Shown in pieces: positions 1-64,000 of a stretch of DNA of 64,000 bases. Each line of letters begins with the position of its first letter. Position 1 is the stretch's first letter. The notes below the pieces were generated by a model. The model was not told the origin of the DNA. It did not search any database and saw nothing but the letters and a program-made list of their open reading frames with translations. The translations under genes were made by a program, and so were the position numbers. The stretch lies in assembly GCA_937136455.1 (NCBI GenBank), contig CAKZOO010000030.1, positions 62,001 to 126,000 on the forward strand, in the 5' to 3' direction. The DNA is from an uncultured Flavobacteriaceae bacterium (GTDB lineage Bacteria > Bacteroidota > Bacteroidia > Flavobacteriales > Flavobacteriaceae).

Positions 1-249
1 CTTGAATTGAATCTTGAACATCTCTCTGACTGTAAGCCTGGACAGCGAGTGGTATTAAAAGCCTTATCAAATTCAGACAAACAATTTCTTCAATTTTTAA
101 GCAGTAGATCGATTGCTTTAGGTGTTGAATTTGAGATATTAAATAAAGAGCCATACGATAATTCAATGACCCTTTCTTACAAAAATCACCTCAAAGAAGT
201 GCTGAGTCAAAAAGTGTGTGGACAGCTATTAGTCAGTCATGTAGATTAG
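1..249 (+). CDS. DtxR/MntR-family metalloregulator, C-terminal part (partial)
   Basis: The reading frame is open from the first base of the window, so the gene starts upstream and only the last 82 codons are seen. The visible part looks like the FeoA/SH3-like domain that closes many iron- or manganese-dependent DtxR-type repressors: the run LSDCKPGQRVVLKAL, then an IALGVEFEIL strand pair and a closing QLLVSH strand. The DNA-binding and metal-dimerisation domains are outside the window, so the family call rests on this domain alone. A stand-alone FeoA-like protein is the main alternative. The TTG at position 7 is probably an internal codon. The following exporter cassette begins 58 bp downstream on the same strand. 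Confidence 0.6.
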   Translation, partial: LELNLEHLSDCKPGQRVVLKALSNSDKQFLQFLSSRSIALGVEFEILNKEPYDNSMTLSYKNHLKEVLSQKVCGQLLVSHVD

Positions 250-307
250 GAATAGGGTTAGGGTATTTTCATCCTTTCTTCGTATCTTTAATAGAAATAC
301 AAAAGGA

Positions 308-1057
308 GTGAAAATAAAAATTTTAATACTTTCTATTCTATTACAAGGAGTAGTTAGTTCCCTTTTTGCTCAAACTGCGGATCAGATTATTCAAAAAGCG
401 GATGAAAAATACAGAGGTAAGTCAGCCTATACGGAGATGACCATTCAAACAGTTCGCCCTAAATGGAGTAAAGAAATGAAAATGAAGGGATGGTCCAAGG
501 GATCCGATTATTCTGTGTCTTTAGTTCTCAGTCCAGCAAAAGAAAAAGGGGTCGTTTTTTTAATGCGAGATAAAGAAGTGTGGAATTACATTCCCAGCTT
601 AAACCGTTCGATTAAGTTTCCTCCATCGATGATGATGCAAAATTGGATGGGAACTGATTTGACTAATGATGATTTGGTCAAACAGTCCTCGATGATTGAG
701 GATTACGACAAACAGATACTCGGTTCAGAATTAAAAGAAGGATTGGACTGTTGGAAGATTGAACTCATACCACACGAGGATGTGGCAGTTGTGTGGGGAA
801 AGATCATTATCTGGGTTGAGAAGAAAGATTATATGCAATTGCAGACAGATTTTTACGATGAAGACGGATTTTTAGTCAATCAAATGATAGCTTCTGATAT
901 TCAAAATTTTGATGGAAAACGATTGCCTTCAACTCTAAAGGTAATTCCTGCAGAGAAGGAACATCAATTTACTCTGATTCATTACGATGTTTGGAATTTT
1001 GATGTATCGATTCCAGATATCTATTTCACTACCAACTATATGAAACGCATTCGATAA
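308..1057 (+). CDS. LolA-fold outer-membrane lipoprotein-sorting protein (COG2834-like), periplasmic
   Basis: The 249-residue protein starts at a GTG and opens with a clear signal peptide ending near SSLFA-Q (cleavage about residue 21), so it is periplasmic. The rest resembles the LolA/LolB-fold family COG2834: ADQIIQKADEKYRGKSAYTEMTI at the mature N-terminus, then repeated beta strands with VWNYIPSLNRSIKFPPSMMMQNWMGTDLTNDDL, typical of family members tied to export systems rather than of classical LolA. Its stop is followed at once by the first permease, which makes it the first gene of a five-gene operon. The likely role is to carry a lipid or hydrophobic cargo across the periplasm. A weak -10-like TATCTTTA lies at 283-290. 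The GTG start is chosen because it gives a complete signal peptide. Confidence 0.75.
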   Translation: MKIKILILSILLQGVVSSLFAQTADQIIQKADEKYRGKSAYTEMTIQTVRPKWSKEMKMKGWSKGSDYSVSLVLSPAKEKGVVFLMRDKEVWNYIPSLNRSIKFPPSMMMQNWMGTDLTNDDLVKQSSMIEDYDKQILGSELKEGLDCWKIELIPHEDVAVVWGKIIIWVEKKDYMQLQTDFYDEDGFLVNQMIASDIQNFDGKRLPSTLKVIPAEKEHQFTLIHYDVWNFDVSIPDIYFTTNYMKRIR

Positions 1058-2272
1058 ATGTTATTAAGCCTCGCTTGGAGAAACATATGGAGAAATAGAA
1101 AGAGAAGTTTTATCACTCTAGCTTCCATATTGGTAGCAGTCTTACTTTCGGTGCTGATGCGTTCCATGCAACTGGGAATGTACGACCATATGATAGATAC
1201 GGTCATTGGATCTTACAGTGGTTATGTCCAAATTCATCAAAAGGGCTATTGGGATGAGCGTTCCATTGACAATGGAGTTTTTTACAATTCTGATTTAATC
1301 GATTCCATTGAGAAAGTTGAAGGTGTAAAGGCTGTATTGCCTCGATTGGAAAGTGCCGGACTCCTCTCTTTAGGAGAACTATCCAAAGTTATCAGCATCA
1401 ATGGTGTTGAACTTCAAAAAGAACTTCAAATTATGGATATTCAATCTAAAGTGATTGAAGGAAGGCTTTTTGAAACCCCTAATGAAATTGTTGTCGGAAA
1501 AACCATTGCTGCGTTTTTTAAGGCTAAAGTTAACGACACTCTTGTTTTTATGAGTCAAGGTTATCACGGTCTCATGGCAGCTGATCAATTAGTGATTTCA
1601 GGAATTCTCGATTTAAAAAATCCCATGCTCAATCGAATGATGGTTCTCCAATCGATAGAAGGAGCTCAAGATTTATTTTCAGCCAAAGGGATTGCGACTT
1701 CACTGGTGGTCGATGTGGATCAGTATGCAAACTTGAATAAGATACAAATGCGTTTAACTGAGGTTTTAGACCCACAACAATACGAAATTATGAACTGGAA
1801 GGAATTGTTTCCAGAATTAGAACAGACCATAGTAGCAGACGATGTAGGAGGAATATTAATGGTTGCCATACTGTATATGATTCTCATCTTTGGGATTTTT
1901 GGAACTGTCTTGATGATGACCCAAGAACGGCTTTATGAATTTGGAGTATTGGTTTCTATTGGAATGAAGAAGATAAAGTTGATGATGATGGTATTTATTG
2001 AAACAGTTATCTTATCACTTTTGGGAGTCTTGTCAGGGATTGCGGTTGCCTATCCGATATTGATATGGAAGCATTACAGTCCTATGCAATTTCCGGGGGA
2101 TCAACAGGAGATGATTGAAAATTATGGGTTTAGTGCTGAAATTCCATTTTATATCAAATGGGATTTGCCTTTTACTCACGCCTTGATCATCTTTTTAATA
2201 GCCTTAGTGGTTTCGCTATATCCTATCTACGTGATCAAGAAACTCAAACCTATTAAAGCGATGAACGAATAA
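1058..2272 (+). CDS. FtsX/MacB-type ABC transporter permease, first of two
   Basis: The 404-residue membrane protein has the LolC/LolE-MacB plan: the amphipathic start LSLAWRNIWRNRKRSFIT, one transmembrane helix at about residues 17-38, a large extracytoplasmic domain of about 220 residues, and three C-terminal helices (about 265-290, 305-332, 372-396) ending YPIYVIKKLKPIKAMNE. This is the FtsX-like permease fold, which moves or releases substrates on the periplasmic side rather than pumping through a pore. It starts directly after the LolA-like gene and its stop overlaps the next start by one base (TAATG), so the two permeases are translationally coupled and probably form a heterodimer. The substrate cannot be told from sequence. 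Confidence 0.85.
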   Translation: MLLSLAWRNIWRNRKRSFITLASILVAVLLSVLMRSMQLGMYDHMIDTVIGSYSGYVQIHQKGYWDERSIDNGVFYNSDLIDSIEKVEGVKAVLPRLESAGLLSLGELSKVISINGVELQKELQIMDIQSKVIEGRLFETPNEIVVGKTIAAFFKAKVNDTLVFMSQGYHGLMAADQLVISGILDLKNPMLNRMMVLQSIEGAQDLFSAKGIATSLVVDVDQYANLNKIQMRLTEVLDPQQYEIMNWKELFPELEQTIVADDVGGILMVAILYMILIFGIFGTVLMMTQERLYEFGVLVSIGMKKIKLMMMVFIETVILSLLGVLSGIAVAYPILIWKHYSPMQFPGDQQEMIENYGFSAEIPFYIKWDLPFTHALIIFLIALVVSLYPIYVIKKLKPIKAMNE

Positions 2273-3483
2273 TGAAAACACTCATCTCAATAGCCTGGAG
2301 AAATATTTGGAGAAATCGACTGCGATCAATCGTTGTGGTTATTTCTATTGTTCTGGGGTTATGGGCTGGAATGTTTATTATGGGAATGTCAATAGGGATG
2401 AACAATCAACGAATGGATGGAGCTATTGATTCTACAATTGCTCACTTACAAATTCATCATCCTGAATTTTTAATCGATTTTAACAAGAAATACACTCTAG
2501 AAGACAGCGATCGAATAACAGATCAGTTAGATCATCTGAGTGAAATTGAAGCCTATTCCAAAAGGTTGATTCTACCCGCAATGGTAGCTTCAGTTAAGGG
2601 AAATTACGGTGTTCAACTCTTGGGGATCGATTCTGAATCAGATAAAAGAGTAGTAGATATCCATCAACGATTAGTAAGTGGAACCTATTTTGAGAAGTTT
2701 AAAAGAAATCCCATTGTCATTGGTCAAAAGTTAGCAGATCAGCTTGGAGTAGAGGTCGCCTCTAAAATAGTACTTACTTTTCAAGATCAGAACAATAACA
2801 TTATCTCAAAAAACTTTAGAGTTGAAGGAATTTTTAGATCTCCTAATACGAGTTATGATCTCTCAACAGTCTTCGTAAAGCGAGAGGATATAGAAACGCT
2901 AACCGGCTTAGAAGGAAGGTCACATCAAATCATTATTAGATGCAATTCCATAGCAGATGTAGATGGAGTTAAATCCGTTCTACAAACACCAATGGATGTT
3001 GAAACATGGGGAGAGGTTTCACCAGAGTTGGGGTATGCTCAAGAAACTATGAGCGCCTTTATCTACGTTTTTATGGGAATCATCCTTCTCGCATTGGCCT
3101 TTGGAATTATCAACACCATGCTGATGGCTATCTTAGAACGCAAAAAGGAATTGGGAATGCTGATTTCTATTGGAATGAACAAGCGTAGGGTGTTTGTTTT
3201 AATTGTTTTAGAAACCTTGTTTTTAACTCTTATAGCACTTCCATTTGGAATAGGATGTTCGTATTTGACTAATTGGTATTTCAGTATCTACGGAATAGAT
3301 CTTTCTGTTGTTGCAACGGGATTGGAAAGTATGGGGCTCGCTGCAGTCATTTATACCTATTTGCCTTTAGAGGTATACCTTAATATATCGCTGATGACTT
3401 TTGTAGTCAGTATGCTCTCGGGAATGATTCCTGCAAGAAGAGCACTTAAAATAAACCCAGCTGAAGCTGTTAAATCTGCATAA
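2272..3483 (+). CDS. FtsX/MacB-type ABC transporter permease, second of two
   Basis: This 403-residue protein is a paralogue of the preceding permease. It shares the ISIAWRNIWRNRLRS N-terminus, a first helix near residues 18-40, a long periplasmic domain and three C-terminal helices. The segment ILLALAFGIINTMLMAILERKKELGMLISIGMNKRRV is the classic FtsX-domain signature, with the coupling helix containing ERKKELG that contacts the ATPase. It ends PARRALKINPAEAVKSA, as LolC/E and MacB family members do. The ATPase gene starts two bases after its stop. With the first permease and the ATPase it should form a type VII-like ABC complex in the inner membrane. Confidence 0.85.
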   Translation: MKTLISIAWRNIWRNRLRSIVVVISIVLGLWAGMFIMGMSIGMNNQRMDGAIDSTIAHLQIHHPEFLIDFNKKYTLEDSDRITDQLDHLSEIEAYSKRLILPAMVASVKGNYGVQLLGIDSESDKRVVDIHQRLVSGTYFEKFKRNPIVIGQKLADQLGVEVASKIVLTFQDQNNNIISKNFRVEGIFRSPNTSYDLSTVFVKREDIETLTGLEGRSHQIIIRCNSIADVDGVKSVLQTPMDVETWGEVSPELGYAQETMSAFIYVFMGIILLALAFGIINTMLMAILERKKELGMLISIGMNKRRVFVLIVLETLFLTLIALPFGIGCSYLTNWYFSIYGIDLSVVATGLESMGLAAVIYTYLPLEVYLNISLMTFVVSMLSGMIPARRALKINPAEAVKSA

Positions 3484-3485
3484 TT

Positions 3486-4178
3486 ATGAAGACAATAATA
3501 AAGTTAAGTGAGGTCTATAAAATTTACAACGCTAACCTTCCCAATGAAGTAAAAGCATTAAACGGCATCTCGTTGGAGATAAAGGAAGGTGAGTTCACAG
3601 CTGTGGTTGGACCTTCTGGATCTGGAAAAACAACCCTGCTCAATTGCATTGGTGGATTGGACAAACCTGACAAGGGTTCAGTGATCGTAGATGATATCGA
3701 GATTGTGGAATTAAAAGAAAACGAACTCATTAATTTTAGACTCCAGCACATTGGATTTGTATTTCAATCTTATAACCTCATACCCGTATTAACAGCAAAG
3801 GAAAATGTTGGATTTGTGATGCTTCTTCAAAACAAAAAGAAAGTTGAGATTGAACAACGCGTAATGGAACTACTTGATTCCGTTGGCCTTAAAGGACTTG
3901 AAGACAAACGACCCAATCAAATGAGTGGAGGTCAACAACAACGAGTAGCAGTAGCTAGAGCTTTGGCTTCCAAGCCTCGTTTTATTCTAGCAGATGAACC
4001 CACTGCAAATTTAGACTCCAAGTCCACAAACGATCTCTTGGATATTATGGAGAAGCTCAATAAAAATGAAGGGATTACCTTTTTGTTTTCGACTCATGAT
4101 CAGCGCGTTATCGACAGAGCACATCGTGTGATTGAAGTTGTGGATGGAACCGTTGCAGCTGATAAAACAATCAAATGA
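3486..4178 (+). CDS. LolD/MacB-type ABC transporter ATP-binding protein
   Basis: The 230-residue ATPase carries every canonical motif: Walker A GPSGSGKTT (residues 42-50), a Q-loop in FVFQSYNLIP, the signature MSGGQQQR (146-153), Walker B FILADEP (166-172) with the D-loop ANLD, and the switch histidine in FSTHDQ (H204). Length and sequence place it in the LolD/FtsE/MacB subfamily that pairs with FtsX-like permeases. It lies two bases after the second permease and overlaps the outer-membrane barrel gene by four bases (ATGA), so it is inside the operon. It should energise the mechanotransmission of the two neighbouring permeases. Confidence 0.9.
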   Translation: MKTIIKLSEVYKIYNANLPNEVKALNGISLEIKEGEFTAVVGPSGSGKTTLLNCIGGLDKPDKGSVIVDDIEIVELKENELINFRLQHIGFVFQSYNLIPVLTAKENVGFVMLLQNKKKVEIEQRVMELLDSVGLKGLEDKRPNQMSGGQQQRVAVARALASKPRFILADEPTANLDSKSTNDLLDIMEKLNKNEGITFLFSTHDQRVIDRAHRVIEVVDGTVAADKTIK

Positions 4179-5353
4179 AATTAAACTATTTACATACGAT
4201 TCTCTTCATTTTTGTGGGATTCATATCCAATGCACAAGATCAAGATTCAACAGATTGGGAAGTCTACGGTTATTTCAATGGAGTATTTAGCAGTATTACA
4301 CAAGAGAATCAGTTTGAAGGAATGGATTATTTAATTCATCATCGATTAAATGTAGATGGGTATTTTAATGATAAACTGAGTTTTCATGCAGGAATGAGAA
4401 ATCGACTCATTTGGGGCTATTCACTTCAAAACATCCCCAATTATTCCTCTTATATCAATCAGGACGGAATGGATATCAATCTTGGCAGCTTGTGGATGGA
4501 TTCTAAAAAATTTGTGGGACATACTGTCTTCGATCGATTGAATCTTGAATTAGAAACCAATAAGTGGCATATGGTATTGGGTCGACAACGCGTGAACTGG
4601 GGCAAGAATTTGGTTTGGAATCCCAATGACTTATTTAATGCCTTTAATTATTTTGATTTCAATTATCCTGAACGACCAGGTGTTGACGCTTTGAGAATTC
4701 AATACTACCTTTCTGGAGATGCTTCCTTAGAATGGGTGAGTAGTTATGATCAATTTAAAAATCAGCGAATCACAGCCCTGCGCTATGCAACGCATCTAGG
4801 TCAATACGATTTTCAGTTACTTGGGGCTGATTACAAAGACTATTTAGCATTGGGAATGGGCTGGGAGGGAGCCATTAATGCGATCGGTTTTAAAGGAGAA
4901 ATGACTTATTTTACCCCTGTTTTTTTTGATTCTTTGGTGGGTTCTTCGCAATCAATGCTAAATATTTTTCAATTCTCCCTGTCTTTTGATTATTACTTTA
5001 AAAATGGCTGGTATGTATTGTTTTCTAATTTGTATAATTCCCAGGGAATTTCAGGTGCAGATGTAAGTTCTTCGCTCTTCTCCAATTCGAGAGTTGATGT
5101 TACGAGCTTGATGCCCAATAAAAACACTTATTTAATTCAGCTTTCAAAACCGATCAATGCTCAATTGTCAACTTCACTTACAACATTATATGCGAGAGAG
5201 CTCAAGGCCTATTTCGCAATGCCACAACTCTCGTGGAGTCTATCTCAAAATTGGGATATCAATTTAATTGGTCAGTTGTACTATTCAAAAGCGACTACTG
5301 ATTTTAGTAGTTCCACCTCCAATATCTTTATTCAACTGGGGTATTCTTACTGA
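4175..5353 (+). CDS. Predicted outer-membrane beta-barrel protein of the exporter cassette
   Basis: The 392-residue protein has a signal peptide (cleavage after about residue 20, SNA-Q), alternating hydrophobic and polar residues throughout, and the aromatic C-terminal strand ending FIQLGYSY expected for BAM-dependent barrels. A segment near residues 125-165 (VLGRQRVNWGKNLVWNPNDL) resembles the RQxxxWG...NPxD pattern of porin-like families such as DUF1302 and alginate-export barrels, but I cannot assign a family. The start overlaps the ATPase stop (ATGA), so it belongs to the same operon as the LolA-like carrier and permeases. It may be the outer-membrane receiving or exit component. The stop overlaps the convergent DUF3365 gene by 7 bp. 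Confidence 0.7.
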   Translation: MKLNYLHTILFIFVGFISNAQDQDSTDWEVYGYFNGVFSSITQENQFEGMDYLIHHRLNVDGYFNDKLSFHAGMRNRLIWGYSLQNIPNYSSYINQDGMDINLGSLWMDSKKFVGHTVFDRLNLELETNKWHMVLGRQRVNWGKNLVWNPNDLFNAFNYFDFNYPERPGVDALRIQYYLSGDASLEWVSSYDQFKNQRITALRYATHLGQYDFQLLGADYKDYLALGMGWEGAINAIGFKGEMTYFTPVFFDSLVGSSQSMLNIFQFSLSFDYYFKNGWYVLFSNLYNSQGISGADVSSSLFSNSRVDVTSLMPNKNTYLIQLSKPINAQLSTSLTTLYARELKAYFAMPQLSWSLSQNWDINLIGQLYYSKATTDFSSSTSNIFIQLGYSY

Positions 5354-5910
5354 GGATTGTCGTAGATAATCTTTAAAAGTCCTCTGAGTTCTCCATCGCT
5401 AAATCCCGTTGCTAAATCGTTTGGATAAAGCTCATAAAGAGTGCTTTTTACCGATTCTGATATCTGCGTTGTTCCATGGCAGTTTAAACAGAGAGGAGAA
5501 TCGATATAAATGGGAGCGTAGAATAATTTTTGTGAACCCGTTTGAAATAGTTTGGGATTTTTGCTCTTTGACTGATTGTACTGTTCAATCAAGGATAATT
5601 CAAAGCGAGATGCTTTGTTGAGAAGATTTCTGTTTCTGTGACTAACTCTTGAAAAGGACAGCTGTTTGGCCTTAGAAATGCTATCTGTTAATGGAATAGC
5701 ATTGGTGTTGCAGAATTTGATTGCTTCTTCAATGCCACCATTGGTGATCGCTGTCTTGAGATTGCTCTTAAGGGTATTGCTGTACTCTTTAGCGTATAGT
5801 TTGCTTCTCGACATCAATTCAGGGTCATTGAATTCAACGGTCTTATCAGTGCAACTAATTGAAAAAGATAATGCGCATAACAGTACAAATCTGTATAAAG
5901 ATGTATTCAC
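5347..5910 (-). CDS. DUF3365 haem-binding lipoprotein (c-type haem, Tll0287-like)
   Basis: The 187-residue protein begins with a lipoprotein signal sequence ending LSFSISC, lipidated at about C20, so it is a membrane-anchored periplasmic protein. It contains a single c-type haem attachment motif CLNCH (C141, C144, H145) and the conserved AIKFCN element (C67) and GFSDGELRGLLKI tail typical of DUF3365 domains, which bind one haem and are suspected redox or sensory modules. It is monocistronic or loosely linked to the creatininase-like gene behind it. A 7-bp inverted repeat (TTAACTT / AAGTTAA) sits 11-29 bp upstream of its start. Function beyond haem binding is not known. Confidence 0.8.
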   Translation of the reverse strand: MNTSLYRFVLLCALSFSISCTDKTVEFNDPELMSRSKLYAKEYSNTLKSNLKTAITNGGIEEAIKFCNTNAIPLTDSISKAKQLSFSRVSHRNRNLLNKASRFELSLIEQYNQSKSKNPKLFQTGSQKLFYAPIYIDSPLCLNCHGTTQISESVKSTLYELYPNDLATGFSDGELRGLLKIIYDNPQ

Positions 5911-5920
5911 GATTTCTGTA

Positions 5921-5939
5921 TTAACTTCTATAAAGTTAA
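5921..5939 (-). promoter_or_regulatory. Inverted repeat upstream of the DUF3365 gene
   Basis: TTAACTT and AAGTTAA are perfect 7-bp arms separated by 5 bp, lying 11-29 bp upstream of the DUF3365 start on the minus strand. The minus-strand reading contains TAACTTTA, one base off the flavobacterial -10 box. It may be an operator over a promoter. In AT-rich DNA this could also be chance. Confidence 0.3.
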
Positions 5940-5970
5940 CGATTTACATCAAACAGCTGTCCATTTAAAA

Positions 5971-6831
5971 TTAGTGTTTTACATTCTTAAAGTATTCTTC
6001 TTGTAGCTTAAGAGATTGCTCATCGGCTTTTACATCTTTAATAGCCTTAACCAATGATGATACCATAGAATCTGAAAGCAGTTTTCCTAACTCTACAGTC
6101 GATACTTCTGCCTCACCTGCATAGTGGTTTGGAAAAGAAGCATACCACCAGATTGCGGTATACAAATCAGATGAGAGCTTTAGTCTTTTTTGATCTTGAC
6201 CTGAGTCCTTGTGAACGTAATCCATTTTTACTAATTCAGGTCTTAAATGCATTAGCATCGAAGTTTCTTTTTCTCCTCCATGCATATCAAATGAAGGATC
6301 TGATTTTCTGAGTTTAGCAGCTTTCTTAGCATCAGCTTCTGGCATTTTTGGATCAAAGAAATAAACGACATAATCGCGTTTCTTTTCCATTTGATTCTGA
6401 ATAAAATAACGAATCATTTGAGGGTTTCCACCGTGTCCATTGACAATTAAAATACGTTTAAATCCATTTCTTCCCAATTCCTGACAAGTAGCTTCAAGTA
6501 GTTCCATGGCTAATTTGCTTGGAATCGAAAATGTTCCAAACTGTTGTCTAGCTTCATTTACCTGACCGTAAAAATAGTCTGGAAAAACTACTGCGTATTC
6601 TTCTTTAGTAGCCATTGCAGACCACTCTCTAACCTTGATAAGGTCAGAACCGATTGGACCATGCGGTCCGTGTTTCTCTAAAATACCAATAGGCAAAACA
6701 CAAGTGTAATTTGATTTTTCAAGAGCTGTCTCCCAATCAGTTGCGGTGAGTTCATCCCACCTAGAAGGAAGTTCTTGTGAAAAACTAAAAATGCTCGTTA
6801 GTAATAAGAGGGTTAAAGCAAAGTGTTTCAT
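5971..6831 (-). CDS. Exported creatininase-family metallo-amidohydrolase
   Basis: The 286-residue protein shows the creatininase-fold metal-site motifs: GILEKHGPHGPIGSD (E52, H54, D63), NGHGGNPQ (residues 131-138) and DMHGGEKETS (H184, E189). Family members hydrolyse cyclic or linear amides, such as creatinine and the pterin or riboflavin intermediates handled by MftE-like and ArfB-like enzymes. Unlike the usual cytosolic enzymes, this one starts with a clear signal peptide (hydrophobic residues 4-17, SFSQ), so it should act in the periplasm or outside. Residues match the binuclear site well, so activity is likely; the substrate is unknown. A 23-bp hairpin-forming repeat lies 20-42 bp upstream of its start. 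Confidence 0.75.
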   Translation of the reverse strand: MKHFALTLLLLTSIFSFSQELPSRWDELTATDWETALEKSNYTCVLPIGILEKHGPHGPIGSDLIKVREWSAMATKEEYAVVFPDYFYGQVNEARQQFGTFSIPSKLAMELLEATCQELGRNGFKRILIVNGHGGNPQMIRYFIQNQMEKKRDYVVYFFDPKMPEADAKKAAKLRKSDPSFDMHGGEKETSMLMHLRPELVKMDYVHKDSGQDQKRLKLSSDLYTAIWWYASFPNHYAGEAEVSTVELGKLLSDSMVSSLVKAIKDVKADEQSLKLQEEYFKNVKH

Positions 6832-6850
6832 AAGTATAAAATTTTATTTA

Positions 6851-6873
6851 GTTCAATTTAATTATAATTGAAC
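6851..6873 (-). repeat. Hairpin-forming inverted repeat between the TolC and creatininase-like genes
   Basis: GTTCAATT and AATTGAAC are perfect 8-bp arms with a 7-nt loop, 20-42 bp upstream of the creatininase-like start and about 70 bp past the TolC stop. No strong T-run follows on the minus strand, so it is not a textbook terminator. It may be an operator or a weak terminator of the exporter operon. Confidence 0.35.
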
Positions 6874-6940
6874 GTAAAACAACTCACAAAACAGTTTTAT
6901 TGTGTAAAAATTACAAATTGATAATTTTCAGCTTATTTTA

Positions 6941-8329
6941 TCAAATTAATGACAACACATTATAGAGATTGCTTTTGGAAACTAACAGGTTGTATTCCGC
7001 CTCAATGGCCTTAAGCTGATTTTCTATCAGTTTTGATTCTCTTGTTATAATGTAAAACAAAGCACTTTCTCCAAGTTCAAATTTACGCTGTTCGGCATTG
7101 AGTAATTTTTGATAATCAGAAACGATTTCATTGCTTAAAATCAACTGTTTAGAATAGGATTCAATTTCATTTTCTATTGCAGTAATTTTGTTTTTTAAAC
7201 TTAACTCTGTTTGAAGTTGATCGTATTCAATGGCTTTTAATTTGAAGTTTGCGAGTTTTAATGCAGCTCGTTCTTTTCTTAAAAACAAGGGTAATTGAAC
7301 TTGAACACCAGCCTTGTAGTTTTCAGGATTTAAATTGTTGAAGAGCTCTGAAGAAGTCTGATTTAAAAAGTTGTATTTTAAATTAACAGTTGGCAATAAA
7401 TTATTTAATTGAAGATTTTTTTCCACCTTCAAGGATGCTCGTTTAAAACCTAAAGATAGTAGTTTAGGGTGTTGATCAATTTCAAAAGCATCAAAGCTAA
7501 ACTCGTCTATTCCAAGAATGAGGTCAGCCTCACTTTGAGTGTTGAGATCAGGAGTAATTGATTCTTTGAGTTCTAAAGGAATATTGTCGATCCAAAGAAA
7601 ATTAGAAAGCCCTAATGAAGCTTTGAGATAATTTAAATTTGCCTTTTCACTGCTTAATTTTCTGTTGTTATAAGCAATCTTGGCTTCTGTAATATCGATG
7701 GTTGGATTTTCACCTAACTCCACGTTCTTTTCGATGCTGAGAAGTCTGGTTTTAGCGTTGACCACAAACTCTTTGTAAATGAGTTGTTCTTTATAAGCTC
7801 GAAGCCAATTAAAATAGGTTAACGTAGCTTCAGACAACAATTCATTGACGGCTAGTTGATTGTCTACAAGTGCTTGGCTTCTGTACAGTTTTGCTTGCTT
7901 TAAAGTAGCCATACGCTCATTGATGAGCAATCCCTTTGCTAACGCAATTTCTGCTCCGACTTGATACAGTTTTTTGTCAGAAGTATACAGATTAGGGTTG
8001 AGGTAATCTCCTGAATTTTCTTCTAGAGCAGCTTTTAATTCTATACCATACCAAGTTGGAATCTTAAACACAGAGTTAAGTTGATTGTAATAGTTGGTGC
8101 CTTTAAATTCTTTAGTGGCATAATCTACTTCAATCTTTGGATCAAATGCTCCTCTAGCTTTTAACAACTTCGCTTGACTTTCACTGATGATTAAGTTGGC
8201 TTGTTTTACAATCGGGTGGTGTTTTTTGACATAGGCCAAATACTCATCCAAACTCAAAGTTTGAGCCTCTTGACTGTGCAAGGGATTTTGCCAAAGTAAA
8301 ATTGTTAAAACGAATAAATAACGTATCAT
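6941..8329 (-). CDS. TolC-family outer-membrane efflux protein
   Basis: The 462-residue protein has a signal peptide (about residues 1-19, PLHS-Q) and the long alpha-helical, Leu/Lys/Glu-rich architecture of TolC-family channels, with two related halves (SLDEYLAYVKKHHPIVKQANL near the N-terminus and HPKLLSLGFKRASLKVEKNL in the middle) and coiled-coil stretches including RKFELGESALFYIITRESKLIENQLKAIEAEYNL, the usual OEP-family ending. It is the last gene of the TetR-ABC-HlyD-TolC operon and overlaps the HlyD stop by four bases. It should form the outer-membrane duct for the inner-membrane ABC protein. Confidence 0.85.
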   Translation of the reverse strand: MIRYLFVLTILLWQNPLHSQEAQTLSLDEYLAYVKKHHPIVKQANLIISESQAKLLKARGAFDPKIEVDYATKEFKGTNYYNQLNSVFKIPTWYGIELKAALEENSGDYLNPNLYTSDKKLYQVGAEIALAKGLLINERMATLKQAKLYRSQALVDNQLAVNELLSEATLTYFNWLRAYKEQLIYKEFVVNAKTRLLSIEKNVELGENPTIDITEAKIAYNNRKLSSEKANLNYLKASLGLSNFLWIDNIPLELKESITPDLNTQSEADLILGIDEFSFDAFEIDQHPKLLSLGFKRASLKVEKNLQLNNLLPTVNLKYNFLNQTSSELFNNLNPENYKAGVQVQLPLFLRKERAALKLANFKLKAIEYDQLQTELSLKNKITAIENEIESYSKQLILSNEIVSDYQKLLNAEQRKFELGESALFYIITRESKLIENQLKAIEAEYNLLVSKSNLYNVLSLI

Positions 8330-9672
8330 TTTGATTCTTTATTTGAAGTTTGTGGTTTGTAAAAATCTGGTGGAAACCCATTGACCTGTCTCCATATTTC
8401 AAACCAAATAGGCACATCGTTTAAAAGGGCAATGGTCATGGCTCCTGAGCCTACTCTTAATTCTTTAGGCCAGGGTCGGTCTTCCTTATCTGGAGCTAAT
8501 AATACGCGATACATTCCATTGGGGCTAATGTCGTTTTCAAGAGCGACAACACGAGCTCCATAGGTTCCATATGAAACAGACTCCCAGCCGTTAAACACAA
8601 TAGCCGGCCATCCGTCAAATTGTACGCGGACTTTTTCGCCAATATTCATCAGGGGCATATCGATGGGTCTTACATAGGTTTCAACTGCTAAATCAAATTG
8701 AGCGGGAGTTATGGTCAAAAGGCTCTCACCTTCTTTAAAACTCTCTCCAATTCCCGATTTAAATATTTTATTGACATATCCGTCTTGTGGTGCTCTAACC
8801 CATAAGAGATCACCTCTTTTTGAGTAGTTGGCAAAACTGTTTTCAAGCTTGGATACTTCAACTCTATTGTTGAGTTCCAGGGATTGCGCAGAGAAGAGTT
8901 CACTTTGAGCCTTCGATATTTTATCGCTGTAGGAAGCTTTAACTCTAGAACGATCTAGTTCAGCGTTGAGTACATTGTTTCTGCTCTCCAATAGTTTGTT
9001 CTCTTGAGCGACATATTTTGCTTGACTCGTTTGCAATTTGAGTTTTTTATCCTCCACATCTCGGGTGGCTTTAAGTCCTTCTTCATTTAGACTAAGAACT
9101 CGATCGTATTGCTTTTGAGCGATTAGTTGACTGGTATAAGCAGCCTCTAATTCAATACTGTCACTCTTCACTTTTAAATGCGACTGTAGAATTTTATTGG
9201 CAGCTTGTTGAAGCTTGAGATCAAGTTCCTCTTCCAAAGCAATCAATTGATTTTTTAAGGCCTCAATTTTATTTTGATAAGCTTTGGAAGATTCATTTTT
9301 AGCCTGTAATTGTAAGTTGGTTCGCTCGCTGAGTTTTGTATCAAAATAGTCGCTTTTTACCTCAGAAATTCTAAGAATGGTATCTCCAGCTTTCACAAAG
9401 TCTCCTTCTTTGATAAACCACTGTTCAACTCTTCCAGGAATTTGAGATTGGATGTTTTGTGGACGTTGATTTGGTCGAAGCGTGGTGACCTTACCATAAC
9501 CTGTGATATTTTGAGTCCATGGTAAAAATAAAATGACTAGAAGAATAATTCCGAATACTAACAACAGTCTGTCTAAATGCTTGTAGTACCTTTTATCACT
9601 GACCTTTTGTACAGAACGGTAGTGATCTAAACTTACATCTTTGTTCAATGGGTTTTTTGAAATATTTAGCAT
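8326..9672 (-). CDS. HlyD-family periplasmic adaptor (membrane fusion protein)
   Basis: The 448-residue protein has one N-terminal transmembrane helix (about residues 36-55), a lipoyl-like segment (GRVEQWFIKEGDFVKAGDTILRI), a long periplasmic coiled coil (about 110-290) and a beta-barrel region with APQDGYVNKIFKSGIGESFKEGESLL, the standard order for HlyD/EmrA adaptors. It links the inner-membrane exporter to the TolC-like channel. It lies three bases after the ABC gene stop and overlaps the TolC gene by four bases, so the three components should be made together. Type 1 secretion adaptors share this layout, so the cargo could be a peptide, protein or small molecule. Confidence 0.85.
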   Translation of the reverse strand: MLNISKNPLNKDVSLDHYRSVQKVSDKRYYKHLDRLLLVFGIILLVILFLPWTQNITGYGKVTTLRPNQRPQNIQSQIPGRVEQWFIKEGDFVKAGDTILRISEVKSDYFDTKLSERTNLQLQAKNESSKAYQNKIEALKNQLIALEEELDLKLQQAANKILQSHLKVKSDSIELEAAYTSQLIAQKQYDRVLSLNEEGLKATRDVEDKKLKLQTSQAKYVAQENKLLESRNNVLNAELDRSRVKASYSDKISKAQSELFSAQSLELNNRVEVSKLENSFANYSKRGDLLWVRAPQDGYVNKIFKSGIGESFKEGESLLTITPAQFDLAVETYVRPIDMPLMNIGEKVRVQFDGWPAIVFNGWESVSYGTYGARVVALENDISPNGMYRVLLAPDKEDRPWPKELRVGSGAMTIALLNDVPIWFEIWRQVNGFPPDFYKPQTSNKESK

Positions 9673-9675
9673 CGT

Positions 9676-11340
9676 TTATTTAGTTTTAGCTAGTTCTCCT
9701 TTGTTTAAATTGACTACTTTGTTGGCATAGGTCTTCCAGTATTGATTGCTGCTCACAACAACAAGGGTCCACTGCTGATTTGGATCTGACAAATAATCGA
9801 TAATTTCTTTAGTTTCAGAGCTGCTAAACTGATCTAAAGCATCCTCTAAAATCAACAGTTGAGGTTTCTTTAAAATCGCTCTAGCCAAAACGATCTTTTT
9901 ACTATTGGTATGAGAGATTTGCTTTCCTTCAGGATAAATCACTGTATTTAAACCTTGTGGTAATTCTTTTAAAAACAAACTCAATCCAACCTTGTCCAAT
10001 ACTTTGTAGATCTCTTCATCTGAAATCGATGGATCTCCAAAGCTTAAGTTCTCTCTTAAGCTTCCTTCAAAAGGATATTCTTCAGAAAGTGAAAGTCCTA
10101 ATTGAGAACGATAGTGATTGAGGTAAATTCCCTCAGAATTGAGGTTGTTGATAAACAGACTTCCCTCTGAAGGTTTAATCAATCCTGCTAACATTCTTAA
10201 AAAGGTAGATTTTCCAGAACCACTCTCACCTTGAATCAACAGTTTGTCTCCTTTGTGAATTTTCAAATTCAGATTTGATAAAATCGCTTTTTCTCTATTG
10301 GGAACACGATAGGATACATTTTCAAATTCAATGTTTAATTCATTTTTGAGATTTACCTTTTCTCCTTCTTGTGACTCAAGTGGCTTGTCGACAACCTGTC
10401 CTAATTTTTCAATTGAGGTAAGCATGTCATAGAGGGTTTCCAATCCGACAATTAGTTTTTCTATAGAAGCAATTACTAATAAAATAATGATTTCTGCGGC
10501 TACAAATTGACCGATATTCATACGCTGCATTAACACTAATACACCGCCAATACTCAACAATCCAGCGGTAATTAACGCTTTAAAGATGATCATTTTAATA
10601 TACTGAGACTTAATTACTCCAAAGTGATTTTCTCTAGCATTGAGGTACTTTTCTACTAAAAGATCATTTTTGTGAAGAGCTAAATTGGTTTTTCCGGATA
10701 GTTTAAAGCTCACGACTGATCGAGCCACTTCTTGGATCCAATGTGCAACCTTGTACTTGTACTTAGACTCCTCTAAGCTAGTCTTTAGTCCCTTCTGAAT
10801 ACTGTATTTGAACACTAAATACACACCGCCTAAGAGCACAATTCCATACGCTATGAAGAGCGGATGGTAAAAGGATAGGAGTAAGAGTGCAAAAACAACT
10901 TGTAGTAAAGCAGCTGGTACATCGATTAAAATTTTAGTCAATCCTTTCTGGATCGTCAAATTGTCAAAAAAGCGATTCGCAAGCTCAGGTGGATAGTAAT
11001 TTCTGAGTTCTTCCATCGTCATCTTTGGAAAACGATAACTGAGTTCGAAAGAAGACTTAGTAAAGATGCGTTGTTGCATGGTTTCAATAATGCGTAGCTG
11101 CATCAATTGAAGGATTCCATTGAAGGCAGCACCAAGAGTAACCAATACGATAAGAACGATCCACGAGGAGGATATTTCAGCTCCTTGAATCAGGTTGATA
11201 ATCGCTTGTATTCCTAAAGGTAGGGACAGTGCCACTATTCCTGAGAAGAGTGCATAGTAGAATATTTGAAAGATATCCTTTCGTTCAATCGATAGTAAAT
11301 TGAAAAAACGGTCCCAAGGACTTAAAGGTGAATTATTCAT
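9676..11340 (-). CDS. ABC exporter with fused membrane and ATPase domains; NBD motifs strongly altered
   Basis: The 554-residue protein joins a six-helix exporter domain (about residues 25-310) to a nucleotide-binding domain (about 335-554), as in HlyB/MsbA half transporters but without an N-terminal peptidase domain. Walker A is intact (GESGSGKST, 371-379). Other ATPase motifs are not: the signature LSGGQ reads ISHTN (475-479), Walker B ends LLILED (residues 495-500) so the usual Asp-Glu is replaced by Glu-Asp, the switch histidine position reads VVVSSN (about 530), and the Q-loop region reads SLSEEYPF with no Gln. Homology of the flanks (KKIVLARAILKKP) shows these are true substitutions, not frameshifts. 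It sits between tetR and hlyD genes, so a tripartite exporter is the likely assembly, but ATP hydrolysis may be atypical. Confidence 0.8.
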   Translation of the reverse strand: MNNSPLSPWDRFFNLLSIERKDIFQIFYYALFSGIVALSLPLGIQAIINLIQGAEISSSWIVLIVLVTLGAAFNGILQLMQLRIIETMQQRIFTKSSFELSYRFPKMTMEELRNYYPPELANRFFDNLTIQKGLTKILIDVPAALLQVVFALLLLSFYHPLFIAYGIVLLGGVYLVFKYSIQKGLKTSLEESKYKYKVAHWIQEVARSVVSFKLSGKTNLALHKNDLLVEKYLNARENHFGVIKSQYIKMIIFKALITAGLLSIGGVLVLMQRMNIGQFVAAEIIILLVIASIEKLIVGLETLYDMLTSIEKLGQVVDKPLESQEGEKVNLKNELNIEFENVSYRVPNREKAILSNLNLKIHKGDKLLIQGESGSGKSTFLRMLAGLIKPSEGSLFINNLNSEGIYLNHYRSQLGLSLSEEYPFEGSLRENLSFGDPSISDEEIYKVLDKVGLSLFLKELPQGLNTVIYPEGKQISHTNSKKIVLARAILKKPQLLILEDALDQFSSSETKEIIDYLSDPNQQWTLVVVSSNQYWKTYANKVVNLNKGELAKTK

Positions 11341-12019
11341 TCGAATTAGTGTTTAAAGTTCGTATAGCTAAATCTGTTAAAAAGAATTTAGGGATGTCAC
11401 TATCGTGACAATCAGTTAGTGTTTTGAAATGCTTGTTTAAGAAGTGTTGATGAAGACTTGATTCGACTATGGTACTTGCCAAGCTGCTTGGGTAATTATA
11501 AGAAGAATCTACGTCATATATCATTTCTTTTAGTCTTAATACAAGACTCTTATAAACATTGAAATATCCTTCTTTATTTTCTTTATCGACTTCTTTTGTC
11601 AAGAAGGATTTGGAATTTTCATTAATGATGATTCGATGAAGGGTCACTTCATTGATATGGGTAATACTACTGTCTTCAACAACAGGTTTTGAAATTACTT
11701 CAATGGCTTTTTTGAGTTTTTCAATGGGATTGTTTAAACTGTGTGTTTCAATGACCATTTGATACTCAATCCAAGTCCAATACCAAGAGGTTAAATAGCT
11801 CAAAAGCTTGTGTTTGTTTTCAAAATAACGATAGATAGAACTCTCGTTAGACCCAATGCGTTCTCCTAGTTTTTTAAATGTGAATGCTTCATAGCCAATT
11901 TCATCGATGAGTTCAATGCTCTCTCTTACAATACGCTTACCCAAATCAGAGGATTCAGGGTCCTTATTGTAGATAGAATCAGCAACAGTTATTTTAAAGT
12001 TAGCTAACATGTTAATCAT
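11333..12019 (-). CDS. TetR/AcrR-family repressor of the tripartite exporter operon
   Basis: The 228-residue protein has a TetR-type N-terminal helix-turn-helix: IVRESIELIDEIGYEAFTFKKLGERIGSNESSIYRYFENKHKLLSYL, followed by a variable helical ligand domain. The ATG at 12019 is chosen over an in-frame TTG at 12043 because the TTG falls inside the -10 box of the promoter found here (TATATTTG, 12048-12041 on the minus strand). A further ATG three codons on is also possible. The gene is first in the operon and overlaps the ABC gene by 8 bp. A 17-bp perfect palindrome in the promoter spacer suggests it represses its own operon, with release by a transported compound. Confidence 0.8.
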   Translation of the reverse strand: MINMLANFKITVADSIYNKDPESSDLGKRIVRESIELIDEIGYEAFTFKKLGERIGSNESSIYRYFENKHKLLSYLTSWYWTWIEYQMVIETHSLNNPIEKLKKAIEVISKPVVEDSSITHINEVTLHRIIINENSKSFLTKEVDKENKEGYFNVYKSLVLRLKEMIYDVDSSYNYPSSLASTIVESSLHQHFLNKHFKTLTDCHDSDIPKFFLTDLAIRTLNTNSNE

Positions 12020-12040
12020 AACATTTAATCTTATTTTGTG

Positions 12041-12073
12041 CAAATATAATAGTAATACTATTAATAATGCAAA
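12041..12073 (-). promoter_or_regulatory. Promoter of the TetR-exporter operon with an embedded palindromic operator
   Basis: On the minus strand a -33 TTTG (12073-12070) and a -10 TATATTTG (12048-12041) are separated by 21 bp, close to the Bacteroidota consensus. A perfect palindrome, TAATAGTA-A-TACTATTA (12047-12063), fills most of the spacer and touches the -10 box. It is well placed for a TetR dimer to block RNA polymerase. Predicted transcripts start about 15 nt before the ATG at 12019. Confidence 0.6.
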
Positions 12074-12203
12074 TAAAACTTTCTTATGATGCTATAAGAC
12101 TTGTTTATGTTAACTTGAGGGATTGTTTAAGTAACTAGTAACGAGCTTCTGTTAAATAGAAAAATTCTAGTTTTTTAAAATTCAAATAGAAAAAAATAAA
12201 GAA

Positions 12204-12234
12204 TAAAAAAAGCCCATTCATATTGAATGGGCTT
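12204..12234 (-). terminator. Rho-independent terminator after tRNA-Phe
   Basis: On the minus strand, 12 nt past the tRNA end, a perfect stem AGCCCATTCA / TGAATGGGCT with a 3-nt loop is followed by a run of six T. It ends the tRNA transcript. The A-run on the other side makes it weakly bidirectional. The remaining 12064-12203 stretch holds no gene that I can support. Confidence 0.85.
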
Positions 12235-12245
12235 ATTGTTTTTTG

Positions 12246-12318
<73 letters not shown>

Positions 12319-12335
12319 ATGCTCTTAAGCGGATG

Positions 12336-12366
12336 CAAATATAAATTCAAATTGCGGAAAACCAAA
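12336..12366 (-). promoter_or_regulatory. Flavobacterial promoter of tRNA-Phe
   Basis: On the minus strand TTTG (12366-12363) and TATATTTG (12343-12336) are separated by exactly 19 bp, an excellent match to the TTTG-N19-TAnnTTTG consensus of Bacteroidota. Transcription would begin a few bases before the tRNA 5-prime end at 12318. Confidence 0.75.
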
Positions 12367-12417
12367 CAAAAACATAAAAAAAGCACTTCGTTTTTATTCT
12401 TTTTTTTTCTTTGTAGT

Positions 12418-13152
12418 ATGAATCTAGTTTTAGACATTGGAAATACAAGAGTGAAAGCAGCTGTTTTTAAGGAAGATAAGCTTGTTGATCATTGGGTCTG
12501 GGAGCGATCCGCTGCACTTAAAAATACTGAGGGTTTAATAGGTCGATTGTCAATTGCAAATACGATGGTGGCATCTGTTGGTGGAGAATTTAAAGAGCTT
12601 ATTGCTTTTTTGGAAGCCTCTGTGCCTAATTTTTTTGTGTTGACTTTTATGTCAGCACTTCCATTTATAAATGCGTATAAGACTCCTATGACTCTTGGTG
12701 TCGATCGATTAGCGGTCGTTGCAGCAGCTCAGTTTTTATATCCAAACAAAAATTGTTTGATCGTCGATGCGGGGAGTTGTATTACTTATGAATTATTGAC
12801 TAGTTCAGGTGTGTATTTAGGAGGAGGAATCGCTCCTGGAGTTCAAATGAGGTATAATTCAATGAATACTCAAACAGCAGCATTACCTCTTTTATCTAGA
12901 CCTGATTATGTCAATACTTATGGAACTAGTACTGATACCTGTATGCATTCAGGGGTTGTTTTAGGGGTCTGTTACGAAATAGAGGGCTGGATTCGTTCAG
13001 TTAATACCGAACTAGAAAATTTAACAGTGATTTTAACAGGAGGAGATGCTAAATACTTGTCTAAACAATTAAAAAACACCATATTTGCGAATCCCAATTT
13101 AGCCTTGATTGGTATTAATCAGTTACTTCAATATCAGATAACGCATGCTTAA
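12418..13152 (+). CDS. coaX: Type III pantothenate kinase
   Basis: The 244-residue enzyme performs the first step of coenzyme A synthesis, ATP-dependent phosphorylation of pantothenate in the cytosol. It has the ASKHA-fold motifs of the CoaX type: DIGNTRVKAAV (phosphate loop, residues 5-15), GVDRLAVVAAA and DAGSCITYELL, then GGGIAPGVQMR and a late LTGGDAKYL. The ATG at 12418 is used because the frame upstream of it runs back towards the tRNA-Phe gene and has no family resemblance. The end overlaps the next gene by 8 bp, so it heads a conserved-looking envelope cluster that runs to the PpiD-like gene. Confidence 0.9.
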   Translation: MNLVLDIGNTRVKAAVFKEDKLVDHWVWERSAALKNTEGLIGRLSIANTMVASVGGEFKELIAFLEASVPNFFVLTFMSALPFINAYKTPMTLGVDRLAVVAAAQFLYPNKNCLIVDAGSCITYELLTSSGVYLGGGIAPGVQMRYNSMNTQTAALPLLSRPDYVNTYGTSTDTCMHSGVVLGVCYEIEGWIRSVNTELENLTVILTGGDAKYLSKQLKNTIFANPNLALIGINQLLQYQITHA

Positions 13153-14410
13153 GAGAATTTTATTAGTATTTTTTATAGTCCTAGGGACACAAATCCACGC
13201 TCAAAAATACACTTCATCTCCCTATTCCTATGTTGGATTTGGTGAGCTGTTATCTTCTACAACTGTAGAGAATCAAGCAATGGGGAAAATGAGTATGTAT
13301 ACTGATAGTATACACCTAAACTTAAACAACCCAGCAGCACTTGGTAAATTAAAAGTGACCAATTACGCTATTGGATTGTCTTCATCCTACTCTTCATTGG
13401 CATCTGACTCTCAGAAATCAGATAACCTCGCCTCTCGATTGGAGTATATTGGAGTTTCATTTCCACTTGCTAAGAAATTAGGTTTTAGTTTTGGAGTGAT
13501 GCCTTTTACGGCTATGGATTACCGTCTCTACGCTGAGAGTTCTGACAGTGACGGTACAGAGCTTGACAATATTTTCTCAGGAAGTGGGAATATCAATAAG
13601 TTGTATTTCTCATTAGGAACAAAACTTTTCAAGTATTTAGATGTAGGTGCATCTATGTATACTAATTTTGGAACGATTACTAAGGAACGCATTCAATCAA
13701 TTCCTGAAGTTTTTAACGGAACCATCGATCGAAGAACTTCACGTCTAAGAGGAGTGAATTACAATTTATCTGCTCACTTGCAGCTTCCATTAACTGAAAA
13801 ACTCGATTTATATGCTTCAGCTATTCACACTTCTGTTAATGAATTGTCAAGTGAGAATTTAAAAGAAATTGGAACCGTGAATTTGGAAAATGGAACTGAT
13901 ATTGAAGTTAATTCTGTTGATCTTTCGTTAACTGGTTTGGATCAAACCAGTCTGGTTTTACCCTCAAAGAATTCAATTGGAGTTGGTTTTGGAACTGACA
14001 AGTCTTGGTTTTTTGGGGCTCAATATAGCAGTTCTGACTTGTCGAATCTAGAAAATGATTTCTTGTCTCAATCCAATGTGAGTTATCAAAAAAGCTCTTT
14101 GATAAGTGTTGGAGGATTTTTTATTCCTAATGCGAGTAATTTTGCGTCTTATTTCCAAAGATCAGTATACCGAGCAGGAGTTCACTTATCGAATACAGGA
14201 TATGTGATTAATAATCAAGAAATAAAAGACTTTGGCGTGAATTTTGGTATAGGTATACCAGTGGGAGGCGTATTGTCTAATTTAAACACTACTTTGAGTC
14301 TTGGAACTAGAGGCACAAAAGAATCTGGTTTGATCAAAGAAAACTATGTTAAATTGAAGATAGGCTTATCATTAAATGATATTTGGTTTGCTAAAAGACA
14401 GATTAATTAA
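13145..14410 (+). CDS. Predicted outer-membrane beta-barrel protein of the coaX-lptC cluster
   Basis: The 421-residue protein has a signal peptide (QIHA-Q, about residue 19) and then the SPYSYVGFGE...NPAALG opening typical of FadL/PorV-like Bacteroidota barrels. Many alternating strands and glycine/serine-rich turns follow. No enzyme motif is visible and I do not recognise a named family. It overlaps coaX by 8 bp, so the two are cotranscribed. Its closing ~55 codons carry the promoter-like sequence of the next gene. A role in outer-membrane protein or lipid handling would fit the lptC neighbour, but that is only context. Confidence 0.65.
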   Translation: MLKRILLVFFIVLGTQIHAQKYTSSPYSYVGFGELLSSTTVENQAMGKMSMYTDSIHLNLNNPAALGKLKVTNYAIGLSSSYSSLASDSQKSDNLASRLEYIGVSFPLAKKLGFSFGVMPFTAMDYRLYAESSDSDGTELDNIFSGSGNINKLYFSLGTKLFKYLDVGASMYTNFGTITKERIQSIPEVFNGTIDRRTSRLRGVNYNLSAHLQLPLTEKLDLYASAIHTSVNELSSENLKEIGTVNLENGTDIEVNSVDLSLTGLDQTSLVLPSKNSIGVGFGTDKSWFFGAQYSSSDLSNLENDFLSQSNVSYQKSSLISVGGFFIPNASNFASYFQRSVYRAGVHLSNTGYVINNQEIKDFGVNFGIGIPVGGVLSNLNTTLSLGTRGTKESGLIKENYVKLKIGLSLNDIWFAKRQIN

Positions 14411-14419
14411 TTAAATTTG
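14387..14419 (+). promoter_or_regulatory. Flavobacterial promoter for the TPR protein gene
   Basis: TTTG at 14387-14390 and TAAATTTG at 14412-14419 are separated by 21 bp. The -10 box lies just past the stop of the preceding barrel gene, giving a leader of about 40 nt that contains the tandem repeat AAACTAATAAACTAAT just before the ATG. Confidence 0.5.
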
Positions 14420-14468
14420 TAAGCTTTAAAACCATTGTGTAAGAAATACAAACTAATAAACTAATAAA

Positions 14469-15842
14469 ATGAAAAAGAATTTGTTGATACTGGCTATTGC
14501 AGTTTTAGGCTTTATTAAATTAGGTCAGGCCCAGGCTCAAAATCCTGAGTGTTTAACTAATTTATCGATCTACACCGAATATGTTAAAGTAAAAAATTAC
14601 GATGCTGCCTATGAGCCGTGGAAGCAAGTTTATGAAGCTTGTCCTTCGTTAAACTGGGCTAACTTTTTATACGGTGAACGCATCCTAAAAGATAAGATTG
14701 AGAAGTCAGAAGGGTCAGAGAAATCAACCTACATCACTATGTTGTTGGATTTGTTTAAAAATTCTCAAGAGTACTTTCCAAAGAAAGTGAAATTAGCTGA
14801 CGTTAAAACGGATGTGGCACTTTTGATGAATGATGAAAAATTGGCTTCTAAAGAAGAGGTTTTCAATATTCTACACGAGGGTTTTACGAAAGATCAGAAA
14901 AACTTTAAAAACCCTAAAGCACTCTATTTGTATTTCTCAAATTTAGTGGACTTGCACGAAGAGGGGATAAAAGATCTCAATGAGGTTTTTTCAATTTACG
15001 ATGAGGTAGTGAATCAAATTGACATTCAGTTTGCAAGCCTCAACGCCACATCATTAAAATTACAAGAAAAAGAGGAGGCTGGAACACTTTCGTCAAGAGA
15101 TCAACGTATGTTAAAGGTAGTTGAATCAAACTCTAAGGCATTTGATCAAATCGCTAGTTCGATCGATACCAAATTAGGACGCTTGGCGGATTGTGATAAT
15201 TTAATCCCTCTATACGAGAAAAACTTTGAAGCGAAGAAAGGTGATGTTAAATGGGTAAAAGGTGCTGTAGGTAGAATGTTTTCTAAAGAATGTACTGACG
15301 ATCCAATGTTCGTAAAATTGGTTGAAGCACAAACAGCTTTAGATCCATCTGCAGATACTTATTTTTATTTAGGTATGTTGAAACAAAAGCAAAATGATTC
15401 AAAGGGAGCAGTTGAAAACTTTAACAAGGCGGTAGAATTGGAGACAAATGCTGCTAAGAAATCTTCTATTCTCTATAAAATTGCTTTATCTTATAAGAAT
15501 ACTTCTAAATCCAAAGCTAGAGATTTTGCTCTAAAAGCTGTTGCTGAAGATGGTTCTAATGGAAATGCTTATTTATTAATAGCTAACCTTTATGCTAATT
15601 CAGCTAACGATTGTGGTGAGACTACTTTCGAAAAGAGAGCTATTTACTGGAAAGCTGCTGAAATGGCTAAGAAAGCAGGTCGTGTAGATCTTAAACTCAG
15701 AAAGCGAGTAGAACAAACTGTTGAGAGTTATGAGCAAAGAGCTCCATCTAGAACTGATATCTTTGAATCAGGTATGGCTGGAAAAGTTCTTACGTTCAAA
15801 TGTTGGGTTGGTGGAAGTGTAAAAGTTCCGACTTTAGATTAA
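14469..15842 (+). CDS. Exported tetratricopeptide-repeat protein
   Basis: The 457-residue protein begins with a signal peptide (about residues 1-24, ending near GQAQAQ) and is otherwise helical. TPR-like repeats are clearest near the C-terminus, for example YFYLGMLKQKQNDSKGAVENFNKAVEL followed by ILYKIALSYKNTSKSKARDFALKAV. The N-terminal half has a Cys pair (CLTNL, EACPSLNW) compatible with a disulfide. It is a periplasmic scaffold of unknown partner. Its stop overlaps the lptC start (TAATG), so coupling with LPS transport genes is likely. Confidence 0.75.
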   Translation: MKKNLLILAIAVLGFIKLGQAQAQNPECLTNLSIYTEYVKVKNYDAAYEPWKQVYEACPSLNWANFLYGERILKDKIEKSEGSEKSTYITMLLDLFKNSQEYFPKKVKLADVKTDVALLMNDEKLASKEEVFNILHEGFTKDQKNFKNPKALYLYFSNLVDLHEEGIKDLNEVFSIYDEVVNQIDIQFASLNATSLKLQEKEEAGTLSSRDQRMLKVVESNSKAFDQIASSIDTKLGRLADCDNLIPLYEKNFEAKKGDVKWVKGAVGRMFSKECTDDPMFVKLVEAQTALDPSADTYFYLGMLKQKQNDSKGAVENFNKAVELETNAAKKSSILYKIALSYKNTSKSKARDFALKAVAEDGSNGNAYLLIANLYANSANDCGETTFEKRAIYWKAAEMAKKAGRVDLKLRKRVEQTVESYEQRAPSRTDIFESGMAGKVLTFKCWVGGSVKVPTLD

Positions 15843-16447
15843 TGAATTCAAAAAATACCCATATGGGATTTGTAATAGCCACAGTATTTACTGTGGCTTT
15901 GCTTTTTAATTCATGTGAGTCAAAAGACCAGAGTGAATTAATGGGTATTGATTCTAAAGTGTTTCCGCAGGGAATAGCTAAAAATTTCAAACTCTATTAC
16001 AACGAATACAAGGAAAATAGGAGTGAGTTAATCGCAGTTAGAGATACGACTTCTCTATCTGCAATTTTAGAGGCTCAGTTGAGTGAAGATTACCAACAGC
16101 TGATATTTCCTTATAGAATTTTTCCACAAGGATTGAAGTTGACTCTTATCGATGATGATGGTGCTCGAACATACATCAACGCTGATTATGGAAAACTTTA
16201 TGTGATGACTTCTATGGTTGATTTGAGAGGAAATGTTTTGATAGAACTTCCAGATGGTTCAACTCTTGAAACAGATCAGCTTTATTGGGATCGAGAAAAT
16301 GATTGGGTCTTCACCGATAGAGATTTTAAATACACCAATCGAGAAGATAATAGTCTAATGAATGGCAAAGGAATGGATTTTAAAAGAGATTTTACGTATT
16401 TTAATGCCCATCAAACCTATGGTACCATGGTTTTAAAAGAAGAATAA
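15842..16447 (+). CDS. lptC: LPS export ABC transporter periplasmic protein LptC (lipoprotein form)
   Basis: The 201-residue protein has a lipoprotein signal with lipobox LLFNSC (C25) and the short OstA-like beta-jellyroll of LptC: IDDDGARTYINADYGKLY, DLRGNVLIELPDGSTLETDQLYWDRENDWVFTDRDF and TYGTMVLKEE. Phrases such as NMKG-type GKGMDFKRDF are typical of the family in Bacteroidota. LptC links the inner-membrane LptBFG extractor to the periplasmic bridge. The ATG at 15842 overlaps the upstream TAA and is preferred over an upstream start, which lies inside the TPR gene; a second ATG seven codons on is possible. Confidence 0.85.
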   Translation: MNSKNTHMGFVIATVFTVALLFNSCESKDQSELMGIDSKVFPQGIAKNFKLYYNEYKENRSELIAVRDTTSLSAILEAQLSEDYQQLIFPYRIFPQGLKLTLIDDDGARTYINADYGKLYVMTSMVDLRGNVLIELPDGSTLETDQLYWDRENDWVFTDRDFKYTNREDNSLMNGKGMDFKRDFTYFNAHQTYGTMVLKEE

Positions 16448-16449
16448 TT

Positions 16450-16650
16450 ATGTTAAAAGTATTGAGATTTACGGAGTATTTATACGTTGTTGTAGCAGTT
16501 TTGTCTATTGTTAAAATAGCGAATAGTTACCTTAATAACACAGGGGAGGATATTACAATTTTTGTGTTATTTGGAGTTGTTTCTATTGGGATGTTTTTCT
16601 TTAGAAGAAACTATCGAAAGAAATTTGAAAATAGAAAAAACAAACAGTAG
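16450..16650 (+). CDS. Small two-helix membrane protein, unknown function
   Basis: The 66-residue protein has two transmembrane helices (about residues 9-25 and 34-50) separated by the polar NSYLNNTGED, and ends in a very basic tail (RRNYRKKFENRKNKQ), which places both ends in the cytoplasm. It fits exactly between lptC (2 bp away) and the CNNM/CBS gene, whose start follows its stop with no gap, so it is translated as part of this operon. No family is recognised. Confidence 0.7.
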   Translation: MLKVLRFTEYLYVVVAVLSIVKIANSYLNNTGEDITIFVLFGVVSIGMFFFRRNYRKKFENRKNKQ

Positions 16651-17943
16651 TTGGAACAACAACTTATCATAGTAGGTCTATCGCTATTGTTTTCAGCCTT
16701 TTTTTCAGGTATGGAAATCGCCTATATTTCTGCTAATAAGATTCATTTAGAGCTCGAAAAAAAACAAGAAGGGGTTTTTGCTTTAGTGCTGAGAAGATTA
16801 ACAGCAAAACCTTCTAAGTTTATAACGACCATGCTTATTGGAAACAATATTGCACTGGTTATCTACGGTTTGTTTATGGGTGAAATACTCATGAATTGGT
16901 TTGAGAGCTTAACCTCAAATTCATCTTCTGAATTGATAGTGAGTCTGTTAACTGACTTCTCTCTTTTTAGTCAAACTGTGTTGTCTACCTTGGTAATTCT
17001 TATTACTGCCGAGTTTCTTCCAAAAGTGTTTTTTCAAATCTATGCGAATTCACTGATTAAGATTTTTGCAATTCCTGCCTATTTGTTTTATTGGGTATTT
17101 TCAATTGTGTCCAATTTCATCATTTTTATATCGGATATGATTTTAAAACTCTTTTTTAACACCGAAGGTGATGAAGTGCAATCGGCCTTTTCAAAAACAG
17201 AGCTCGGAAATTATATCAATGAACAAATGGAATCTGTAGAAGAAGAGGATGAGGTTGATTCAGAAATACAGATTTTTAAAAACGCTCTAGAATTCACCAA
17301 TGTCAAAGCTCGAGAAATTATGGTTCCTCGAACAGATTTAGTAGCTGTAGATCTAAGTGTTGAACCTAAGAAACTCATTGAATTGTTTTCTCAAACAGGA
17401 TTTTCTAAGCTCTTGGTGTTTGAAGGGGACCTCGATAATATCATCGGATATGTTCACTCCTATGCACTGTTTAAAAAACCTTCTCACATTAAGAAAATAC
17501 TCATGCCTATTGAGTATGTTCCTGAAACCATGCTGATTTCTGATATTTTGGATGTACTGACTAAAAAACGCAAAAGTGTTGCGATTGTTTTGGATGAATA
17601 CGGAGGGACCTCAGGAATGATGACCGTTGAAGATATCATCGAAGAGCTCTTTGGAGAAATCGAAGACGAGCACGATTCAACAGATCTCATCGAGGAAGAG
17701 AAGGAAGACGGATCCTTTGTTTTTTCGGCTCGTTTGGAAGTGGATTATTTAAATGAAACCTATGGATTGGATTTAGCAGAGAGCGATCAGTACAATTCAC
17801 TAGGTGGACTTATTGTAAATAACACTGAAGAAATACCTGAATTAAACGAATCTATCGATATTGAGAATTGTCGTTTTACCATTCTAGAAGTTTCTGGAAA
17901 TAAGATTGACTTAGTTCGTTTGCAAGTCTTGGAAGAGAGCTAA
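16651..17943 (+). CDS. CNNM/CBS-domain protein of the hemolysin C/CorC family
   Basis: The 430-residue protein has a CNNM transmembrane domain (about residues 1-180) with the characteristic FSGMEIAYISANK and FLPK elements, a tandem CBS pair (about 215-340, with MVPRTDLVAVD and VLDEYGGTSGMMTVEDIIEELFGEIEDE), and a C-terminal CorC_HlyC FAD-like domain. Such proteins are divalent cation (Mg/Co) transporters or regulators; GldE of gliding flavobacteria is a relative, but without gldD next to it I do not use that name. The TTG start is chosen because the first internal ATG would remove half of helix 1. It abuts the small membrane gene. Confidence 0.85.
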   Translation: MEQQLIIVGLSLLFSAFFSGMEIAYISANKIHLELEKKQEGVFALVLRRLTAKPSKFITTMLIGNNIALVIYGLFMGEILMNWFESLTSNSSSELIVSLLTDFSLFSQTVLSTLVILITAEFLPKVFFQIYANSLIKIFAIPAYLFYWVFSIVSNFIIFISDMILKLFFNTEGDEVQSAFSKTELGNYINEQMESVEEEDEVDSEIQIFKNALEFTNVKAREIMVPRTDLVAVDLSVEPKKLIELFSQTGFSKLLVFEGDLDNIIGYVHSYALFKKPSHIKKILMPIEYVPETMLISDILDVLTKKRKSVAIVLDEYGGTSGMMTVEDIIEELFGEIEDEHDSTDLIEEEKEDGSFVFSARLEVDYLNETYGLDLAESDQYNSLGGLIVNNTEEIPELNESIDIENCRFTILEVSGNKIDLVRLQVLEES

Positions 17944-18052
17944 TTAGAAGCTTTTAAATTTCTTTTTTTTTAATTGCTTATTATTTTCATTTGAGTTTCT
18001 TTTTTGAAAAGAAAACACTATTTTCGCCCATCTATATCAACAAAATATTACT

Positions 18053-20164
18053 ATGGCAGTATTAGACAAAATCAGACAGAGAACCACTGTTTTAATTATC
18101 ATTATCGGGATGGCACTTTTTGCATTCGTGATCTCGGGTATCTTTACTAAAAACGGTGTTTCACAGGAGACGGTAATTGGAGAAATTAACAGAGAGGAAA
18201 TTAGTATTACAGAATTTAGACAACGCTTGGAAGTTGCTGCTGAGCAATCGAAAACTAGTACTACGATGCAATTAGTAGATCAGGTATGGAATTCAGCAGT
18301 GCGTACAAAACTTTTGGAACAAGAGTTCGAATCATTGGGTATTTCAGTAGAAGGAGATCAAATTCTCAACTTCATCAAGACGATTCCAGTATACGCTCAA
18401 ACAGAATTATTTCAAGATGAGAATGGAGTTTTTAGCAATGAAAAATTTATCGCCGCTGTGGCTGATTGGAAAGTAAACAATCCAAGACAGTACCAATTGT
18501 GGTTGCAAGATGAATTAGCGATTACATTTAACGCTAAAGAACAAACCTTCAACAATTTAATTTTAGCAGGTGTAAAGGCTTCGGAATTAGAGGGAAAATA
18601 CAATTACAAAGCTGCTAATGATAAAGTTTCAATTTCATTTGTAAAATTAGCCTATTCATCAATTGCAGACTCTTTAGTTACTGTAAGTGAAAGCGAGGTT
18701 AAGGCCTATATGAATGATCACAAAGAGGAATTTAAACAACAGCCAGCTCGTGATTTGAGATTGGTGTACTTTCCAGAAGTTGCTTCTGCTGCAGACGAAC
18801 AAGCAATCGAGGCTGAAATCACTGCTTTGTTAGAAGATTCAGAAGAATTTGACGCTGATGCAAATGCAACAGTTAAAGTAGCTGGATTTAAAAACACAGA
18901 CGATATGAGTCTTTTCTTAGATCGTCACTCTGATATTAAATTCGATACAATTTATAAATCAGATGTTGCTTTAGGATTCCAACAAAGAGAAAATCTAGTC
19001 GGTCTTTCTAAAGGAGAAATCTACGGTCCTTATAAAGAAGATGGATACTTTAAAGTGTCAAAGATGATGGATGTTAAGAAAAATGGAACTGCTAAAGCGA
19101 GTCATATCTTAATTTCATGGGCCGGTGCTCAATCAGCAAATCCTTCTGTTACCAGAACTAAAGAGGAAGCGAAGTCAATGGCGAATCAATTACTTAGACA
19201 AGCTCGTAATGCAAATGTTGCTGAATTCTATCAATTAGCAAGAGATAATTCAGATGGTCCTTCAGCTTCAAGAGGTGGAGACTTGGGTTATTTTGTAGAA
19301 GGTCAAATGGTGGCTGAATTCAACGATTTTGTGTTTGGTTCAAAAGTAGGAGCGATCGATATGATCGAAACTGATTTTGGATATCACATCGTAAAGATTG
19401 ACGATAAAAAAGACACTTATCAAATTGCAACTTTAGCGAGAAGTTTAGCTCCTTCTGAAGAGACAATTAACACTAACTTTAAAAATGCAACTAGCTTTGA
19501 AATGGCTGTAAGCAAAGATTCAAATAACTTTGGAAGTATTGCTTCAGAGAGTAATTATCAAGTGCGTTCTGTTAGTAAAGTAGCTGCTTTAGAAGAAAAT
19601 CTACCTGGTTTAGGTGCTCAGCGCTCTGTAATTCAATGGGCGTTTAACGATAATTCTTCTATTGGAGATATCAGAAAGTTCGATTTAGGAACAGGTTATG
19701 CAGTAGTTCAATTGACTGCCATCTACAACGAAGGAACTTCAACTGTGGCTGATGCTTCTATTAAAGCAATTCCTGCCATCAGAAAAGAAAAGAAAGCACA
19801 GATGCTCAAAGAGCAATACGCTGGTAAATCTATGGATGCTATTGCTTCTGAAGCTAAAATGGAAGTTGCAACTGCTTCGGCACTTAGTTTGAACAGTCCT
19901 GTAATTCCTGGTTCAGGAAGAGAAGCTTATATCGTAGGGAAGGCATTTGGAATGGAAGAGGGACAAGAGAGCGATCTTCTTCAAGGGAATGACGGTGTTT
20001 ACAAGATTAAAGTGTCTTCAAAGACAGAGGCTGAAGCCTTAGAATCTTATGCTATCTATGCTTCTTCTATCGAAGCACAACGCAAATCAATTGCACCTTA
20101 TTCTATATTCAGTGCGATTGAAAAGGCTGCAGATATCGTAGATAACAGAGCTGATTTTTACTAG
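18053..20164 (+). CDS. PpiD/SurA-like membrane-anchored peptidyl-prolyl isomerase
   Basis: The 703-residue protein has one N-terminal transmembrane helix (about residues 13-30), a SurA_N/PpiD chaperone region (INREEISITEFRQRLE), a parvulin-type rotamase domain at about residues 345-455 (KASHILISWAG... ARGGDLGYFVEGQMV... GYHIVKI) and further chaperone segments to the end. It assists folding of outer-membrane and secreted proteins. The 109-bp gap ahead of it holds a near-consensus -10 TATTTTCG at 18019-18026 without a well-spaced -33. The stop shares the palindrome CTAG with the convergent GHMP kinase gene (4-bp overlap). Confidence 0.9.
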   Translation: MAVLDKIRQRTTVLIIIIGMALFAFVISGIFTKNGVSQETVIGEINREEISITEFRQRLEVAAEQSKTSTTMQLVDQVWNSAVRTKLLEQEFESLGISVEGDQILNFIKTIPVYAQTELFQDENGVFSNEKFIAAVADWKVNNPRQYQLWLQDELAITFNAKEQTFNNLILAGVKASELEGKYNYKAANDKVSISFVKLAYSSIADSLVTVSESEVKAYMNDHKEEFKQQPARDLRLVYFPEVASAADEQAIEAEITALLEDSEEFDADANATVKVAGFKNTDDMSLFLDRHSDIKFDTIYKSDVALGFQQRENLVGLSKGEIYGPYKEDGYFKVSKMMDVKKNGTAKASHILISWAGAQSANPSVTRTKEEAKSMANQLLRQARNANVAEFYQLARDNSDGPSASRGGDLGYFVEGQMVAEFNDFVFGSKVGAIDMIETDFGYHIVKIDDKKDTYQIATLARSLAPSEETINTNFKNATSFEMAVSKDSNNFGSIASESNYQVRSVSKVAALEENLPGLGAQRSVIQWAFNDNSSIGDIRKFDLGTGYAVVQLTAIYNEGTSTVADASIKAIPAIRKEKKAQMLKEQYAGKSMDAIASEAKMEVATASALSLNSPVIPGSGREAYIVGKAFGMEEGQESDLLQGNDGVYKIKVSSKTEAEALESYAIYASSIEAQRKSIAPYSIFSAIEKAADIVDNRADFY

Positions 20165-21060
20165 TAGAAAATCATATCCCTATAAGGGATAACAATATCA
20201 AAACCCTTTTCTAGTACATAGGAAGGGGTTTTTTTAGTTCCACACATTAATACAAAATCTCCACCCCAAGCACCTAAACTTTTAACTGCTCCCTGGTAAT
20301 CTGAAAAGAGTTGTTCTTTGATAGGTTTTGCTTTTAGTATAGAAGCCATCAATGATTCGTGCTTGGATAGTAGTTCTTGAAAGTTAAACAAGTCTTTTGC
20401 TTGTGACAATTGATCTGTTAGTGCATTGATTTTTTGAATCATAGACTGCTTGTCAAAATCGAGTTTTTGATAAGAGTTAATAGCATCTGAGCTGATTTGT
20501 TTGTTACCTAGATAGACAAAAAAGAGATGGTCAATAAAATTAGGTCGAAAGGAACAGGTTGTGATTTTTGGACTTTGAGCTTCGATACTATAAATAATTG
20601 GGCCTTTTGCTGTTGCACAGGCGATATCGTATCCACTTCCTTTAAATCGATCTTTAAGTAGTAGATACGGATCTATTGTTGCCCATTGACCAATCGTACT
20701 GATCAGCGTAGAGGAGGATCCTAATCCCCATTCTCTTGGGAAATCTAAATGAGTTTTGACACGGACTCCTCGATTCAAAAAATCAGGATTAAGTCTCTTG
20801 GATTCTGACAAGAGGCTTATTAAATGTTTTGAAGTTTCAGGATCAGATGTTTCGATGTTTTGAAAATCGATACTACAGCTCATCGAAAACCACAATTGGT
20901 TGTCGTGATCAAAACTCTCCCAGTGAATCTGTTGGTCATTTTGAGTTGTGACTTCTAGCTTTTGTCCCTTTTTTGTCGGCAATGCTAAGCCTTTGGCACC
21001 ATCTAAAATAAGGTATTCGCCACTGATGAGTAATTTTCCCTGAGCGTAATATTCCTTCAT
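20161..21060 (-). CDS. GHMP-family kinase of the mevalonate pathway
   Basis: The 299-residue protein is a GHMP kinase: YAQGKLLISGEYLILDGAKGLALPT at the N-terminus and the ATP-binding motif 2 in EWGLGSSSTLISTIGQW at about residues 110-125, then GSGYDIACA. It is most like the Bacteroidota GHMP kinases annotated as mevalonate or phosphomevalonate kinase, and its position directly behind HMG-CoA reductase (no gap: TAA then ATG) supports a mevalonate-pathway role. Which of the two phosphorylations it performs is not clear from sequence. It supplies isoprenoid precursors for quinones, undecaprenol and the carotenoids made by the crt genes at the end of the window. Confidence 0.8.
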   Translation of the reverse strand: MKEYYAQGKLLISGEYLILDGAKGLALPTKKGQKLEVTTQNDQQIHWESFDHDNQLWFSMSCSIDFQNIETSDPETSKHLISLLSESKRLNPDFLNRGVRVKTHLDFPREWGLGSSSTLISTIGQWATIDPYLLLKDRFKGSGYDIACATAKGPIIYSIEAQSPKITTCSFRPNFIDHLFFVYLGNKQISSDAINSYQKLDFDKQSMIQKINALTDQLSQAKDLFNFQELLSKHESLMASILKAKPIKEQLFSDYQGAVKSLGAWGGDFVLMCGTKKTPSYVLEKGFDIVIPYRDMIFY

Positions 21061-22359
21061 TTAAGATCTTAATTTAATAAGTGCTTTACTCACATTTGAA
21101 AAACTGACCGTCTTGTTGTTAAACTCCTCACTGAGTAGTTCTTTTTCTTTTGGAGTGGCTCCTAATTGATTGAGAATATTCAACAGGTGCATTTTCATGT
21201 GTCCTTGCTGAATTCCAGTAGTGACTAGTGATTTTACAGCTGCAAAATTCTGAGCTAAACCTGCCACTGCGATGATACGCATCAACTCTTTTGCACTTGG
21301 ATTTTGAAGGATTTCAAGTGCTAGTTTTACCAGTGGATGTAATTTAGTAAGTCCTCCTACAGTTCCTACTGCAAGGGGAATGTCCATCCAGAAATTAAAT
21401 TGATCTTCTTTGATTTCTGCATGTGATAGACTGGAATACTGTCCGTCTTTTGAAGCGTAAGCATGAGCAGCAGCTTCAATAGCTCTAAAGTCATTGCCAG
21501 TAGCGATGACCACGGCATCAATTCCGTTCATGATTCCTTTGTTATGGGTAACGGCTCTATAGGGTGAGGCTTTAGCGATTGATACAGCCTGTATCATTTT
21601 CTTAGCAAATTCTCTAGGAGGAACAGAGGCTATTTCGCCTAAATCTTCTACAGGGCAACTCACTTTAGCTCTAACGACACAATTGGGGACATAATTCGAC
21701 AAGATACTCATCACAACCTCTATATCCATATGATGATTGATGGCTTCTCGTTCTAAGGTTTTCGACAATTGTTCCAAGCAGGAGTTGATAAAATTAGCCC
21801 CCATCGCATCTGCAGTTTCAAAGGTGCAGTGCAATTGATAGTAGTGTTGAAGATCGTGTGTTTTATCTTTGAGTTCCACACTGCTGAGACCGCCACCTCG
21901 CTTCTCCATATTAGCAGTAAGTGGATTGCAATCTTCGATGAGTTGCTCTTTGATAGAATTAAAAAAATCTGTGAGTTTTTCCATCTCGCCAGGGTAGAGA
22001 AAATGTACCTGACCAATTTTTTCAGTTCCGAGAATCTCGGTTGTAAAACCACCTCGAGTTGACCAGTATTTTGCGGCTTTAGAAGCAGCTGCTACAACCG
22101 AACTTTCTTCGATGGCCATGGGTATGGCGTAATAAGTTCCGTCAATTAAAAAATTAGGAGCAATTCCAAGTGGGAGGTAGTAATTAGAGATGGTATTTTC
22201 AATAAACTCATCGTGTAATTGTTGAAGTTGTTGGTCGTTGTTCCAATAGTTTTTGATTAACTCAATACTCTTGTCGGGGGAATGAGTGTAATTTTTAGCA
22301 ACCCAAGCAATTTTTTCTTCTTTGGTCCATTTTGAAAATCCTTCAACAGATTGGCTCAT
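21061..22359 (-). CDS. mvaA: Class II hydroxymethylglutaryl-CoA reductase
   Basis: The 432-residue enzyme reduces HMG-CoA to mevalonate. It shows class II hallmarks: ENTISNYYLPLGIAPNFLIDG (substrate glutamate near residue 50), MAIEESSVVAAASKAA, the AVTHNKGIMNGIDAVVIATGNDFRAIEA block with the catalytic Lys and Asp, and GTVGGLTKLHPLVKLAL. It has no N-terminal membrane domain, as usual for bacterial class II enzymes. The GHMP kinase gene follows with no gap. A consensus -10 TATCTTTG (22385-22378) lies 19 bp before the start. Confidence 0.9.
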   Translation of the reverse strand: MSQSVEGFSKWTKEEKIAWVAKNYTHSPDKSIELIKNYWNNDQQLQQLHDEFIENTISNYYLPLGIAPNFLIDGTYYAIPMAIEESSVVAAASKAAKYWSTRGGFTTEILGTEKIGQVHFLYPGEMEKLTDFFNSIKEQLIEDCNPLTANMEKRGGGLSSVELKDKTHDLQHYYQLHCTFETADAMGANFINSCLEQLSKTLEREAINHHMDIEVVMSILSNYVPNCVVRAKVSCPVEDLGEIASVPPREFAKKMIQAVSIAKASPYRAVTHNKGIMNGIDAVVIATGNDFRAIEAAAHAYASKDGQYSSLSHAEIKEDQFNFWMDIPLAVGTVGGLTKLHPLVKLALEILQNPSAKELMRIIAVAGLAQNFAAVKSLVTTGIQQGHMKMHLLNILNQLGATPKEKELLSEEFNNKTVSFSNVSKALIKLRS

Positions 22360-22377
22360 TGATTCTTATTTTTAAAG

Positions 22378-22385
22378 CAAAGATA
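22378..22385 (-). promoter_or_regulatory. Candidate -10 box of the mevalonate gene pair
   Basis: TATCTTTG on the minus strand matches the flavobacterial -10 consensus TAnnTTTG exactly, 19 bp upstream of the HMG-CoA reductase start. No TTG is found at the expected -33 spacing. The rest of the 201-bp divergent gap (22360-22560) shows no clear promoter for the peptidase gene or other structure. Confidence 0.45.
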
Positions 22386-22560
22386 CATATTGTTTGTTTG
22401 AAGTTTAGAGATTCTTGTTATTGGTCAAGGAATATGTAGTTCTTTTGACGATTAGCCTTATAATTTAAAGCGTGATTTTTGTATCCCTTTTAAGATTTAA
22501 TGTTATTTTTAGGCTACTTATAGCTAAATTGTAACAATCAAACGACTTAATTACTTAACG

Positions 22561-24756
22561 ATGAACTATTTTTTTAAGATCATTTTTCTAATACTTGTTA
22601 CTACTGTGATGAGTTATGCACAGCAGAAAACAGTAAGTGTAGAAGAAATCTACAACGGTACGTTTAGAACAAAGGGGATGGATGTATTGAGATCCAGAAA
22701 TAACGGAACACAATACACACTGCTCAACTACGATCGAGCGACTCAAATTCAAACTATTGATTTGTATCAATACGAATCGCTCGAAAAAGTGGAGACACTT
22801 TTGTCTACTGAAGATTTAGATGGAATATCGTATATGAGTTCCTATTCTTTTAGCGAGGATGAAACTAAAGTGATGTTAGCTACAGAGCTCAAACCAATAT
22901 ACAGAAGATCAAGTTTAGGGACTTATTATGTGTATGACTTTCAATCGAAAGAGTTGATTAAAATTTCAGAAAATCAAATTCAAGAACCCAGTCTATCACC
23001 AGATGGTTCCAAGGTAGTGTATGGGTTTGAGAACAATTTATTTCTCTTTGATCTAAATTCAAAGAAAACGACTCAAATGACTTTTGATGGGAAGAAAAAC
23101 CACATCATCAATGGAATTACTGATTGGGTATACGAAGAAGAATTTTCATTTGTTAGAGCCTTTGAGTGGAGTCCAAAAGGAACTCATGTAGCCTTTTTGA
23201 GATTTGATGAAACAGAGGTTCCTGAGTTTTCGATGCCTATCTACGGGGATGATCTCTATCCTCAAATACAAACCTTTAAATACCCCAAAGCAGGAGAAAA
23301 CAACGCTGAGGTAAGTTTGCATTTATACGAATTGAGCTCTGGATCAGTTTCTACGATTGATGTGGAGGCTTATTACATCCCTCGTATTAAATGGAAAAAC
23401 CATCCAGATGAATTGGTGTTTCAAACTTTGAACAGACATCAAAACCAACTCGTTCTTTACAATTACAACAAGGCAACAAAGGAGTTAAGTGTTTTACATA
23501 CAGAGACCGATGCAGCCTATGTTGATGTCAATGACGACCTGACCTTTTTAGTCGATGATAGTTTTATCTGGACATCAGAAAAAGACGGATACAATCATCT
23601 GTATTTACACGATAAAAATGGGAAACAAAAGCGACAGCTCACCTCTGGAGCCTGGGAGGTAACTTCTTATTACGGCTATGATCAAAAAAACAAAAAGATC
23701 TTTTTTCAATCGACCGCAGAAGGATCGATCAATAGGGATGTCTATTCCGTTGGAATTAACGGAAAAGGACTCAAGCGGTTAACATTAAAAGAAGGAACGA
23801 ACAGAGCTAGTTTCAGTACTGATTTCACCTATTTTATCAACTCGCATTCCAATGCGACAACACCTCCATCCTACAGTTTGTACACAACTGCAGCGAACAA
23901 TCGATTAAAAGACGCCAATTCAGCACAGTCTTTAATGCTTAAAACTGTTGTTGAAAATGCTGCACTTTTGGATAAGTTAGAGGATTACAGTATCAGTTTT
24001 AAAGAGTATTCTACTTTAGAGGTCAACGGAAATCAGCTCAATATGTGGATGATTAAACCAGCGGATTTCGACCCGTCTAAAAAATATCCGCTGTTGATGT
24101 TTCAATACAGTGGACCAGGTTCTCAGTCGGTGTCCAATTCTTGGATGGGCGGTAATGATTACTGGTATCAATTGCTTCAAGCTAAGGGGTATGTCATCGC
24201 CTGCGTCGATGGTAGAGGAACTGGTTTTAAAGGAAGAGACTTTAAGAAGTCAACCTATTTACAATTAGTTCGATATGAGAGTGACGATCAAATTGCAGCC
24301 GCTGAAAAATTGTCTGAATTGCCTTATATTGATGAGGATCGAACTGCAATTTGGGGATGGAGTTTTGGAGGAGATATGGCCATGCATTGTATCTTAAAAG
24401 GAAACGATGTTTTTGAGGCTGCTATCTCTGTTGCTCCAGTGACTTCTTGGAGGTTCTACGACACCATTTATACGGAGCGTTTTATGAGAACCCCTCAAGA
24501 AAATCCAGAGGGCTACGACCTAAATTCACCACTCAACTATGCGGATCAATTAAAAGGAAAGTTGCTGTTAGTTCACGGATCTGCTGATGATAATGTTCAT
24601 TTCCAAAATACCATGAGAATGGTAGAAGAACTCGTTCAGGCGAATAAGCAATTTGATTGGGCAGTTTACCCCGACAAGAACCACGGAATTTACGGAGGTA
24701 AGACAAGAGTTCAACTCTACACTAAGATGACCAATTTTATTTTAAATAATCTTTAA
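22561..24756 (+). CDS. Dipeptidyl peptidase IV (S9 family prolyl oligopeptidase), exported
   Basis: The 731-residue protein starts with a signal peptide (cleavage near YA-QQ, residue 20), continues as a DPPIV-type beta-propeller (about residues 60-470, with ITDWVYEEEF, the double-Glu motif that recognises the substrate amino end) and ends in an alpha/beta-hydrolase domain. The catalytic triad is visible: S601 in GWSFGGD, an Asp in GSADDNVH (about 676-677) and H708 in KNHGI. It removes X-Pro or X-Ala dipeptides in the periplasm. The POT transporter gene starts 29 bp later, so dipeptides released here are probably imported by it. Confidence 0.9.
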   Translation: MNYFFKIIFLILVTTVMSYAQQKTVSVEEIYNGTFRTKGMDVLRSRNNGTQYTLLNYDRATQIQTIDLYQYESLEKVETLLSTEDLDGISYMSSYSFSEDETKVMLATELKPIYRRSSLGTYYVYDFQSKELIKISENQIQEPSLSPDGSKVVYGFENNLFLFDLNSKKTTQMTFDGKKNHIINGITDWVYEEEFSFVRAFEWSPKGTHVAFLRFDETEVPEFSMPIYGDDLYPQIQTFKYPKAGENNAEVSLHLYELSSGSVSTIDVEAYYIPRIKWKNHPDELVFQTLNRHQNQLVLYNYNKATKELSVLHTETDAAYVDVNDDLTFLVDDSFIWTSEKDGYNHLYLHDKNGKQKRQLTSGAWEVTSYYGYDQKNKKIFFQSTAEGSINRDVYSVGINGKGLKRLTLKEGTNRASFSTDFTYFINSHSNATTPPSYSLYTTAANNRLKDANSAQSLMLKTVVENAALLDKLEDYSISFKEYSTLEVNGNQLNMWMIKPADFDPSKKYPLLMFQYSGPGSQSVSNSWMGGNDYWYQLLQAKGYVIACVDGRGTGFKGRDFKKSTYLQLVRYESDDQIAAAEKLSELPYIDEDRTAIWGWSFGGDMAMHCILKGNDVFEAAISVAPVTSWRFYDTIYTERFMRTPQENPEGYDLNSPLNYADQLKGKLLLVHGSADDNVHFQNTMRMVEELVQANKQFDWAVYPDKNHGIYGGKTRVQLYTKMTNFILNNL

Positions 24757-24785
24757 TCAACAAGCAAACAACTTAAACAAATACT

Positions 24786-26147
24786 ATGGACCAAACGATC
24801 AAAGCACCTGCAGAACAAGAACTTTTTGGGCATCCAAAGGGATTGTATGTGCTCTTTTTTACTGAAATGTGGGAACGATTTTCTTATTATGGAATGAGAG
24901 CCCTTTTTACACTTTTTTTAGTCGCTGAAACGACTTCCTCCAATGCTGGATTTGGATGGACGAACGAAGAAGCTTTGGCTTTATATGGCTGGTATACCAT
25001 GCTGGTTTATATGTCGTCGATTCCAGGAGGATGGTTAGCTGATCGTGTATTGGGACAGAAAAAAACAGTTATGTTAGGAGGAGCATTATTGTGTATCGGA
25101 CACTCTGTATTGGCTTTAAATTCAGAAATCACATTTTATATAGGTTGTCTTTTTATCATCCTTGGAGTGGGAGGATTAAAACCCAATATCTCCTCTATGG
25201 TCGGAGGACTCTACAAACCAAAAGACGAACGTAGAGATCTCGGATTCTATATTTTTTATATGGGAATCAACCTCGGAGGTTTCTTAGCTCCAATACTCTG
25301 CGGATATGTGGGAGAACAAATTTCATGGCATTACGGATTCGGATTGGCTGCTATTGGAATGTTCTTAGGACAAATTGTGTATATATGGGGGCAGAAATAC
25401 CTCACCAATGTTGGAAACTTAATCAGTAAGAAGAATGCTGCTGATAAAGAACTTTTAGAAAAGCCTCTTTCAACTGTAGAAAAGGATCGCGTTAAAGTAC
25501 TCTTGATTTCATTTTTATTGATCATTCTCTTCTGGGCTGCTTTTGAACAAGCAGGAGGACTTATGAACCTATATGCTTCTCAAAAAACAGATCGAAATTT
25601 CTTTGGACTTTTTGAAATTCCAGCATCTGTATTCCAGTCAGTAAACTCTTTCTTTATCATTACCTTGGCTACTGCTGTTGGAGCTTTTTGGCTCAGATGG
25701 CGTAAAAAAGGCAAAGAAGCATCCTCTATATTCAAAATTGCTGTGGGACTCATTATTATGGCATTAGGCTTTGGATTTATGGCCGCAGCCTCTTCTCAGT
25801 ATGAGGCTAATGGATCATCTGCAATGTATTGGTTGATCTTAGCGTATTTGTTTCACACTATTGGTGAACTCTGTGCTTCTCCTGTATCGCTTTCGTTTAT
25901 TACCAAACTAGCTCCCCTAAAATACGCATCCATCATTATGGGACTGTATTGGGCTGCGACAGGATTGGGAAATAAAGTAGCTGGACTCATCGGCGAATAC
26001 TCACAATCACTTGGTGAATTTGAAACCTTTTTGAGTGTTACCGTCGTATGGTCATTGATAGGAGCCTTGGTGATTGTATTGCTTAAGCCACTCAAGCGTT
26101 TAACTCATGGTGCCGAAGATGGGGAAATGAAAATGGAAGCCGCTTAG
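24786..26147 (+). CDS. POT/PTR2-family proton-coupled di- and tripeptide transporter
   Basis: The 453-residue protein has 12 or more hydrophobic helices and the PTR2 signatures FFTEMWERFSYYGMRALFTLFL (helix 1, with the ExxERFxYYG proton-coupling motif) and FYIFYMGINLGGFLAPILCGYVGE. It imports di- and tripeptides using the proton gradient in the inner membrane. It follows the dipeptidyl peptidase gene by 29 bp on the same strand, a common pairing in protein-degrading Bacteroidota. Its stop overlaps the convergent comEC stop by 4 bp (TTAG). Confidence 0.9.
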   Translation: MDQTIKAPAEQELFGHPKGLYVLFFTEMWERFSYYGMRALFTLFLVAETTSSNAGFGWTNEEALALYGWYTMLVYMSSIPGGWLADRVLGQKKTVMLGGALLCIGHSVLALNSEITFYIGCLFIILGVGGLKPNISSMVGGLYKPKDERRDLGFYIFYMGINLGGFLAPILCGYVGEQISWHYGFGLAAIGMFLGQIVYIWGQKYLTNVGNLISKKNAADKELLEKPLSTVEKDRVKVLLISFLLIILFWAAFEQAGGLMNLYASQKTDRNFFGLFEIPASVFQSVNSFFIITLATAVGAFWLRWRKKGKEASSIFKIAVGLIIMALGFGFMAAASSQYEANGSSAMYWLILAYLFHTIGELCASPVSLSFITKLAPLKYASIIMGLYWAATGLGNKVAGLIGEYSQSLGEFETFLSVTVVWSLIGALVIVLLKPLKRLTHGAEDGEMKMEAA

Positions 26148-28069
26148 TGCTGAACTTCTTTTAGATAATATCCCTCTGATTTTAAATCGATCAGGGGGAT
26201 TTTTTTTGACTGTGCAGTGGTTTTCCATCGCTCGATATTCCAAGGAGCATTGGTTTTATCGACGATGATTTTTTGAGGATTTAAACTGTCTATTAGTCTT
26301 CCTAAATGAAGCTTGGGGTTCTGAGTGAGTATTAAAAGGTCTGTTTGAACACTCCTTGGGTAAGTGTATTCCTTGCCGATGACTATTATGGAATTCAAAT
26401 TAATCCGATAAGCATGAGCTTGCTTGTAATATTCTGTTTTCTCAATCTTAAAGTGATTTTGAAGTTGGCTCAGTAGCTGATTTGAAAGTATTGAATCGCT
26501 GTATATCTGAAAGAGTTGGTCTTTTTTATAGATCAGTTGGGTGCTCTTAGTGTCTCCGGTAATTAAAAAGAATTCACGATTTCTGAGTTGGTGACTTTTA
26601 AAGACGGAATAGGTTTGAAATGCGACGATTAAAACCAGAGTTGCTAGGAATGATTTGTAACTTTTTAAATTTACCGCCATCAATATGCAAATGATGATAC
26701 TGTAGAGTAGTAGTAATTGAGCTGTGTCAATGGTTTGATAATAGTTGAGTTTGTCAATTTTAAGGGTTAGAATTATTTCGTTGATGTAGTATAACAATAA
26801 TTCAAAAATAGAGGAGGTCCAACCGATGAGGACACTTATAAATCCCAAATAAATCAACAGTCCCATCAGCGGTACAATTATGAGGTTTCCAAGCAGAAAA
26901 TGCATGGGAAAACTCCCAAAATAATAGAGAATTAAGGGCAATACACCTAGTTGTGCAGAAAGACTGAGACAGATTAACTCATAGATTTTATTGATTATTT
27001 TATTGGAGTGATGGAGTTTGGTCTTCAGAAGGGGATAGAGCCATAAGATAAAAAATACAGCCGTATAGCTCATTTGAAATCCGACCTCAAACAACGCGAA
27101 AGGATCCAGTATTAGGTTTGTTACAAAGGCGAGTAATAAGAAGTGAAAGGAATTGTTAATTCGGCCAATGAGTTTAGAGATACCCAAAAAACTCAAAAGT
27201 AAACAAGCTCTAATTACAGAATAGGACCAGCCACTTAGCAGTGCAAAAGCCCATAATGCTAGGAGCGAAAGCAACCAACGAATGGATTTGCCTTTGGGAA
27301 CAAATCCAATAGGCCAAAGTAGTGAATAGATTAATGAAAACACAATGGCGATATGCAAACCAGATAAGGCTAGCAGATGACTCAATCCGACCTTGGAATA
27401 ACTGTCTTGTAAATTTCTAAATCCAGCGTCCTTATATCCTATTAGCAAGGCTAAGGCGGTAGTCTGTTCTCTAGATTCAAATTGAAATTTTTGAATTCTA
27501 GTTGCTATGTTCTCTTGAAGGAGATAGGCTTTACGTTGAAGCGTATGTTTTGGTGCAATAGATGATAGCTGTGGATTGGTAAGTTGGTTTTGAATGCCTT
27601 TCTTACGCAGGTATAGTTTGTAATCAAATCCCCCAGGAAGGGTAGTGTATTGAGGTTTCGCAATCGGTCCATAAAAATGGAATCGATTTCCTGGAATAAT
27701 ATCGGTGGTGTCGGTTTTGATTCTGAGAAGAATCCTTTGGTGTTGCTCGCTGATCAGTTTAACAGAATAAGAATCGTAAAACTCACTGCGACTCATCAAT
27801 TCCTCAATCTCAATAAGCCCAGAGGAAGTTTTTAAAGTCTTTGAATTTGTTCGTATGCCTATTAGAAGCATTCCAACAGTTAGAGCGCATAAAAACGCTA
27901 TAAACATTGTGGTAATTTTAAAATTTGAGAGAAGAAGTGATCCAAATAAAACAATTGCTAAAACAAAGAGCAAGATCGTAGCAATTTCTAATGCAAAGTT
28001 TAGAAAGATTCCTAGACTCAATCCAAGAGCAATAACTCCAAGGGTTCTATGTTGAGAAAATTCGGCCAT
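26144..28069 (-). CDS. ComEC/Rec2-like DNA-uptake or membrane channel protein
   Basis: The 641-residue protein has N-terminal helices plus an OB-like DUF4131 region (about 40-160), then the Competence domain with LLALSGLHIAIVFSLIYSLLWP and about eight further helices (about 210-480). The C-terminal ~160 residues occupy the place of the metallo-beta-lactamase domain but lack an HxHxDH metal motif. In model species ComEC is the inner-membrane channel for transforming DNA. The gene ends the surE-lpxB-comEC run, with a 32-bp gap after lpxB. Competence cannot be assumed from this gene alone. Confidence 0.85.
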   Translation of the reverse strand: MAEFSQHRTLGVIALGLSLGIFLNFALEIATILLFVLAIVLFGSLLLSNFKITTMFIAFLCALTVGMLLIGIRTNSKTLKTSSGLIEIEELMSRSEFYDSYSVKLISEQHQRILLRIKTDTTDIIPGNRFHFYGPIAKPQYTTLPGGFDYKLYLRKKGIQNQLTNPQLSSIAPKHTLQRKAYLLQENIATRIQKFQFESREQTTALALLIGYKDAGFRNLQDSYSKVGLSHLLALSGLHIAIVFSLIYSLLWPIGFVPKGKSIRWLLSLLALWAFALLSGWSYSVIRACLLLSFLGISKLIGRINNSFHFLLLAFVTNLILDPFALFEVGFQMSYTAVFFILWLYPLLKTKLHHSNKIINKIYELICLSLSAQLGVLPLILYYFGSFPMHFLLGNLIIVPLMGLLIYLGFISVLIGWTSSIFELLLYYINEIILTLKIDKLNYYQTIDTAQLLLLYSIIICILMAVNLKSYKSFLATLVLIVAFQTYSVFKSHQLRNREFFLITGDTKSTQLIYKKDQLFQIYSDSILSNQLLSQLQNHFKIEKTEYYKQAHAYRINLNSIIVIGKEYTYPRSVQTDLLILTQNPKLHLGRLIDSLNPQKIIVDKTNAPWNIERWKTTAQSKKIPLIDLKSEGYYLKEVQH

Positions 28070-28101
28070 GGTTTATACCACAGCACCTATAGCAGTTCAA
28101 T

Positions 28102-29211
28102 TTAGCTATTTTTTAGAATAGCTTCTGCTGCTTTTCGACTAGCACCACCTTCGCCTAAGAGTACTTCAAGTTGATCATAGGCCTCCATTTGTTTTTGAGC
28201 AGTGTTAGTGTCTAGTAATTTTTTGAATTCACTTTGAAGTCTTTTCGTGTTTAAGTCCGATTGTATGAGCTCAGGAACAGCTTCCCTGCCCAGTATAATA
28301 TTGACAAGTGATATATATGGGAGTTTGATGATTCGCTTGGCAATCCAATAGGTTAACCCTTGTGTCTTGTAGCAAACAATTTGAGGGACTTTTAAAAGAG
28401 CGGTTTCAAGTGTTGCAGTTCCTGAAGTGACTAGGGCTGCTTTAGAAGCCTTGAGCAGTGAGTATGTGTCATTACGCACTAAACTTACATTCGTGTTTTT
28501 GGTGAACTGCTCATAGAGTTCTCGATTGAGACTTGGAGCCATGGCTACTACAAAATGGAAATCTTTAAAGGATTCGACAATGGAAAGCATGCTACTCAGA
28601 ATTTTGGTGAGTTCAGAGCGTCTACTTCCCGGAAGTAAGGCGATGAGCTCCTTGTCCATTGGCAGATGATGTTCGCTTCTGAATTGCTCCGAATTTTTAA
28701 TAGGTTTTAAGGCCAGAGCATCTATTAGGGGATGCCCTACAAATTCAACCTCGTAATGGTGTTTTTTGTAAAAATCAACTTCAAAGGGAAGCGTGCAATA
28801 GAGATGGTTGATATAGGCTTTAATTTTTTTAACTCGTTTGCTTCTAGAAGCCCAAACTTGAGGGGCGATATAGTAATGGGTGTTGTATTGTTTTTCTTTT
28901 GCCCATTTAGCTATTCTGAGATTAAAGCCTGAAAAATCAATAAAAATCAAAGCGTCAGGTTGAATACGATCTATTTCTTTTTTGCAAAAGGCTAATTTTT
29001 TAGCGATGCTAAAGATGTTTTTTAAGACATCGACCACACCCATCACCGCGAGTTCTTTATAGTGCATGGAAAGTTGTACTCCAGCAGCTTCCATAAGATC
29101 TCCACCAAACCCATAAAAACTTGAATTAGGTTTTAGCTTTTTGAGTTCCAAAACCAAATTTGAGGCATGAAGGTCTGCAGATGCTTCTCCAGTGATGATA
29201 AAATACTTCAT
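28102..29211 (-). CDS. lpxB: Lipid-A-disaccharide synthase
   Basis: The 369-residue glycosyltransferase (GT19) condenses UDP-2,3-diacylglucosamine with lipid X to build the lipid A disaccharide at the inner membrane. It shows the family signatures GEASADLHASNLVLELKKL, FYGFGGDLMEAAGVQL, the DFSGFNLRIAKWAK segment, IAPQVWASR, VGHPLIDAL, LLPGSRRSELTKIL and TSGTATLETALLKVPQIVCYK. The gene lies 3 bp after the small membrane protein gene in the surE operon. Together with lptC and lptE it covers LPS synthesis and export in this window. Confidence 0.95.
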   Translation of the reverse strand: MKYFIITGEASADLHASNLVLELKKLKPNSSFYGFGGDLMEAAGVQLSMHYKELAVMGVVDVLKNIFSIAKKLAFCKKEIDRIQPDALIFIDFSGFNLRIAKWAKEKQYNTHYYIAPQVWASRSKRVKKIKAYINHLYCTLPFEVDFYKKHHYEVEFVGHPLIDALALKPIKNSEQFRSEHHLPMDKELIALLPGSRRSELTKILSSMLSIVESFKDFHFVVAMAPSLNRELYEQFTKNTNVSLVRNDTYSLLKASKAALVTSGTATLETALLKVPQIVCYKTQGLTYWIAKRIIKLPYISLVNIILGREAVPELIQSDLNTKRLQSEFKKLLDTNTAQKQMEAYDQLEVLLGEGGASRKAAEAILKNS

Positions 29212-29214
29212 GGG

Positions 29215-29496
29215 TTAAAGGAGGTATAGGGTCAATAGAGCTGCGATAAATGTTGCAATAACAATTCCTCTAGCTTGATATAGGTATCTCTTTTTTATAA
29301 AATAGCTAAAAAGTATCAAATTAGGCAGGGCACCAAGACCTATGATTTTCCCAAGAAATCCGGTTCGATAAGCCATTCGAATTCCCTCTCCAATTTCTTC
29401 GTTTGTCATAATGAAAAGATAGAGAATAATTCCCAATATATTTACGATCAGACCTATAATTATACCGCTCAGTATTTTATTAGAATAACTATTCAT
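29215..29496 (-). CDS. Small membrane protein between surE and lpxB
   Basis: The 93-residue protein is mostly hydrophobic with three likely transmembrane helices (about residues 8-30, 48-66 and 74-92). Its start overlaps the end of surE by 8 bp and its stop is 3 bp before lpxB, so it is an operon member rather than a spurious frame. It has no cysteines or charged signature and no family is recognised. A role tied to LPS or membrane function is a guess from position only. Confidence 0.7.
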   Translation of the reverse strand: MNSYSNKILSGIIIGLIVNILGIILYLFIMTNEEIGEGIRMAYRTGFLGKIIGLGALPNLILFSYFIKKRYLYQARGIVIATFIAALLTLYLL

Positions 29497-30262
29497 TTAA
29501 CTCCCAATTAGTAATCGTCGGTATACTGTGATGAGCGGTCAAATCAAATTGGGTTGGGACGATAGAAATATATCCCTGTGATAGTGCCCATTCATCCGTG
29601 TCTTCACCTTTGTCTTGTAAATCAAATTCTCCGCTCAACCAATAGTAATCTCTTCCCATAGGATTGGTTCTCTTGTCGAATTTTTCGTTCCAGTTTGACT
29701 TAGCTTGACGGCAAACTTTAATTCCTTTAATCACTTTGGCCTTAGGAGCATTGACATTGAGTACTACCCCGTTAGGAATTTTCTTTTCGAGAGCTTCCTT
29801 TGTAATTTTGGTAATAAAGGGCTCAAAGGCTGAAAAATCCGCTTCCCATTTGAAATCGCATAAGGAGAATCCAATAGCGGGAATTCCTTCAATACCAGCT
29901 TCTATCGCTGCACTCATGGTTCCAGAATAAATGACATTAATCGCCGAATTGGAACCGTGATTAATTCCACTGACACAGAGATCGGGTCTGCGATCTAAAA
30001 GTTCATTTAAAGCTAATTTCACACAATCAGAAGGAGTTCCAGAGGTGCTGAATTCTGCTTTAGCACCATCTTTGTGTTTTAAGTGTTCATTGACATAAAG
30101 AGTGTTGTTGACCGTTATGGCATGTCCCATAGCTGATTGAGGTTTGTCCGGTGCTACCACCACCACATCTCCCAATTCACTCATCAGCCGAATTAAGGTT
30201 CTCAATCCTGGTGCAGTGATTCCATCATCGTTGGTTACTAAAATGAGTGGTTTTTGAGTCAT
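29489..30262 (-). CDS. surE: 5-prime/3-prime-nucleotidase SurE
   Basis: The 257-residue metal-dependent phosphatase hydrolyses nucleoside monophosphates in the cytosol. The SurE hallmarks are present: LVTNDDGITAPGLRTL at the N-terminus (the DD pair binds metal), KPQSAMGHAITV (Ser loop), STSGTPSDCVKLAL and SGINHGSNSAINVIYSGTMSAAIEG-like sequence (Asn metal ligand). It heads the operon surE - small membrane protein - lpxB - comEC. The 121-bp divergent gap to prc has no consensus TAnnTTTG box on this strand. Confidence 0.95.
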   Translation of the reverse strand: MTQKPLILVTNDDGITAPGLRTLIRLMSELGDVVVVAPDKPQSAMGHAITVNNTLYVNEHLKHKDGAKAEFSTSGTPSDCVKLALNELLDRRPDLCVSGINHGSNSAINVIYSGTMSAAIEAGIEGIPAIGFSLCDFKWEADFSAFEPFITKITKEALEKKIPNGVVLNVNAPKAKVIKGIKVCRQAKSNWNEKFDKRTNPMGRDYYWLSGEFDLQDKGEDTDEWALSQGYISIVPTQFDLTAHHSIPTITNWELNE

Positions 30263-30383
30263 ATGAAGTGTTTAAGGCTAAATTACGACAATTTTAGCGA
30301 TCACATTAACATATATTTACAAAATGCCGCTACCTATTTTTAGTATCTTGCTCCTAGTTTAGAATCGTAAAATACTATAATTG

Positions 30384-32528
30384 ATGAAAAATAAGTTAAC
30401 CTTAGCACTCTTAGTGCTGCTAACTGCTTTTGCTTCTTGTTCTTTTAGAAGTAATTCATTTGAAAATAACGATAAAGATAAGTTGTTGTTAGAGTTGATT
30501 TCTTTTGTGTTAGAGAAATGGCATTTTAGCCCTGAAACCATAGACGATCAGTTTTCAGAGAAGGTTTATGAGGATTTTATCAATGATTTAGATCCTTTAA
30601 AAAGAGTCTTCTTAGAGAGTGATATGAAGGATTTTGAAGTCTATCGTTATCAAATAGATGACGAATTGAAGAATTTGAACTTGGATTTTTTCAATTTGGT
30701 TTACGATCGCTACATGAAACGTCTCAAGGAATCTCAAGATATTTACAAAGAAGTACTCAGTCAGCCTTTTGATTTTTCTATAGAGGAATCAGTTGTTGTT
30801 GATTACGACCAAATTAAGGCAGTTAGTTCTAAGGCTGAATTAAAAGAGCGTTGGAGAAAACAACTCAAATACTCCGCACTTGGAAATTATTTTGCCAAAT
30901 GGGAGACTCAGCAAGAACAACTCAAAGAAGATTCCTCTGAAGAGGTAAAGACCGAGGCTGAAATGGAACAAGAGAGTCGTGATCAACTCATGACAACTCT
31001 CGATGATAACTACGCTTTTTACTTTAACGATTTAGAACGCAAGGATTGGTTTGTTCAGTATTTGAATTCAATAGTAGAGACCTATGATCCTCATACTTTT
31101 TACTTTGCTCCAGAAGACAAAGAAAAGTTTGATATCGATATGAGTGGAAAATACGAGGGAATTGGCGCTCGATTGTCTAAACGTCGTGATCAAACAAAGA
31201 TTGTGGAAGTGATTTCTGGTGGACCAGTTTGGAGAGAAAAGAGTTTGGAAGTTGGGGATGAAATTCAAAAAGTAGGTCAAGAAGGAGAAGAAGAGCCTGT
31301 AAATATTGTGGGAATGCGTCTCGATGATGCGATTAAACTTATCAAAGGGCCCAAGGGAACCAAAGTGTTTTTACATGTGAAACGCGTGGATGGTAAAAAA
31401 GAGATTGTCACCATTACTAGAGATGCGATTGAATTAGAAGAAACTTATGCGAAGTCGGCAAAAGTGGAAAAGGATGGTGTTCCATACGGAATTATTCACC
31501 TTCCAAAATTCTATGTCAATTTTACCGATTACGATACCAGAAATGCCGCTACGGATATCGCTAAAGAAATTGAGGAATTAAAGAGCGAAGGAGTAGAAGG
31601 TTTGGTGATTGATCTCAGAAATAACGGTGGAGGTTCACTTCAAACAGTAGTTGATATCGCTGGTTTATTCATTAAAGAAGGTCCTGTTGTTCAGGTTAAA
31701 AACTCTGATTATGAAATTGATGTGTTCGAAGATAAAGACCCTTCGATTCAATGGGATGGACCATTGGTTGTTTTGGTAAATGAACTATCGGCGTCGGCTT
31801 CGGAAATTTTAGCTGCAGCACTTCAAGATTACGAAAGAGCTGTTGTGATAGGCTCTCAGAGAACATTTGGAAAAGGAACTGTCCAAAATATGATTCCATT
31901 TGATCGTTTGGTTCGCAATTCAGAATACGGAGCTTTAGGAGCTTTAAAGATTACCACTCAAAAATACTACAGAGTCAATGGTGGTTCTACCCAGCTCAAA
32001 GGGGTGAATTCTGATGTAGTGGTTCCAGACCGTTACTCTTATATGGAGATCGGTGAGCGTGAACAAGATTATCCGATGCCTTGGGATAAAATCGCATCAG
32101 CAGATTTTGAGCCTTGGGTAGGCTATATGGATTTAGAAAAGACCATTGAACGTTCTCAAAAGAGAATGAAGGACAATGTTTATTTGAAGCTGATCGATGA
32201 AAATGCAAGATGGATTAAAGATCAACAGGATCGCTCTACTTCTACACTGTCATTTGAATCTTATAAAACGATGATCCAAGAGGCTGACCAGAAAGCAAAA
32301 TATTTTGAAACTATCAACGATTTTGATTCCAAGTTGACATTTGAGTCATTGCATTATGAAGATGAACTCTTTGTAAAGGATGAAACATTAAGAGAAAAGA
32401 GAAATCGTTGGCACGAGTCTTTAGCTAAGGATATTTATGTGGATGAGGCTCTTAATGTTCTCAAGGATCTCAAATTTAAATTCACCAATCCAAAGAAAAT
32501 GATCGGACTGTCCAAGCAGCTTGATTAA
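30384..32528 (+). CDS. prc: Carboxy-terminal processing (tail-specific) protease, lipoprotein form
   Basis: The 714-residue S41 protease has a lipoprotein signal (TAFASC, C22 or so), a helical N-terminal domain, a PDZ domain at about residues 240-330 (YEGIGARLSKRRDQTKIVEVISGGPV), the S41 core with VIDLRNNGGGSL, NELSASASEILAAALQDY (catalytic Ser) and SQRTFGKGTVQN (catalytic Lys), and a DUF3340-like tail. It trims or degrades periplasmic proteins. The ATG at 30384 is used instead of the TTG one codon earlier. It is followed 2 bp later by selO, so the two are likely cotranscribed. Confidence 0.9.
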   Translation: MKNKLTLALLVLLTAFASCSFRSNSFENNDKDKLLLELISFVLEKWHFSPETIDDQFSEKVYEDFINDLDPLKRVFLESDMKDFEVYRYQIDDELKNLNLDFFNLVYDRYMKRLKESQDIYKEVLSQPFDFSIEESVVVDYDQIKAVSSKAELKERWRKQLKYSALGNYFAKWETQQEQLKEDSSEEVKTEAEMEQESRDQLMTTLDDNYAFYFNDLERKDWFVQYLNSIVETYDPHTFYFAPEDKEKFDIDMSGKYEGIGARLSKRRDQTKIVEVISGGPVWREKSLEVGDEIQKVGQEGEEEPVNIVGMRLDDAIKLIKGPKGTKVFLHVKRVDGKKEIVTITRDAIELEETYAKSAKVEKDGVPYGIIHLPKFYVNFTDYDTRNAATDIAKEIEELKSEGVEGLVIDLRNNGGGSLQTVVDIAGLFIKEGPVVQVKNSDYEIDVFEDKDPSIQWDGPLVVLVNELSASASEILAAALQDYERAVVIGSQRTFGKGTVQNMIPFDRLVRNSEYGALGALKITTQKYYRVNGGSTQLKGVNSDVVVPDRYSYMEIGEREQDYPMPWDKIASADFEPWVGYMDLEKTIERSQKRMKDNVYLKLIDENARWIKDQQDRSTSTLSFESYKTMIQEADQKAKYFETINDFDSKLTFESLHYEDELFVKDETLREKRNRWHESLAKDIYVDEALNVLKDLKFKFTNPKKMIGLSKQLD

Positions 32529-32530
32529 AT

Positions 32531-34066
32531 ATGGATTTTAAACTAGACAATCACTTTTTAGAGCTCAGGGCTGATGTAGATCGAACGAATCGACCGCGAC
32601 AGGTTTTGGATGCGTTCTACTCTTATGTAGAGCCTAGAGTGTTTACTGATTCCAAACTTTTATTGAGTTCAGAGTCCTGTGCTATGCTCTTGGGAGTGAG
32701 TAAAGATCAATTTCATTCAAAATACTTTGAAAACTTTTTAACAGCTCAACTAAATTTGGGTATGGAACCATATGCCTGTCTGTATGGAGGGCATCAATTT
32801 GGTCATTGGGCTGGTCAATTGGGAGATGGACGCGCCATTACTTTTGGTCAGGTTAAAGGGTTGGATCAGACTTATACCATTCAATTTAAAGGGTTGGGTC
32901 CAACTCCTTATTCAAGAGCAGGTGATGGGTATGCCGTACTTCGATCTTCGATTCGCGAGTATTTAATGTCAGAGGCCATGGCTTATTTAGGAGTTCCGAC
33001 AACACGTGCACTGTCTTTGGCATTGAGTGGTGAGTTTCCAATGAGAGATCGCTATTACAATGGAAACCCTAAAAAAGAACCAGGTGCTATTGTCTGTCGA
33101 GTCGCTCCAAATTTCATTCGTTTTGGGTCTTTTGAAATCTTTGCAGCTAGAGAGGATCTAATCAATCTAAAAATCTTGACTGACTACACTATTGAACATT
33201 ATTTTCCTGAGATTAAAGTTCAAGATAAGTCAGACTATATCCGCTTTTTTGAACAGGTTGCTCAGAAAAGTTTAGAAACTCTCGTACATTGGCAATCCAT
33301 TGGATTTGTGCACGGGGTACTCAATACTGATAATATGTGTATCACCGGAGAAACCATCGATTATGGCCCTTATGGCTTTTTAGACGCCTACGATCCCAGT
33401 TGGACGCCCAATACTACTGATGCTCAACACAGACGTTATCGCTATGAAAATCAGCCCAATATTGTGCTTTGGAATCTTCTCAAATTAGCTAATGCACTCT
33501 ATCCACTGTGTGAGGATGCTAAGGCTTTTGAAACAATTTTAAACCGCTTTAAGCTTCAATTTGAACAGCAAATGCTTCAAAAGAACAAGTTGAAATTAGG
33601 TCTTTATACAGAAGCAGCAACAGATGAATCAATGATTGAGTCTCTTTTTAACTTAATGTTTGAGTCCAAGGCTGATTTTACACTTACTTTTAGAAAGCTC
33701 TCTGAATTAAATCGATCACAATTGACTTTTGAGTCAATAAAAGATGTGTTTTATATCGACTCAATGACTGATAAATTAAAAAATCAGTGGATCGATTGGT
33801 TGATGAATTTTCAAAAACGTTTAGCTGATCAAGGAGTTGATGATTTGGTGCGTCAAGAAAAAATGAAACAACACAATCCGCGATTTATTCTCAGAAACTA
33901 TATGCTCGAGGAGGCAATTCAAAAAGCAGAGCTTGAGGATTACAGTTTGCTCACTGAATTATCAGAATTGCTTAAAACTCCCTATCACGACAATCCAAAA
34001 GCGGACCAATGGATTGTTGTCAAACCAAATACTGCTGGTGATTCTTCTTTGTCCTGTAGCTCTTAA
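32531..34066 (+). CDS. selO: Protein adenylyltransferase SelO (UPF0061/YdiU)
   Basis: The 511-residue pseudokinase-fold enzyme transfers AMP to Ser, Thr or Tyr of target proteins, a role described for redox enzymes in other bacteria. Family blocks are clear: ACLYGGHQFGHWAGQLGDGRAI, LKGLGPTPYSRAGDGYAVLRSSIREYL, GFVHGVLNTDNM, and DYGPYGFLDAYDPSW. The chain ends LSCSS, the conserved penultimate-cysteine motif; in animal SelO the corresponding residue is selenocysteine. It starts 2 bp after prc and its stop overlaps the rodA stop by 4 bp (TTAA). Confidence 0.9.
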   Translation: MDFKLDNHFLELRADVDRTNRPRQVLDAFYSYVEPRVFTDSKLLLSSESCAMLLGVSKDQFHSKYFENFLTAQLNLGMEPYACLYGGHQFGHWAGQLGDGRAITFGQVKGLDQTYTIQFKGLGPTPYSRAGDGYAVLRSSIREYLMSEAMAYLGVPTTRALSLALSGEFPMRDRYYNGNPKKEPGAIVCRVAPNFIRFGSFEIFAAREDLINLKILTDYTIEHYFPEIKVQDKSDYIRFFEQVAQKSLETLVHWQSIGFVHGVLNTDNMCITGETIDYGPYGFLDAYDPSWTPNTTDAQHRRYRYENQPNIVLWNLLKLANALYPLCEDAKAFETILNRFKLQFEQQMLQKNKLKLGLYTEAATDESMIESLFNLMFESKADFTLTFRKLSELNRSQLTFESIKDVFYIDSMTDKLKNQWIDWLMNFQKRLADQGVDDLVRQEKMKQHNPRFILRNYMLEEAIQKAELEDYSLLTELSELLKTPYHDNPKADQWIVVKPNTAGDSSLSCSS

Positions 34067-35343
34067 TCCCACTCATTGAGTCGATTGCCATCGAGTTTAA
34101 TGAAGATGAAAAGCATGAGTATAAATCCTAATATACCTGAACCTCCATAGCTGAAAAAAGGAAGGGGTACTCCAACAGTAGGGAGCAAACCGATAACCAT
34201 TCCAATATTGATAAAGTAATGTGTCGCTAAAATTGAGACTACACCATAACCGTATACTCTGTTAAAGGTACTCGTTTGTCGTTCTGCTAAATACACAAGT
34301 CTCAAAAGTAATAAAGTGAAAAGGAGTACCACTGTAAATGTGCCAACAAAACCCCATTCCTCCCCTACAGTGCTAAAGATGTAATCGGTATGCTGTGCAG
34401 GAACAAAATCACCTTTAGTTCTTGTTCCTTCTAGGAAACCCTTGCCCCATAATCCACCAGATCCAATGGCTTGTTCTGACTGGTAGGTATTGTATCCTAT
34501 GGTTTTTTTAATCTGCTCTTGAACTGCAGGATCGCTTTCTAGATTTAACCAAAGACTAAATCGATCTCTATGGCGCTGTTCGAATACATTGTCGTATATG
34601 TATTGAACGGAGGAAGCTATAGCCATACTAATTAAAAAGAAGAGCAATAATCGAGTCCAGTTGAGTTTGAGTCGCTTGTTAAAAAAGAAATAAGTTGTTA
34701 TGCTGATGAGTGCTATGCTTGCTCCAACATAAATCAAGTTGAATTTTAAAGTACTGATAAACAGAAGAATAAAATAAATTCCAAGCCATAACACCTTAAG
34801 GGAAACGCCTTCTCTAAAAAGCACAAACACCAATGAGAAAAAGATTAATGCAGAGCCTGGATCTGGTTGAGGTACAATTAAAATTACGGGAACAAGTATA
34901 ATCAAAAAGGTATAAAACTGATCTTTAAATCGCTTGAGATCGGTTTGAATGTCACTGATGTATTTTCCCAATGCTAATAAGGTTCCTATTTTTGCTAACT
35001 CAGAGGGTTGAAGGTTGAAAAAACCTAAACCATACCAAGAGGTAGCACCGGCGATTGTTTTTCCAAAGGGATAGAGACCTATTAAAAGAGCAATGGTTAT
35101 CAAATAAAAAATAGATGAAAAACGCTCAATTAATTTTGTCTGAAGCATAAAAACGACGACGACAACTAAAAAACTAATAGCGATAAAAATCAACTGTTTT
35201 CCATAGCTTGTAGAAGGGTTCCACAAGGGTGTGTTGGTGTCCACAACTGTTGCTGAGTAGATGCTACTCCATCCAATTGCGATCAATGCCAAACACAAAA
35301 ATACGCTTATCCAATCAATCCTTCTGAGTCCACTACCAATCAT
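34063..35343 (-). CDS. rodA: Rod shape-determining peptidoglycan glycosyltransferase RodA
   Basis: The 426-residue SEDS protein polymerises glycan strands with PBP2 during side-wall growth. It has about ten transmembrane helices and SEDS blocks such as GATSWYGLGFFNLQPSELAKIG, PDPGSALIFFS and, near the end, PTVGVPLPFFSYGGSG, which carries the conserved catalytic and specificity region. The ATG at 35343 (MIGSGLRRIDW) overlaps the mrdA stop by 11 bp and is preferred to an earlier in-frame start that would overlap mrdA by 65 bp. It is the last gene of mreB-mreC-mreD-mrdA-rodA. Confidence 0.9.
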   Translation of the reverse strand: MIGSGLRRIDWISVFLCLALIAIGWSSIYSATVVDTNTPLWNPSTSYGKQLIFIAISFLVVVVVFMLQTKLIERFSSIFYLITIALLIGLYPFGKTIAGATSWYGLGFFNLQPSELAKIGTLLALGKYISDIQTDLKRFKDQFYTFLIILVPVILIVPQPDPGSALIFFSLVFVLFREGVSLKVLWLGIYFILLFISTLKFNLIYVGASIALISITTYFFFNKRLKLNWTRLLLFFLISMAIASSVQYIYDNVFEQRHRDRFSLWLNLESDPAVQEQIKKTIGYNTYQSEQAIGSGGLWGKGFLEGTRTKGDFVPAQHTDYIFSTVGEEWGFVGTFTVVLLFTLLLLRLVYLAERQTSTFNRVYGYGVVSILATHYFINIGMVIGLLPTVGVPLPFFSYGGSGILGFILMLFIFIKLDGNRLNEWD

Positions 35344-37201
35344 ATTCGTTGATTTCAAATGGTTTGCCGCTAAGGGGTTTAGCGTATTCTTTTTCAAGTG
35401 TCTTCTCGAGCATTCTTCGCTCTAAATCTTTTCTAGTGATCTCACCTTTGAGGTATTTCTCAATCATTAGTGAGGCTATATGACCTGCGTATCTAGCGCC
35501 GTAATAGCCGTGTTCAATATAGACGGCAAGTGCAATTTTTGGATCTTCTACGGGAGCAAAAGCGATAAACAAGGAGTGATCGGTCAGTTGTGTTTTTACT
35601 CCGTCAATCAAGGTGTAGTTTTCAACGGTTCCTGTCTTTCCTGCAATAGATACTCCAGGTATTTGTATCCATTTTGCAGTACCTGTTTCGTATACGTCCC
35701 TCATCGCATCGATGATTGGTGCAAAGTGTTTTTTGTTGATCGTCGTTTGCTTGGCAATTGTAAAATTTGGATCTGAAACAGGTTCATCTCCAACTTTTCT
35801 AAGGATGTGAGGGGTGTAGAAAAAGCCTCTGTTAGCAATTGCTGCAGTCATATTGGCCAGCTGAATTGGAGTGGCTGCAACCTCTCCCTGTCCGATGGAA
35901 TTGGAAATAATAAAGGTCGGAAACCATCTGTTTTTGCCATAGGCTCTGTCGTAATAGGCGGTTGATGGAATTCTTCCAGGGGCTCCAGTTGGAAGATCAT
36001 AACCTAAATAATCTCCAAGCCCAAAACTCTTCATATGGCCTTCCCATACATCTTGACCCTCTGAAGTCTTGTCGAATTTGGCGTAGATTTTTTTAAAAGT
36101 GTCTGAAAAATAGGCATTGCAAGACACAGCAATTCCCTCTCTTAAGTCGCGAATACCTCCTCCACAGTGACATCCTTTGAGTTCGTTTCCAACGTAAAAC
36201 CCATTGTAGCACATCACTTTTGAATTGGTGTTAATGACTCCTTCTTCTAGTGCAACTAAGGCGTTGAGAATCTTAAAAGGAGATCCTGGTGAGGGTTGGG
36301 CCAAAAGTGCTCTATTCCAGGTAGGTTTTGCAATAGAATCGTAATACAGAGCTGTGTAATTGGCAGATCGATCCCTGCCCACTAACAATGCTGGATCGTA
36401 ATTGGGTCCAGTGATCAGGGATAGTATTTCTCCTGTCTTTGGGTCTAATGCCACAATACCCCCTCGCTTGCCAATCATTAAATCCTCTCCGTATTCTTGA
36501 AGTTCTTTATCGATGGTAAGTTCTAGATTGATCCCTGGTATAGGAACTGAATCGTATTGACCATTCTTATAGGGTCCAATGGTTCTATTAAAGCGATCTT
36601 TTTGGATGTAGTTTTTTCCTTTTTTTCCTCTTAGATAAGTTTCGTACTGCTTTTCAACTCCAGTTCTTCCAATAAGTTCTCCTGCGATATAGCCTGGATT
36701 GTTTTGTATTTCAAAATCGTTTACTTCACTGATGTAGCCAAGGAGGTTTGCTCCCGCATCAGTATGGTACTTTCTAAGGTTGATTTTTTGAATGTAAAAA
36801 CCTTCAAATTTTCGCATCTTTTCCTGAAGGACGGCATAGGTTGAAGCAGCGAGTTTAGAAACTAAAACGGATGGTAATCTGGGTGAATAGCGCTTTGCTT
36901 TTTCTAGGGATTGAATGAATTGTTCTTTGTCAATAGCGATTAGTTGGCAAAGTTCAAGAGTATCTAAGTTTTTTATTTCCCTAGGAATAACCATTAAATC
37001 ATAGGCAGGTTGATTGGAGACCAGTAAATTGTGATTGCGATCGTACATCAGGCCTCTAGTAGGATAAATAGTAGTTATCTTAATTGCTGGATCTTGACCT
37101 GGTCCATCTCCCTTAGACCCGATGAGTTGGAGATTGATCAATCGATAGGTGAATAACACACCTATTGCGATAATCAATAAAGGGAGTATGAGTTTTTTCA
37201 T
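35333..37201 (-). CDS. mrdA: Penicillin-binding protein 2 (class B transpeptidase)
   Basis: The 622-residue protein has one N-terminal helix (about residues 5-22), a PBP dimer domain and a transpeptidase domain. The three active-site motifs are present: SxxK as SPFK in QPSPGSPFKIL, SxN as SCN in IAVSCNAYF, and KTGT in IAGKTGTVENY. The SPFK form of the first motif is usual in Bacteroidota. It cross-links peptidoglycan during elongation with RodA. It overlaps mreD by 4 bp and rodA by 11 bp. Confidence 0.95.
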   Translation of the reverse strand: MKKLILPLLIIAIGVLFTYRLINLQLIGSKGDGPGQDPAIKITTIYPTRGLMYDRNHNLLVSNQPAYDLMVIPREIKNLDTLELCQLIAIDKEQFIQSLEKAKRYSPRLPSVLVSKLAASTYAVLQEKMRKFEGFYIQKINLRKYHTDAGANLLGYISEVNDFEIQNNPGYIAGELIGRTGVEKQYETYLRGKKGKNYIQKDRFNRTIGPYKNGQYDSVPIPGINLELTIDKELQEYGEDLMIGKRGGIVALDPKTGEILSLITGPNYDPALLVGRDRSANYTALYYDSIAKPTWNRALLAQPSPGSPFKILNALVALEEGVINTNSKVMCYNGFYVGNELKGCHCGGGIRDLREGIAVSCNAYFSDTFKKIYAKFDKTSEGQDVWEGHMKSFGLGDYLGYDLPTGAPGRIPSTAYYDRAYGKNRWFPTFIISNSIGQGEVAATPIQLANMTAAIANRGFFYTPHILRKVGDEPVSDPNFTIAKQTTINKKHFAPIIDAMRDVYETGTAKWIQIPGVSIAGKTGTVENYTLIDGVKTQLTDHSLFIAFAPVEDPKIALAVYIEHGYYGARYAGHIASLMIEKYLKGEITRKDLERRMLEKTLEKEYAKPLSGKPFEINEYDW

Positions 37202-37707
37202 TTCTTCTGCTTGCTAAACAAAGATAAGAGAAGCAGCATTAAAATAAAGCTCACAAGACTTGTTGTGATAATTTTTTTCGTGATAAGCCATCCATTAGAG
37301 CTACTCATTCCCTCAGAAATGAAGAAGACAGCCTGATGAATGAGTACCAGTAAACCTAAATAACTCATTCGTTGTATCAGAGTTGTATCGCTAAATTTAA
37401 ATGACTTTTGTTCGGTAGCAATGCCAAAAATAAATCCTAAAATATAAGGTCTAAAATAAGTTACTATGAGGAGTGATAGTGTGTTAAAAGCCAAACTATC
37501 TGTGAGAATATCTAGGATGATTCCAAATACAAATCCTATAGAGAGCAGTACAGATCTATTTTGGGAAGTCGGATAGTCGTATACGAACAGCAAGTATACA
37601 ACTGGGGAAACAAATCCAAAAAGGTGCACCTGATTGAGCACAAATACTTGCACAAGCATGAGCAATAGTAATTTGCCGATATAATAGATGCTGTTATCTG
37701 GATTCAC
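37198..37707 (-). CDS. mreD: Rod shape-determining protein MreD
   Basis: The 169-residue inner-membrane protein has five to six helices and the PVVYLLFVYDYP and SIGFVFGIILDILTDSLAFNTLSLLIVTYFRPYIL segments found in MreD. It has no catalytic motif; it stabilises the MreC-PBP2-RodA elongation complex. It overlaps mreC by 14 bp and mrdA by 4 bp, showing tight coupling. Sequence conservation in this family is low, so the name relies partly on its place in the mre operon. Confidence 0.85.
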   Translation of the reverse strand: MNPDNSIYYIGKLLLLMLVQVFVLNQVHLFGFVSPVVYLLFVYDYPTSQNRSVLLSIGFVFGIILDILTDSLAFNTLSLLIVTYFRPYILGFIFGIATEQKSFKFSDTTLIQRMSYLGLLVLIHQAVFFISEGMSSSNGWLITKKIITTSLVSFILMLLLLSLFSKQKK

Positions 37708-38500
37708 TGATGCTGTCTAATTGTTGAACTTCTTTTTGATCTTTGTTGACAATCACATAGGCGGTTCGAACTGCCCTGAGATCGTTAAAGAGTTTTACAT
37801 TGATAATGTAATCGCTCTGAGCCTTGTTGAGCTCATAAGAGCTCACTGAGCCAATGGGGATTCCTTCAGGAAAAATACTCGACATTCCACCGGTAACGAT
37901 TCGATCACCCACATTTATTTGTGCTACGTTGGGTATATCGATCAGTTGGACAATTGTTGGATCACTACCATCCCATATCAAGGATCCAAAATAATCGTTA
38001 GAGGCAATTTTAGCATTGATTCTTGAACGAATATTGAGGATGCTCTGAACAGTTGAATAGTGAGAGGAACTCTTTTCGATAATTCCAACAATTCCCAAAG
38101 GATTGATTACGCCCATATCTTGAGTGATGCCATCTTCGGTACCAACTGAGATGGTAAGGTAGTTGCTGTTAAGTCGATAAGAATTTTTGACAACCTCGGC
38201 AGGAATGACCTCATAGGGAAGCTCAAGTGAATCTCTTGAAGCATAATTGCTGTTGAATAAGGCTTCTTTCAATCGCTTGTTTTCTTCGATCAGCAATTGA
38301 TTGGTTTGATCTAAATTAAGGTATTGATCTAATTGAGCTACTTTTGAAAAAATTCCACCACTTACTGCCCATGAGGAGTTCAGGTATTTAGCTTGATGAA
38401 AACTGCGGTATTGAATCGAGAGACCAACAGCAATACTTAGGTAAAACAAAAATAAAAGCCTTGTTTTATTGCCTAGAAAGAAACTAATAAAACGATTCAT
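37694..38500 (-). CDS. mreC: Rod shape-determining protein MreC
   Basis: The 268-residue protein has one N-terminal helix (about residues 11-28), a periplasmic coiled coil (about 60-85, LLIEENKRLKEAL) and the double beta-barrel domain of MreC (YLTISVGTEDGITQDMGVINPLGIVGII, then VGDRIVTGGMSSIFPEGIPIGSV). MreC scaffolds PBP2 and RodA. It begins 20 bp after mreB and overlaps mreD by 14 bp. Bacteroidota MreC is usually of this length. Confidence 0.9.
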   Translation of the reverse strand: MNRFISFFLGNKTRLLFLFYLSIAVGLSIQYRSFHQAKYLNSSWAVSGGIFSKVAQLDQYLNLDQTNQLLIEENKRLKEALFNSNYASRDSLELPYEVIPAEVVKNSYRLNSNYLTISVGTEDGITQDMGVINPLGIVGIIEKSSSHYSTVQSILNIRSRINAKIASNDYFGSLIWDGSDPTIVQLIDIPNVAQINVGDRIVTGGMSSIFPEGIPIGSVSSYELNKAQSDYIINVKLFNDLRAVRTAYVIVNKDQKEVQQLDSISESR

Positions 38501-38520
38501 AGAGGACTTTTATGCTGTTA

Positions 38521-39549
38521 TTATCTCATCAAGATGCTCTTGTAGCGCTCTAAATTTTTAAGTGTAATTCCAGTTCCTCTAACTACAGCTCTAAGGGGGT
38601 CTTCTGAAATATATACAGGAAGATCAGTTTTGAGAGAAATGCGTTTGTCTAATCCTCTGAGCATGGATCCACCACCCGCTAAGAAAATACCCGTATTGTA
38701 GATATCAGCGGCGAGTTCAGGAGGTGTATTGGAAAGTGTTTCCATAACAGCATCTTCAATTCTCAAGATGGATTTGTCCAAAGCTTTGGCAACTTCTCGA
38801 TAACTGATTTGAATTTGTTTTGGTTTACCTGAGAGTAAATCTCTACCCTGAACATTGAGATCATCAGGTGGAGATTGTAAGTCTTCGGTGGCAGCACCTA
38901 TTGAGATTTTGATATTTTCTGCAGTAGACTCTCCAATGTAGAGGTTGTGTTGCGTTCTCATATAGTAGATGATGTCATTGGTAAAGACATCTCCAGCGAT
39001 CTTAACAGATTTGTCACATACAATACCTCCCAAAGCGAGAACAGCAATCTCTGTAGTACCACCTCCTATATCGATTATCATATTACCCTTAGGTTCCATA
39101 ATATCGAGACCGATACCAATGGCAGCAGCCATAGGTTCGTGAATCAAATAAACTTCTTTTCCGTTAACACGCTCACAAGACTCTTTTACAGCTCTCATCT
39201 CTACCTCGGTAATTCCAGAGGGAATACATACAACCATGCGAAGTGCAGGAGGGAAGAGTTTTTTCTTAAGGGCTGGAATTTCCTTGATAAACATGGATAT
39301 CATCTTTTCAGACGCGTCAAAATCCGCGATAACTCCATCTTTTAAAGGACGAATGGTTTTAATGTTTTCATGGGTTTTTCCTTGCATCTTGTTAGCTTGT
39401 TTACCAACAGCGATGATTTTGTTAGTCATACGGTCCCTTGCTACGATAGAAGGACTGTCTACAACGACTTTGTCGTTGTGGATGATAAGCGTATTGGCTG
39501 TCCCTAAGTCAATAGCGATATCTTCAGTTAAAAAATCAAAAAATCCCAT
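38521..39549 (-). CDS. mreB: Actin-like cell shape protein MreB
   Basis: The 342-residue actin-fold protein forms membrane-bound filaments that guide the elongasome. It has the MreB motifs DIAIDLGTANTLI (phosphate 1), MIDIGGGTTEIAVLALGG (phosphate 2, with the start NMIIDIGGGTTE at about residue 155) and GIFLAGGGSMLRGLD (adenosine). It leads the mre-mrd-rodA gene set. The 42-bp gap to purH contains TATCTTAG on the minus strand, one or two bases off a -10 box, so it may also be read through from purH. Confidence 0.95.
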   Translation of the reverse strand: MGFFDFLTEDIAIDLGTANTLIIHNDKVVVDSPSIVARDRMTNKIIAVGKQANKMQGKTHENIKTIRPLKDGVIADFDASEKMISMFIKEIPALKKKLFPPALRMVVCIPSGITEVEMRAVKESCERVNGKEVYLIHEPMAAAIGIGLDIMEPKGNMIIDIGGGTTEIAVLALGGIVCDKSVKIAGDVFTNDIIYYMRTQHNLYIGESTAENIKISIGAATEDLQSPPDDLNVQGRDLLSGKPKQIQISYREVAKALDKSILRIEDAVMETLSNTPPELAADIYNTGIFLAGGGSMLRGLDKRISLKTDLPVYISEDPLRAVVRGTGITLKNLERYKSILMR

Positions 39550-39591
39550 TAATTGCAGTCGATTTTGGTTGTAGCTACTAAGATATGAAAA

Positions 39592-41118
39592 TTAATGTTT
39601 AAAATGACGTGTTCCTGTCATTACCATTGCCATTTTATTCTCATTGCAATAATCGATGCTCAATTGATCTTTGATCGAACCTCCTGGTTGAATTACAGCT
39701 GTAATTCCAGCTTGGTCTGCAATTTCAACACAGTCAGGAAATGGGAAGAAAGCATCAGATGCCATTACCGCTCCTTTTAAATCAAAATTGAAGGATTGAG
39801 CCTTGTGAATAGCCTGATTAAGAGCATCAACTCTTGACGTTTGACCAGTACCACTGGCGCATAATTGTTTGTTTTTAGCTAAAACAATGGTGTTAGACTT
39901 AGTGTGCTTACACAATTTAGAGGCGAAAATCATGTCTTCAATTTCAGCTTCAGTGGCTTTTTTATCAGTAACTGGATTTAAATCAGCAGCACTATCTGTT
40001 ATAGAATCTTTATCTTGAACGAGGTATCCATTTAAACAAGTTCGCACTTGTTTTTGATCCATTGAGGTTTCTTTTTTAACGAGGATAATTCTGTTTTTCT
40101 TGCTCTTTAAAAGTTCAAGAGCTTCAGCCTCAAAAGATGGAGCAATAACTACCTCACAAAACAAATCATTTACTTCAGTTGCTGTTGCCATATCAATTTC
40201 TTTATTGGCGATAAGTACACCACCAAAAGCAGATACAGGATCTCCAGCTAAAGCATCGATGTATGCCTGGGCAATTGTATCTCTAGTTGCTAAACCACAA
40301 GCGTTGTTGTGCTTTAAGATTGCGAAAGTAGGGGCGTCGTTTTTGAACTCTTCCATCAGTTGTACTGCAGCGTCAACATCTAAAAGGTTGTTGTAGGATA
40401 ATTCTTTCCCGTGTAATTGATCAAATAATGCTTCAAAATCTCCATAGAAGCTTCCTTGTTGATGTGGGTTTTCACCATAGCGTAAGGATTTAGAATCACG
40501 AACAGAAAGTTTTAATGATGCGATATTTTGATCCTGGTTAAAGTAGTTAAAGATTGCAGAATCATAGTGTGAAGAAACATCAAAAGACTTAGCAGCGAAA
40601 CGCTTGCGGTCTTCAAGTGAAGTTTCTCCATTTTTTTCGTTGAGTAGGTTTAAGACTTCCTGGTAATCTTCCATATTGGAAACGCAAAGAACGTCTTTAA
40701 AGTTTTTAGCAGCAGCGCGAATTAATGAAATTCCACCGATGTCTATTTTTTCGATAATGTCTTGTTCACTTGCACCTGATGCAACCGTTTTTTCAAATGG
40801 GTAGAGGTCTACAATCACTAAATCGATTTGAGGAATATCAAATTCTTTTAATTGCTCCTGATCTCCTTGGTGATCTCCTCTGTTTAAGATTCCACCAAAT
40901 ACTTTTGGGTGAAGCGTTTTAACACGTCCTCCCAAAATAGAAGGGTATGAAGTGACATCTTCAACTGGAACTACTGGAATTCCAAGTGATTGAATAAAGG
41001 ATTCTGTTCCTCCTGTAGAGTAAATAACAACTCCTTCTTGATGTAATTTTTCAACGATTGGTCCTAATCCGTCCTTGTGAAATACTGAAATTAATGCTGA
41101 TGCAATTTTTTTGTTCAT
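39592..41118 (-). CDS. purH: Bifunctional AICAR transformylase / IMP cyclohydrolase
   Basis: The 508-residue enzyme performs the last two steps of IMP synthesis. The N-terminal MGS-like cyclohydrolase domain has IYSTGGT and KTLHPKVFGGILNRG, and the transformylase domain has LRYGENPHQQGSFYG, DPVSAFGGVLIANKEID and SDAFFPFPDCVEIA. The ATG at 41118 (MNKKIASALISV) is used; the earlier in-frame TTG coincides with the -10 box TATTTTTG (41156-41149). It precedes mreB by 42 bp and may be cotranscribed with the cell-shape genes. Confidence 0.95.
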   Translation of the reverse strand: MNKKIASALISVFHKDGLGPIVEKLHQEGVVIYSTGGTESFIQSLGIPVVPVEDVTSYPSILGGRVKTLHPKVFGGILNRGDHQGDQEQLKEFDIPQIDLVIVDLYPFEKTVASGASEQDIIEKIDIGGISLIRAAAKNFKDVLCVSNMEDYQEVLNLLNEKNGETSLEDRKRFAAKSFDVSSHYDSAIFNYFNQDQNIASLKLSVRDSKSLRYGENPHQQGSFYGDFEALFDQLHGKELSYNNLLDVDAAVQLMEEFKNDAPTFAILKHNNACGLATRDTIAQAYIDALAGDPVSAFGGVLIANKEIDMATATEVNDLFCEVVIAPSFEAEALELLKSKKNRIILVKKETSMDQKQVRTCLNGYLVQDKDSITDSAADLNPVTDKKATEAEIEDMIFASKLCKHTKSNTIVLAKNKQLCASGTGQTSRVDALNQAIHKAQSFNFDLKGAVMASDAFFPFPDCVEIADQAGITAVIQPGGSIKDQLSIDYCNENKMAMVMTGTRHFKH

Positions 41119-41148
41119 GATCGAAAACTTCTTGTGAGATTTAAAGTG

Positions 41149-41156
41149 CAAAAATA
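41149..41156 (-). promoter_or_regulatory. Candidate -10 box of purH
   Basis: TATTTTTG on the minus strand matches TAnnTTTG exactly, 30 bp upstream of the chosen ATG. No TTG is seen at the usual distance upstream. Confidence 0.45.
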
Positions 41157-41195
41157 GTGTTTTTTTACACCTTTTTTAAACTAAAAAATAAGGAA

Positions 41196-41648
41196 TTATA
41201 AAATGGTCGCAAGCTTCTTGCAAATGCCTTCTAATAAGTGGACATCAGGTTCTGAAAACGCATCAATGGTATGTGAATCAATATCGATTTGACCAATATT
41301 GTCACCATCTTTTATAATAGGGATTACAATCTCTGACTTAACGGTAATACTACAAGCGATATAATTGTCTTGAGCACTGACATCGGGAACAATAAAGTTT
41401 TCATTGCTAAGGGCGACTTGACCGCAAATTCCCTTTCCAAATGGAATTACAGTATGATCCGTTGGTTCTCCAGAATAAGGACCGAGAAGTAACTCTCTTT
41501 TATCACCGTTTTTAAAGTAAAAACCAACCCAGTCGTAATGAGAAACACTTTCTCTTAAAAGGTCGCAAATTGATTGGAGTAATTGATCGGAATCACTAAA
41601 GGTGCTGTATAGTGATTGGAGCTGCTGTTCTAATGCTTGATAATTCAT
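41196..41648 (-). CDS. Free methionine-(R)-sulfoxide reductase (GAF-domain fRMsr)
   Basis: The 150-residue single-domain GAF protein matches the fRMsr family that reduces free Met-R-sulfoxide: DWVGFYFKNGDKRELLLGPYSG, PFGKGICGQVA (C75), and DNYIACSITVKSEIVIP (C99, the expected catalytic Cys), with the usual 24-residue spacing between them. The third Cys present in the E. coli enzyme (10 residues before C75) is absent here. The gene starts 9 bp after the RelE-like toxin stop, so it appears to share the transcript of the toxin-antitoxin pair. Confidence 0.8.
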   Translation of the reverse strand: MNYQALEQQLQSLYSTFSDSDQLLQSICDLLRESVSHYDWVGFYFKNGDKRELLLGPYSGEPTDHTVIPFGKGICGQVALSNENFIVPDVSAQDNYIACSITVKSEIVIPIIKDGDNIGQIDIDSHTIDAFSEPDVHLLEGICKKLATIL

Positions 41649-41657
41649 TTGGCAAAA

Positions 41658-41924
41658 TTAAGGAAAGAGTTTATAAATATCATTCCTTTTTTTTAATCTA
41701 GCTAAAAGTATAGTGTCTTCAAATCTTAAAATTCCAATTCTGTATATTCCAATTTTGGCTCGATATGCGTTTGTGTATGCTTTTAATTTTTTAATGTTGG
41801 GAATTGAATGTATTTCATTTGATGATTTTAATAATTCAATTAATGAGATAATAGTTGTTTTTGTTTTTCTGTCTTTTAATTTAAGTAGATCACTTTTGAA
41901 TTGGCGATGATACTGAACAATCAT
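41658..41924 (-). CDS. RelE/ParE-superfamily toxin
   Basis: The 88-residue protein has the compact fold pattern of RelE/ParE toxins: YHRQFKSDLLKLKDRKTK, a central KKLKAYTNAYRAKIGIYRIGILRF strand run, and the closing LLARLKKRNDIYKLFP. Relatives are ribosome-dependent mRNA interferases or gyrase poisons; which applies cannot be told here. Its start overlaps the antitoxin stop by 4 bp (ATGA), the normal arrangement for type II pairs. Confidence 0.8.
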   Translation of the reverse strand: MIVQYHRQFKSDLLKLKDRKTKTTIISLIELLKSSNEIHSIPNIKKLKAYTNAYRAKIGIYRIGILRFEDTILLARLKKRNDIYKLFP

Positions 41925-42175
41925 TCTTTTAGGATTTTCATTATTTCTTCTTCTGGAACAGTATCGCTTGGGTCTAAATTTTGCATCAAAAGTAAAAGCC
42001 CCAGATCTTCTTTTTCATCATCCGATAACATATTGAACTTCTCTCTTTCTTTTTGTTCTACAAAAAATCGCACAGCTTTTTCCATGAGAGCTTTAACACT
42101 TAAATCTTCAAAAGCTGAGATCACTTTTAATTTAGTTAAAGTAACATCATCAATGTCAATAATTTTTTTCATCAT
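41921..42175 (-). CDS. Ribbon-helix-helix-like antitoxin
   Basis: The 84-residue protein has an N-terminal strand and two helices (KIIDIDDVTLTKLKVISAFEDLSVKALMEKAVRFF), consistent with a ribbon-helix-helix DNA-binding domain, and an acidic C-terminal tail that would wrap the toxin. Start is M1 at 42175 or M2 at 42172. It precedes the toxin with a 4-bp overlap. A near-perfect 23-bp palindrome (42198-42220) lies in the promoter spacer and is the expected site for autorepression. The family is not one I can name. Confidence 0.7.
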   Translation of the reverse strand: MMKKIIDIDDVTLTKLKVISAFEDLSVKALMEKAVRFFVEQKEREKFNMLSDDEKEDLGLLLLMQNLDPSDTVPEEEIMKILKE

Positions 42176-42188
42176 AATAAATTTGTTT

Positions 42189-42220
42189 TAAATATACATT
42201 TTATATAATTTATATACAAT
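42189..42220 (-). promoter_or_regulatory. Toxin-antitoxin promoter with palindromic operator
   Basis: On the minus strand TTG (42219-42217) and TATATTTA (42196-42189, one base off the -10 consensus) are 20 bp apart. Between them lies TATATAA-T-TTATATA (42202-42216), a perfect 15-bp palindrome that extends to 23 bp (42198-42220) with one mismatched pair. The design matches the TetR operator at 12041-12073. The run is very AT-rich, so some symmetry is expected by chance. Confidence 0.5.
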
Positions 42221-42296
42221 ATATATTATTAAATGCATCTAAAAATAAAATTAATTAGAACTACTTTACTATAAATATGAATTCGACAAACAGCAT

Positions 42297-42326
42297 AAAA
42301 AAACCCCCAAGGAATCCTTGAGGGTT
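42297..42326 (-). terminator. Rho-independent terminator after groEL
   Basis: On the minus strand, 21 nt past the groEL stop, a stem AACCCTCAAGG / CCTTGGGGGTT with an ATT loop (one G-U pair) is followed by seven T. It cleanly separates groESL from the toxin-antitoxin unit. The remaining 42221-42296 sequence holds nothing I can identify. Confidence 0.85.
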
Positions 42327-42347
42327 ATTAATTATTTGATGTGTTGA

Positions 42348-43991
<1,644 letters not shown>

Positions 43992-43995
43992 TTAA

Positions 43996-44274
43996 TTAAA
44001 CAATTGCTAAAATGTCGCTTTCACGCATCATTAAGTAATCGACACCTTCTAATTTTAATTCAGTGCCAGTGTACTTTCCATAGATGACAGAATCACCAAC
44101 TTTTACAGTCATAGGGTTGTCTTTGGTACCAGGACCAATGGCAACGACTACTCCGTTTTGAGGTTTTTCTTTAGCAGTATCAGGAATGTAGATTCCAGAT
44201 GCAGTTTTCGTTTCAGCTGCAACAGGCTCGATCAATACGCGATCAGCCAAGGGTTTGATGTTTATTTTAGCCAT
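43996..44274 (-). CDS. groS: Co-chaperonin GroES (10 kDa)
   Basis: The 92-residue co-chaperonin has [39 protein letters not shown] with the mobile loop, and [30 protein letters not shown], normal for GroES. The ATG at 44274 (MAKINIKPL) is the conserved start; an earlier in-frame start adds 11 unrelated residues. It leads the groESL pair. Its own promoter must lie between this start and the secG terminator (44275-44353), where a 6-3-6 inverted repeat is found. Confidence 0.97.
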
Positions 44275-44313
44275 AATTTTATGATATTGTTTTGTTATTT
44301 TCAGCATCTAAAA

Positions 44314-44328
44314 GGCATAAACTATGCC
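44314..44328 (-). promoter_or_regulatory. Inverted repeat in the groESL upstream region
   Basis: GGCATA-AAC-TATGCC is a perfect 6-bp inverted repeat 40-54 bp upstream of groES, between the secG terminator and the start. It is preceded on the minus strand by TCTAATTTGG, a near -10 or -33 element. It does not resemble CIRCE (TTAGCACTC-N9-GAGTGCTAA). It may be a heat-shock operator. Confidence 0.35.
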
Positions 44329-44353
44329 AAATTAGAAGTTAGTGATTTGAGGG

Positions 44354-44383
44354 TAAAAAAAATGCCAGCTTGTCAGCCGGCAT
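44354..44383 (-). terminator. Rho-independent terminator after secG
   Basis: On the minus strand, 22 nt past the secG stop, the stem ATGCCGGCT / AGCTGGCAT (one G-U pair) with a GACA loop is followed by eight T. It ends the miaB-to-secG transcript and isolates groESL. Confidence 0.9.
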
Positions 44384-44405
44384 CTTCAGATACTGTTATT
44401 TTGTA

Positions 44406-44750
44406 CTATTGTTGACTGTCATCAGAAGTAGCAGGTACTTCTGTAGGAAGTGTTTCTTGTACTTCGATTGGAGCCTCACTATTTAAGATTTTAGAATCTT
44501 GAGCTGCACCAAAGTTGCTTTTTAGTGCAACATTTGACATTAAGATTAGAACTACGAGTAGGGTAGCTAAGGTCCAAGTACTCTTATCTAAGAAATCACT
44601 TGTTTGTTTAACTCCACCAACTACTTGATTTGCTCCTCCACCTAGTGAACTAGACAATCCTCCACCTTTAGGGTTTTGAACCATAATCACTAACATCAAC
44701 AAGATGCTTACGATGATAATTAGCACTAAAAATATACTAAATGTACTCAT
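44406..44750 (-). CDS. secG: Preprotein translocase subunit SecG
   Basis: The 114-residue protein has two transmembrane helices (about residues 3-22 and 56-74) around the SecG signature VMVQNPKGGGLSSSLGGGANQVVGGVKQTSDFLDKSTWTLA-like segment, then an acidic, low-complexity tail common in Bacteroidota SecG. It is the accessory subunit of SecYEG. It is the last gene before a strong terminator, 8 bp after the TPR-type protein gene. Confidence 0.9.
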   Translation of the reverse strand: MSTFSIFLVLIIIVSILLMLVIMVQNPKGGGLSSSLGGGANQVVGGVKQTSDFLDKSTWTLATLLVVLILMSNVALKSNFGAAQDSKILNSEAPIEVQETLPTEVPATSDDSQQ

Positions 44751-44758
44751 GTCTTCTA

Positions 44759-45520
44759 TTATTTTTCTTTTTGTCTTTTTTTAATTGCCCTGATCTGGCC
44801 TGCAAAGAAACTATTTTTTTCTGGATATTTCAAACTTAAAATGGTATAAGCTTGAATCGCTTTGTCGTAATTCTTTTGTTCGAGATAAACTCTAGCCAAA
44901 GTTTCAGTCATGATCTCCCGTTCATCGATACTTGTGCTGAGATTGATGTCGATGGTTGGAGTGTAGTCTTTTTGAGGTTTGATTTTTGGTTTTTGCTGTA
45001 AAAAGGCCTCGATTTGAGCGCTCTTTTTGGAGCGTTTATGGTTTTCTTTTTCTTTTATTGTGATTTCACCTTTTGTCATATCTCGCTTTTGAGATAGTGT
45101 TTTAGAGCTGGTGAGTTCTAGCCAAGTAGCAAAAGAATGCATTTCTTTAGGGTTAAATTCTAGAGGTTGATCGACGATCAGGGTGTCGATATGCTGAAGC
45201 TCTTGCTCAGTTTTAGATAGGGATTCTTTTTCTGTGAAAGCTTCTTGAACTTGATTTTGAAGCTCCTCATTTACATCGTTAAAGACCTCTGAGGTAATAA
45301 AATTAAATAGGATGGTTCGATCAGTAGTGCGAGCAGCAGCTTCCTTTAAAGCTTTGTTGTATTTGTGAGAATTTTGATTTTTAAGTCCTTTGATATACAA
45401 AGAGTGAGCTGCCTGAAAATAGGGATAATCCTGTAACAATTCTTCCAATTGAGCAGTTTGCACTTTAGAATCTAAAAACTTAGGGTCTTTTAATATTTGG
45501 GTAAACTCACTTACATTCAT
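44759..45520 (-). CDS. Conserved TPR-containing protein of the lptE-secG operon
   Basis: The 253-residue protein is soluble, with no signal peptide. The N-terminal half is helical (LLQDYPYFQAAHSLYIKGLKNQNSHKYNKALKEAAART), and the C-terminal end has one TPR-like unit (TETLARVYLEQKNYDKAIQAYTILSLKYPEKNSFFAGQIRAIK). The middle is charged and low in complexity. It lies 1 bp after lptE and 8 bp before secG. It has the look of a cytosolic adaptor, but no function can be assigned. Confidence 0.65.
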   Translation of the reverse strand: MNVSEFTQILKDPKFLDSKVQTAQLEELLQDYPYFQAAHSLYIKGLKNQNSHKYNKALKEAAARTTDRTILFNFITSEVFNDVNEELQNQVQEAFTEKESLSKTEQELQHIDTLIVDQPLEFNPKEMHSFATWLELTSSKTLSQKRDMTKGEITIKEKENHKRSKKSAQIEAFLQQKPKIKPQKDYTPTIDINLSTSIDEREIMTETLARVYLEQKNYDKAIQAYTILSLKYPEKNSFFAGQIRAIKKRQKEK

Positions 45521-45521
45521 C

Positions 45522-46034
45522 TTACCAATCAGCTAATGAGGCGTTAAATATATCTTGAGTGATGCGTTCAAAGAGTGCTTGATGGGCCTCTGTTTTTACT
45601 GAGTTTAACAGGGCGTCCGCAGGATAATCATAGAAAAAACTAAAACGACGTTCAAAATCAGCATCCTCTTTTGTAGTATTGGTAAAGCGCACGTTCACAC
45701 TCATCGAAAGTCTGTTTTGAGCGGCAGTCATATTTGCAGTTGCACTCATAGGAGCAATTCTATATTCGGTGATTTCACCTTCGTATATAAGGTCTGCATT
45801 GTCAGAACTCAACTTGAGAGAAGTTTGATTTTGAATCATGTCTTGAAGGGCGATGGTAAAGTCGCGATCCAAACCCGGTTCAATGACAGAACCAGGACTC
45901 TGAGTTGCGAGGTTGTCAAAGAAATTGACTTGATAAGTCTGGGCAGTTCCGACATTTCCGCCTGTAAAGTTGTAAATACCACAACTTGATAGCAGTGTTG
46001 CAACTATAATAGTAAGGCTAATTCTAAACTTCAT
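45522..46034 (-). CDS. lptE: LPS-assembly lipoprotein LptE
   Basis: The 170-residue protein has a lipoprotein signal with lipobox LLSSC (C19) and the LptE fold pattern: GIYNFTGGNVGTAQTYQVNFFDNLATQSPGSV, FTIALQDMIQNQTSLKLSSDNADLIYEGEITEYRIAPM and a late YPADALL helix. LptE plugs the LptD barrel at the outer membrane in LPS insertion. It overlaps the sigma-54 activator gene by one base (start and stop share position 46034). lptC lies 30 kb away in another operon. Confidence 0.85.
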   Translation of the reverse strand: MKFRISLTIIVATLLSSCGIYNFTGGNVGTAQTYQVNFFDNLATQSPGSVIEPGLDRDFTIALQDMIQNQTSLKLSSDNADLIYEGEITEYRIAPMSATANMTAAQNRLSMSVNVRFTNTTKEDADFERRFSFFYDYPADALLNSVKTEAHQALFERITQDIFNASLADW

Positions 46035-47335
46035 TAGAGGTCGTATTGTTTTATTTTGCGATAAAGAGTGCGTTCAGAAATACCCAATTCTGCAGCGGCG
46101 AGTTTGCGTTTTCCCTTATTGCGTTCCAAGGCTTTTGCAATCAATTCGATTTCTTTCTGTTGTAAAGATAAGGTTTCTTCCTCTTGAATCTCTTCGGCAA
46201 AGTCATATTTGTCCTTTGTCGGATAATGAGACTCGTCGATGAGTAAGGTTTCTTCTTCTAGGTCCTGATGAGAGGGAAGTAATTCCACTTCTCTTGGTTG
46301 TTGAGAATCTTCCTTGTTAGGTGATTGCACCTGTTCTAATTCTTCCTCACTATAAAGTTTTTTGATGAGTTTGTCTTGAGACTTGTGAATCTCTTCGCCA
46401 GGTCTTCCTGCCATGAGTTCCAAGGTGAGTTTTTTGAGGTCGTTTAAATCGGCCTTCATGTCAAAGAGGACTTTGTAGAGGATCTCCCTTTCATTTGAAA
46501 AATCACTTTTTTTCTTTTCGTCTTTGATGACAGAAGGCAGGTTTCTGCTCGAAGCATCAGGTAAATAGTGAATTAAGGTAGCAGCGTCTATAGAGCGATC
46601 CGATTCCAAAACAGAAATTTGCTCTGCGATATTTCTGAGTTGTCGTACGTTTCCAGGCCAATTGTAACGCTCTAGTAGTGATTGTGCATCTTCTTTTAAT
46701 CGAATAGTTGGCATCTTGTACTTCTGTCCAAAATCAGATGCGAATTTTCTAAAGAGCAAGTGAATGTCTTCTTTTCGATCTCTTAGAGGAGGCATCGCTA
46801 TTTCGACTGTGCTCAAGCGATAATAAAGATCTTCTCTAAATTTGTTTTTTTCGATGGCTTCCATCATTTTGATGTTGGTTGCCGCTACAATTCGAACATT
46901 GGTTTTTTGAACCTGAGACGATCCTACTTTTAAGAACTCTCCGTTTTCTAAAACACGTAAGAGGCGTACTTGGGTGGTCAGTGGAAGTTCACCAACTTCA
47001 TCTAGGAAGATGGTTCCGCCATCAGCCTCCTCAAAATAACCAGATCGGGTCTGAGTCGCTCCAGTAAAAGCACCTTTTTCGTGGCCAAAAAGTTCAGAGT
47101 CAATCGTTCCTTCAGGGATGGCTCCACAATTGACAGCGATGTATTTAGCGTGCTTTCGATGCGATAAAGAGTGAATGATTTTAGGTAGGGATTCCTTACC
47201 AACACCACTTTCTCCAGTGACGAGTACCGAAATATCTGTTGGAGCCACTTGTATTGCTTTTTCGATGGCTCTGTTGAGCTTGGAGTCATTGCCAATAATT
47301 TCAAAACGCTGTTTGATGTTTTGTATGGATTCCAT
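46034..47335 (-). CDS. Sigma-54-dependent transcription activator (AAA+ domain plus HTH)
   Basis: The 433-residue protein has an AAA+ domain at about residues 14-240 with Walker A GESGVGKE (41-48), the sigma-54 contact loop GAFTGA (88-93), Walker B GGTIFLDEVGELP and the R-finger region, then a ~120-residue charged linker and a C-terminal Fis-type HTH (RNKGKRKLAAAELGISERTLYRKIKQ). There is no N-terminal receiver or sensor domain, so activity must be set by another protein or by expression. It sits between miaB (4 bp) and lptE, an unusual place that suggests a role in envelope gene control. Confidence 0.85.
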   Translation of the reverse strand: MESIQNIKQRFEIIGNDSKLNRAIEKAIQVAPTDISVLVTGESGVGKESLPKIIHSLSHRKHAKYIAVNCGAIPEGTIDSELFGHEKGAFTGATQTRSGYFEEADGGTIFLDEVGELPLTTQVRLLRVLENGEFLKVGSSQVQKTNVRIVAATNIKMMEAIEKNKFREDLYYRLSTVEIAMPPLRDRKEDIHLLFRKFASDFGQKYKMPTIRLKEDAQSLLERYNWPGNVRQLRNIAEQISVLESDRSIDAATLIHYLPDASSRNLPSVIKDEKKKSDFSNEREILYKVLFDMKADLNDLKKLTLELMAGRPGEEIHKSQDKLIKKLYSEEELEQVQSPNKEDSQQPREVELLPSHQDLEEETLLIDESHYPTKDKYDFAEEIQEEETLSLQQKEIELIAKALERNKGKRKLAAAELGISERTLYRKIKQYDL

Positions 47336-47339
47336 AAGC

Positions 47340-48779
47340 TTAGTTTTTTAATTCAATAGCCTTTCCAAGAAGGGTTCCTGAGGTACAGTCTGTGATGTCG
47401 ACTAGTACAAAATCGCCAATCTTGTAATCTTCTCTTGGAAATACTACTACATTATTGTAATTGTTTCTTCCCATCAAATCATTTTCAGATTTTTTTGAGG
47501 TTCCTTCCACGAGAACAATTTGTTTTTTTCCGACATGTTGAGCAGTTCTATAAGCAGAGTGTTTTTGCTGTACATCGATAATTTCAGCAAGACGTCTTTT
47601 TTTGGTTTCTAAAGGAATATCGTCCTCTAGATTTTTTCCAGCAAAGGTTCCAGGGCGTTCAGAGTAAGCATACATATATCCAAAGTCGTATTTGACGTAT
47701 TCCATTAGGGCAATGGTGTCTTGGTGATCTTCTTCAGTTTCTGTTGGGAACCCGCTTATAATATCTTGTGAGATGGCACACTCTGGTATGAGCTGGTAAA
47801 TTGTATCAACTAACTTTTTGTATTCTTCTACAGTGTGTTGTCGATTCATCGCCTTTAAGATTCGGTCGGAACCCGATTGTACAGGAAGGTGAATATGGTT
47901 GCAAATATTCTCATGGGCTGCCATAGTTTCAATTACGGATCGGTGCATGTCTTGAGGATTTGAGGTCGAAAAGCGAATCCTTATTTTTGGAAATGATGTT
48001 GCAACCTTTTCTAAGAGCATTGCAAAATCAACCGCTGTTGCTTTTTGAAGTTCTGACGCTTTCTTGAAGTCTTTTTTGAGCCCTCCTCCATACCATAAAT
48101 AAGAATCGACGTTTTGACCTAGTAGCGTCACTTCTTTATAGCCTTTTGCTTGAAGCTCTGAGATTTCATTTAAAATGGATTCAGGATCTCTTGAGCGCTC
48201 TCTCCCTCTTGTGAATGGGACTACGCAGAAGGTACACATATTGTCACAGCCTCTAGTAATTGATACAAATGCAGTAACCCCATTGGTCGAAAGTCGAACA
48301 GGAGAAATATCGCCATAAGTCTCTTCTTTGGAAAGGATGACATTGACAGCGTTATTTCCAGCATCTACTTCTTGAAGTAGGTTGGGGATATCTTTGTAGG
48401 CATCAGGTCCGACGACCATATCGACGATTTTCTCTTCTTCCAAGAGTTGTTGTTTGAGTCGTTCTGCCATACATCCTAAAACACCTACCTTTAAGTTTTT
48501 ATTCTTCCTTTTTTGAGAATTAAATGCTTTGAGGCGATTTCTAACAGTCTGTTCAGCCTTGTCGCGAATAGAGCAGGTGTTAATGAGGATTAAATCGGCT
48601 TCGTCAAGCACTTGAGTCGTGTTGTATCCTTGCTCAGAGAGGATGGAAGCGACGATTTCGGAGTCTGAAAAATTCATCGCACAGCCATAGCTTTCGATGA
48701 GGACTTTCTTATCGTTAGTTTTTTTAGATTCCATCTCTAATGTTGTTCCTTGTATGTCTGGGTTAATCTCTTTCTCCAT
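47340..48779 (-). CDS. miaB: tRNA-2-methylthio-N6-dimethylallyladenosine synthase MiaB
   Basis: The 479-residue radical-SAM methylthiotransferase modifies A37 of tRNAs that read UNN codons. It has the UPF0004 domain with [11 protein letters not shown] and three Cys for the auxiliary Fe-S cluster, the radical-SAM motif CDNMCTFC, and the C-terminal TRAM domain ([11 protein letters not shown]...[12 protein letters not shown]). It is the first gene of miaB - sigma-54 activator - lptE - TPR - secG. Upstream, TATCTTTG at 48819-48812 fits a -10 box. The tRNA-Phe gene in this window encodes one of its likely substrates. Confidence 0.95.
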
Positions 48780-48811
48780 TGGGTACTAATAGCTGTTTTT
48801 TATACACTGTA

Positions 48812-48850
48812 CAAAGATAATACTATTCTATAAAAACTGACATAATGTCA
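48812..48850 (-). promoter_or_regulatory. miaB promoter region with a 13-bp palindrome
   Basis: On the minus strand TATCTTTG (48819-48812) matches the -10 consensus. Eighteen bases upstream lies the perfect palindrome TGACAT-A-ATGTCA (48838-48850) in the place of a -33 box. It could be an operator of an unidentified regulator for miaB and perhaps topA. Confidence 0.45.
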
Positions 48851-48938
48851 TAATATTTTTATTTGAAAAACTCACTCCAAATAGAGTTGTTTAAGGGGTC
48901 GTAAAAAAAATAGCGATGGGATAAATAAAAAAATCACA

Positions 48939-48946
48939 TACTTTTG
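48939..48946 (+). promoter_or_regulatory. Candidate -10 box of topA
   Basis: TACTTTTG matches TAnnTTTG exactly, 19 bp before the topA ATG at 48966. No TTG is seen at the expected -33 spacing. Confidence 0.5.
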
Positions 48947-48965
48947 TCCTAAAATAAATGAGTAC

Positions 48966-51464
48966 ATGGCGAAGAATTTAGTGATTGTTGAGTCACCTGC
49001 AAAGGCAAAGACTATAGAAAAATTTTTAGGATCAAACTACAAGGTAGCTTCTAGTTTTGGGCATATTGTTGATTTACCATCCAAGGAATTAGCAGTAGAT
49101 GTAGAGGGAGATTTTTCCGCTAAATACATAGTGTCAACTGACAAGAAATCAGTAGTCAAAGATTTAAAAGCCTTAGCGAAGAAAGCTGAAATGGTTTGGT
49201 TGGCTTCGGATGAGGACCGAGAAGGAGAGGCTATTTCTTGGCATTTGTCTGAAATCTTAAATTTAGATCCCCAGAAGACCAAGCGAATCGTTTTTAACTC
49301 GATTACCAAGTCTGCCATTGAAAAGGCTATCGGAAATCCGAGGGGTATCGATTATAACTTAGTCAACGCTCAACAAGCTCGTAGAGTTCTGGATCGTTTA
49401 GTAGGATATGAACTTTCTCCTGTTCTTTGGAAGAAGATAAAACCAGGACTATCTGCTGGTAGAGTTCAGTCGGTAGCGGTTCGACTCATTGTGGAGCGCG
49501 AAAGAGAGATCAAGTCATTTGAAGCAGAAGCCTCTTATAAGGTTGTAGCACAGATGCAGACTCAAGAAGGACAGTTGTTTGAAGCGAAGCTTCCAAAGTC
49601 GTTTGCGACCAAAGAAGAAGCCATTGCGTTCTTAAATCTCAATAAAGAAGCTCGCTACTCTGTAGAGAGTCTGGATAAAAAACCGGTAAAGAAATCGCCT
49701 TCGGCACCTTTTACAACCTCTACGCTCCAACAGGAAGCCTCAAGAAAACTCTATTTTTCGGTATCGAGAACCATGCAAGTAGCTCAACGTCTTTACGAGC
49801 AAGGACTCATTACCTATATGAGAACTGATTCTGTCAATTTATCGTCTGAAGCGTTAACAGCTGCACAGGAAGCAATTACTGCTCAATACGGTAAAGAATA
49901 CGTTCAGATTAGAAATTACAGTTCAAAAACTAAGGGAGCTCAAGAAGCTCATGAGGCGATTCGTCCTACAGATTTAATGCGAAGTGAAATTTCACTTGAG
50001 CGTGATCAAGCTCGTTTATACGATTTGATCTATAAAAGAACACTTGCTTCGCAAATGAGTGATGCAAAACTAGAGCGTACCTTAGTTAAAATAGATGCTT
50101 CCACTCACAAGAAGCAATTTACAGCAACAGGAGAAATGATTGCTTTTGAAGGATTTTTAAAGGTTTATTTGGAAGGACAGGATGAGGATGAGTTCGAAGA
50201 GCAATCAGGAATGTTGCCAAATATGAAGGAAGGGGATTTACTTTCTTTAAATCTGATGACGGCTACAGAGCGTTTTACAAGACCTCCTTATCGTTATACA
50301 GAAGCATCACTTGTCAAAAAATTAGAGGCCTTGGGAATTGGAAGGCCGTCGACCTACGCGCCGACAATATCAACAGTTCAAAACAGAGGATATGTTGCCA
50401 AAGGGACTATCGATGGTGAAGATCGTTCATACATTCAATTGAGTCTAAAATCATCCGAACTCACTGAGAAAAAACATACCGAAAAAGTCGGTTCCGATAA
50501 GGGTAAGTTAGTTCCAACTGATATCGGTATGATCGTCAATGACTTTTTGGTGGAAAACTTTGAGCATATATTAGATTACAATTTTACCGCCAAAGTTGAA
50601 GAGGATTTTGATGAAATTGCCATCGGTGATAAAGATTGGAAATCAGTGATGAAAGAATTTTATCAAGATTTTCATCCCAATGTTGAAGAGGTTCTCGACA
50701 CAGCTGATAGGGCTTCGGGAGAACGTGTTTTGGGAGTTGATCCCAAATCGGGGAGACCTCTTTTAGTTCGACTTGGACGCTTTGGTGCTATGGCTCAAAT
50801 CGGAACTGCTGAGGATGAAGAAAAGCCTGTTTTCGCAAGTTTATTGCCGGATCAATCACTAGATACAATTACGTTTCAAGAAGCATTGGATCTCTTTAAA
50901 TTACCTAGAACCATTGGGGAGTACAAGGGAGAAGAATTACAAGCTAATGTGGGTCGGTTTGGACCCTATGTCAAGTACGGAAAGAAGTTTATATCGATTC
51001 CTGCTACGGAAAGTGCTATGGATATCGCCCTTGATCGAGCTGTTGAGCTCATTGCTGAAAAGGAAGCAGCTGATGCTCCAATCTACAATTTTGAAGGTAA
51101 AGATGTCAGTAAAGGAGTAGGAAGATTTGGTCCTTTTATTAAATGGGATGGCATGTTTATCAATGTCAATAAAAAATACGATTTTGATCATTTGTCTAAT
51201 TCGGATATCGAAGAATTGATTCAAGATAAATTGCAAAAAGAGCGTGAAAAATTAATTCACAATTGGGAAGAAGAAGGTATTCGAGTTGAAAAGGCCCGAT
51301 GGGGAAGACATCACATCATCAAAGGTAAGTTAAAAGTAGAGCTCGCCAAAACAATTGATGTTACTGATATGACGCTTGAAGAAGCTCAGGCTTTGTTGGA
51401 GAAGAATGCTCCAAAAAAGAAAAAAGCGTCAAAAAAACCAGCAGCAAAAAAAACAAAAAAATAG
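48966..51464 (+). CDS. topA: DNA topoisomerase I (type IA)
   Basis: The 832-residue enzyme relaxes negative supercoils. It opens with the TOPRIM domain (NLVIVESPAKAKTIEKFLG, DEDREGEAISWHL), has the type IA core with the active-site Tyr in GLITYMRTDSVNLS, and ends in repeated Toprim_C motifs (VGRFGPYVKYG, VGRFGPFIKWDG) plus a lysine-rich tail (KKKKASKKPAAKKTKK) rather than zinc fingers. It is followed 3 bp later by the arginase-fold gene and then the gld operon. Confidence 0.95.
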   Translation: MAKNLVIVESPAKAKTIEKFLGSNYKVASSFGHIVDLPSKELAVDVEGDFSAKYIVSTDKKSVVKDLKALAKKAEMVWLASDEDREGEAISWHLSEILNLDPQKTKRIVFNSITKSAIEKAIGNPRGIDYNLVNAQQARRVLDRLVGYELSPVLWKKIKPGLSAGRVQSVAVRLIVEREREIKSFEAEASYKVVAQMQTQEGQLFEAKLPKSFATKEEAIAFLNLNKEARYSVESLDKKPVKKSPSAPFTTSTLQQEASRKLYFSVSRTMQVAQRLYEQGLITYMRTDSVNLSSEALTAAQEAITAQYGKEYVQIRNYSSKTKGAQEAHEAIRPTDLMRSEISLERDQARLYDLIYKRTLASQMSDAKLERTLVKIDASTHKKQFTATGEMIAFEGFLKVYLEGQDEDEFEEQSGMLPNMKEGDLLSLNLMTATERFTRPPYRYTEASLVKKLEALGIGRPSTYAPTISTVQNRGYVAKGTIDGEDRSYIQLSLKSSELTEKKHTEKVGSDKGKLVPTDIGMIVNDFLVENFEHILDYNFTAKVEEDFDEIAIGDKDWKSVMKEFYQDFHPNVEEVLDTADRASGERVLGVDPKSGRPLLVRLGRFGAMAQIGTAEDEEKPVFASLLPDQSLDTITFQEALDLFKLPRTIGEYKGEELQANVGRFGPYVKYGKKFISIPATESAMDIALDRAVELIAEKEAADAPIYNFEGKDVSKGVGRFGPFIKWDGMFINVNKKYDFDHLSNSDIEELIQDKLQKEREKLIHNWEEEGIRVEKARWGRHHIIKGKLKVELAKTIDVTDMTLEEAQALLEKNAPKKKKASKKPAAKKTKK

Positions 51465-51467
51465 TCG

Positions 51468-52625
51468 ATGGCTTTTGAATACTTACTTCCCGTTTCTGAA
51501 AAGGTTCTTGCACATAATGCGCTTTTATTACCTCAAAGTCTGGGAAATTCAATTGCGATTCACACCAGTCAAGAAGGCTTGCCAGAACTCGAAGGTGTTC
51601 AAGTAGCGCTCTTGGGTGTTTCTGAAACTAGGAATGCCTTTGAACAAAAGATCTCACCGATCAATCTCGATGATTTTAGAAAGGAACTTTACAAGCTCAA
51701 CAGAGGGAATTGGAAACTTCAAATCGTCGATTTGGGGGACGTTCCTTTGGGGAATTCAGTCGAGGATACTTATGTGGTTGTCAAAGAAGTTGTAACAGAA
51801 TTGGTGCAACTAGGTGTTGTGCCTATTGTTATCGGAGCAACTCAAGACTTGAGTTATCCACTCTACCGATCATTTGACCAAATAGGTGAAATGATTCATA
51901 TGGTATCCATTGATCACCGTTTTGATTTTGGTGTAGCTGACCAGTTGATTTCTTCTCATTCCTATATGAGTAAAATTATTTCGGAACATCCAACGAATTT
52001 AAAATCCTTTACCAATATAGGTTATCAGTCTTTTTTTAACACTCAGGAGGAACGAGACTTGATGGATAAGATGTATTTTGAATCCTATCGATTAGGAGCG
52101 GTTGTTAATGATTTAGCTTCCTGTGAGCCCCTTCTTCGCGACGCTCACTTTTTGAGTATTGATGCCAGAGCCATACAGGCTTCTGATATGGGTAGTGGTA
52201 GTAATTACACTCCAAATGGATTCAATGGGAGAGAAATTTGTGCCCTGACTCGTTATGCAGGACTCAGTCCAAAACTGTCCCTATTTGGAGTATTTGAAAG
52301 CGACAATCACCTGATGTCCAATAAGTTGATATCTCAAATGGTGTGGTACTTCTTAGAAGGTTTCTCTGTTAGAATTGTCGAAGACCCGATACGTCAGTCC
52401 GATTTCTTTTTAAAATATACGGTGACTCTTGAATCCTTGGATCTAATTTTCTTTAAAAGCAAGAAAACAGGACGCTGGTGGGTTTTATTAGAAGAATTAA
52501 ATCCAACAGATAATAATTTTAATTCTGCTGCGTTATTACCCTGCAGTGAAAATGATTATAAAGATGCCTGTAAAGACATCATTCCAGACCGTTGGATAAA
52601 GGCTCAGAAAAAAGGCTTTTGCTAA
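51468..52625 (+). CDS. Arginase/formimidoylglutamase-fold protein with a degraded metal site
   Basis: The 385-residue protein follows the ureohydrolase fold (arginase, agmatinase, formimidoylglutamase): VIGATQDLSYP (121-131) in place of GGDHS, SIDHRFDF (147-154) in place of DAHxD, and SIDARAIQASD (220-230) in place of SxDxDxxDP. Several metal ligands are therefore replaced (Q126 for His, R151 for His, R224 for Asp) while D149, D153 and D222 remain. It is probably not an active hydrolase. It lies between topA (3 bp) and gldK (90 bp), a position that suggests a role linked to gliding or type IX secretion rather than amino acid breakdown. Confidence 0.7.
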   Translation: MAFEYLLPVSEKVLAHNALLLPQSLGNSIAIHTSQEGLPELEGVQVALLGVSETRNAFEQKISPINLDDFRKELYKLNRGNWKLQIVDLGDVPLGNSVEDTYVVVKEVVTELVQLGVVPIVIGATQDLSYPLYRSFDQIGEMIHMVSIDHRFDFGVADQLISSHSYMSKIISEHPTNLKSFTNIGYQSFFNTQEERDLMDKMYFESYRLGAVVNDLASCEPLLRDAHFLSIDARAIQASDMGSGSNYTPNGFNGREICALTRYAGLSPKLSLFGVFESDNHLMSNKLISQMVWYFLEGFSVRIVEDPIRQSDFFLKYTVTLESLDLIFFKSKKTGRWWVLLEELNPTDNNFNSAALLPCSENDYKDACKDIIPDRWIKAQKKGFC

Positions 52626-52656
52626 TCATATCTGAGTAATAATTAATATTTTCGTA

Positions 52657-52690
52657 AATTGTATTTTAAATCTATATTTACAATACAATT
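52657..52690. promoter_or_regulatory. 34-bp near-perfect palindrome upstream of gldK
   Basis: The 34-bp stretch pairs with itself at 15 of 17 positions: outer arms AATTGTATT / AATACAATT (9 bp, perfect), then one mismatch, TAAAT / ATTTA, and a short centre. It ends 25 bp before the gldK ATG and contains TATATTTA (52673-52680), one base off a -10 box. It may be an operator controlling the secretion operon or an mRNA hairpin; no T-run follows, so it is not a standard terminator. Confidence 0.55.
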
Positions 52691-52715
52691 ATAATTAATT
52701 GAACAGTTAATATTT

Positions 52716-54080
52716 ATGAAGTACTACTCGTATTTAATACTTGTAACAATCCTCTTATTTTCATCATGCTCGAAAATAGGAAACAAAGGTGAGTTGGTGG
52801 GAGTTAGAGGGCAAAAATGGATTGCGAAGAAACCTTATGGAATGGAGCTTATTCCATCCGGGTCTTTTGTGATGGGTAAAACGAACAAAGATATTGCAAA
52901 TGTTGGTATGGAGGCGGTGAAAACGGTTACCGTTCAATCGTTTTATATGGATGATACCGAGATTACCAATGCAGAATACAGACAATTCGTTCACTGGGTT
53001 CGCGATTCTATTGTGAGAACTAAATTGGCGATATTAGCTGATGAATTGGGATTGACAACTGAAGATGGTGGAATAGGAGATTACTCTTTTAAAGATATCG
53101 ATACAGTAGGAATGACTCCATATCAAAAGTTCCGTTTTTTCAATGCACTTCCCGATGATGACAATCCTTATTCACTTTATTCTCTCAATAATGATATTGA
53201 ACTAATTTGGGATACTGATGATTTTCCAGATGAGTATTATGCAGAAGTAATGGATGAGGTTTTTATCGATGCTACCGAAAGCTTTAACGGAAGAAGAGCG
53301 ATGAAAATCAACGAGCTCAAATACAAATTTAGCAGTTTTGATGTGGAAGCAGCATCCAAGTCTCCTGGATCTGATCGCAACGAATTCATCAAAAAGGAAG
53401 TAGTCAAAGTTTATCCAGATACAACGGTGTGGATTAAAGATTTCTCTTATTCTTATATCGAGCCAATGCACAACGATTACTTTTGGCACGACGCATACAG
53501 CGAGTATCCAGTAGTTGGAGTGAGCTGGGATCAGGCAAGAGCTTTTTGCAATTGGAGAACCAAGATCAAAAATGACCAATTAAAAGTAAAAGGAGAACAA
53601 ACGGTAAGCACCTATAGACTTCCTACCGAAGCTGAGTGGGAATACGCTGCTCGAGGAGGTATTGATGGAGCTATGTTCCCATGGGGAGGTCCTTATATGA
53701 TTGCTGATAACGGCTGTTTTATGGCAAACTTTAAACCAGCTCGAGGTGATTATGCTGCAGATTCAGCACTTTTTACGGTAGAGGCTCGTTCCTTTGCTCC
53801 TAACGATTACAATTTGTACAATATGTCTGGAAATGTTTCTGAATGGACCAATTCTAGCTATGCCTACAACGCTTATGATTACGCTTCGACCTTGAATCCA
53901 ACTGTTGGATCTGACAACAGCGAATACAAGGTAATTCGAGGGGGTTCTTGGAAAGACATCGCTTACTTTTTACAAGTCAATACAAGAGACTACGAACACA
54001 AGGATTCTGTACATTCCTACATTGGATTTAGAACAGTACAGGATTATATGGGGGACCCAACCACAGTTAAGAAGAATTAA
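52716..54080 (+). CDS. gldK: Type IX secretion lipoprotein GldK/PorK
   Basis: The 454-residue outer-membrane lipoprotein (lipobox LLFSSC, C18) carries a formylglycine-generating-enzyme-like (sulfatase-modifying) domain: GMELIPSGSFVMG, YPVVGVSWDQARAFCNWR, YRLPTEAEWEYAARGG, MSGNVSEWTNSSY and VIRGGSWKD. With GldN it forms the periplasmic ring of the type IX secretion system that secretes adhesins and enzymes and supports gliding. It is the first of gldKLMN; the 14-bp gap to gldL shows cotranscription. Confidence 0.95.
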   Translation: MKYYSYLILVTILLFSSCSKIGNKGELVGVRGQKWIAKKPYGMELIPSGSFVMGKTNKDIANVGMEAVKTVTVQSFYMDDTEITNAEYRQFVHWVRDSIVRTKLAILADELGLTTEDGGIGDYSFKDIDTVGMTPYQKFRFFNALPDDDNPYSLYSLNNDIELIWDTDDFPDEYYAEVMDEVFIDATESFNGRRAMKINELKYKFSSFDVEAASKSPGSDRNEFIKKEVVKVYPDTTVWIKDFSYSYIEPMHNDYFWHDAYSEYPVVGVSWDQARAFCNWRTKIKNDQLKVKGEQTVSTYRLPTEAEWEYAARGGIDGAMFPWGGPYMIADNGCFMANFKPARGDYAADSALFTVEARSFAPNDYNLYNMSGNVSEWTNSSYAYNAYDYASTLNPTVGSDNSEYKVIRGGSWKDIAYFLQVNTRDYEHKDSVHSYIGFRTVQDYMGDPTTVKKN

Positions 54081-54094
54081 AACACTACAACAAA

Positions 54095-54742
54095 ATGGCA
54101 TCAAAACAAAGTATAAAGAAAAAGCAGGCCTATAACTTGGCATACGGATTGGGGGCATCTATTGTCATCATCGGGGCTCTCTTTAAACTATCGCACTGGG
54201 AGTTTGGTCCTTTTACTGGAGGAAACCTCTTAGCGATAGGATTATTAACAGAGGCATTTATCTTTGCCTTAGCTGCATTTGAACCTGTTGAAGAAGATTC
54301 ACAAGCTTGGGATTGGTCTAAGGTTTTTCCTGAATTAACTGGAAAAGGAGAATCGGGAGTCAACGCAAATGGGATGCTTTCTAAAAAATTAGATGCCATG
54401 TTAGAAGAGGCAAAAATCGATTCTAATTTGATGGATAATCTTGCAAAAAGCATCAAGAGTTTTGAAGCCGCAGCTGAAGGTATTGCACCGACAGCAGATT
54501 CTATTAGAGCGACTCAAAAGTATTCAGAAGAGCTCAATAAAGCTGCATCACAGATGGAATCTCTTAACCAACTCTATCAAAATCAATTAGATTCTGCTCA
54601 GTTACAGGCAAATGTTCAATCTACTGTTGCACAAAATGCAGAAGCCCTACAAAAGCAAATGGAGCAACTTTCTAAAAATCTCACTACACTCAATGAGGTT
54701 TATGAAGGAATGCTTTCAGCAATGAATAGAAAATCGAATTAA
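54095..54742 (+). CDS. gldL: Type IX secretion motor subunit GldL/PorL
   Basis: The 215-residue protein has two N-terminal transmembrane helices (about residues 15-32 and 42-62) and a cytoplasmic helical tail. The conserved glutamate of helix 2 is present at E53 (LLTEAFIF), corresponding to the proton-pathway Glu of F. johnsoniae GldL. With GldM it forms the proton-driven rotary motor of type IX secretion and gliding. It lies 14 bp after gldK and 23 bp before gldM. Confidence 0.95.
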   Translation: MASKQSIKKKQAYNLAYGLGASIVIIGALFKLSHWEFGPFTGGNLLAIGLLTEAFIFALAAFEPVEEDSQAWDWSKVFPELTGKGESGVNANGMLSKKLDAMLEEAKIDSNLMDNLAKSIKSFEAAAEGIAPTADSIRATQKYSEELNKAASQMESLNQLYQNQLDSAQLQANVQSTVAQNAEALQKQMEQLSKNLTTLNEVYEGMLSAMNRKSN

Positions 54743-54765
54743 AAACCCCTTAAGAAGGACTCTAT

Positions 54766-56331
54766 ATGGCTTCAGCCAACTCTCCAAGACAGCGAATGAT
54801 CAACCTAATGTATCTCGTATTTATAGCGATGCTCGCTTTGAATATGAGTAAAGAAGTGTTGACTGCCTTTGGAATTCTCAATGAAAAATTAGAGTATTCT
54901 AATGAGGAGATAACAAGAAATAACGAAGCATTTTTGAAAGGATTAGAGGTAAAAGCCTCTGAAAACCCAGATAAATACGCAGACCTCTATCAAAAGGGAG
55001 TTGAAATCACCGCGATTGCCGACGAATATTTCAAGTATTTGGCTGATATAAAAACAGATATGCTCAAAAGAGTGAAAGATTCTGCTGATTATGAAATCAT
55101 GGATCGATCGGATTACTTGGATCAGTACTTTTTTAGAGCGGACAAACGTACTCCAGAAGGTGAAGAATTCATGAATCGCATCATTTCTTTTCGAGAAGCA
55201 CTATTAAAGATAACTCCTGATGAATACGTTGGAATTAAAGAAGTGATAGCGAATCGTTTTTCAACAGGAGACGAAAACAATGAGGTTAAAAATAGGGATA
55301 ATTCAAATGTTCATTGGTTGAATTTTCACTATGAGGGCTATCCAATGGTTGCCTCATTAACCAACATCACGCAGATTCAATCCGATGTGATGAATTCGAC
55401 CCAGAATATTCTAAAAGCAATGTTGCAAGGACAACTCACCGAAGAGGTTTCTTATACCAATTACACCACTTTGTTGGAGCTTGAAAAGTCAGCTTTTTAT
55501 CAGGGTGAAAACTTTCAGGGAAATATTGTCCTTGGCAGAAAAGATGCATCGACCAAACCAAATGAAGTTCAGCTAACCTTAGACGGAAAAAAACTAGTTG
55601 AAGACCGTGATTTTACGATTGAAAATGGTAGAGTGAAACTCAATGTGAATGCAGGGAATGCAGGAGATCATAAAATTGAAGGGGTGCTTGTTTTTGTTCA
55701 AGATGGGAATGAAACTCAGGTCCCTGTCAATGCTAGCTTTGCTACCATAACCAAACCGAATGCAGCAGTAATTTCTGCTAATAAAATGAATGTGGTATAC
55801 CGTGGGTTGGACAACCCTATGACGATTTCGATCCCAGGAGTTGCTAATAATTTTGTGACAGCTAGAGCCGACGGGCTTAAAAAAGTATCTGGGAGTAATT
55901 ACATACTCAACCCAGGTCAGGGAAGAGAGGTGTCAATTACTGCTACTGGTAAATTGCCTGATGGCAATACGATCAATACCACCTCAGTTTTTAGAATTAA
56001 AGACATCCCTAAACCACAGGGAACTATTCGAGGCGAATCTGGAACAGTAAAAATGCCTAGAAATAACCTGGAAATAGCATCTGTTGGAGCCATGTTAGAG
56101 GATTTTGATTTTGATTTGACTCTTAGAGTGAAAGGCTTTAAATTTAAAGTGCCTGGACAGCCTACTGTAGCTGTGAATGGCAATAAGTTGGACGCAAGAG
56201 CTAAGGCAGCCTTGCAAAGAGCTCGAAGAGGAGATTTAATTCAAATCTTTGATATTGATGTTGAAAACCCAGATAATAAAGGTTATCGCTTTAAAAATGT
56301 AACCGCTGTAATTATCGAACTTACGAATTAA
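54766..56331 (+). CDS. gldM: Type IX secretion motor subunit GldM/PorM
   Basis: The 521-residue protein has a short cytosolic start (ASANSPRQRMINLMYLVFIAMLALNMS), a single helix at about residues 12-30 and a long periplasmic part built of several beta-rich domains, the GldM plan. Its helix sits inside the GldL pentamer and the periplasmic shaft reaches the GldK/N ring, passing on the motor torque. It is 23 bp after gldL and 2 bp before gldN. Confidence 0.95.
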   Translation: MASANSPRQRMINLMYLVFIAMLALNMSKEVLTAFGILNEKLEYSNEEITRNNEAFLKGLEVKASENPDKYADLYQKGVEITAIADEYFKYLADIKTDMLKRVKDSADYEIMDRSDYLDQYFFRADKRTPEGEEFMNRIISFREALLKITPDEYVGIKEVIANRFSTGDENNEVKNRDNSNVHWLNFHYEGYPMVASLTNITQIQSDVMNSTQNILKAMLQGQLTEEVSYTNYTTLLELEKSAFYQGENFQGNIVLGRKDASTKPNEVQLTLDGKKLVEDRDFTIENGRVKLNVNAGNAGDHKIEGVLVFVQDGNETQVPVNASFATITKPNAAVISANKMNVVYRGLDNPMTISIPGVANNFVTARADGLKKVSGSNYILNPGQGREVSITATGKLPDGNTINTTSVFRIKDIPKPQGTIRGESGTVKMPRNNLEIASVGAMLEDFDFDLTLRVKGFKFKVPGQPTVAVNGNKLDARAKAALQRARRGDLIQIFDIDVENPDNKGYRFKNVTAVIIELTN

Positions 56332-56333
56332 TC

Positions 56334-57227
56334 ATGATGAAAAAACAATTATTCTTAATACTACTTGGTTTGAACTTTTTGAGTATTTCCTTTTTAAGTG
56401 CTCAAGAATCCTCTGGAGTCGTAGATCCAGCTTCACGCTACTTTAAATCGAGTGATCCGTTAAAGAGCAATCCACTTTACATTCCAGGAGTCAATAAGAA
56501 AGACATATTTTGGTCTAAGACGGTAATGGAAGTTGTTGATCTCAATGAAAAATTAAATTTCCCATTGTATTATCCTATTGATACGTTAAGAGTTGAGTCT
56601 TACAGAAGGTCACTTTACGATGTGTTAATCAACAAAATTAAATCGGGTGAAATTGAGTCTGTTTATACCGATGCTTATATTCGAGAAAAGAGAACCTTAG
56701 AAGATCTTCAAGCTTCACTCGTTAAGATAGATACTACGGATTTAGGTTTGGAGCAGTACAATGCTAATGAGCCAGTATCGGAACAGTATATCACTAGAAG
56801 AACTATTACAGCAGCTGATATCAAACAATATATTTTAAGAGGTACTTGGTATTTTGATAAGCGATTGGGTGAGCTGAAATACAGATTGCTAGCCTTTGCA
56901 CCTATGGCTCCAGATGTCAACTTTATCGATTCAGGAGATGATCCTTATCAAAACTTAATTCCTTTGTTTTGGGTGTGGTATCCCGAAGTAAGAGACATCT
57001 TACACGAGGCTAAGGTGTACAATCCTAATAACGACTTCAATCCCAATTCTTTTGGGGACATTTTTGAAGCTCGCTATTTTAATTCCTTAATCATCTCTGA
57101 GGACAATATTTACGACAACAGACAGATTAAGGACTACTTAAAAAACAATTCGCTCTATCAGCTCTTAGAATCCAACAGAATAAGAGAGTGGATTCGCAAC
57201 AAAGAAGCCGATATGTGGAACTACTAA
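56334..57227 (+). CDS. gldN: Type IX secretion ring protein GldN/PorN
   Basis: The 297-residue protein (or 296 from the second ATG) has a signal peptide (about residues 1-23, FLSA-Q) and the GldN pattern: NPLYIPGVNKKDIFWSKTVMEVVDLNEKLNFPLYYP, then EKRTLEDLQASL, DIKQYILRGTWYFDKRLGELKYRLLAFAPM and PLFWVWYPEVRDIL. It joins GldK in the periplasmic ring. It is the last gld gene. The FAD oxidoreductase gene behind it starts inside its 3-prime end. Confidence 0.95.
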   Translation: MMKKQLFLILLGLNFLSISFLSAQESSGVVDPASRYFKSSDPLKSNPLYIPGVNKKDIFWSKTVMEVVDLNEKLNFPLYYPIDTLRVESYRRSLYDVLINKIKSGEIESVYTDAYIREKRTLEDLQASLVKIDTTDLGLEQYNANEPVSEQYITRRTITAADIKQYILRGTWYFDKRLGELKYRLLAFAPMAPDVNFIDSGDDPYQNLIPLFWVWYPEVRDILHEAKVYNPNNDFNPNSFGDIFEARYFNSLIISEDNIYDNRQIKDYLKNNSLYQLLESNRIREWIRNKEADMWNY

Positions 57228-58270
57228 GAGATTATATTGTCGTTGGCTTTGGAATTGCAGGACTTAGTTTTTGTGAGCATTTAGAGCGAAATCAAAAATC
57301 TTTTATCGTGTTTGATGACGATTCTCAACAATCCTCTTGGGTTGCTGGTGGAATGTACAATCCAGTCATCTTAAAGCGTTTTACATTGGCATGGAATGCG
57401 GTTTCTCAACAGGAGTATGCATTGCCATTTTACAAATCACTCGAAGAAAAATTAAACGATTCCTTTTTGGTTCCCTTAAAGGTGCATCGAAAATTTGCTT
57501 CTGTTGAGGAACAAAATCTTTGGTTTGAAGCTATGGACAAACCGCTGATGTATCAATTCATGTCTTCAAAAGTATTGCAAAACGACAACCCTCGTATCAA
57601 GGCTGAATTTGGATTGGGTCAACTTGAAGGTGTGGGACGATTGAGAGTTGGGAAATTAATCGATGCTTACCGAAAGCGATTGGAGGCTGCGAATTCCTTT
57701 TTGTTTGAGCATTTTGATTTTACTCAACTTCGCTTTGTTGCAGATGGTGTTCAATACAAGGGTTATAAGGCAAAGCAGATCGTTTTTGCGACTGGATATG
57801 GACTAAAGTCCAATCCTTTATTTCAAGAGCTTCCACTTCAAGGTACCAAGGGTGAGTTGATCTTAATTGAAGCAGCTGATCTAAAATTAGAGGCCATATT
57901 AAAAGCAGGGGTATTTCTGCTTCCACTGGGGAGTGATCGTTATTATGTTGGTGCCACCTATAATTGGAGTGATAAGACCAATGAGCCAAGTGAAAAAGCA
58001 AGAGAAGAACTCTTGTCAAAACTTGATAAATTAGTAGATGTAGATTATAAAGTCATCGATCAAATTGCGGGAATACGACCTACGGTCATCGATCGCAGAC
58101 CAATTGTTGGAAACCATTTGGTATATCAAAATGCCTATGTACTCAATGGGATGGGAACAAGAGGGGTTTTGGTCGCTCCAACACTCAGCAAACAACTATA
58201 CGACTATATCGAAGAAGGTGCAGCTTTAGAGCCTGAAATCGATGTAAAGCGCTTTTACAATAAAGCCTAA
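57215..58270 (+). CDS. DAO-type FAD-dependent oxidoreductase
   Basis: The 351-residue protein has the N-terminal dinucleotide motif YIVVGFGIAGLSFCEHL, then GGMYNPVILKRFTLAW, ATGY, the conserved RPTVIDRRPIVG and a late GMGTRGVLVAP, all features of the D-amino-acid-oxidase/glycine-oxidase superfamily. The GTG at 57215 (MELLRDYIVVGFG) is chosen; it overlaps gldN by 13 bp. An earlier GTG at 57188 is possible. The substrate is unknown. Its place after gldN is probably a shared transcript rather than a functional link. The stop is 1 bp from the convergent DUF983 stop. Confidence 0.75.
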   Translation: MELLRDYIVVGFGIAGLSFCEHLERNQKSFIVFDDDSQQSSWVAGGMYNPVILKRFTLAWNAVSQQEYALPFYKSLEEKLNDSFLVPLKVHRKFASVEEQNLWFEAMDKPLMYQFMSSKVLQNDNPRIKAEFGLGQLEGVGRLRVGKLIDAYRKRLEAANSFLFEHFDFTQLRFVADGVQYKGYKAKQIVFATGYGLKSNPLFQELPLQGTKGELILIEAADLKLEAILKAGVFLLPLGSDRYYVGATYNWSDKTNEPSEKAREELLSKLDKLVDVDYKVIDQIAGIRPTVIDRRPIVGNHLVYQNAYVLNGMGTRGVLVAPTLSKQLYDYIEEGAALEPEIDVKRFYNKA

Positions 58271-58271
58271 C

Positions 58272-58661
58272 TTAGTTGACTTTCTGAGTTGAATTGGGAT
58301 TGTATTTGATGAAGATATTGATCCAAATATTCCTAGAACCTCTAAGAATAATAGGATAAAACACAATTAGAGTTACAACAATGGCGATAAAAGCCTGAAT
58401 TAAGCTACTTCCTAAGAATAGTTTACTGATGATAAAAGCTGCCACAGAAAAGGCGATACCTAAACCATAACTCACATACATTGCTCCATAAAAAAAGGAT
58501 GGTTCAATTTTATAAGTTAATCCACAATGAGAACATTTTTCATTCATGTCAAAAATCTTGCCCATTTTATAGGGGTTGGATTCTTTATACATGCTTTCCT
58601 GATGACATTTAGGACAACTTCCTTTAAAAATACTATAGAGTTTGCTTCCTTTTTTTAACAT
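58272..58661 (-). CDS. DUF983 family membrane protein with zinc-ribbon-like Cys pairs
   Basis: The 129-residue protein has an N-terminal segment with CPKC and CSHC pairs (residues about 16-19 and 42-45), likely a zinc ribbon, and two to three transmembrane helices after it (about residues 60-82 and 88-106). This is the DUF983 layout, which has no known biochemical role. The ATG at 58661 is used because the earlier in-frame TTG overlaps the -10 box TATTTTTG (58684-58677). It stands alone between two plus-strand genes. Confidence 0.8.
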   Translation of the reverse strand: MLKKGSKLYSIFKGSCPKCHQESMYKESNPYKMGKIFDMNEKCSHCGLTYKIEPSFFYGAMYVSYGLGIAFSVAAFIISKLFLGSSLIQAFIAIVVTLIVFYPIILRGSRNIWINIFIKYNPNSTQKVN

Positions 58662-58676
58662 TTGCAAAAATTTTAA

Positions 58677-58684
58677 CAAAAATA
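58677..58684 (-). promoter_or_regulatory. Candidate -10 box of the DUF983 gene
   Basis: TATTTTTG on the minus strand matches TAnnTTTG exactly, 15 bp upstream of the ATG at 58661. It excludes the longer TTG-started frame. Confidence 0.5.
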
Positions 58685-58723
58685 CATTTTTTCCAGAGAT
58701 GGAATGTAACTAATATTACCTAG

Positions 58724-60625
58724 ATGCTCAATATTCACAACTTATCTGTTTCCTTTTCAGGAGAGACACTTTTTAAGGAAATTTCTTTTCGACTCAAAGG
58801 AGGGGATCGTGTAGGTCTTATTGGGAAAAATGGAGCTGGAAAATCAACACTTTTAAAATTGCTGGCTGGTGACTTGGAGTCAGATTCAGGTACCATTGCC
58901 AAAGAGAAAGAATGTCGCATAGGATTTTTAAGACAGGATATTGACTTTGAATTAGGGAGGACTGTAGTAGAGGAAGCTGAGTTAGCCTTTGAAGAAATCA
59001 AGGCCTTGGAAAAAGAAATTGAGCAGATAAATCACCAACTCGCCGAACGAACTGATTACGAATCACAATCCTATCACGATTTGATTGATAAGCTCAGTGA
59101 TGTGACACATCATTACGAGCTCTTAGGGGGATATAATTACCAAGGACAGACCGAGAAAATTCTACAAGGATTAGGTTTTAAAGCTTCTGATTTTGGCAAG
59201 TTGACAGAAACATTTTCTGGAGGATGGAGAATGCGAATCGAGCTCGCAAAACTTCTTTTGCAATCCAATGATGTATTGCTCCTAGATGAACCGACGAACC
59301 ACTTAGATATTGAATCAATTATTTGGTTGGAATCCTTTTTAAATTCCTATCCTGGAGCTGTGGTGATTGTGTCCCACGATAAAATGTTCTTAGATCACGT
59401 AACCAACCGCTCTATTGAAATTGTACTGGGTAGAATATACGATTACCCCAAACCCTATTCTGAGTTCTTGGCACTTCGTTCAGAGATTATAGAACACCAG
59501 CTCAACGCTCAAAAGAATCAACAAAAGCAGATCGAACAAACTGAAAAGCTCATCGAAAAGTTCAGAGCTAAAGCTTCTAAAGCTTCCATGGCACAATCGC
59601 TTATCAAAAAACTCGACAAGATGGATCGTATTGAGGTCGATGTGGAAGACGGTTCAGTGATGAATGTTCGTTTTCCGGTCTCTATTGTTCCTGGAAAAGT
59701 GATTTTAGAGCTCAATGAGCTATCAAAATCATATGGAGACAACTCAGTTCTGGATCGTGTTAATCTACTCTTAGAACGCGATTCTAAAACAGCATTTGTG
59801 GGACAAAACGGACAGGGAAAAACGACCTTGGCCAAAATGATTGTTGGAGAGCTCAAAGCTAGTAGTGGGAATATCAAACTCGGTCATAATGTTCAAATTG
59901 GATACTTTGCCCAAAATCAGGCTGAGTATTTAAATCCCAATAAAACGGTCTTGGATACGATGATTGATGCTGCTAACGAAACCAATAGAGCTAAGGTTAG
60001 AGATATCCTCGGTTCGTTTTTATTTCAAGGCGATGAGGTCGACAAGTTTGTCAAAGTGCTATCGGGTGGAGAACGAAATCGATTGGCTCTGGCAAAAATG
60101 CTCTTAGAGCCCTTTAATGTCCTGGTGATGGATGAGCCGACCAATCACTTGGATATTGCCTCTAAGAACGTCTTAAAACAAGCGTTAACTAACTTTGAAG
60201 GTACTTTAATTCTCGTATCTCACGACAGAGATTTCTTACAGGGACTCACCAATAAGGTGTACGAGTTTAAAGACGGAAACATCAAAGAATACTTAGGAGA
60301 TATTGATTATTACTTATCAGAGCGAAAAGCTGCTGATTTTAGAGCTATTGAGAAAAAGGAAAAATCAAAAGTAGAGCAGCCTAAAATTGAAAAGTTAGAT
60401 TATCAGAAACAAAAGGAACTCAAATCACTTAACAATAGACTGTCAAAAGTAGAGTCTAAAATCTCTCAATTAGAAAAAACCATTGCAGAACAAGATCATC
60501 AGTTGTTAATGGATTACGATACCACCGCAGCTAACCCCAAGTTTTTTGACAGTTATCAAAACAACAAGAAAGAATTGGAGTCTTTGATGAGTGAATGGGA
60601 AGAACTCTCAGATCAATTAGGTTAA
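58724..60625 (+). CDS. ABC-F family ATPase (ribosome-associated, Uup/YdiF-like)
   Basis: The 633-residue protein has two complete ATPase domains and no membrane segment: Walker A GKNGAGKST with signature FSGGWRMRIELAKLL and Walker B LLLDEPTNHLD, a charged linker of about 80 residues, then GQNGQGKTTL, LSGGERNRLALAKML and LVMDEPTNHLD. The C-terminus is a coiled coil (about 560-633) like that of Uup. ABC-F proteins act on stalled or antibiotic-bound ribosomes. It overlaps the convergent gene by 4 bp (TTAA). Confidence 0.9.
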   Translation: MLNIHNLSVSFSGETLFKEISFRLKGGDRVGLIGKNGAGKSTLLKLLAGDLESDSGTIAKEKECRIGFLRQDIDFELGRTVVEEAELAFEEIKALEKEIEQINHQLAERTDYESQSYHDLIDKLSDVTHHYELLGGYNYQGQTEKILQGLGFKASDFGKLTETFSGGWRMRIELAKLLLQSNDVLLLDEPTNHLDIESIIWLESFLNSYPGAVVIVSHDKMFLDHVTNRSIEIVLGRIYDYPKPYSEFLALRSEIIEHQLNAQKNQQKQIEQTEKLIEKFRAKASKASMAQSLIKKLDKMDRIEVDVEDGSVMNVRFPVSIVPGKVILELNELSKSYGDNSVLDRVNLLLERDSKTAFVGQNGQGKTTLAKMIVGELKASSGNIKLGHNVQIGYFAQNQAEYLNPNKTVLDTMIDAANETNRAKVRDILGSFLFQGDEVDKFVKVLSGGERNRLALAKMLLEPFNVLVMDEPTNHLDIASKNVLKQALTNFEGTLILVSHDRDFLQGLTNKVYEFKDGNIKEYLGDIDYYLSERKAADFRAIEKKEKSKVEQPKIEKLDYQKQKELKSLNNRLSKVESKISQLEKTIAEQDHQLLMDYDTTAANPKFFDSYQNNKKELESLMSEWEELSDQLG

Positions 60626-61266
60626 TTGCTGTATTTGTTTTCGAAATCTTTCACGCTTTTCGGTTTCGGATGTTGCGTTGAAAATTTTAAATCTTCAATC
60701 GGTTCCTGGGCGATGAGTTTCATCGGGATGTGACCAGACCAGGTATCGCTATAGTCGTTTTCATCTCCCTGAGGCCCTCCACCTCTTATTTTGACAGAAG
60801 CAGAACGGATAGGAATTTTAAGAAGCATCGTAGCTTTAAGTTGTGATGGAGTTCCCAAAAATACTTCATCCCATCTACCATCTATGATGTGATCGGTGAT
60901 GATTTTGAGACCATCAAGAAATTCTTCACTTTCATGATCCACGAGCTCCGCTTTACCGTAAACAACAGCCGAACGATAATTGGCAGAGGTGTTAAACAAC
61001 GTTTGAGCTAAAACGACACCGTCGAGATGGGTCACATTGATACATATCTGGTCATTGTTAAGCAATTGATTAAGCATGTGATTCTTGGTAGATCCGTGGA
61101 TATAAATTGTTGCTCCATCTCGTCCATATGCTGTAGGTATGCTATGAGCTTTTCCCTGATACACAAATGAGATATGGCATAAAAAGCCTGCGTCTAAAAC
61201 TCGATAGAGATCTTCCTCTGTATTTTCTTGACGATTGTTTCCTCGTATAATTTTATTGAACTTCAT
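60622..61266 (-). CDS. Pyridoxamine-5-phosphate-oxidase-like flavin protein
   Basis: The 214-residue protein shows the split-barrel flavin-binding fold: DAGFLCHISFVYQGKAHSIPTAYGRDGATIYIHGSTKNHMLNQLL, then ICINVTHLDGVVLAQTLFNTSANYRSAVVYGKAEL, typical of the FMN- or haem-binding PNPOx-like family (Pfam Pyridox_ox_2, NimA relatives). It probably reduces a small molecule or binds a flavin; the substrate is unknown. It is divergent from the merR gene with an 87-bp shared gap. TATCTTTA on the minus strand near 61287-61280 may be its -10 box. Confidence 0.75.
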   Translation of the reverse strand: MKFNKIIRGNNRQENTEEDLYRVLDAGFLCHISFVYQGKAHSIPTAYGRDGATIYIHGSTKNHMLNQLLNNDQICINVTHLDGVVLAQTLFNTSANYRSAVVYGKAELVDHESEEFLDGLKIITDHIIDGRWDEVFLGTPSQLKATMLLKIPIRSASVKIRGGGPQGDENDYSDTWSGHIPMKLIAQEPIEDLKFSTQHPKPKSVKDFENKYSN

Positions 61267-61305
61267 AAGCTAAATTTAAACTAAAGATACAAAATACCTA
61301 TAGTA

Positions 61306-61333
61306 TTGAATTCGAATAGATTGTTTAGCTTTG
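61306..61333 (+). promoter_or_regulatory. Promoter of the merR/carH-like gene
   Basis: TTG at 61306-61308 and the exact -10 box TAGCTTTG at 61326-61333 are 17 bp apart. The -10 box lies within a 16-bp element TTGTTTAGCTTTGTGG (61321-61336) that recurs before crtI at the same distance (33 bp) from the start codon. Confidence 0.6.
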
Positions 61334-61353
61334 TGGTTTATTACATACACAAA

Positions 61354-62247
61354 ATGGAACTCATCAAGAATAATTTTAGTATTTCGGATTTAGAAAACCT
61401 TTCTGGTATTAAAGCTCATACGATACGAATATGGGAGAAACGTTATAGATTATTGAGTCCTGAGCGAACCAAAACGAATATTAGAACTTATTCACTCGAG
61501 AGTCTAAAAAAAATTCTCAATGTAGCGTTGTTAAATAACAATGGATATAAAATTTCCAAAATAGCAGATCTAAGTGAGCAAGAATTTAAGAAAGCAATAG
61601 CTTCTTTAATCGACAAGCAGATTAGGAGTGATTACTATATTCAGGAATTCATTTTGTCGATGTTTGCCTTTGATCGACTGAGATTTAGACAAATCAACAC
61701 TGAGTTAAAATCAAAACATTCGTTTGAGCAGCGTTTTGAACAGTTCTTTATGCCTTTATTAATGCGTATTGGATTGTTGTGGCAATCAGGAGTAATTACA
61801 CCTTCTCATGAACATTTTATTGCAGTATTGATCAAAGAACAATTGCTTCTTGAGATAGAAGTACTAGATAATACGCCATGTGAGTCAGAGGAAACCTATA
61901 TTCTTTTTCTACCCGATGGAGAACTTCACGACATCGGAATGTACTATATTTATTGCTGTCTTCTCAAAAAATCAAAAAGAGTTATTTATTTAGGAGCATC
62001 TGTACCCTTAGTTGATTTAGAAAACCTTTTAAGTCTTTCATCTCGAATTAATTTTGTGAGTTCCTTTACTGTAGCACCAGAGTCGTCTACAGTGGAAGAT
62101 TATTTAAAAGAAGTTAAAAGTAAACTTCTAAAATCATCTAAAAATAAATTTTTTGCATGGGGATCAGTACTGGAAACTGTTAAAAAAAGTCCTTCTAAGC
62201 AACTATTGATCGCTTCTAATATATTGGAAATCAAAGATTTAATATAA
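61354..62247 (+). CDS. MerR-type CarH/LitR-like regulator with a cobalamin-binding-like domain
   Basis: The 297-residue protein has an N-terminal MerR winged helix (FSISDLENLSGIKAHTIRIWEKRY), a helical bundle and a C-terminal Rossmann-like domain (about 180-297). It contains W143-x9-E153-H154 (WQSGVITPSHEH), the motif that caps adenosylcobalamin in CarH/CarA proteins, and E190-x-H192 in GELHDIG, matching the lower-ligand ExH motif. The residue after the Trp is Gln rather than the His that forms the second ligand in the light state of T. thermophilus CarH. The ATG at 61354 is chosen; an upstream start would overlap the promoter. It directly precedes crtI and crtB, so it is the likely local regulator of carotenoid synthesis. 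Confidence 0.8.
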   Translation: MELIKNNFSISDLENLSGIKAHTIRIWEKRYRLLSPERTKTNIRTYSLESLKKILNVALLNNNGYKISKIADLSEQEFKKAIASLIDKQIRSDYYIQEFILSMFAFDRLRFRQINTELKSKHSFEQRFEQFFMPLLMRIGLLWQSGVITPSHEHFIAVLIKEQLLLEIEVLDNTPCESEETYILFLPDGELHDIGMYYIYCCLLKKSKRVIYLGASVPLVDLENLLSLSSRINFVSSFTVAPESSTVEDYLKEVKSKLLKSSKNKFFAWGSVLETVKKSPSKQLLIASNILEIKDLI

Positions 62248-62300
62248 TAATGTTCAAATAATTGTTAAAATTATTAGACAAATCATCCTATCTATTTACT

Positions 62301-62336
62301 TTTTGTTTAACTTTGTTGTATAAAAATTAAACAAAA
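62301..62336 (+). promoter_or_regulatory. crtI promoter region with shared element and inverted repeat
   Basis: An exact -10 box TAACTTTG (62308-62315) lies within TTGTTTAACTTTGTTG (62303-62318), which matches the merR promoter element at 14 of 16 positions and at the same 33-bp distance from the ATG. Perfect 10-bp arms TTTTGTTTAA (62301-62310) and TTAAACAAAA (62327-62336) flank it with a 16-bp spacer and reach the start codon. No -33 TTG is seen at normal spacing, so the promoter may depend on a regulator. Confidence 0.6.
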
Positions 62337-63838
62337 TGAAAAAAGTAGCATTAATTGGTTCTGGTTTTTCTTCTCTTTCAGCAGCTTGTTATTTAGCTAA
62401 AGCTGGATATGATGTTACTGTGTTTGAAAAAAATGGCACTATTGGAGGAAGAGCACAACAGCTTGTAAAAGATGGGTTTAAATTTGATATGGGTCCCTCT
62501 TGGTACTGGATGCCTGATGTCTTTGAGCGCTTCTTTGCTGATTTTGACAAGACTTCTTCTGATTTCTACAGTTTGGAAAAATTAGCTCCAGCTTATGAAA
62601 TATATTTTGGTCAGGATGATAAGTTTACTGTTGATGATTCACTTGAAGCAATAGCTCAAAGATTTGAAGCGATTGAAAAGGGAGCTGGTGCTAAACTCAT
62701 GAAATTTATTGAACAGGCTAAAGAGAACTACGAGATTGCGATTCACGATTTGGTTTACAATCCAGGAGAGTCTCTTACTGAGTTAGTCAAATTAAAGACA
62801 CTTAAAAAAATCCATCAGTTTGCTTCAACAATAAGTAAGGATGTTCGTTCACAATTTAAAGATGAGCGTTTGAGAAAAGTATTGGAATTTCCTGCACTTT
62901 TTTTAGGAGCAAAGGCTTCTAAGACTCCCTCATTTTACAATTTTATGAACTATGCAGATTTTGGAATGGGAACCTGGTATCCCAAAGGGGGGATGTATTC
63001 TGTGGTTCAAGGAATGTTTCAATTGGCTATTAGTCTAGGAGTTGATTTTAAATTCTATGCTAGTGTCGATATGATTTCTGTAGATGAAGGAAAAGTGGAC
63101 GGTATTTTTGTTCACGGAGAGTACCTTCCTTTTGATTTGGTAGTCAGTGGAGCTGATTACGCTCATACTGAAAGTATCATGCCAGAAGCGTATAGGCAGT
63201 ATTCAGCATCTTATTGGAATTCTAAAACCTATGCTCCTTCATCACTCTTGTTTTATATAGGTTTCGATAAAAAGATACCAAATATGACCCATCATTCTTT
63301 GTTTTTTGATGCTGATTTTGAAAAACATGCACAAGCGATTTATGATGAGCCAAGCTATCCTAAAGATCCCTTATTTTATGCTAGTTTCCCATCAATTAAC
63401 GACGATACTATTGCTCCTAAAGGAAAAGAAGCTGGTGTGATTTTAATTCCATTGGCTCCCGGCATGAAAGATGATCAAGAAATGATTGATTTCTATTTCG
63501 ATCAGGTGATGGATCGTCTTGAAGCTCAATGTGGTACTTCTATTAGAGATTCAATAGTGTTTAAGAAACAATTTACAATTAGTGATTTTGTAAAGGAATA
63601 CAATTCTTATAAAGGTAATGCTTATGGAATGGCCAATACCTTGTTTCAGACAGCTGCACTTAGACCAAAACTCAAATCTAAGAAGCTTGAAGGAATGTTC
63701 TTTACAGGTCAGTTGACAGTTCCAGGGCCAGGAGTTCCACCTTCCTTGATTTCTGGAAAATTAGTCGCTGATTTAGTGACTAAATACCATCCACTTAAAA
63801 AAACCAAAACAAACTATTCAATTGCTGCTGCCTTATGA
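62336..63838 (+). CDS. crtI: Phytoene desaturase
   Basis: The 500-residue FAD protein desaturates phytoene towards lycopene. The N-terminal dinucleotide site is KKVALIGSGFSSLSAACYLAKAGYDVTVFEK with GGRAQ, and the C-terminal signature is GMFFTGQLTVPGPGVPPSLISGKLVAD, which together mark bacterial CrtI. The GSGFSS loop, with Ser in place of the more usual Gly-Gly-Leu, is a small variation. It overlaps the following phytoene synthase gene by 4 bp (ATGA) and follows the merR gene by 88 bp. Confidence 0.95.
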   Translation: MKKVALIGSGFSSLSAACYLAKAGYDVTVFEKNGTIGGRAQQLVKDGFKFDMGPSWYWMPDVFERFFADFDKTSSDFYSLEKLAPAYEIYFGQDDKFTVDDSLEAIAQRFEAIEKGAGAKLMKFIEQAKENYEIAIHDLVYNPGESLTELVKLKTLKKIHQFASTISKDVRSQFKDERLRKVLEFPALFLGAKASKTPSFYNFMNYADFGMGTWYPKGGMYSVVQGMFQLAISLGVDFKFYASVDMISVDEGKVDGIFVHGEYLPFDLVVSGADYAHTESIMPEAYRQYSASYWNSKTYAPSSLLFYIGFDKKIPNMTHHSLFFDADFEKHAQAIYDEPSYPKDPLFYASFPSINDDTIAPKGKEAGVILIPLAPGMKDDQEMIDFYFDQVMDRLEAQCGTSIRDSIVFKKQFTISDFVKEYNSYKGNAYGMANTLFQTAALRPKLKSKKLEGMFFTGQLTVPGPGVPPSLISGKLVADLVTKYHPLKKTKTNYSIAAAL

Positions 63839-64000
63839 AAACTTATTTTGATGATCTTTCTAAAGATTTAGCTGTTGCGATTACCAAAAAATACAGCACT
63901 TCATTTTCATCTGCGACTAAATTGTTGAGTCCTTCAATTCGTCAAGATATTTACAATATTTACGGATTTGTTCGACTCGTTGATGAGATTGTTGATTCCT
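63835..64000 (+). CDS. crtB: Phytoene synthase, N-terminal part (partial)
   Basis: The ATG at 63835 overlaps the crtI stop (ATGA) and the frame stays open to the window end, giving 55 codons. The translation MKTYFDDLSKDLAVAITKK continues with KYSTSFSSATKLLSP and DIYNIYGFVRLVDEIVDS, which matches the start of squalene/phytoene synthases, with the first Asp-rich motif as DEIVD. It joins two geranylgeranyl diphosphates to phytoene, the substrate of CrtI. The rest of the gene lies beyond the window. Confidence 0.9.
   Translation, partial: MKTYFDDLSKDLAVAITKKYSTSFSSATKLLSPSIRQDIYNIYGFVRLVDEIVDS

Follow-up and report, generated by a model that had tools for sequence, protein, structure and literature searches.

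The exporter gene at 9676-11340 of the stretch analysed here (the window, 64,000 nucleotides from an uncultured Flavobacteriaceae bacterium) raises the question of what drives a transporter whose ATPase has kept Walker A and lost its other catalytic motifs. A sequence-only reading had described an intact frame with altered Q-loop, signature, Walker B and H-loop and a kept Walker A, and each of these residues was verified by coordinates; the frame is open across the whole interval and lies on the minus strand, which that reading had left unstated, the plus strand there being rich in stop codons. The product, of 554 residues, retains the Walker A lysine and lacks the Q-loop Gln, LSGGQ, the Walker B Asp-Glu and the switch His (Table 1), and it has no N-terminal domain ahead of its transmembrane domain (TMD). 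Pfam identified ABC_tran at 74.9 bits, with two other P-loop models under the cut-off. It is proposed, with a probability of roughly 0.55, that this protein is the inner-membrane pseudo-ATPase half-exporter of a TetR-linked tripartite exporter, resembling a type I secretion system with HlyD and TolC, and that it is not run by ATP hydrolysis at its own sites.

Table 1. Features of the exporter locus in window coordinates; the last row gives positions within the loci named.
Feature	Position	Strand	Evidence or note
TetR-family regulator, first gene of the operon, overlapping the ABC start by 8 nt	11333..12043	-	
ABC half-exporter gene, proposed pseudo-ATPase	9676..11340	-	PF00005, 74.9 bits; model pLDDT 83; type IV exporter fold
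TMD, aa 20-320, most conserved part of the family	10381..11283	-	alignments, model
PPELANRFFD motif, aa 117-126, cytoplasmic, TM2-TM3	10963..10992	-	alignment; helices from predicted model
Glu283, predicted TM6	10492..10494	-	alignments
Degenerate nucleotide-binding domain (NBD), aa 336-553	9682..10335	-	Pfam, model, dN/dS
Walker A GESGSGKST, aa 371-379, intact	10204..10230	-	coordinate translation
Q-loop position LGLSLSEE, Ser419, without Gln	10078..10101	-	alignment, coordinate translation
Signature position ISHTN, aa 475-479, against LSGGQ	9904..9918	-	alignment, coordinate translation
Walker B LLILED, Glu499-Asp500 against Asp-Glu	9841..9858	-	alignment, coordinate translation
Switch-His position, Ser531	9748..9750	-	alignment, coordinate translation
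HlyD-family periplasmic adaptor, 448 aa	8326..9672	-	TIGR01843, 98.9 bits, below cut-off 208.65
TolC-family outer-membrane protein, 462 aa	6941..8329	-	PF02321, 111.1 bits
ABC exporters upstream of the family gene in five other loci	L278 5362-7176 (605 aa); L295 71-1924 (618 aa); L296 9758-11692 (645 aa); L297 3-1733 (577 aa); L298 4248-6068 (607 aa)		

The ABC, HlyD and TolC genes stand together in the window as a type I secretion gene set, both partner genes, already noted in the earlier reading, directly following the ABC gene, and the same order occurs in 142 of 148 loci (some genomes are represented twice), with a co-directional TetR gene immediately ahead of the ABC gene in 110 of the 148. 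At four of the six exceptions (L071, L096, L105 and L114) the sequence ends 1-1213 bases past the ABC frame; the real exceptions are L194, without either partner, and L196, with no TolC match. Divergent from the operon, on the plus strand at 12319-16447, lie genes for a type III pantothenate kinase (coaX), a BamG-family protein (NF053685, 382 bits), a TPR protein and LptC, and phmmer matches to these four neighbours were found in none of the 148 loci. On the minus strand at 5347-6831, 3' of tolC and separated from it by a gap of 109 nt, are a creatininase-family and a Tll0287-like gene; only one of the 148 loci, L120 from an 85% relative, has both, which places them outside the conserved operon.

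Of 60 genomes searched, 30 (the one the window comes from among them) contain a match at E 1e-60 or better, and the Q-loop Gln, LSGGQ, the exact Asp-Glu and the switch His occur in 0 of these 30. Together with the best 80 of 582 relatives, from Polaribacter, Tenacibaculum, Maribacter, Winogradskyella, Formosa, Aquimarina and others, they form a Flavobacteriales-centred set of 110 rows (107 distinct sequences, the window protein counted), in which the nearest named relatives are Flavobacteriaceae. The sequence-only reading had looked to homologues with the same operon to show whether the substitutions are conserved: all four motifs are absent in 109 of the 110 rows, mostly inside the same TetR-ABC-HlyD-TolC operon, the sole exception (L107) retains Asp-Glu only, and no close homologue with canonical motifs was found in the set. 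Read by column, the Q-loop Gln, the second signature Gly and the switch His are each present in 0/110 and the exact Asp-Glu in 1/110; the Walker A Lys is kept in 108 and the A-loop aromatic residue in 107. Controls were 21 ABC exporters, 18 of them taken from weak matches and chosen before their motifs were seen and three from the window's own genome. In the same columns they have the Q-loop Gln, the signature Ser, the second Gly, the Walker B Asp and the Walker A Lys in 21 of 21, the Walker B Glu in 19 and the His in 20, and given that these exporters are near-canonical there, the motif loss in the window protein exceeds chance. The replacement motifs are themselves patterned, with Pro-Glu-Gly-Lys/Arg-Gln before the signature, Lys-Lys-Ile/Leu and Glu/Lys-Asp-Pro-Leu, and Trp is found at position 524 in 106 of 110 rows. 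The earlier statement that the switch His is Ser is correct for the window protein and fails as a rule for the family, whose residue there varies across the 110 rows (Ser in 21, Gln in 21, Asn in 18, Phe in 11, others).

Two explanations can be set aside. A sequencing or frame error is ruled out by the recurrence of the same motif states in independent genomes, and recent decay of one gene by losses common to relatives down to 37% identity together with a dN/dS of the NBD well below 1. For the latter, 16 of 26 close pairs were taken, six of which had no usable dS and among which L019 and L117 each appear twice (dS between the window and L011 is saturated); over the ten usable pairs the median dN/dS is 0.062 for the NBD versus 0.025 for the TMD, and the NBD ratio is below that of the TMD in three. 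Purifying selection still acts on the NBD in the window's lineage. This raises the possibility of a cryptic ATPase, which would hydrolyse ATP slowly by means of the altered Glu-Asp Walker B and the conserved replacement motifs, and the retained Walker A and A-loop, the selection on the NBD and the presence of two acidic Walker B residues in 67 of 110 rows all fit such an enzyme. It is nevertheless improbable: Lys stands in place of the Mg-binding Asp in 30 of 110 rows, no row at all has the Q-loop Gln, the second signature Gly or the His, and there are relatives, their operon being the same, that are without Walker A or without any NBD. Where slow or no ATP hydrolysis had been suggested, it is the absence of hydrolysis that we strongly infer from the motif loss, reinforced by the relatives without Walker A or NBD.

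The suggestion of a distinct subfamily is backed by a tree of the TMD and by profile scores. The tree holds 129 rows, 11 near-duplicates having been left out of 140, and these comprise 109 family rows (99 with an NBD, nine without and the contig-cut L270) and 20 outgroup rows; they come from two overlapping samples of 395 genomes (phylum and class), with canonical ABC exporters as the outgroup, and in the phylum sample only three candidates per genome were scored, so that absences there mean little. The family rows split from the outgroup with an SH-aLRT of 99 on a branch of 3.1, in quick trees whose support is SH-aLRT only, whose outgroup branches are very long and whose deep order is tentative. 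A profile of the 110 rows scores the family at 337-979 bits versus 103-174 for canonical exporters, with a gap between. For the window protein no NCBIfam model reaches its curated cut-off among the best 25 of 171 families, LssB giving 202 versus 693 bits; the A2 profile matched generic exporters. The family is thus supported as distinct from canonical ABC exporters. In PHROGs the best match of the window protein is phrog_2392, a family of phage 'moron' ABC transporters, whose 259 bits exceed the score of any NCBIfam model and pointed to ABC genes carried by phages; in a phage collection all matches to the window protein are under 60% identity, the 15 listed lying at 21-30%. The AlphaFold2 model of the window protein (pLDDT 83; NBD blocks mostly 84-92, and 74 near the signature) has the fold of a type IV ABC exporter, a six-helix TMD fused to an NBD, and the 50 Foldseek hits listed, with TM-scores of 0.71-0.89, include TM287/288, PCAT1, Sav1866 and the HlyB/D complex; compared by sequence, the TMD alone (aa 1-330) matched no solved chain at E up to 1.

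Across the wider family the ATPase erodes in steps, from basal members with Asp-Glu and His, through loss of the four motifs, to loss of Walker A in several lineages and finally of the NBD. In a wider alignment of 109 NBD-bearing rows (not the same 109 as in the TMD tree) the Walker A Lys is present in 103, the Q-loop Gln in 8, the second signature Gly in 13, the Walker B Asp in 22 and Glu in 25, and the His in 12, and all four motif groups are lost in 84. Ten near-basal rows retain Asp-Glu and His (L192, L193, L195-L199, L219, L268 and L269), three of them with LSTGQ, and Walker A is gone in L217 and L232, in L240 and L246, and in L292, L312 and L313. Among the 5886 pairs of NBD-bearing family members, 5739 have a TMD identity above that of the NBD, the means being 51% for the TMD and 33% for the NBD. 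The same holds for 22 of the 45 pairs formed by the basal rows keeping Asp-Glu and His, and for 4 of 16 control pairs, which were drawn from only five small groups and show the reverse in 12. Several frames of 719-839 aa, among them L186-L191, L192, L193 and L195-L197, have about 145-250 aa ahead of the TMD, and in the four of these extensions that were scanned no Pfam match was found.

The last step is seen in at least nine genomes among the matches listed, where the frame is 334-361 aa long and encodes the TMD only (L180-L185, L221, L224 and L227). These nine rows form one clade (SH-aLRT 99) nested among NBD-bearing rows, with L190 as its sister (98), and hlyD followed by tolC comes after the TMD gene in all nine. 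In seven of these loci the TMD gene and the hlyD frame, taken from its first Met, share an 8-nt overlap, and in the other two the TMD stop codon lies 40 and 66 nt ahead of that Met; given that the genes abut or overlap, there is no room for an NBD between them. In the two TMD-only proteins that were scanned, ABC_membrane was the sole Pfam match. When six of the loci were read gene by gene, the sole other match to an ABC profile was a 286-aa ABC_tran protein at L180, an ordinary ABC_tran gene past tolC and a histidine-kinase gene, which was set aside; the P-loop gene at L182 is AAA_21. A further candidate of 353 aa (L270, genome G661) has a frame that reaches the contig end and was removed from the NBD-less count, while being kept in the tree. 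The model of an NBD-less protein (pLDDT 77) has the same helix order as the window model; its Foldseek query TM-scores of 0.32-0.58 are modest, so the fold rests mostly on homology.

Relatives are also found outside the phylum. A search of plasmid proteins with an NBD-less TMD gave 22 records, from Persicobacter, Aureibacter, Riemerella and, in 15 cases, Sphingomonadales, the latter at 24-29% identity. Eight of the 15 were read: Walker A is lost in all eight, and ABC, HlyD and TolC follow in order in seven. In the eighth (L316 3689-6433, a plasmid of Sphingopyxis sp. 113P3) the ABC frame is truncated close to an annotated IS3-family transposase. The Sphingomonadales form their own clade (97) beside the Bacteroidota family (94), the two being joined against the outgroup (94), and given that basal Bacteroidota members keep catalytic residues, the two groups probably lost theirs independently, as far as the tentative deep tree indicates. 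Six of the Sphingomonadales genes are annotated, three as 'ABC transporter ATP-binding protein' and three as 'ABC transporter transmembrane domain-containing protein'.

What has been conserved throughout this erosion is a set of TMD residues. Glu283 is found in 108 of 109 NBD-bearing rows, 9/9 NBD-less rows, all eight Sphingomonadales read and 0 of 21 controls, and Lys132, Ser192 and Lys195 are likewise kept in the three groups and absent from the controls. Residues present in at least 90% of NBD-bearing rows and kept in the NBD-less clade include Glu86, Lys132, Lys136, Glu191, Ser192, Lys195, Tyr196, His239, Glu283, Lys295 and Lys312, each in 0/21 controls, of which 16 have Arg at position 312. 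All eight Sphingomonadales retain Lys132, His159, Ser192, Lys195 and Glu283; they do not retain Lys254, Glu294 and Lys295. Judged from predicted helices and hydropathy, Lys254, Glu283, Glu294 and Lys295 would lie in the membrane parts of TM5 and TM6 and most of the others in the cytoplasm. The PPELANRFFD stretch, a putative coupling helix in the predicted model, retains its core of Asn122, Arg123, Phe124 and Phe125 in the NBD-less relatives. It could be argued that the TMD dimer is a scaffold only, anchoring HlyD and TolC without transport while the substrate enters from the periplasm, given that the NBD is dispensable in one clade that retains both partners in 9/9 loci; this is very unlikely, although the argument against it, that the TMD core and the TM6 charges are conserved more tightly than a mere anchor needs, is a weak one.

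The cytoplasmic side of the TMD is conserved even in members without an NBD, as if something docks there, and this is the best argument for an ATPase acting in trans. In such a heteromeric pump the degenerate subunit would pair with, and be energised by, the product of a gene at another place in the genome, either a canonical ABC half-exporter or a stand-alone NBD, an arrangement like that of heterodimeric exporters in which one site is degenerate. Five loci of one subclade (L278 and L295-L298) have an ABC exporter directly upstream in the same direction, with canonical motifs read in L295-L298, and it is possible that this is a partner or a coincidence; furthermore, the NBD-less genomes are rich in other ABC proteins, some of stand-alone size (the best listed, in G317, has 348 aa and 87 bits). 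However, this arrangement is unlikely for several reasons. First, no second ABC exporter was found in the window operon, and hence no partner half-exporter alongside, and among the relatives the upstream canonical gene was seen in that one subclade only. Second, of 16 ABC-like places in the window's own genome four were inspected beyond the window locus (L148-L151, 18-19 kb), and these, three of which have exporter-type genes, showed no HlyD or TolC match. Third, with Walker B, His and signature all lost in one chain, pairing with a canonical subunit would be expected to impair both composite sites. Finally, a stand-alone NBD of the family was not seen, the matches of stand-alone size that were listed reaching at most 87 bits versus 411 for the NBD-bearing sister G246, although a generic NBD would be compatible with these scores.

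Returning to the proposal of a pseudo-ATPase half-exporter, its homodimer would not derive its energy from hydrolysing ATP at its own sites. The NBD of the window's lineage would still fold, would probably bind ATP by way of Walker A and the A-loop aromatic residue, and may have a structural or regulatory role. The signature and the Q-loop serve to clamp ATP and to link it to the TMD, and their loss may free the TMDs from a lock by bound ATP. Substrate movement would then be driven by a force other than ATP. The most plausible such force is an ion gradient that acts on the TMD, with the family-invariant TM6 carboxylate Glu283 as the candidate ion site by conservation and predicted position; a downhill gradient of the substrate would be a less likely driver. 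A proton-coupled TMD would be plausible. In the portions of the published texts available, MsbA engineered without its NBD exports ethidium with a pH gradient, less efficiently than the wild type, and full-length MsbA with a crippled Walker A is driven by the pH gradient only without ATP, added ATP trapping it in an inactive state (PMC4979069); the membrane domain of LmrA is there described as secondary-active (PMC6155054). Because ATP traps the Walker A-crippled MsbA, an inactive NBD still able to bind ATP could by analogy act as a brake, and if the physics of MsbA holds here, loss of the signature and Q-loop can be conjectured to be a way out of the trap. The truncation work on MsbA and LmrA reportedly stems from one research line. 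The selection on the NBD and on Walker A suggests that nucleotide matters in the window's lineage, which speaks against the preferred reading. A wider scenario, in which the whole of this natural and widespread family evolved away from ATP, the TMD docked to HlyD and TolC being an ion-coupled transporter whose ATPase first became a pseudo-enzyme and was then deleted at least once, is offered tentatively, as a possibility that is open to considerable doubt.

Both the fold and the operon are already known from type I secretion. In its operon with HlyD and TolC and in near full-length profile matches the window protein is like the type I secretion and peptide-exporting ABC transporters (TIGR03375 LssB, TIGR03796 and TIGR03797 NHLP, HlyB, PCAT1), and its type IV fold is like that of PCAT1 and the HlyB/D complex 8dck (TM-score up to 0.89 among the 50 hits listed); it differs from them in the loss of the hydrolysis motifs and in scores far below the cut-offs. 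Heterodimeric exporters (TM287/288, TmrAB and TAP) share the overall fold and the loss of catalytic residues in one NBD. In TM287/288 and TAP the partner subunit carries the catalytic residues, and TmrAB is described in the same way in the part of its source available, whereas the window operon offers no partner and the signature, Walker B and His are all lost in one chain. SUR and CFTR also keep NBDs partly, for regulation and not for transport work, with a dead site; unlike the present family they are eukaryotic, retain one catalytic site and stand in another context. The NBD-less members are also like LmrA-MD and MsbA-MD, type IV TMDs without an NBD that are reported to move ethidium by an ion gradient, but these are laboratory truncations of ATP-driven exporters, unlike a natural family, and in the excerpts available they were studied without HlyD or TolC. 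In the portions of the open-access literature covered by the search, no description was found of a pseudo-ATPase family of this kind or of a natural NBD-less type IV exporter.

Were ion coupling shown, the family would add a new kind to the energised tripartite exporters. Its members are often annotated as 'ABC transporter ATP-binding protein', and most of those sampled should not hydrolyse ATP. Transport by an ABC TMD without ATP hydrolysis has so far been argued from LmrA and MsbA truncated in the laboratory; a natural version of this experiment appears to have taken place in Bacteroidota and a second time in Sphingomonadales, the intermediates ranging from near-intact motifs to no NBD at all, and native proteins are now at hand with which transport without ATP hydrolysis may be tested.
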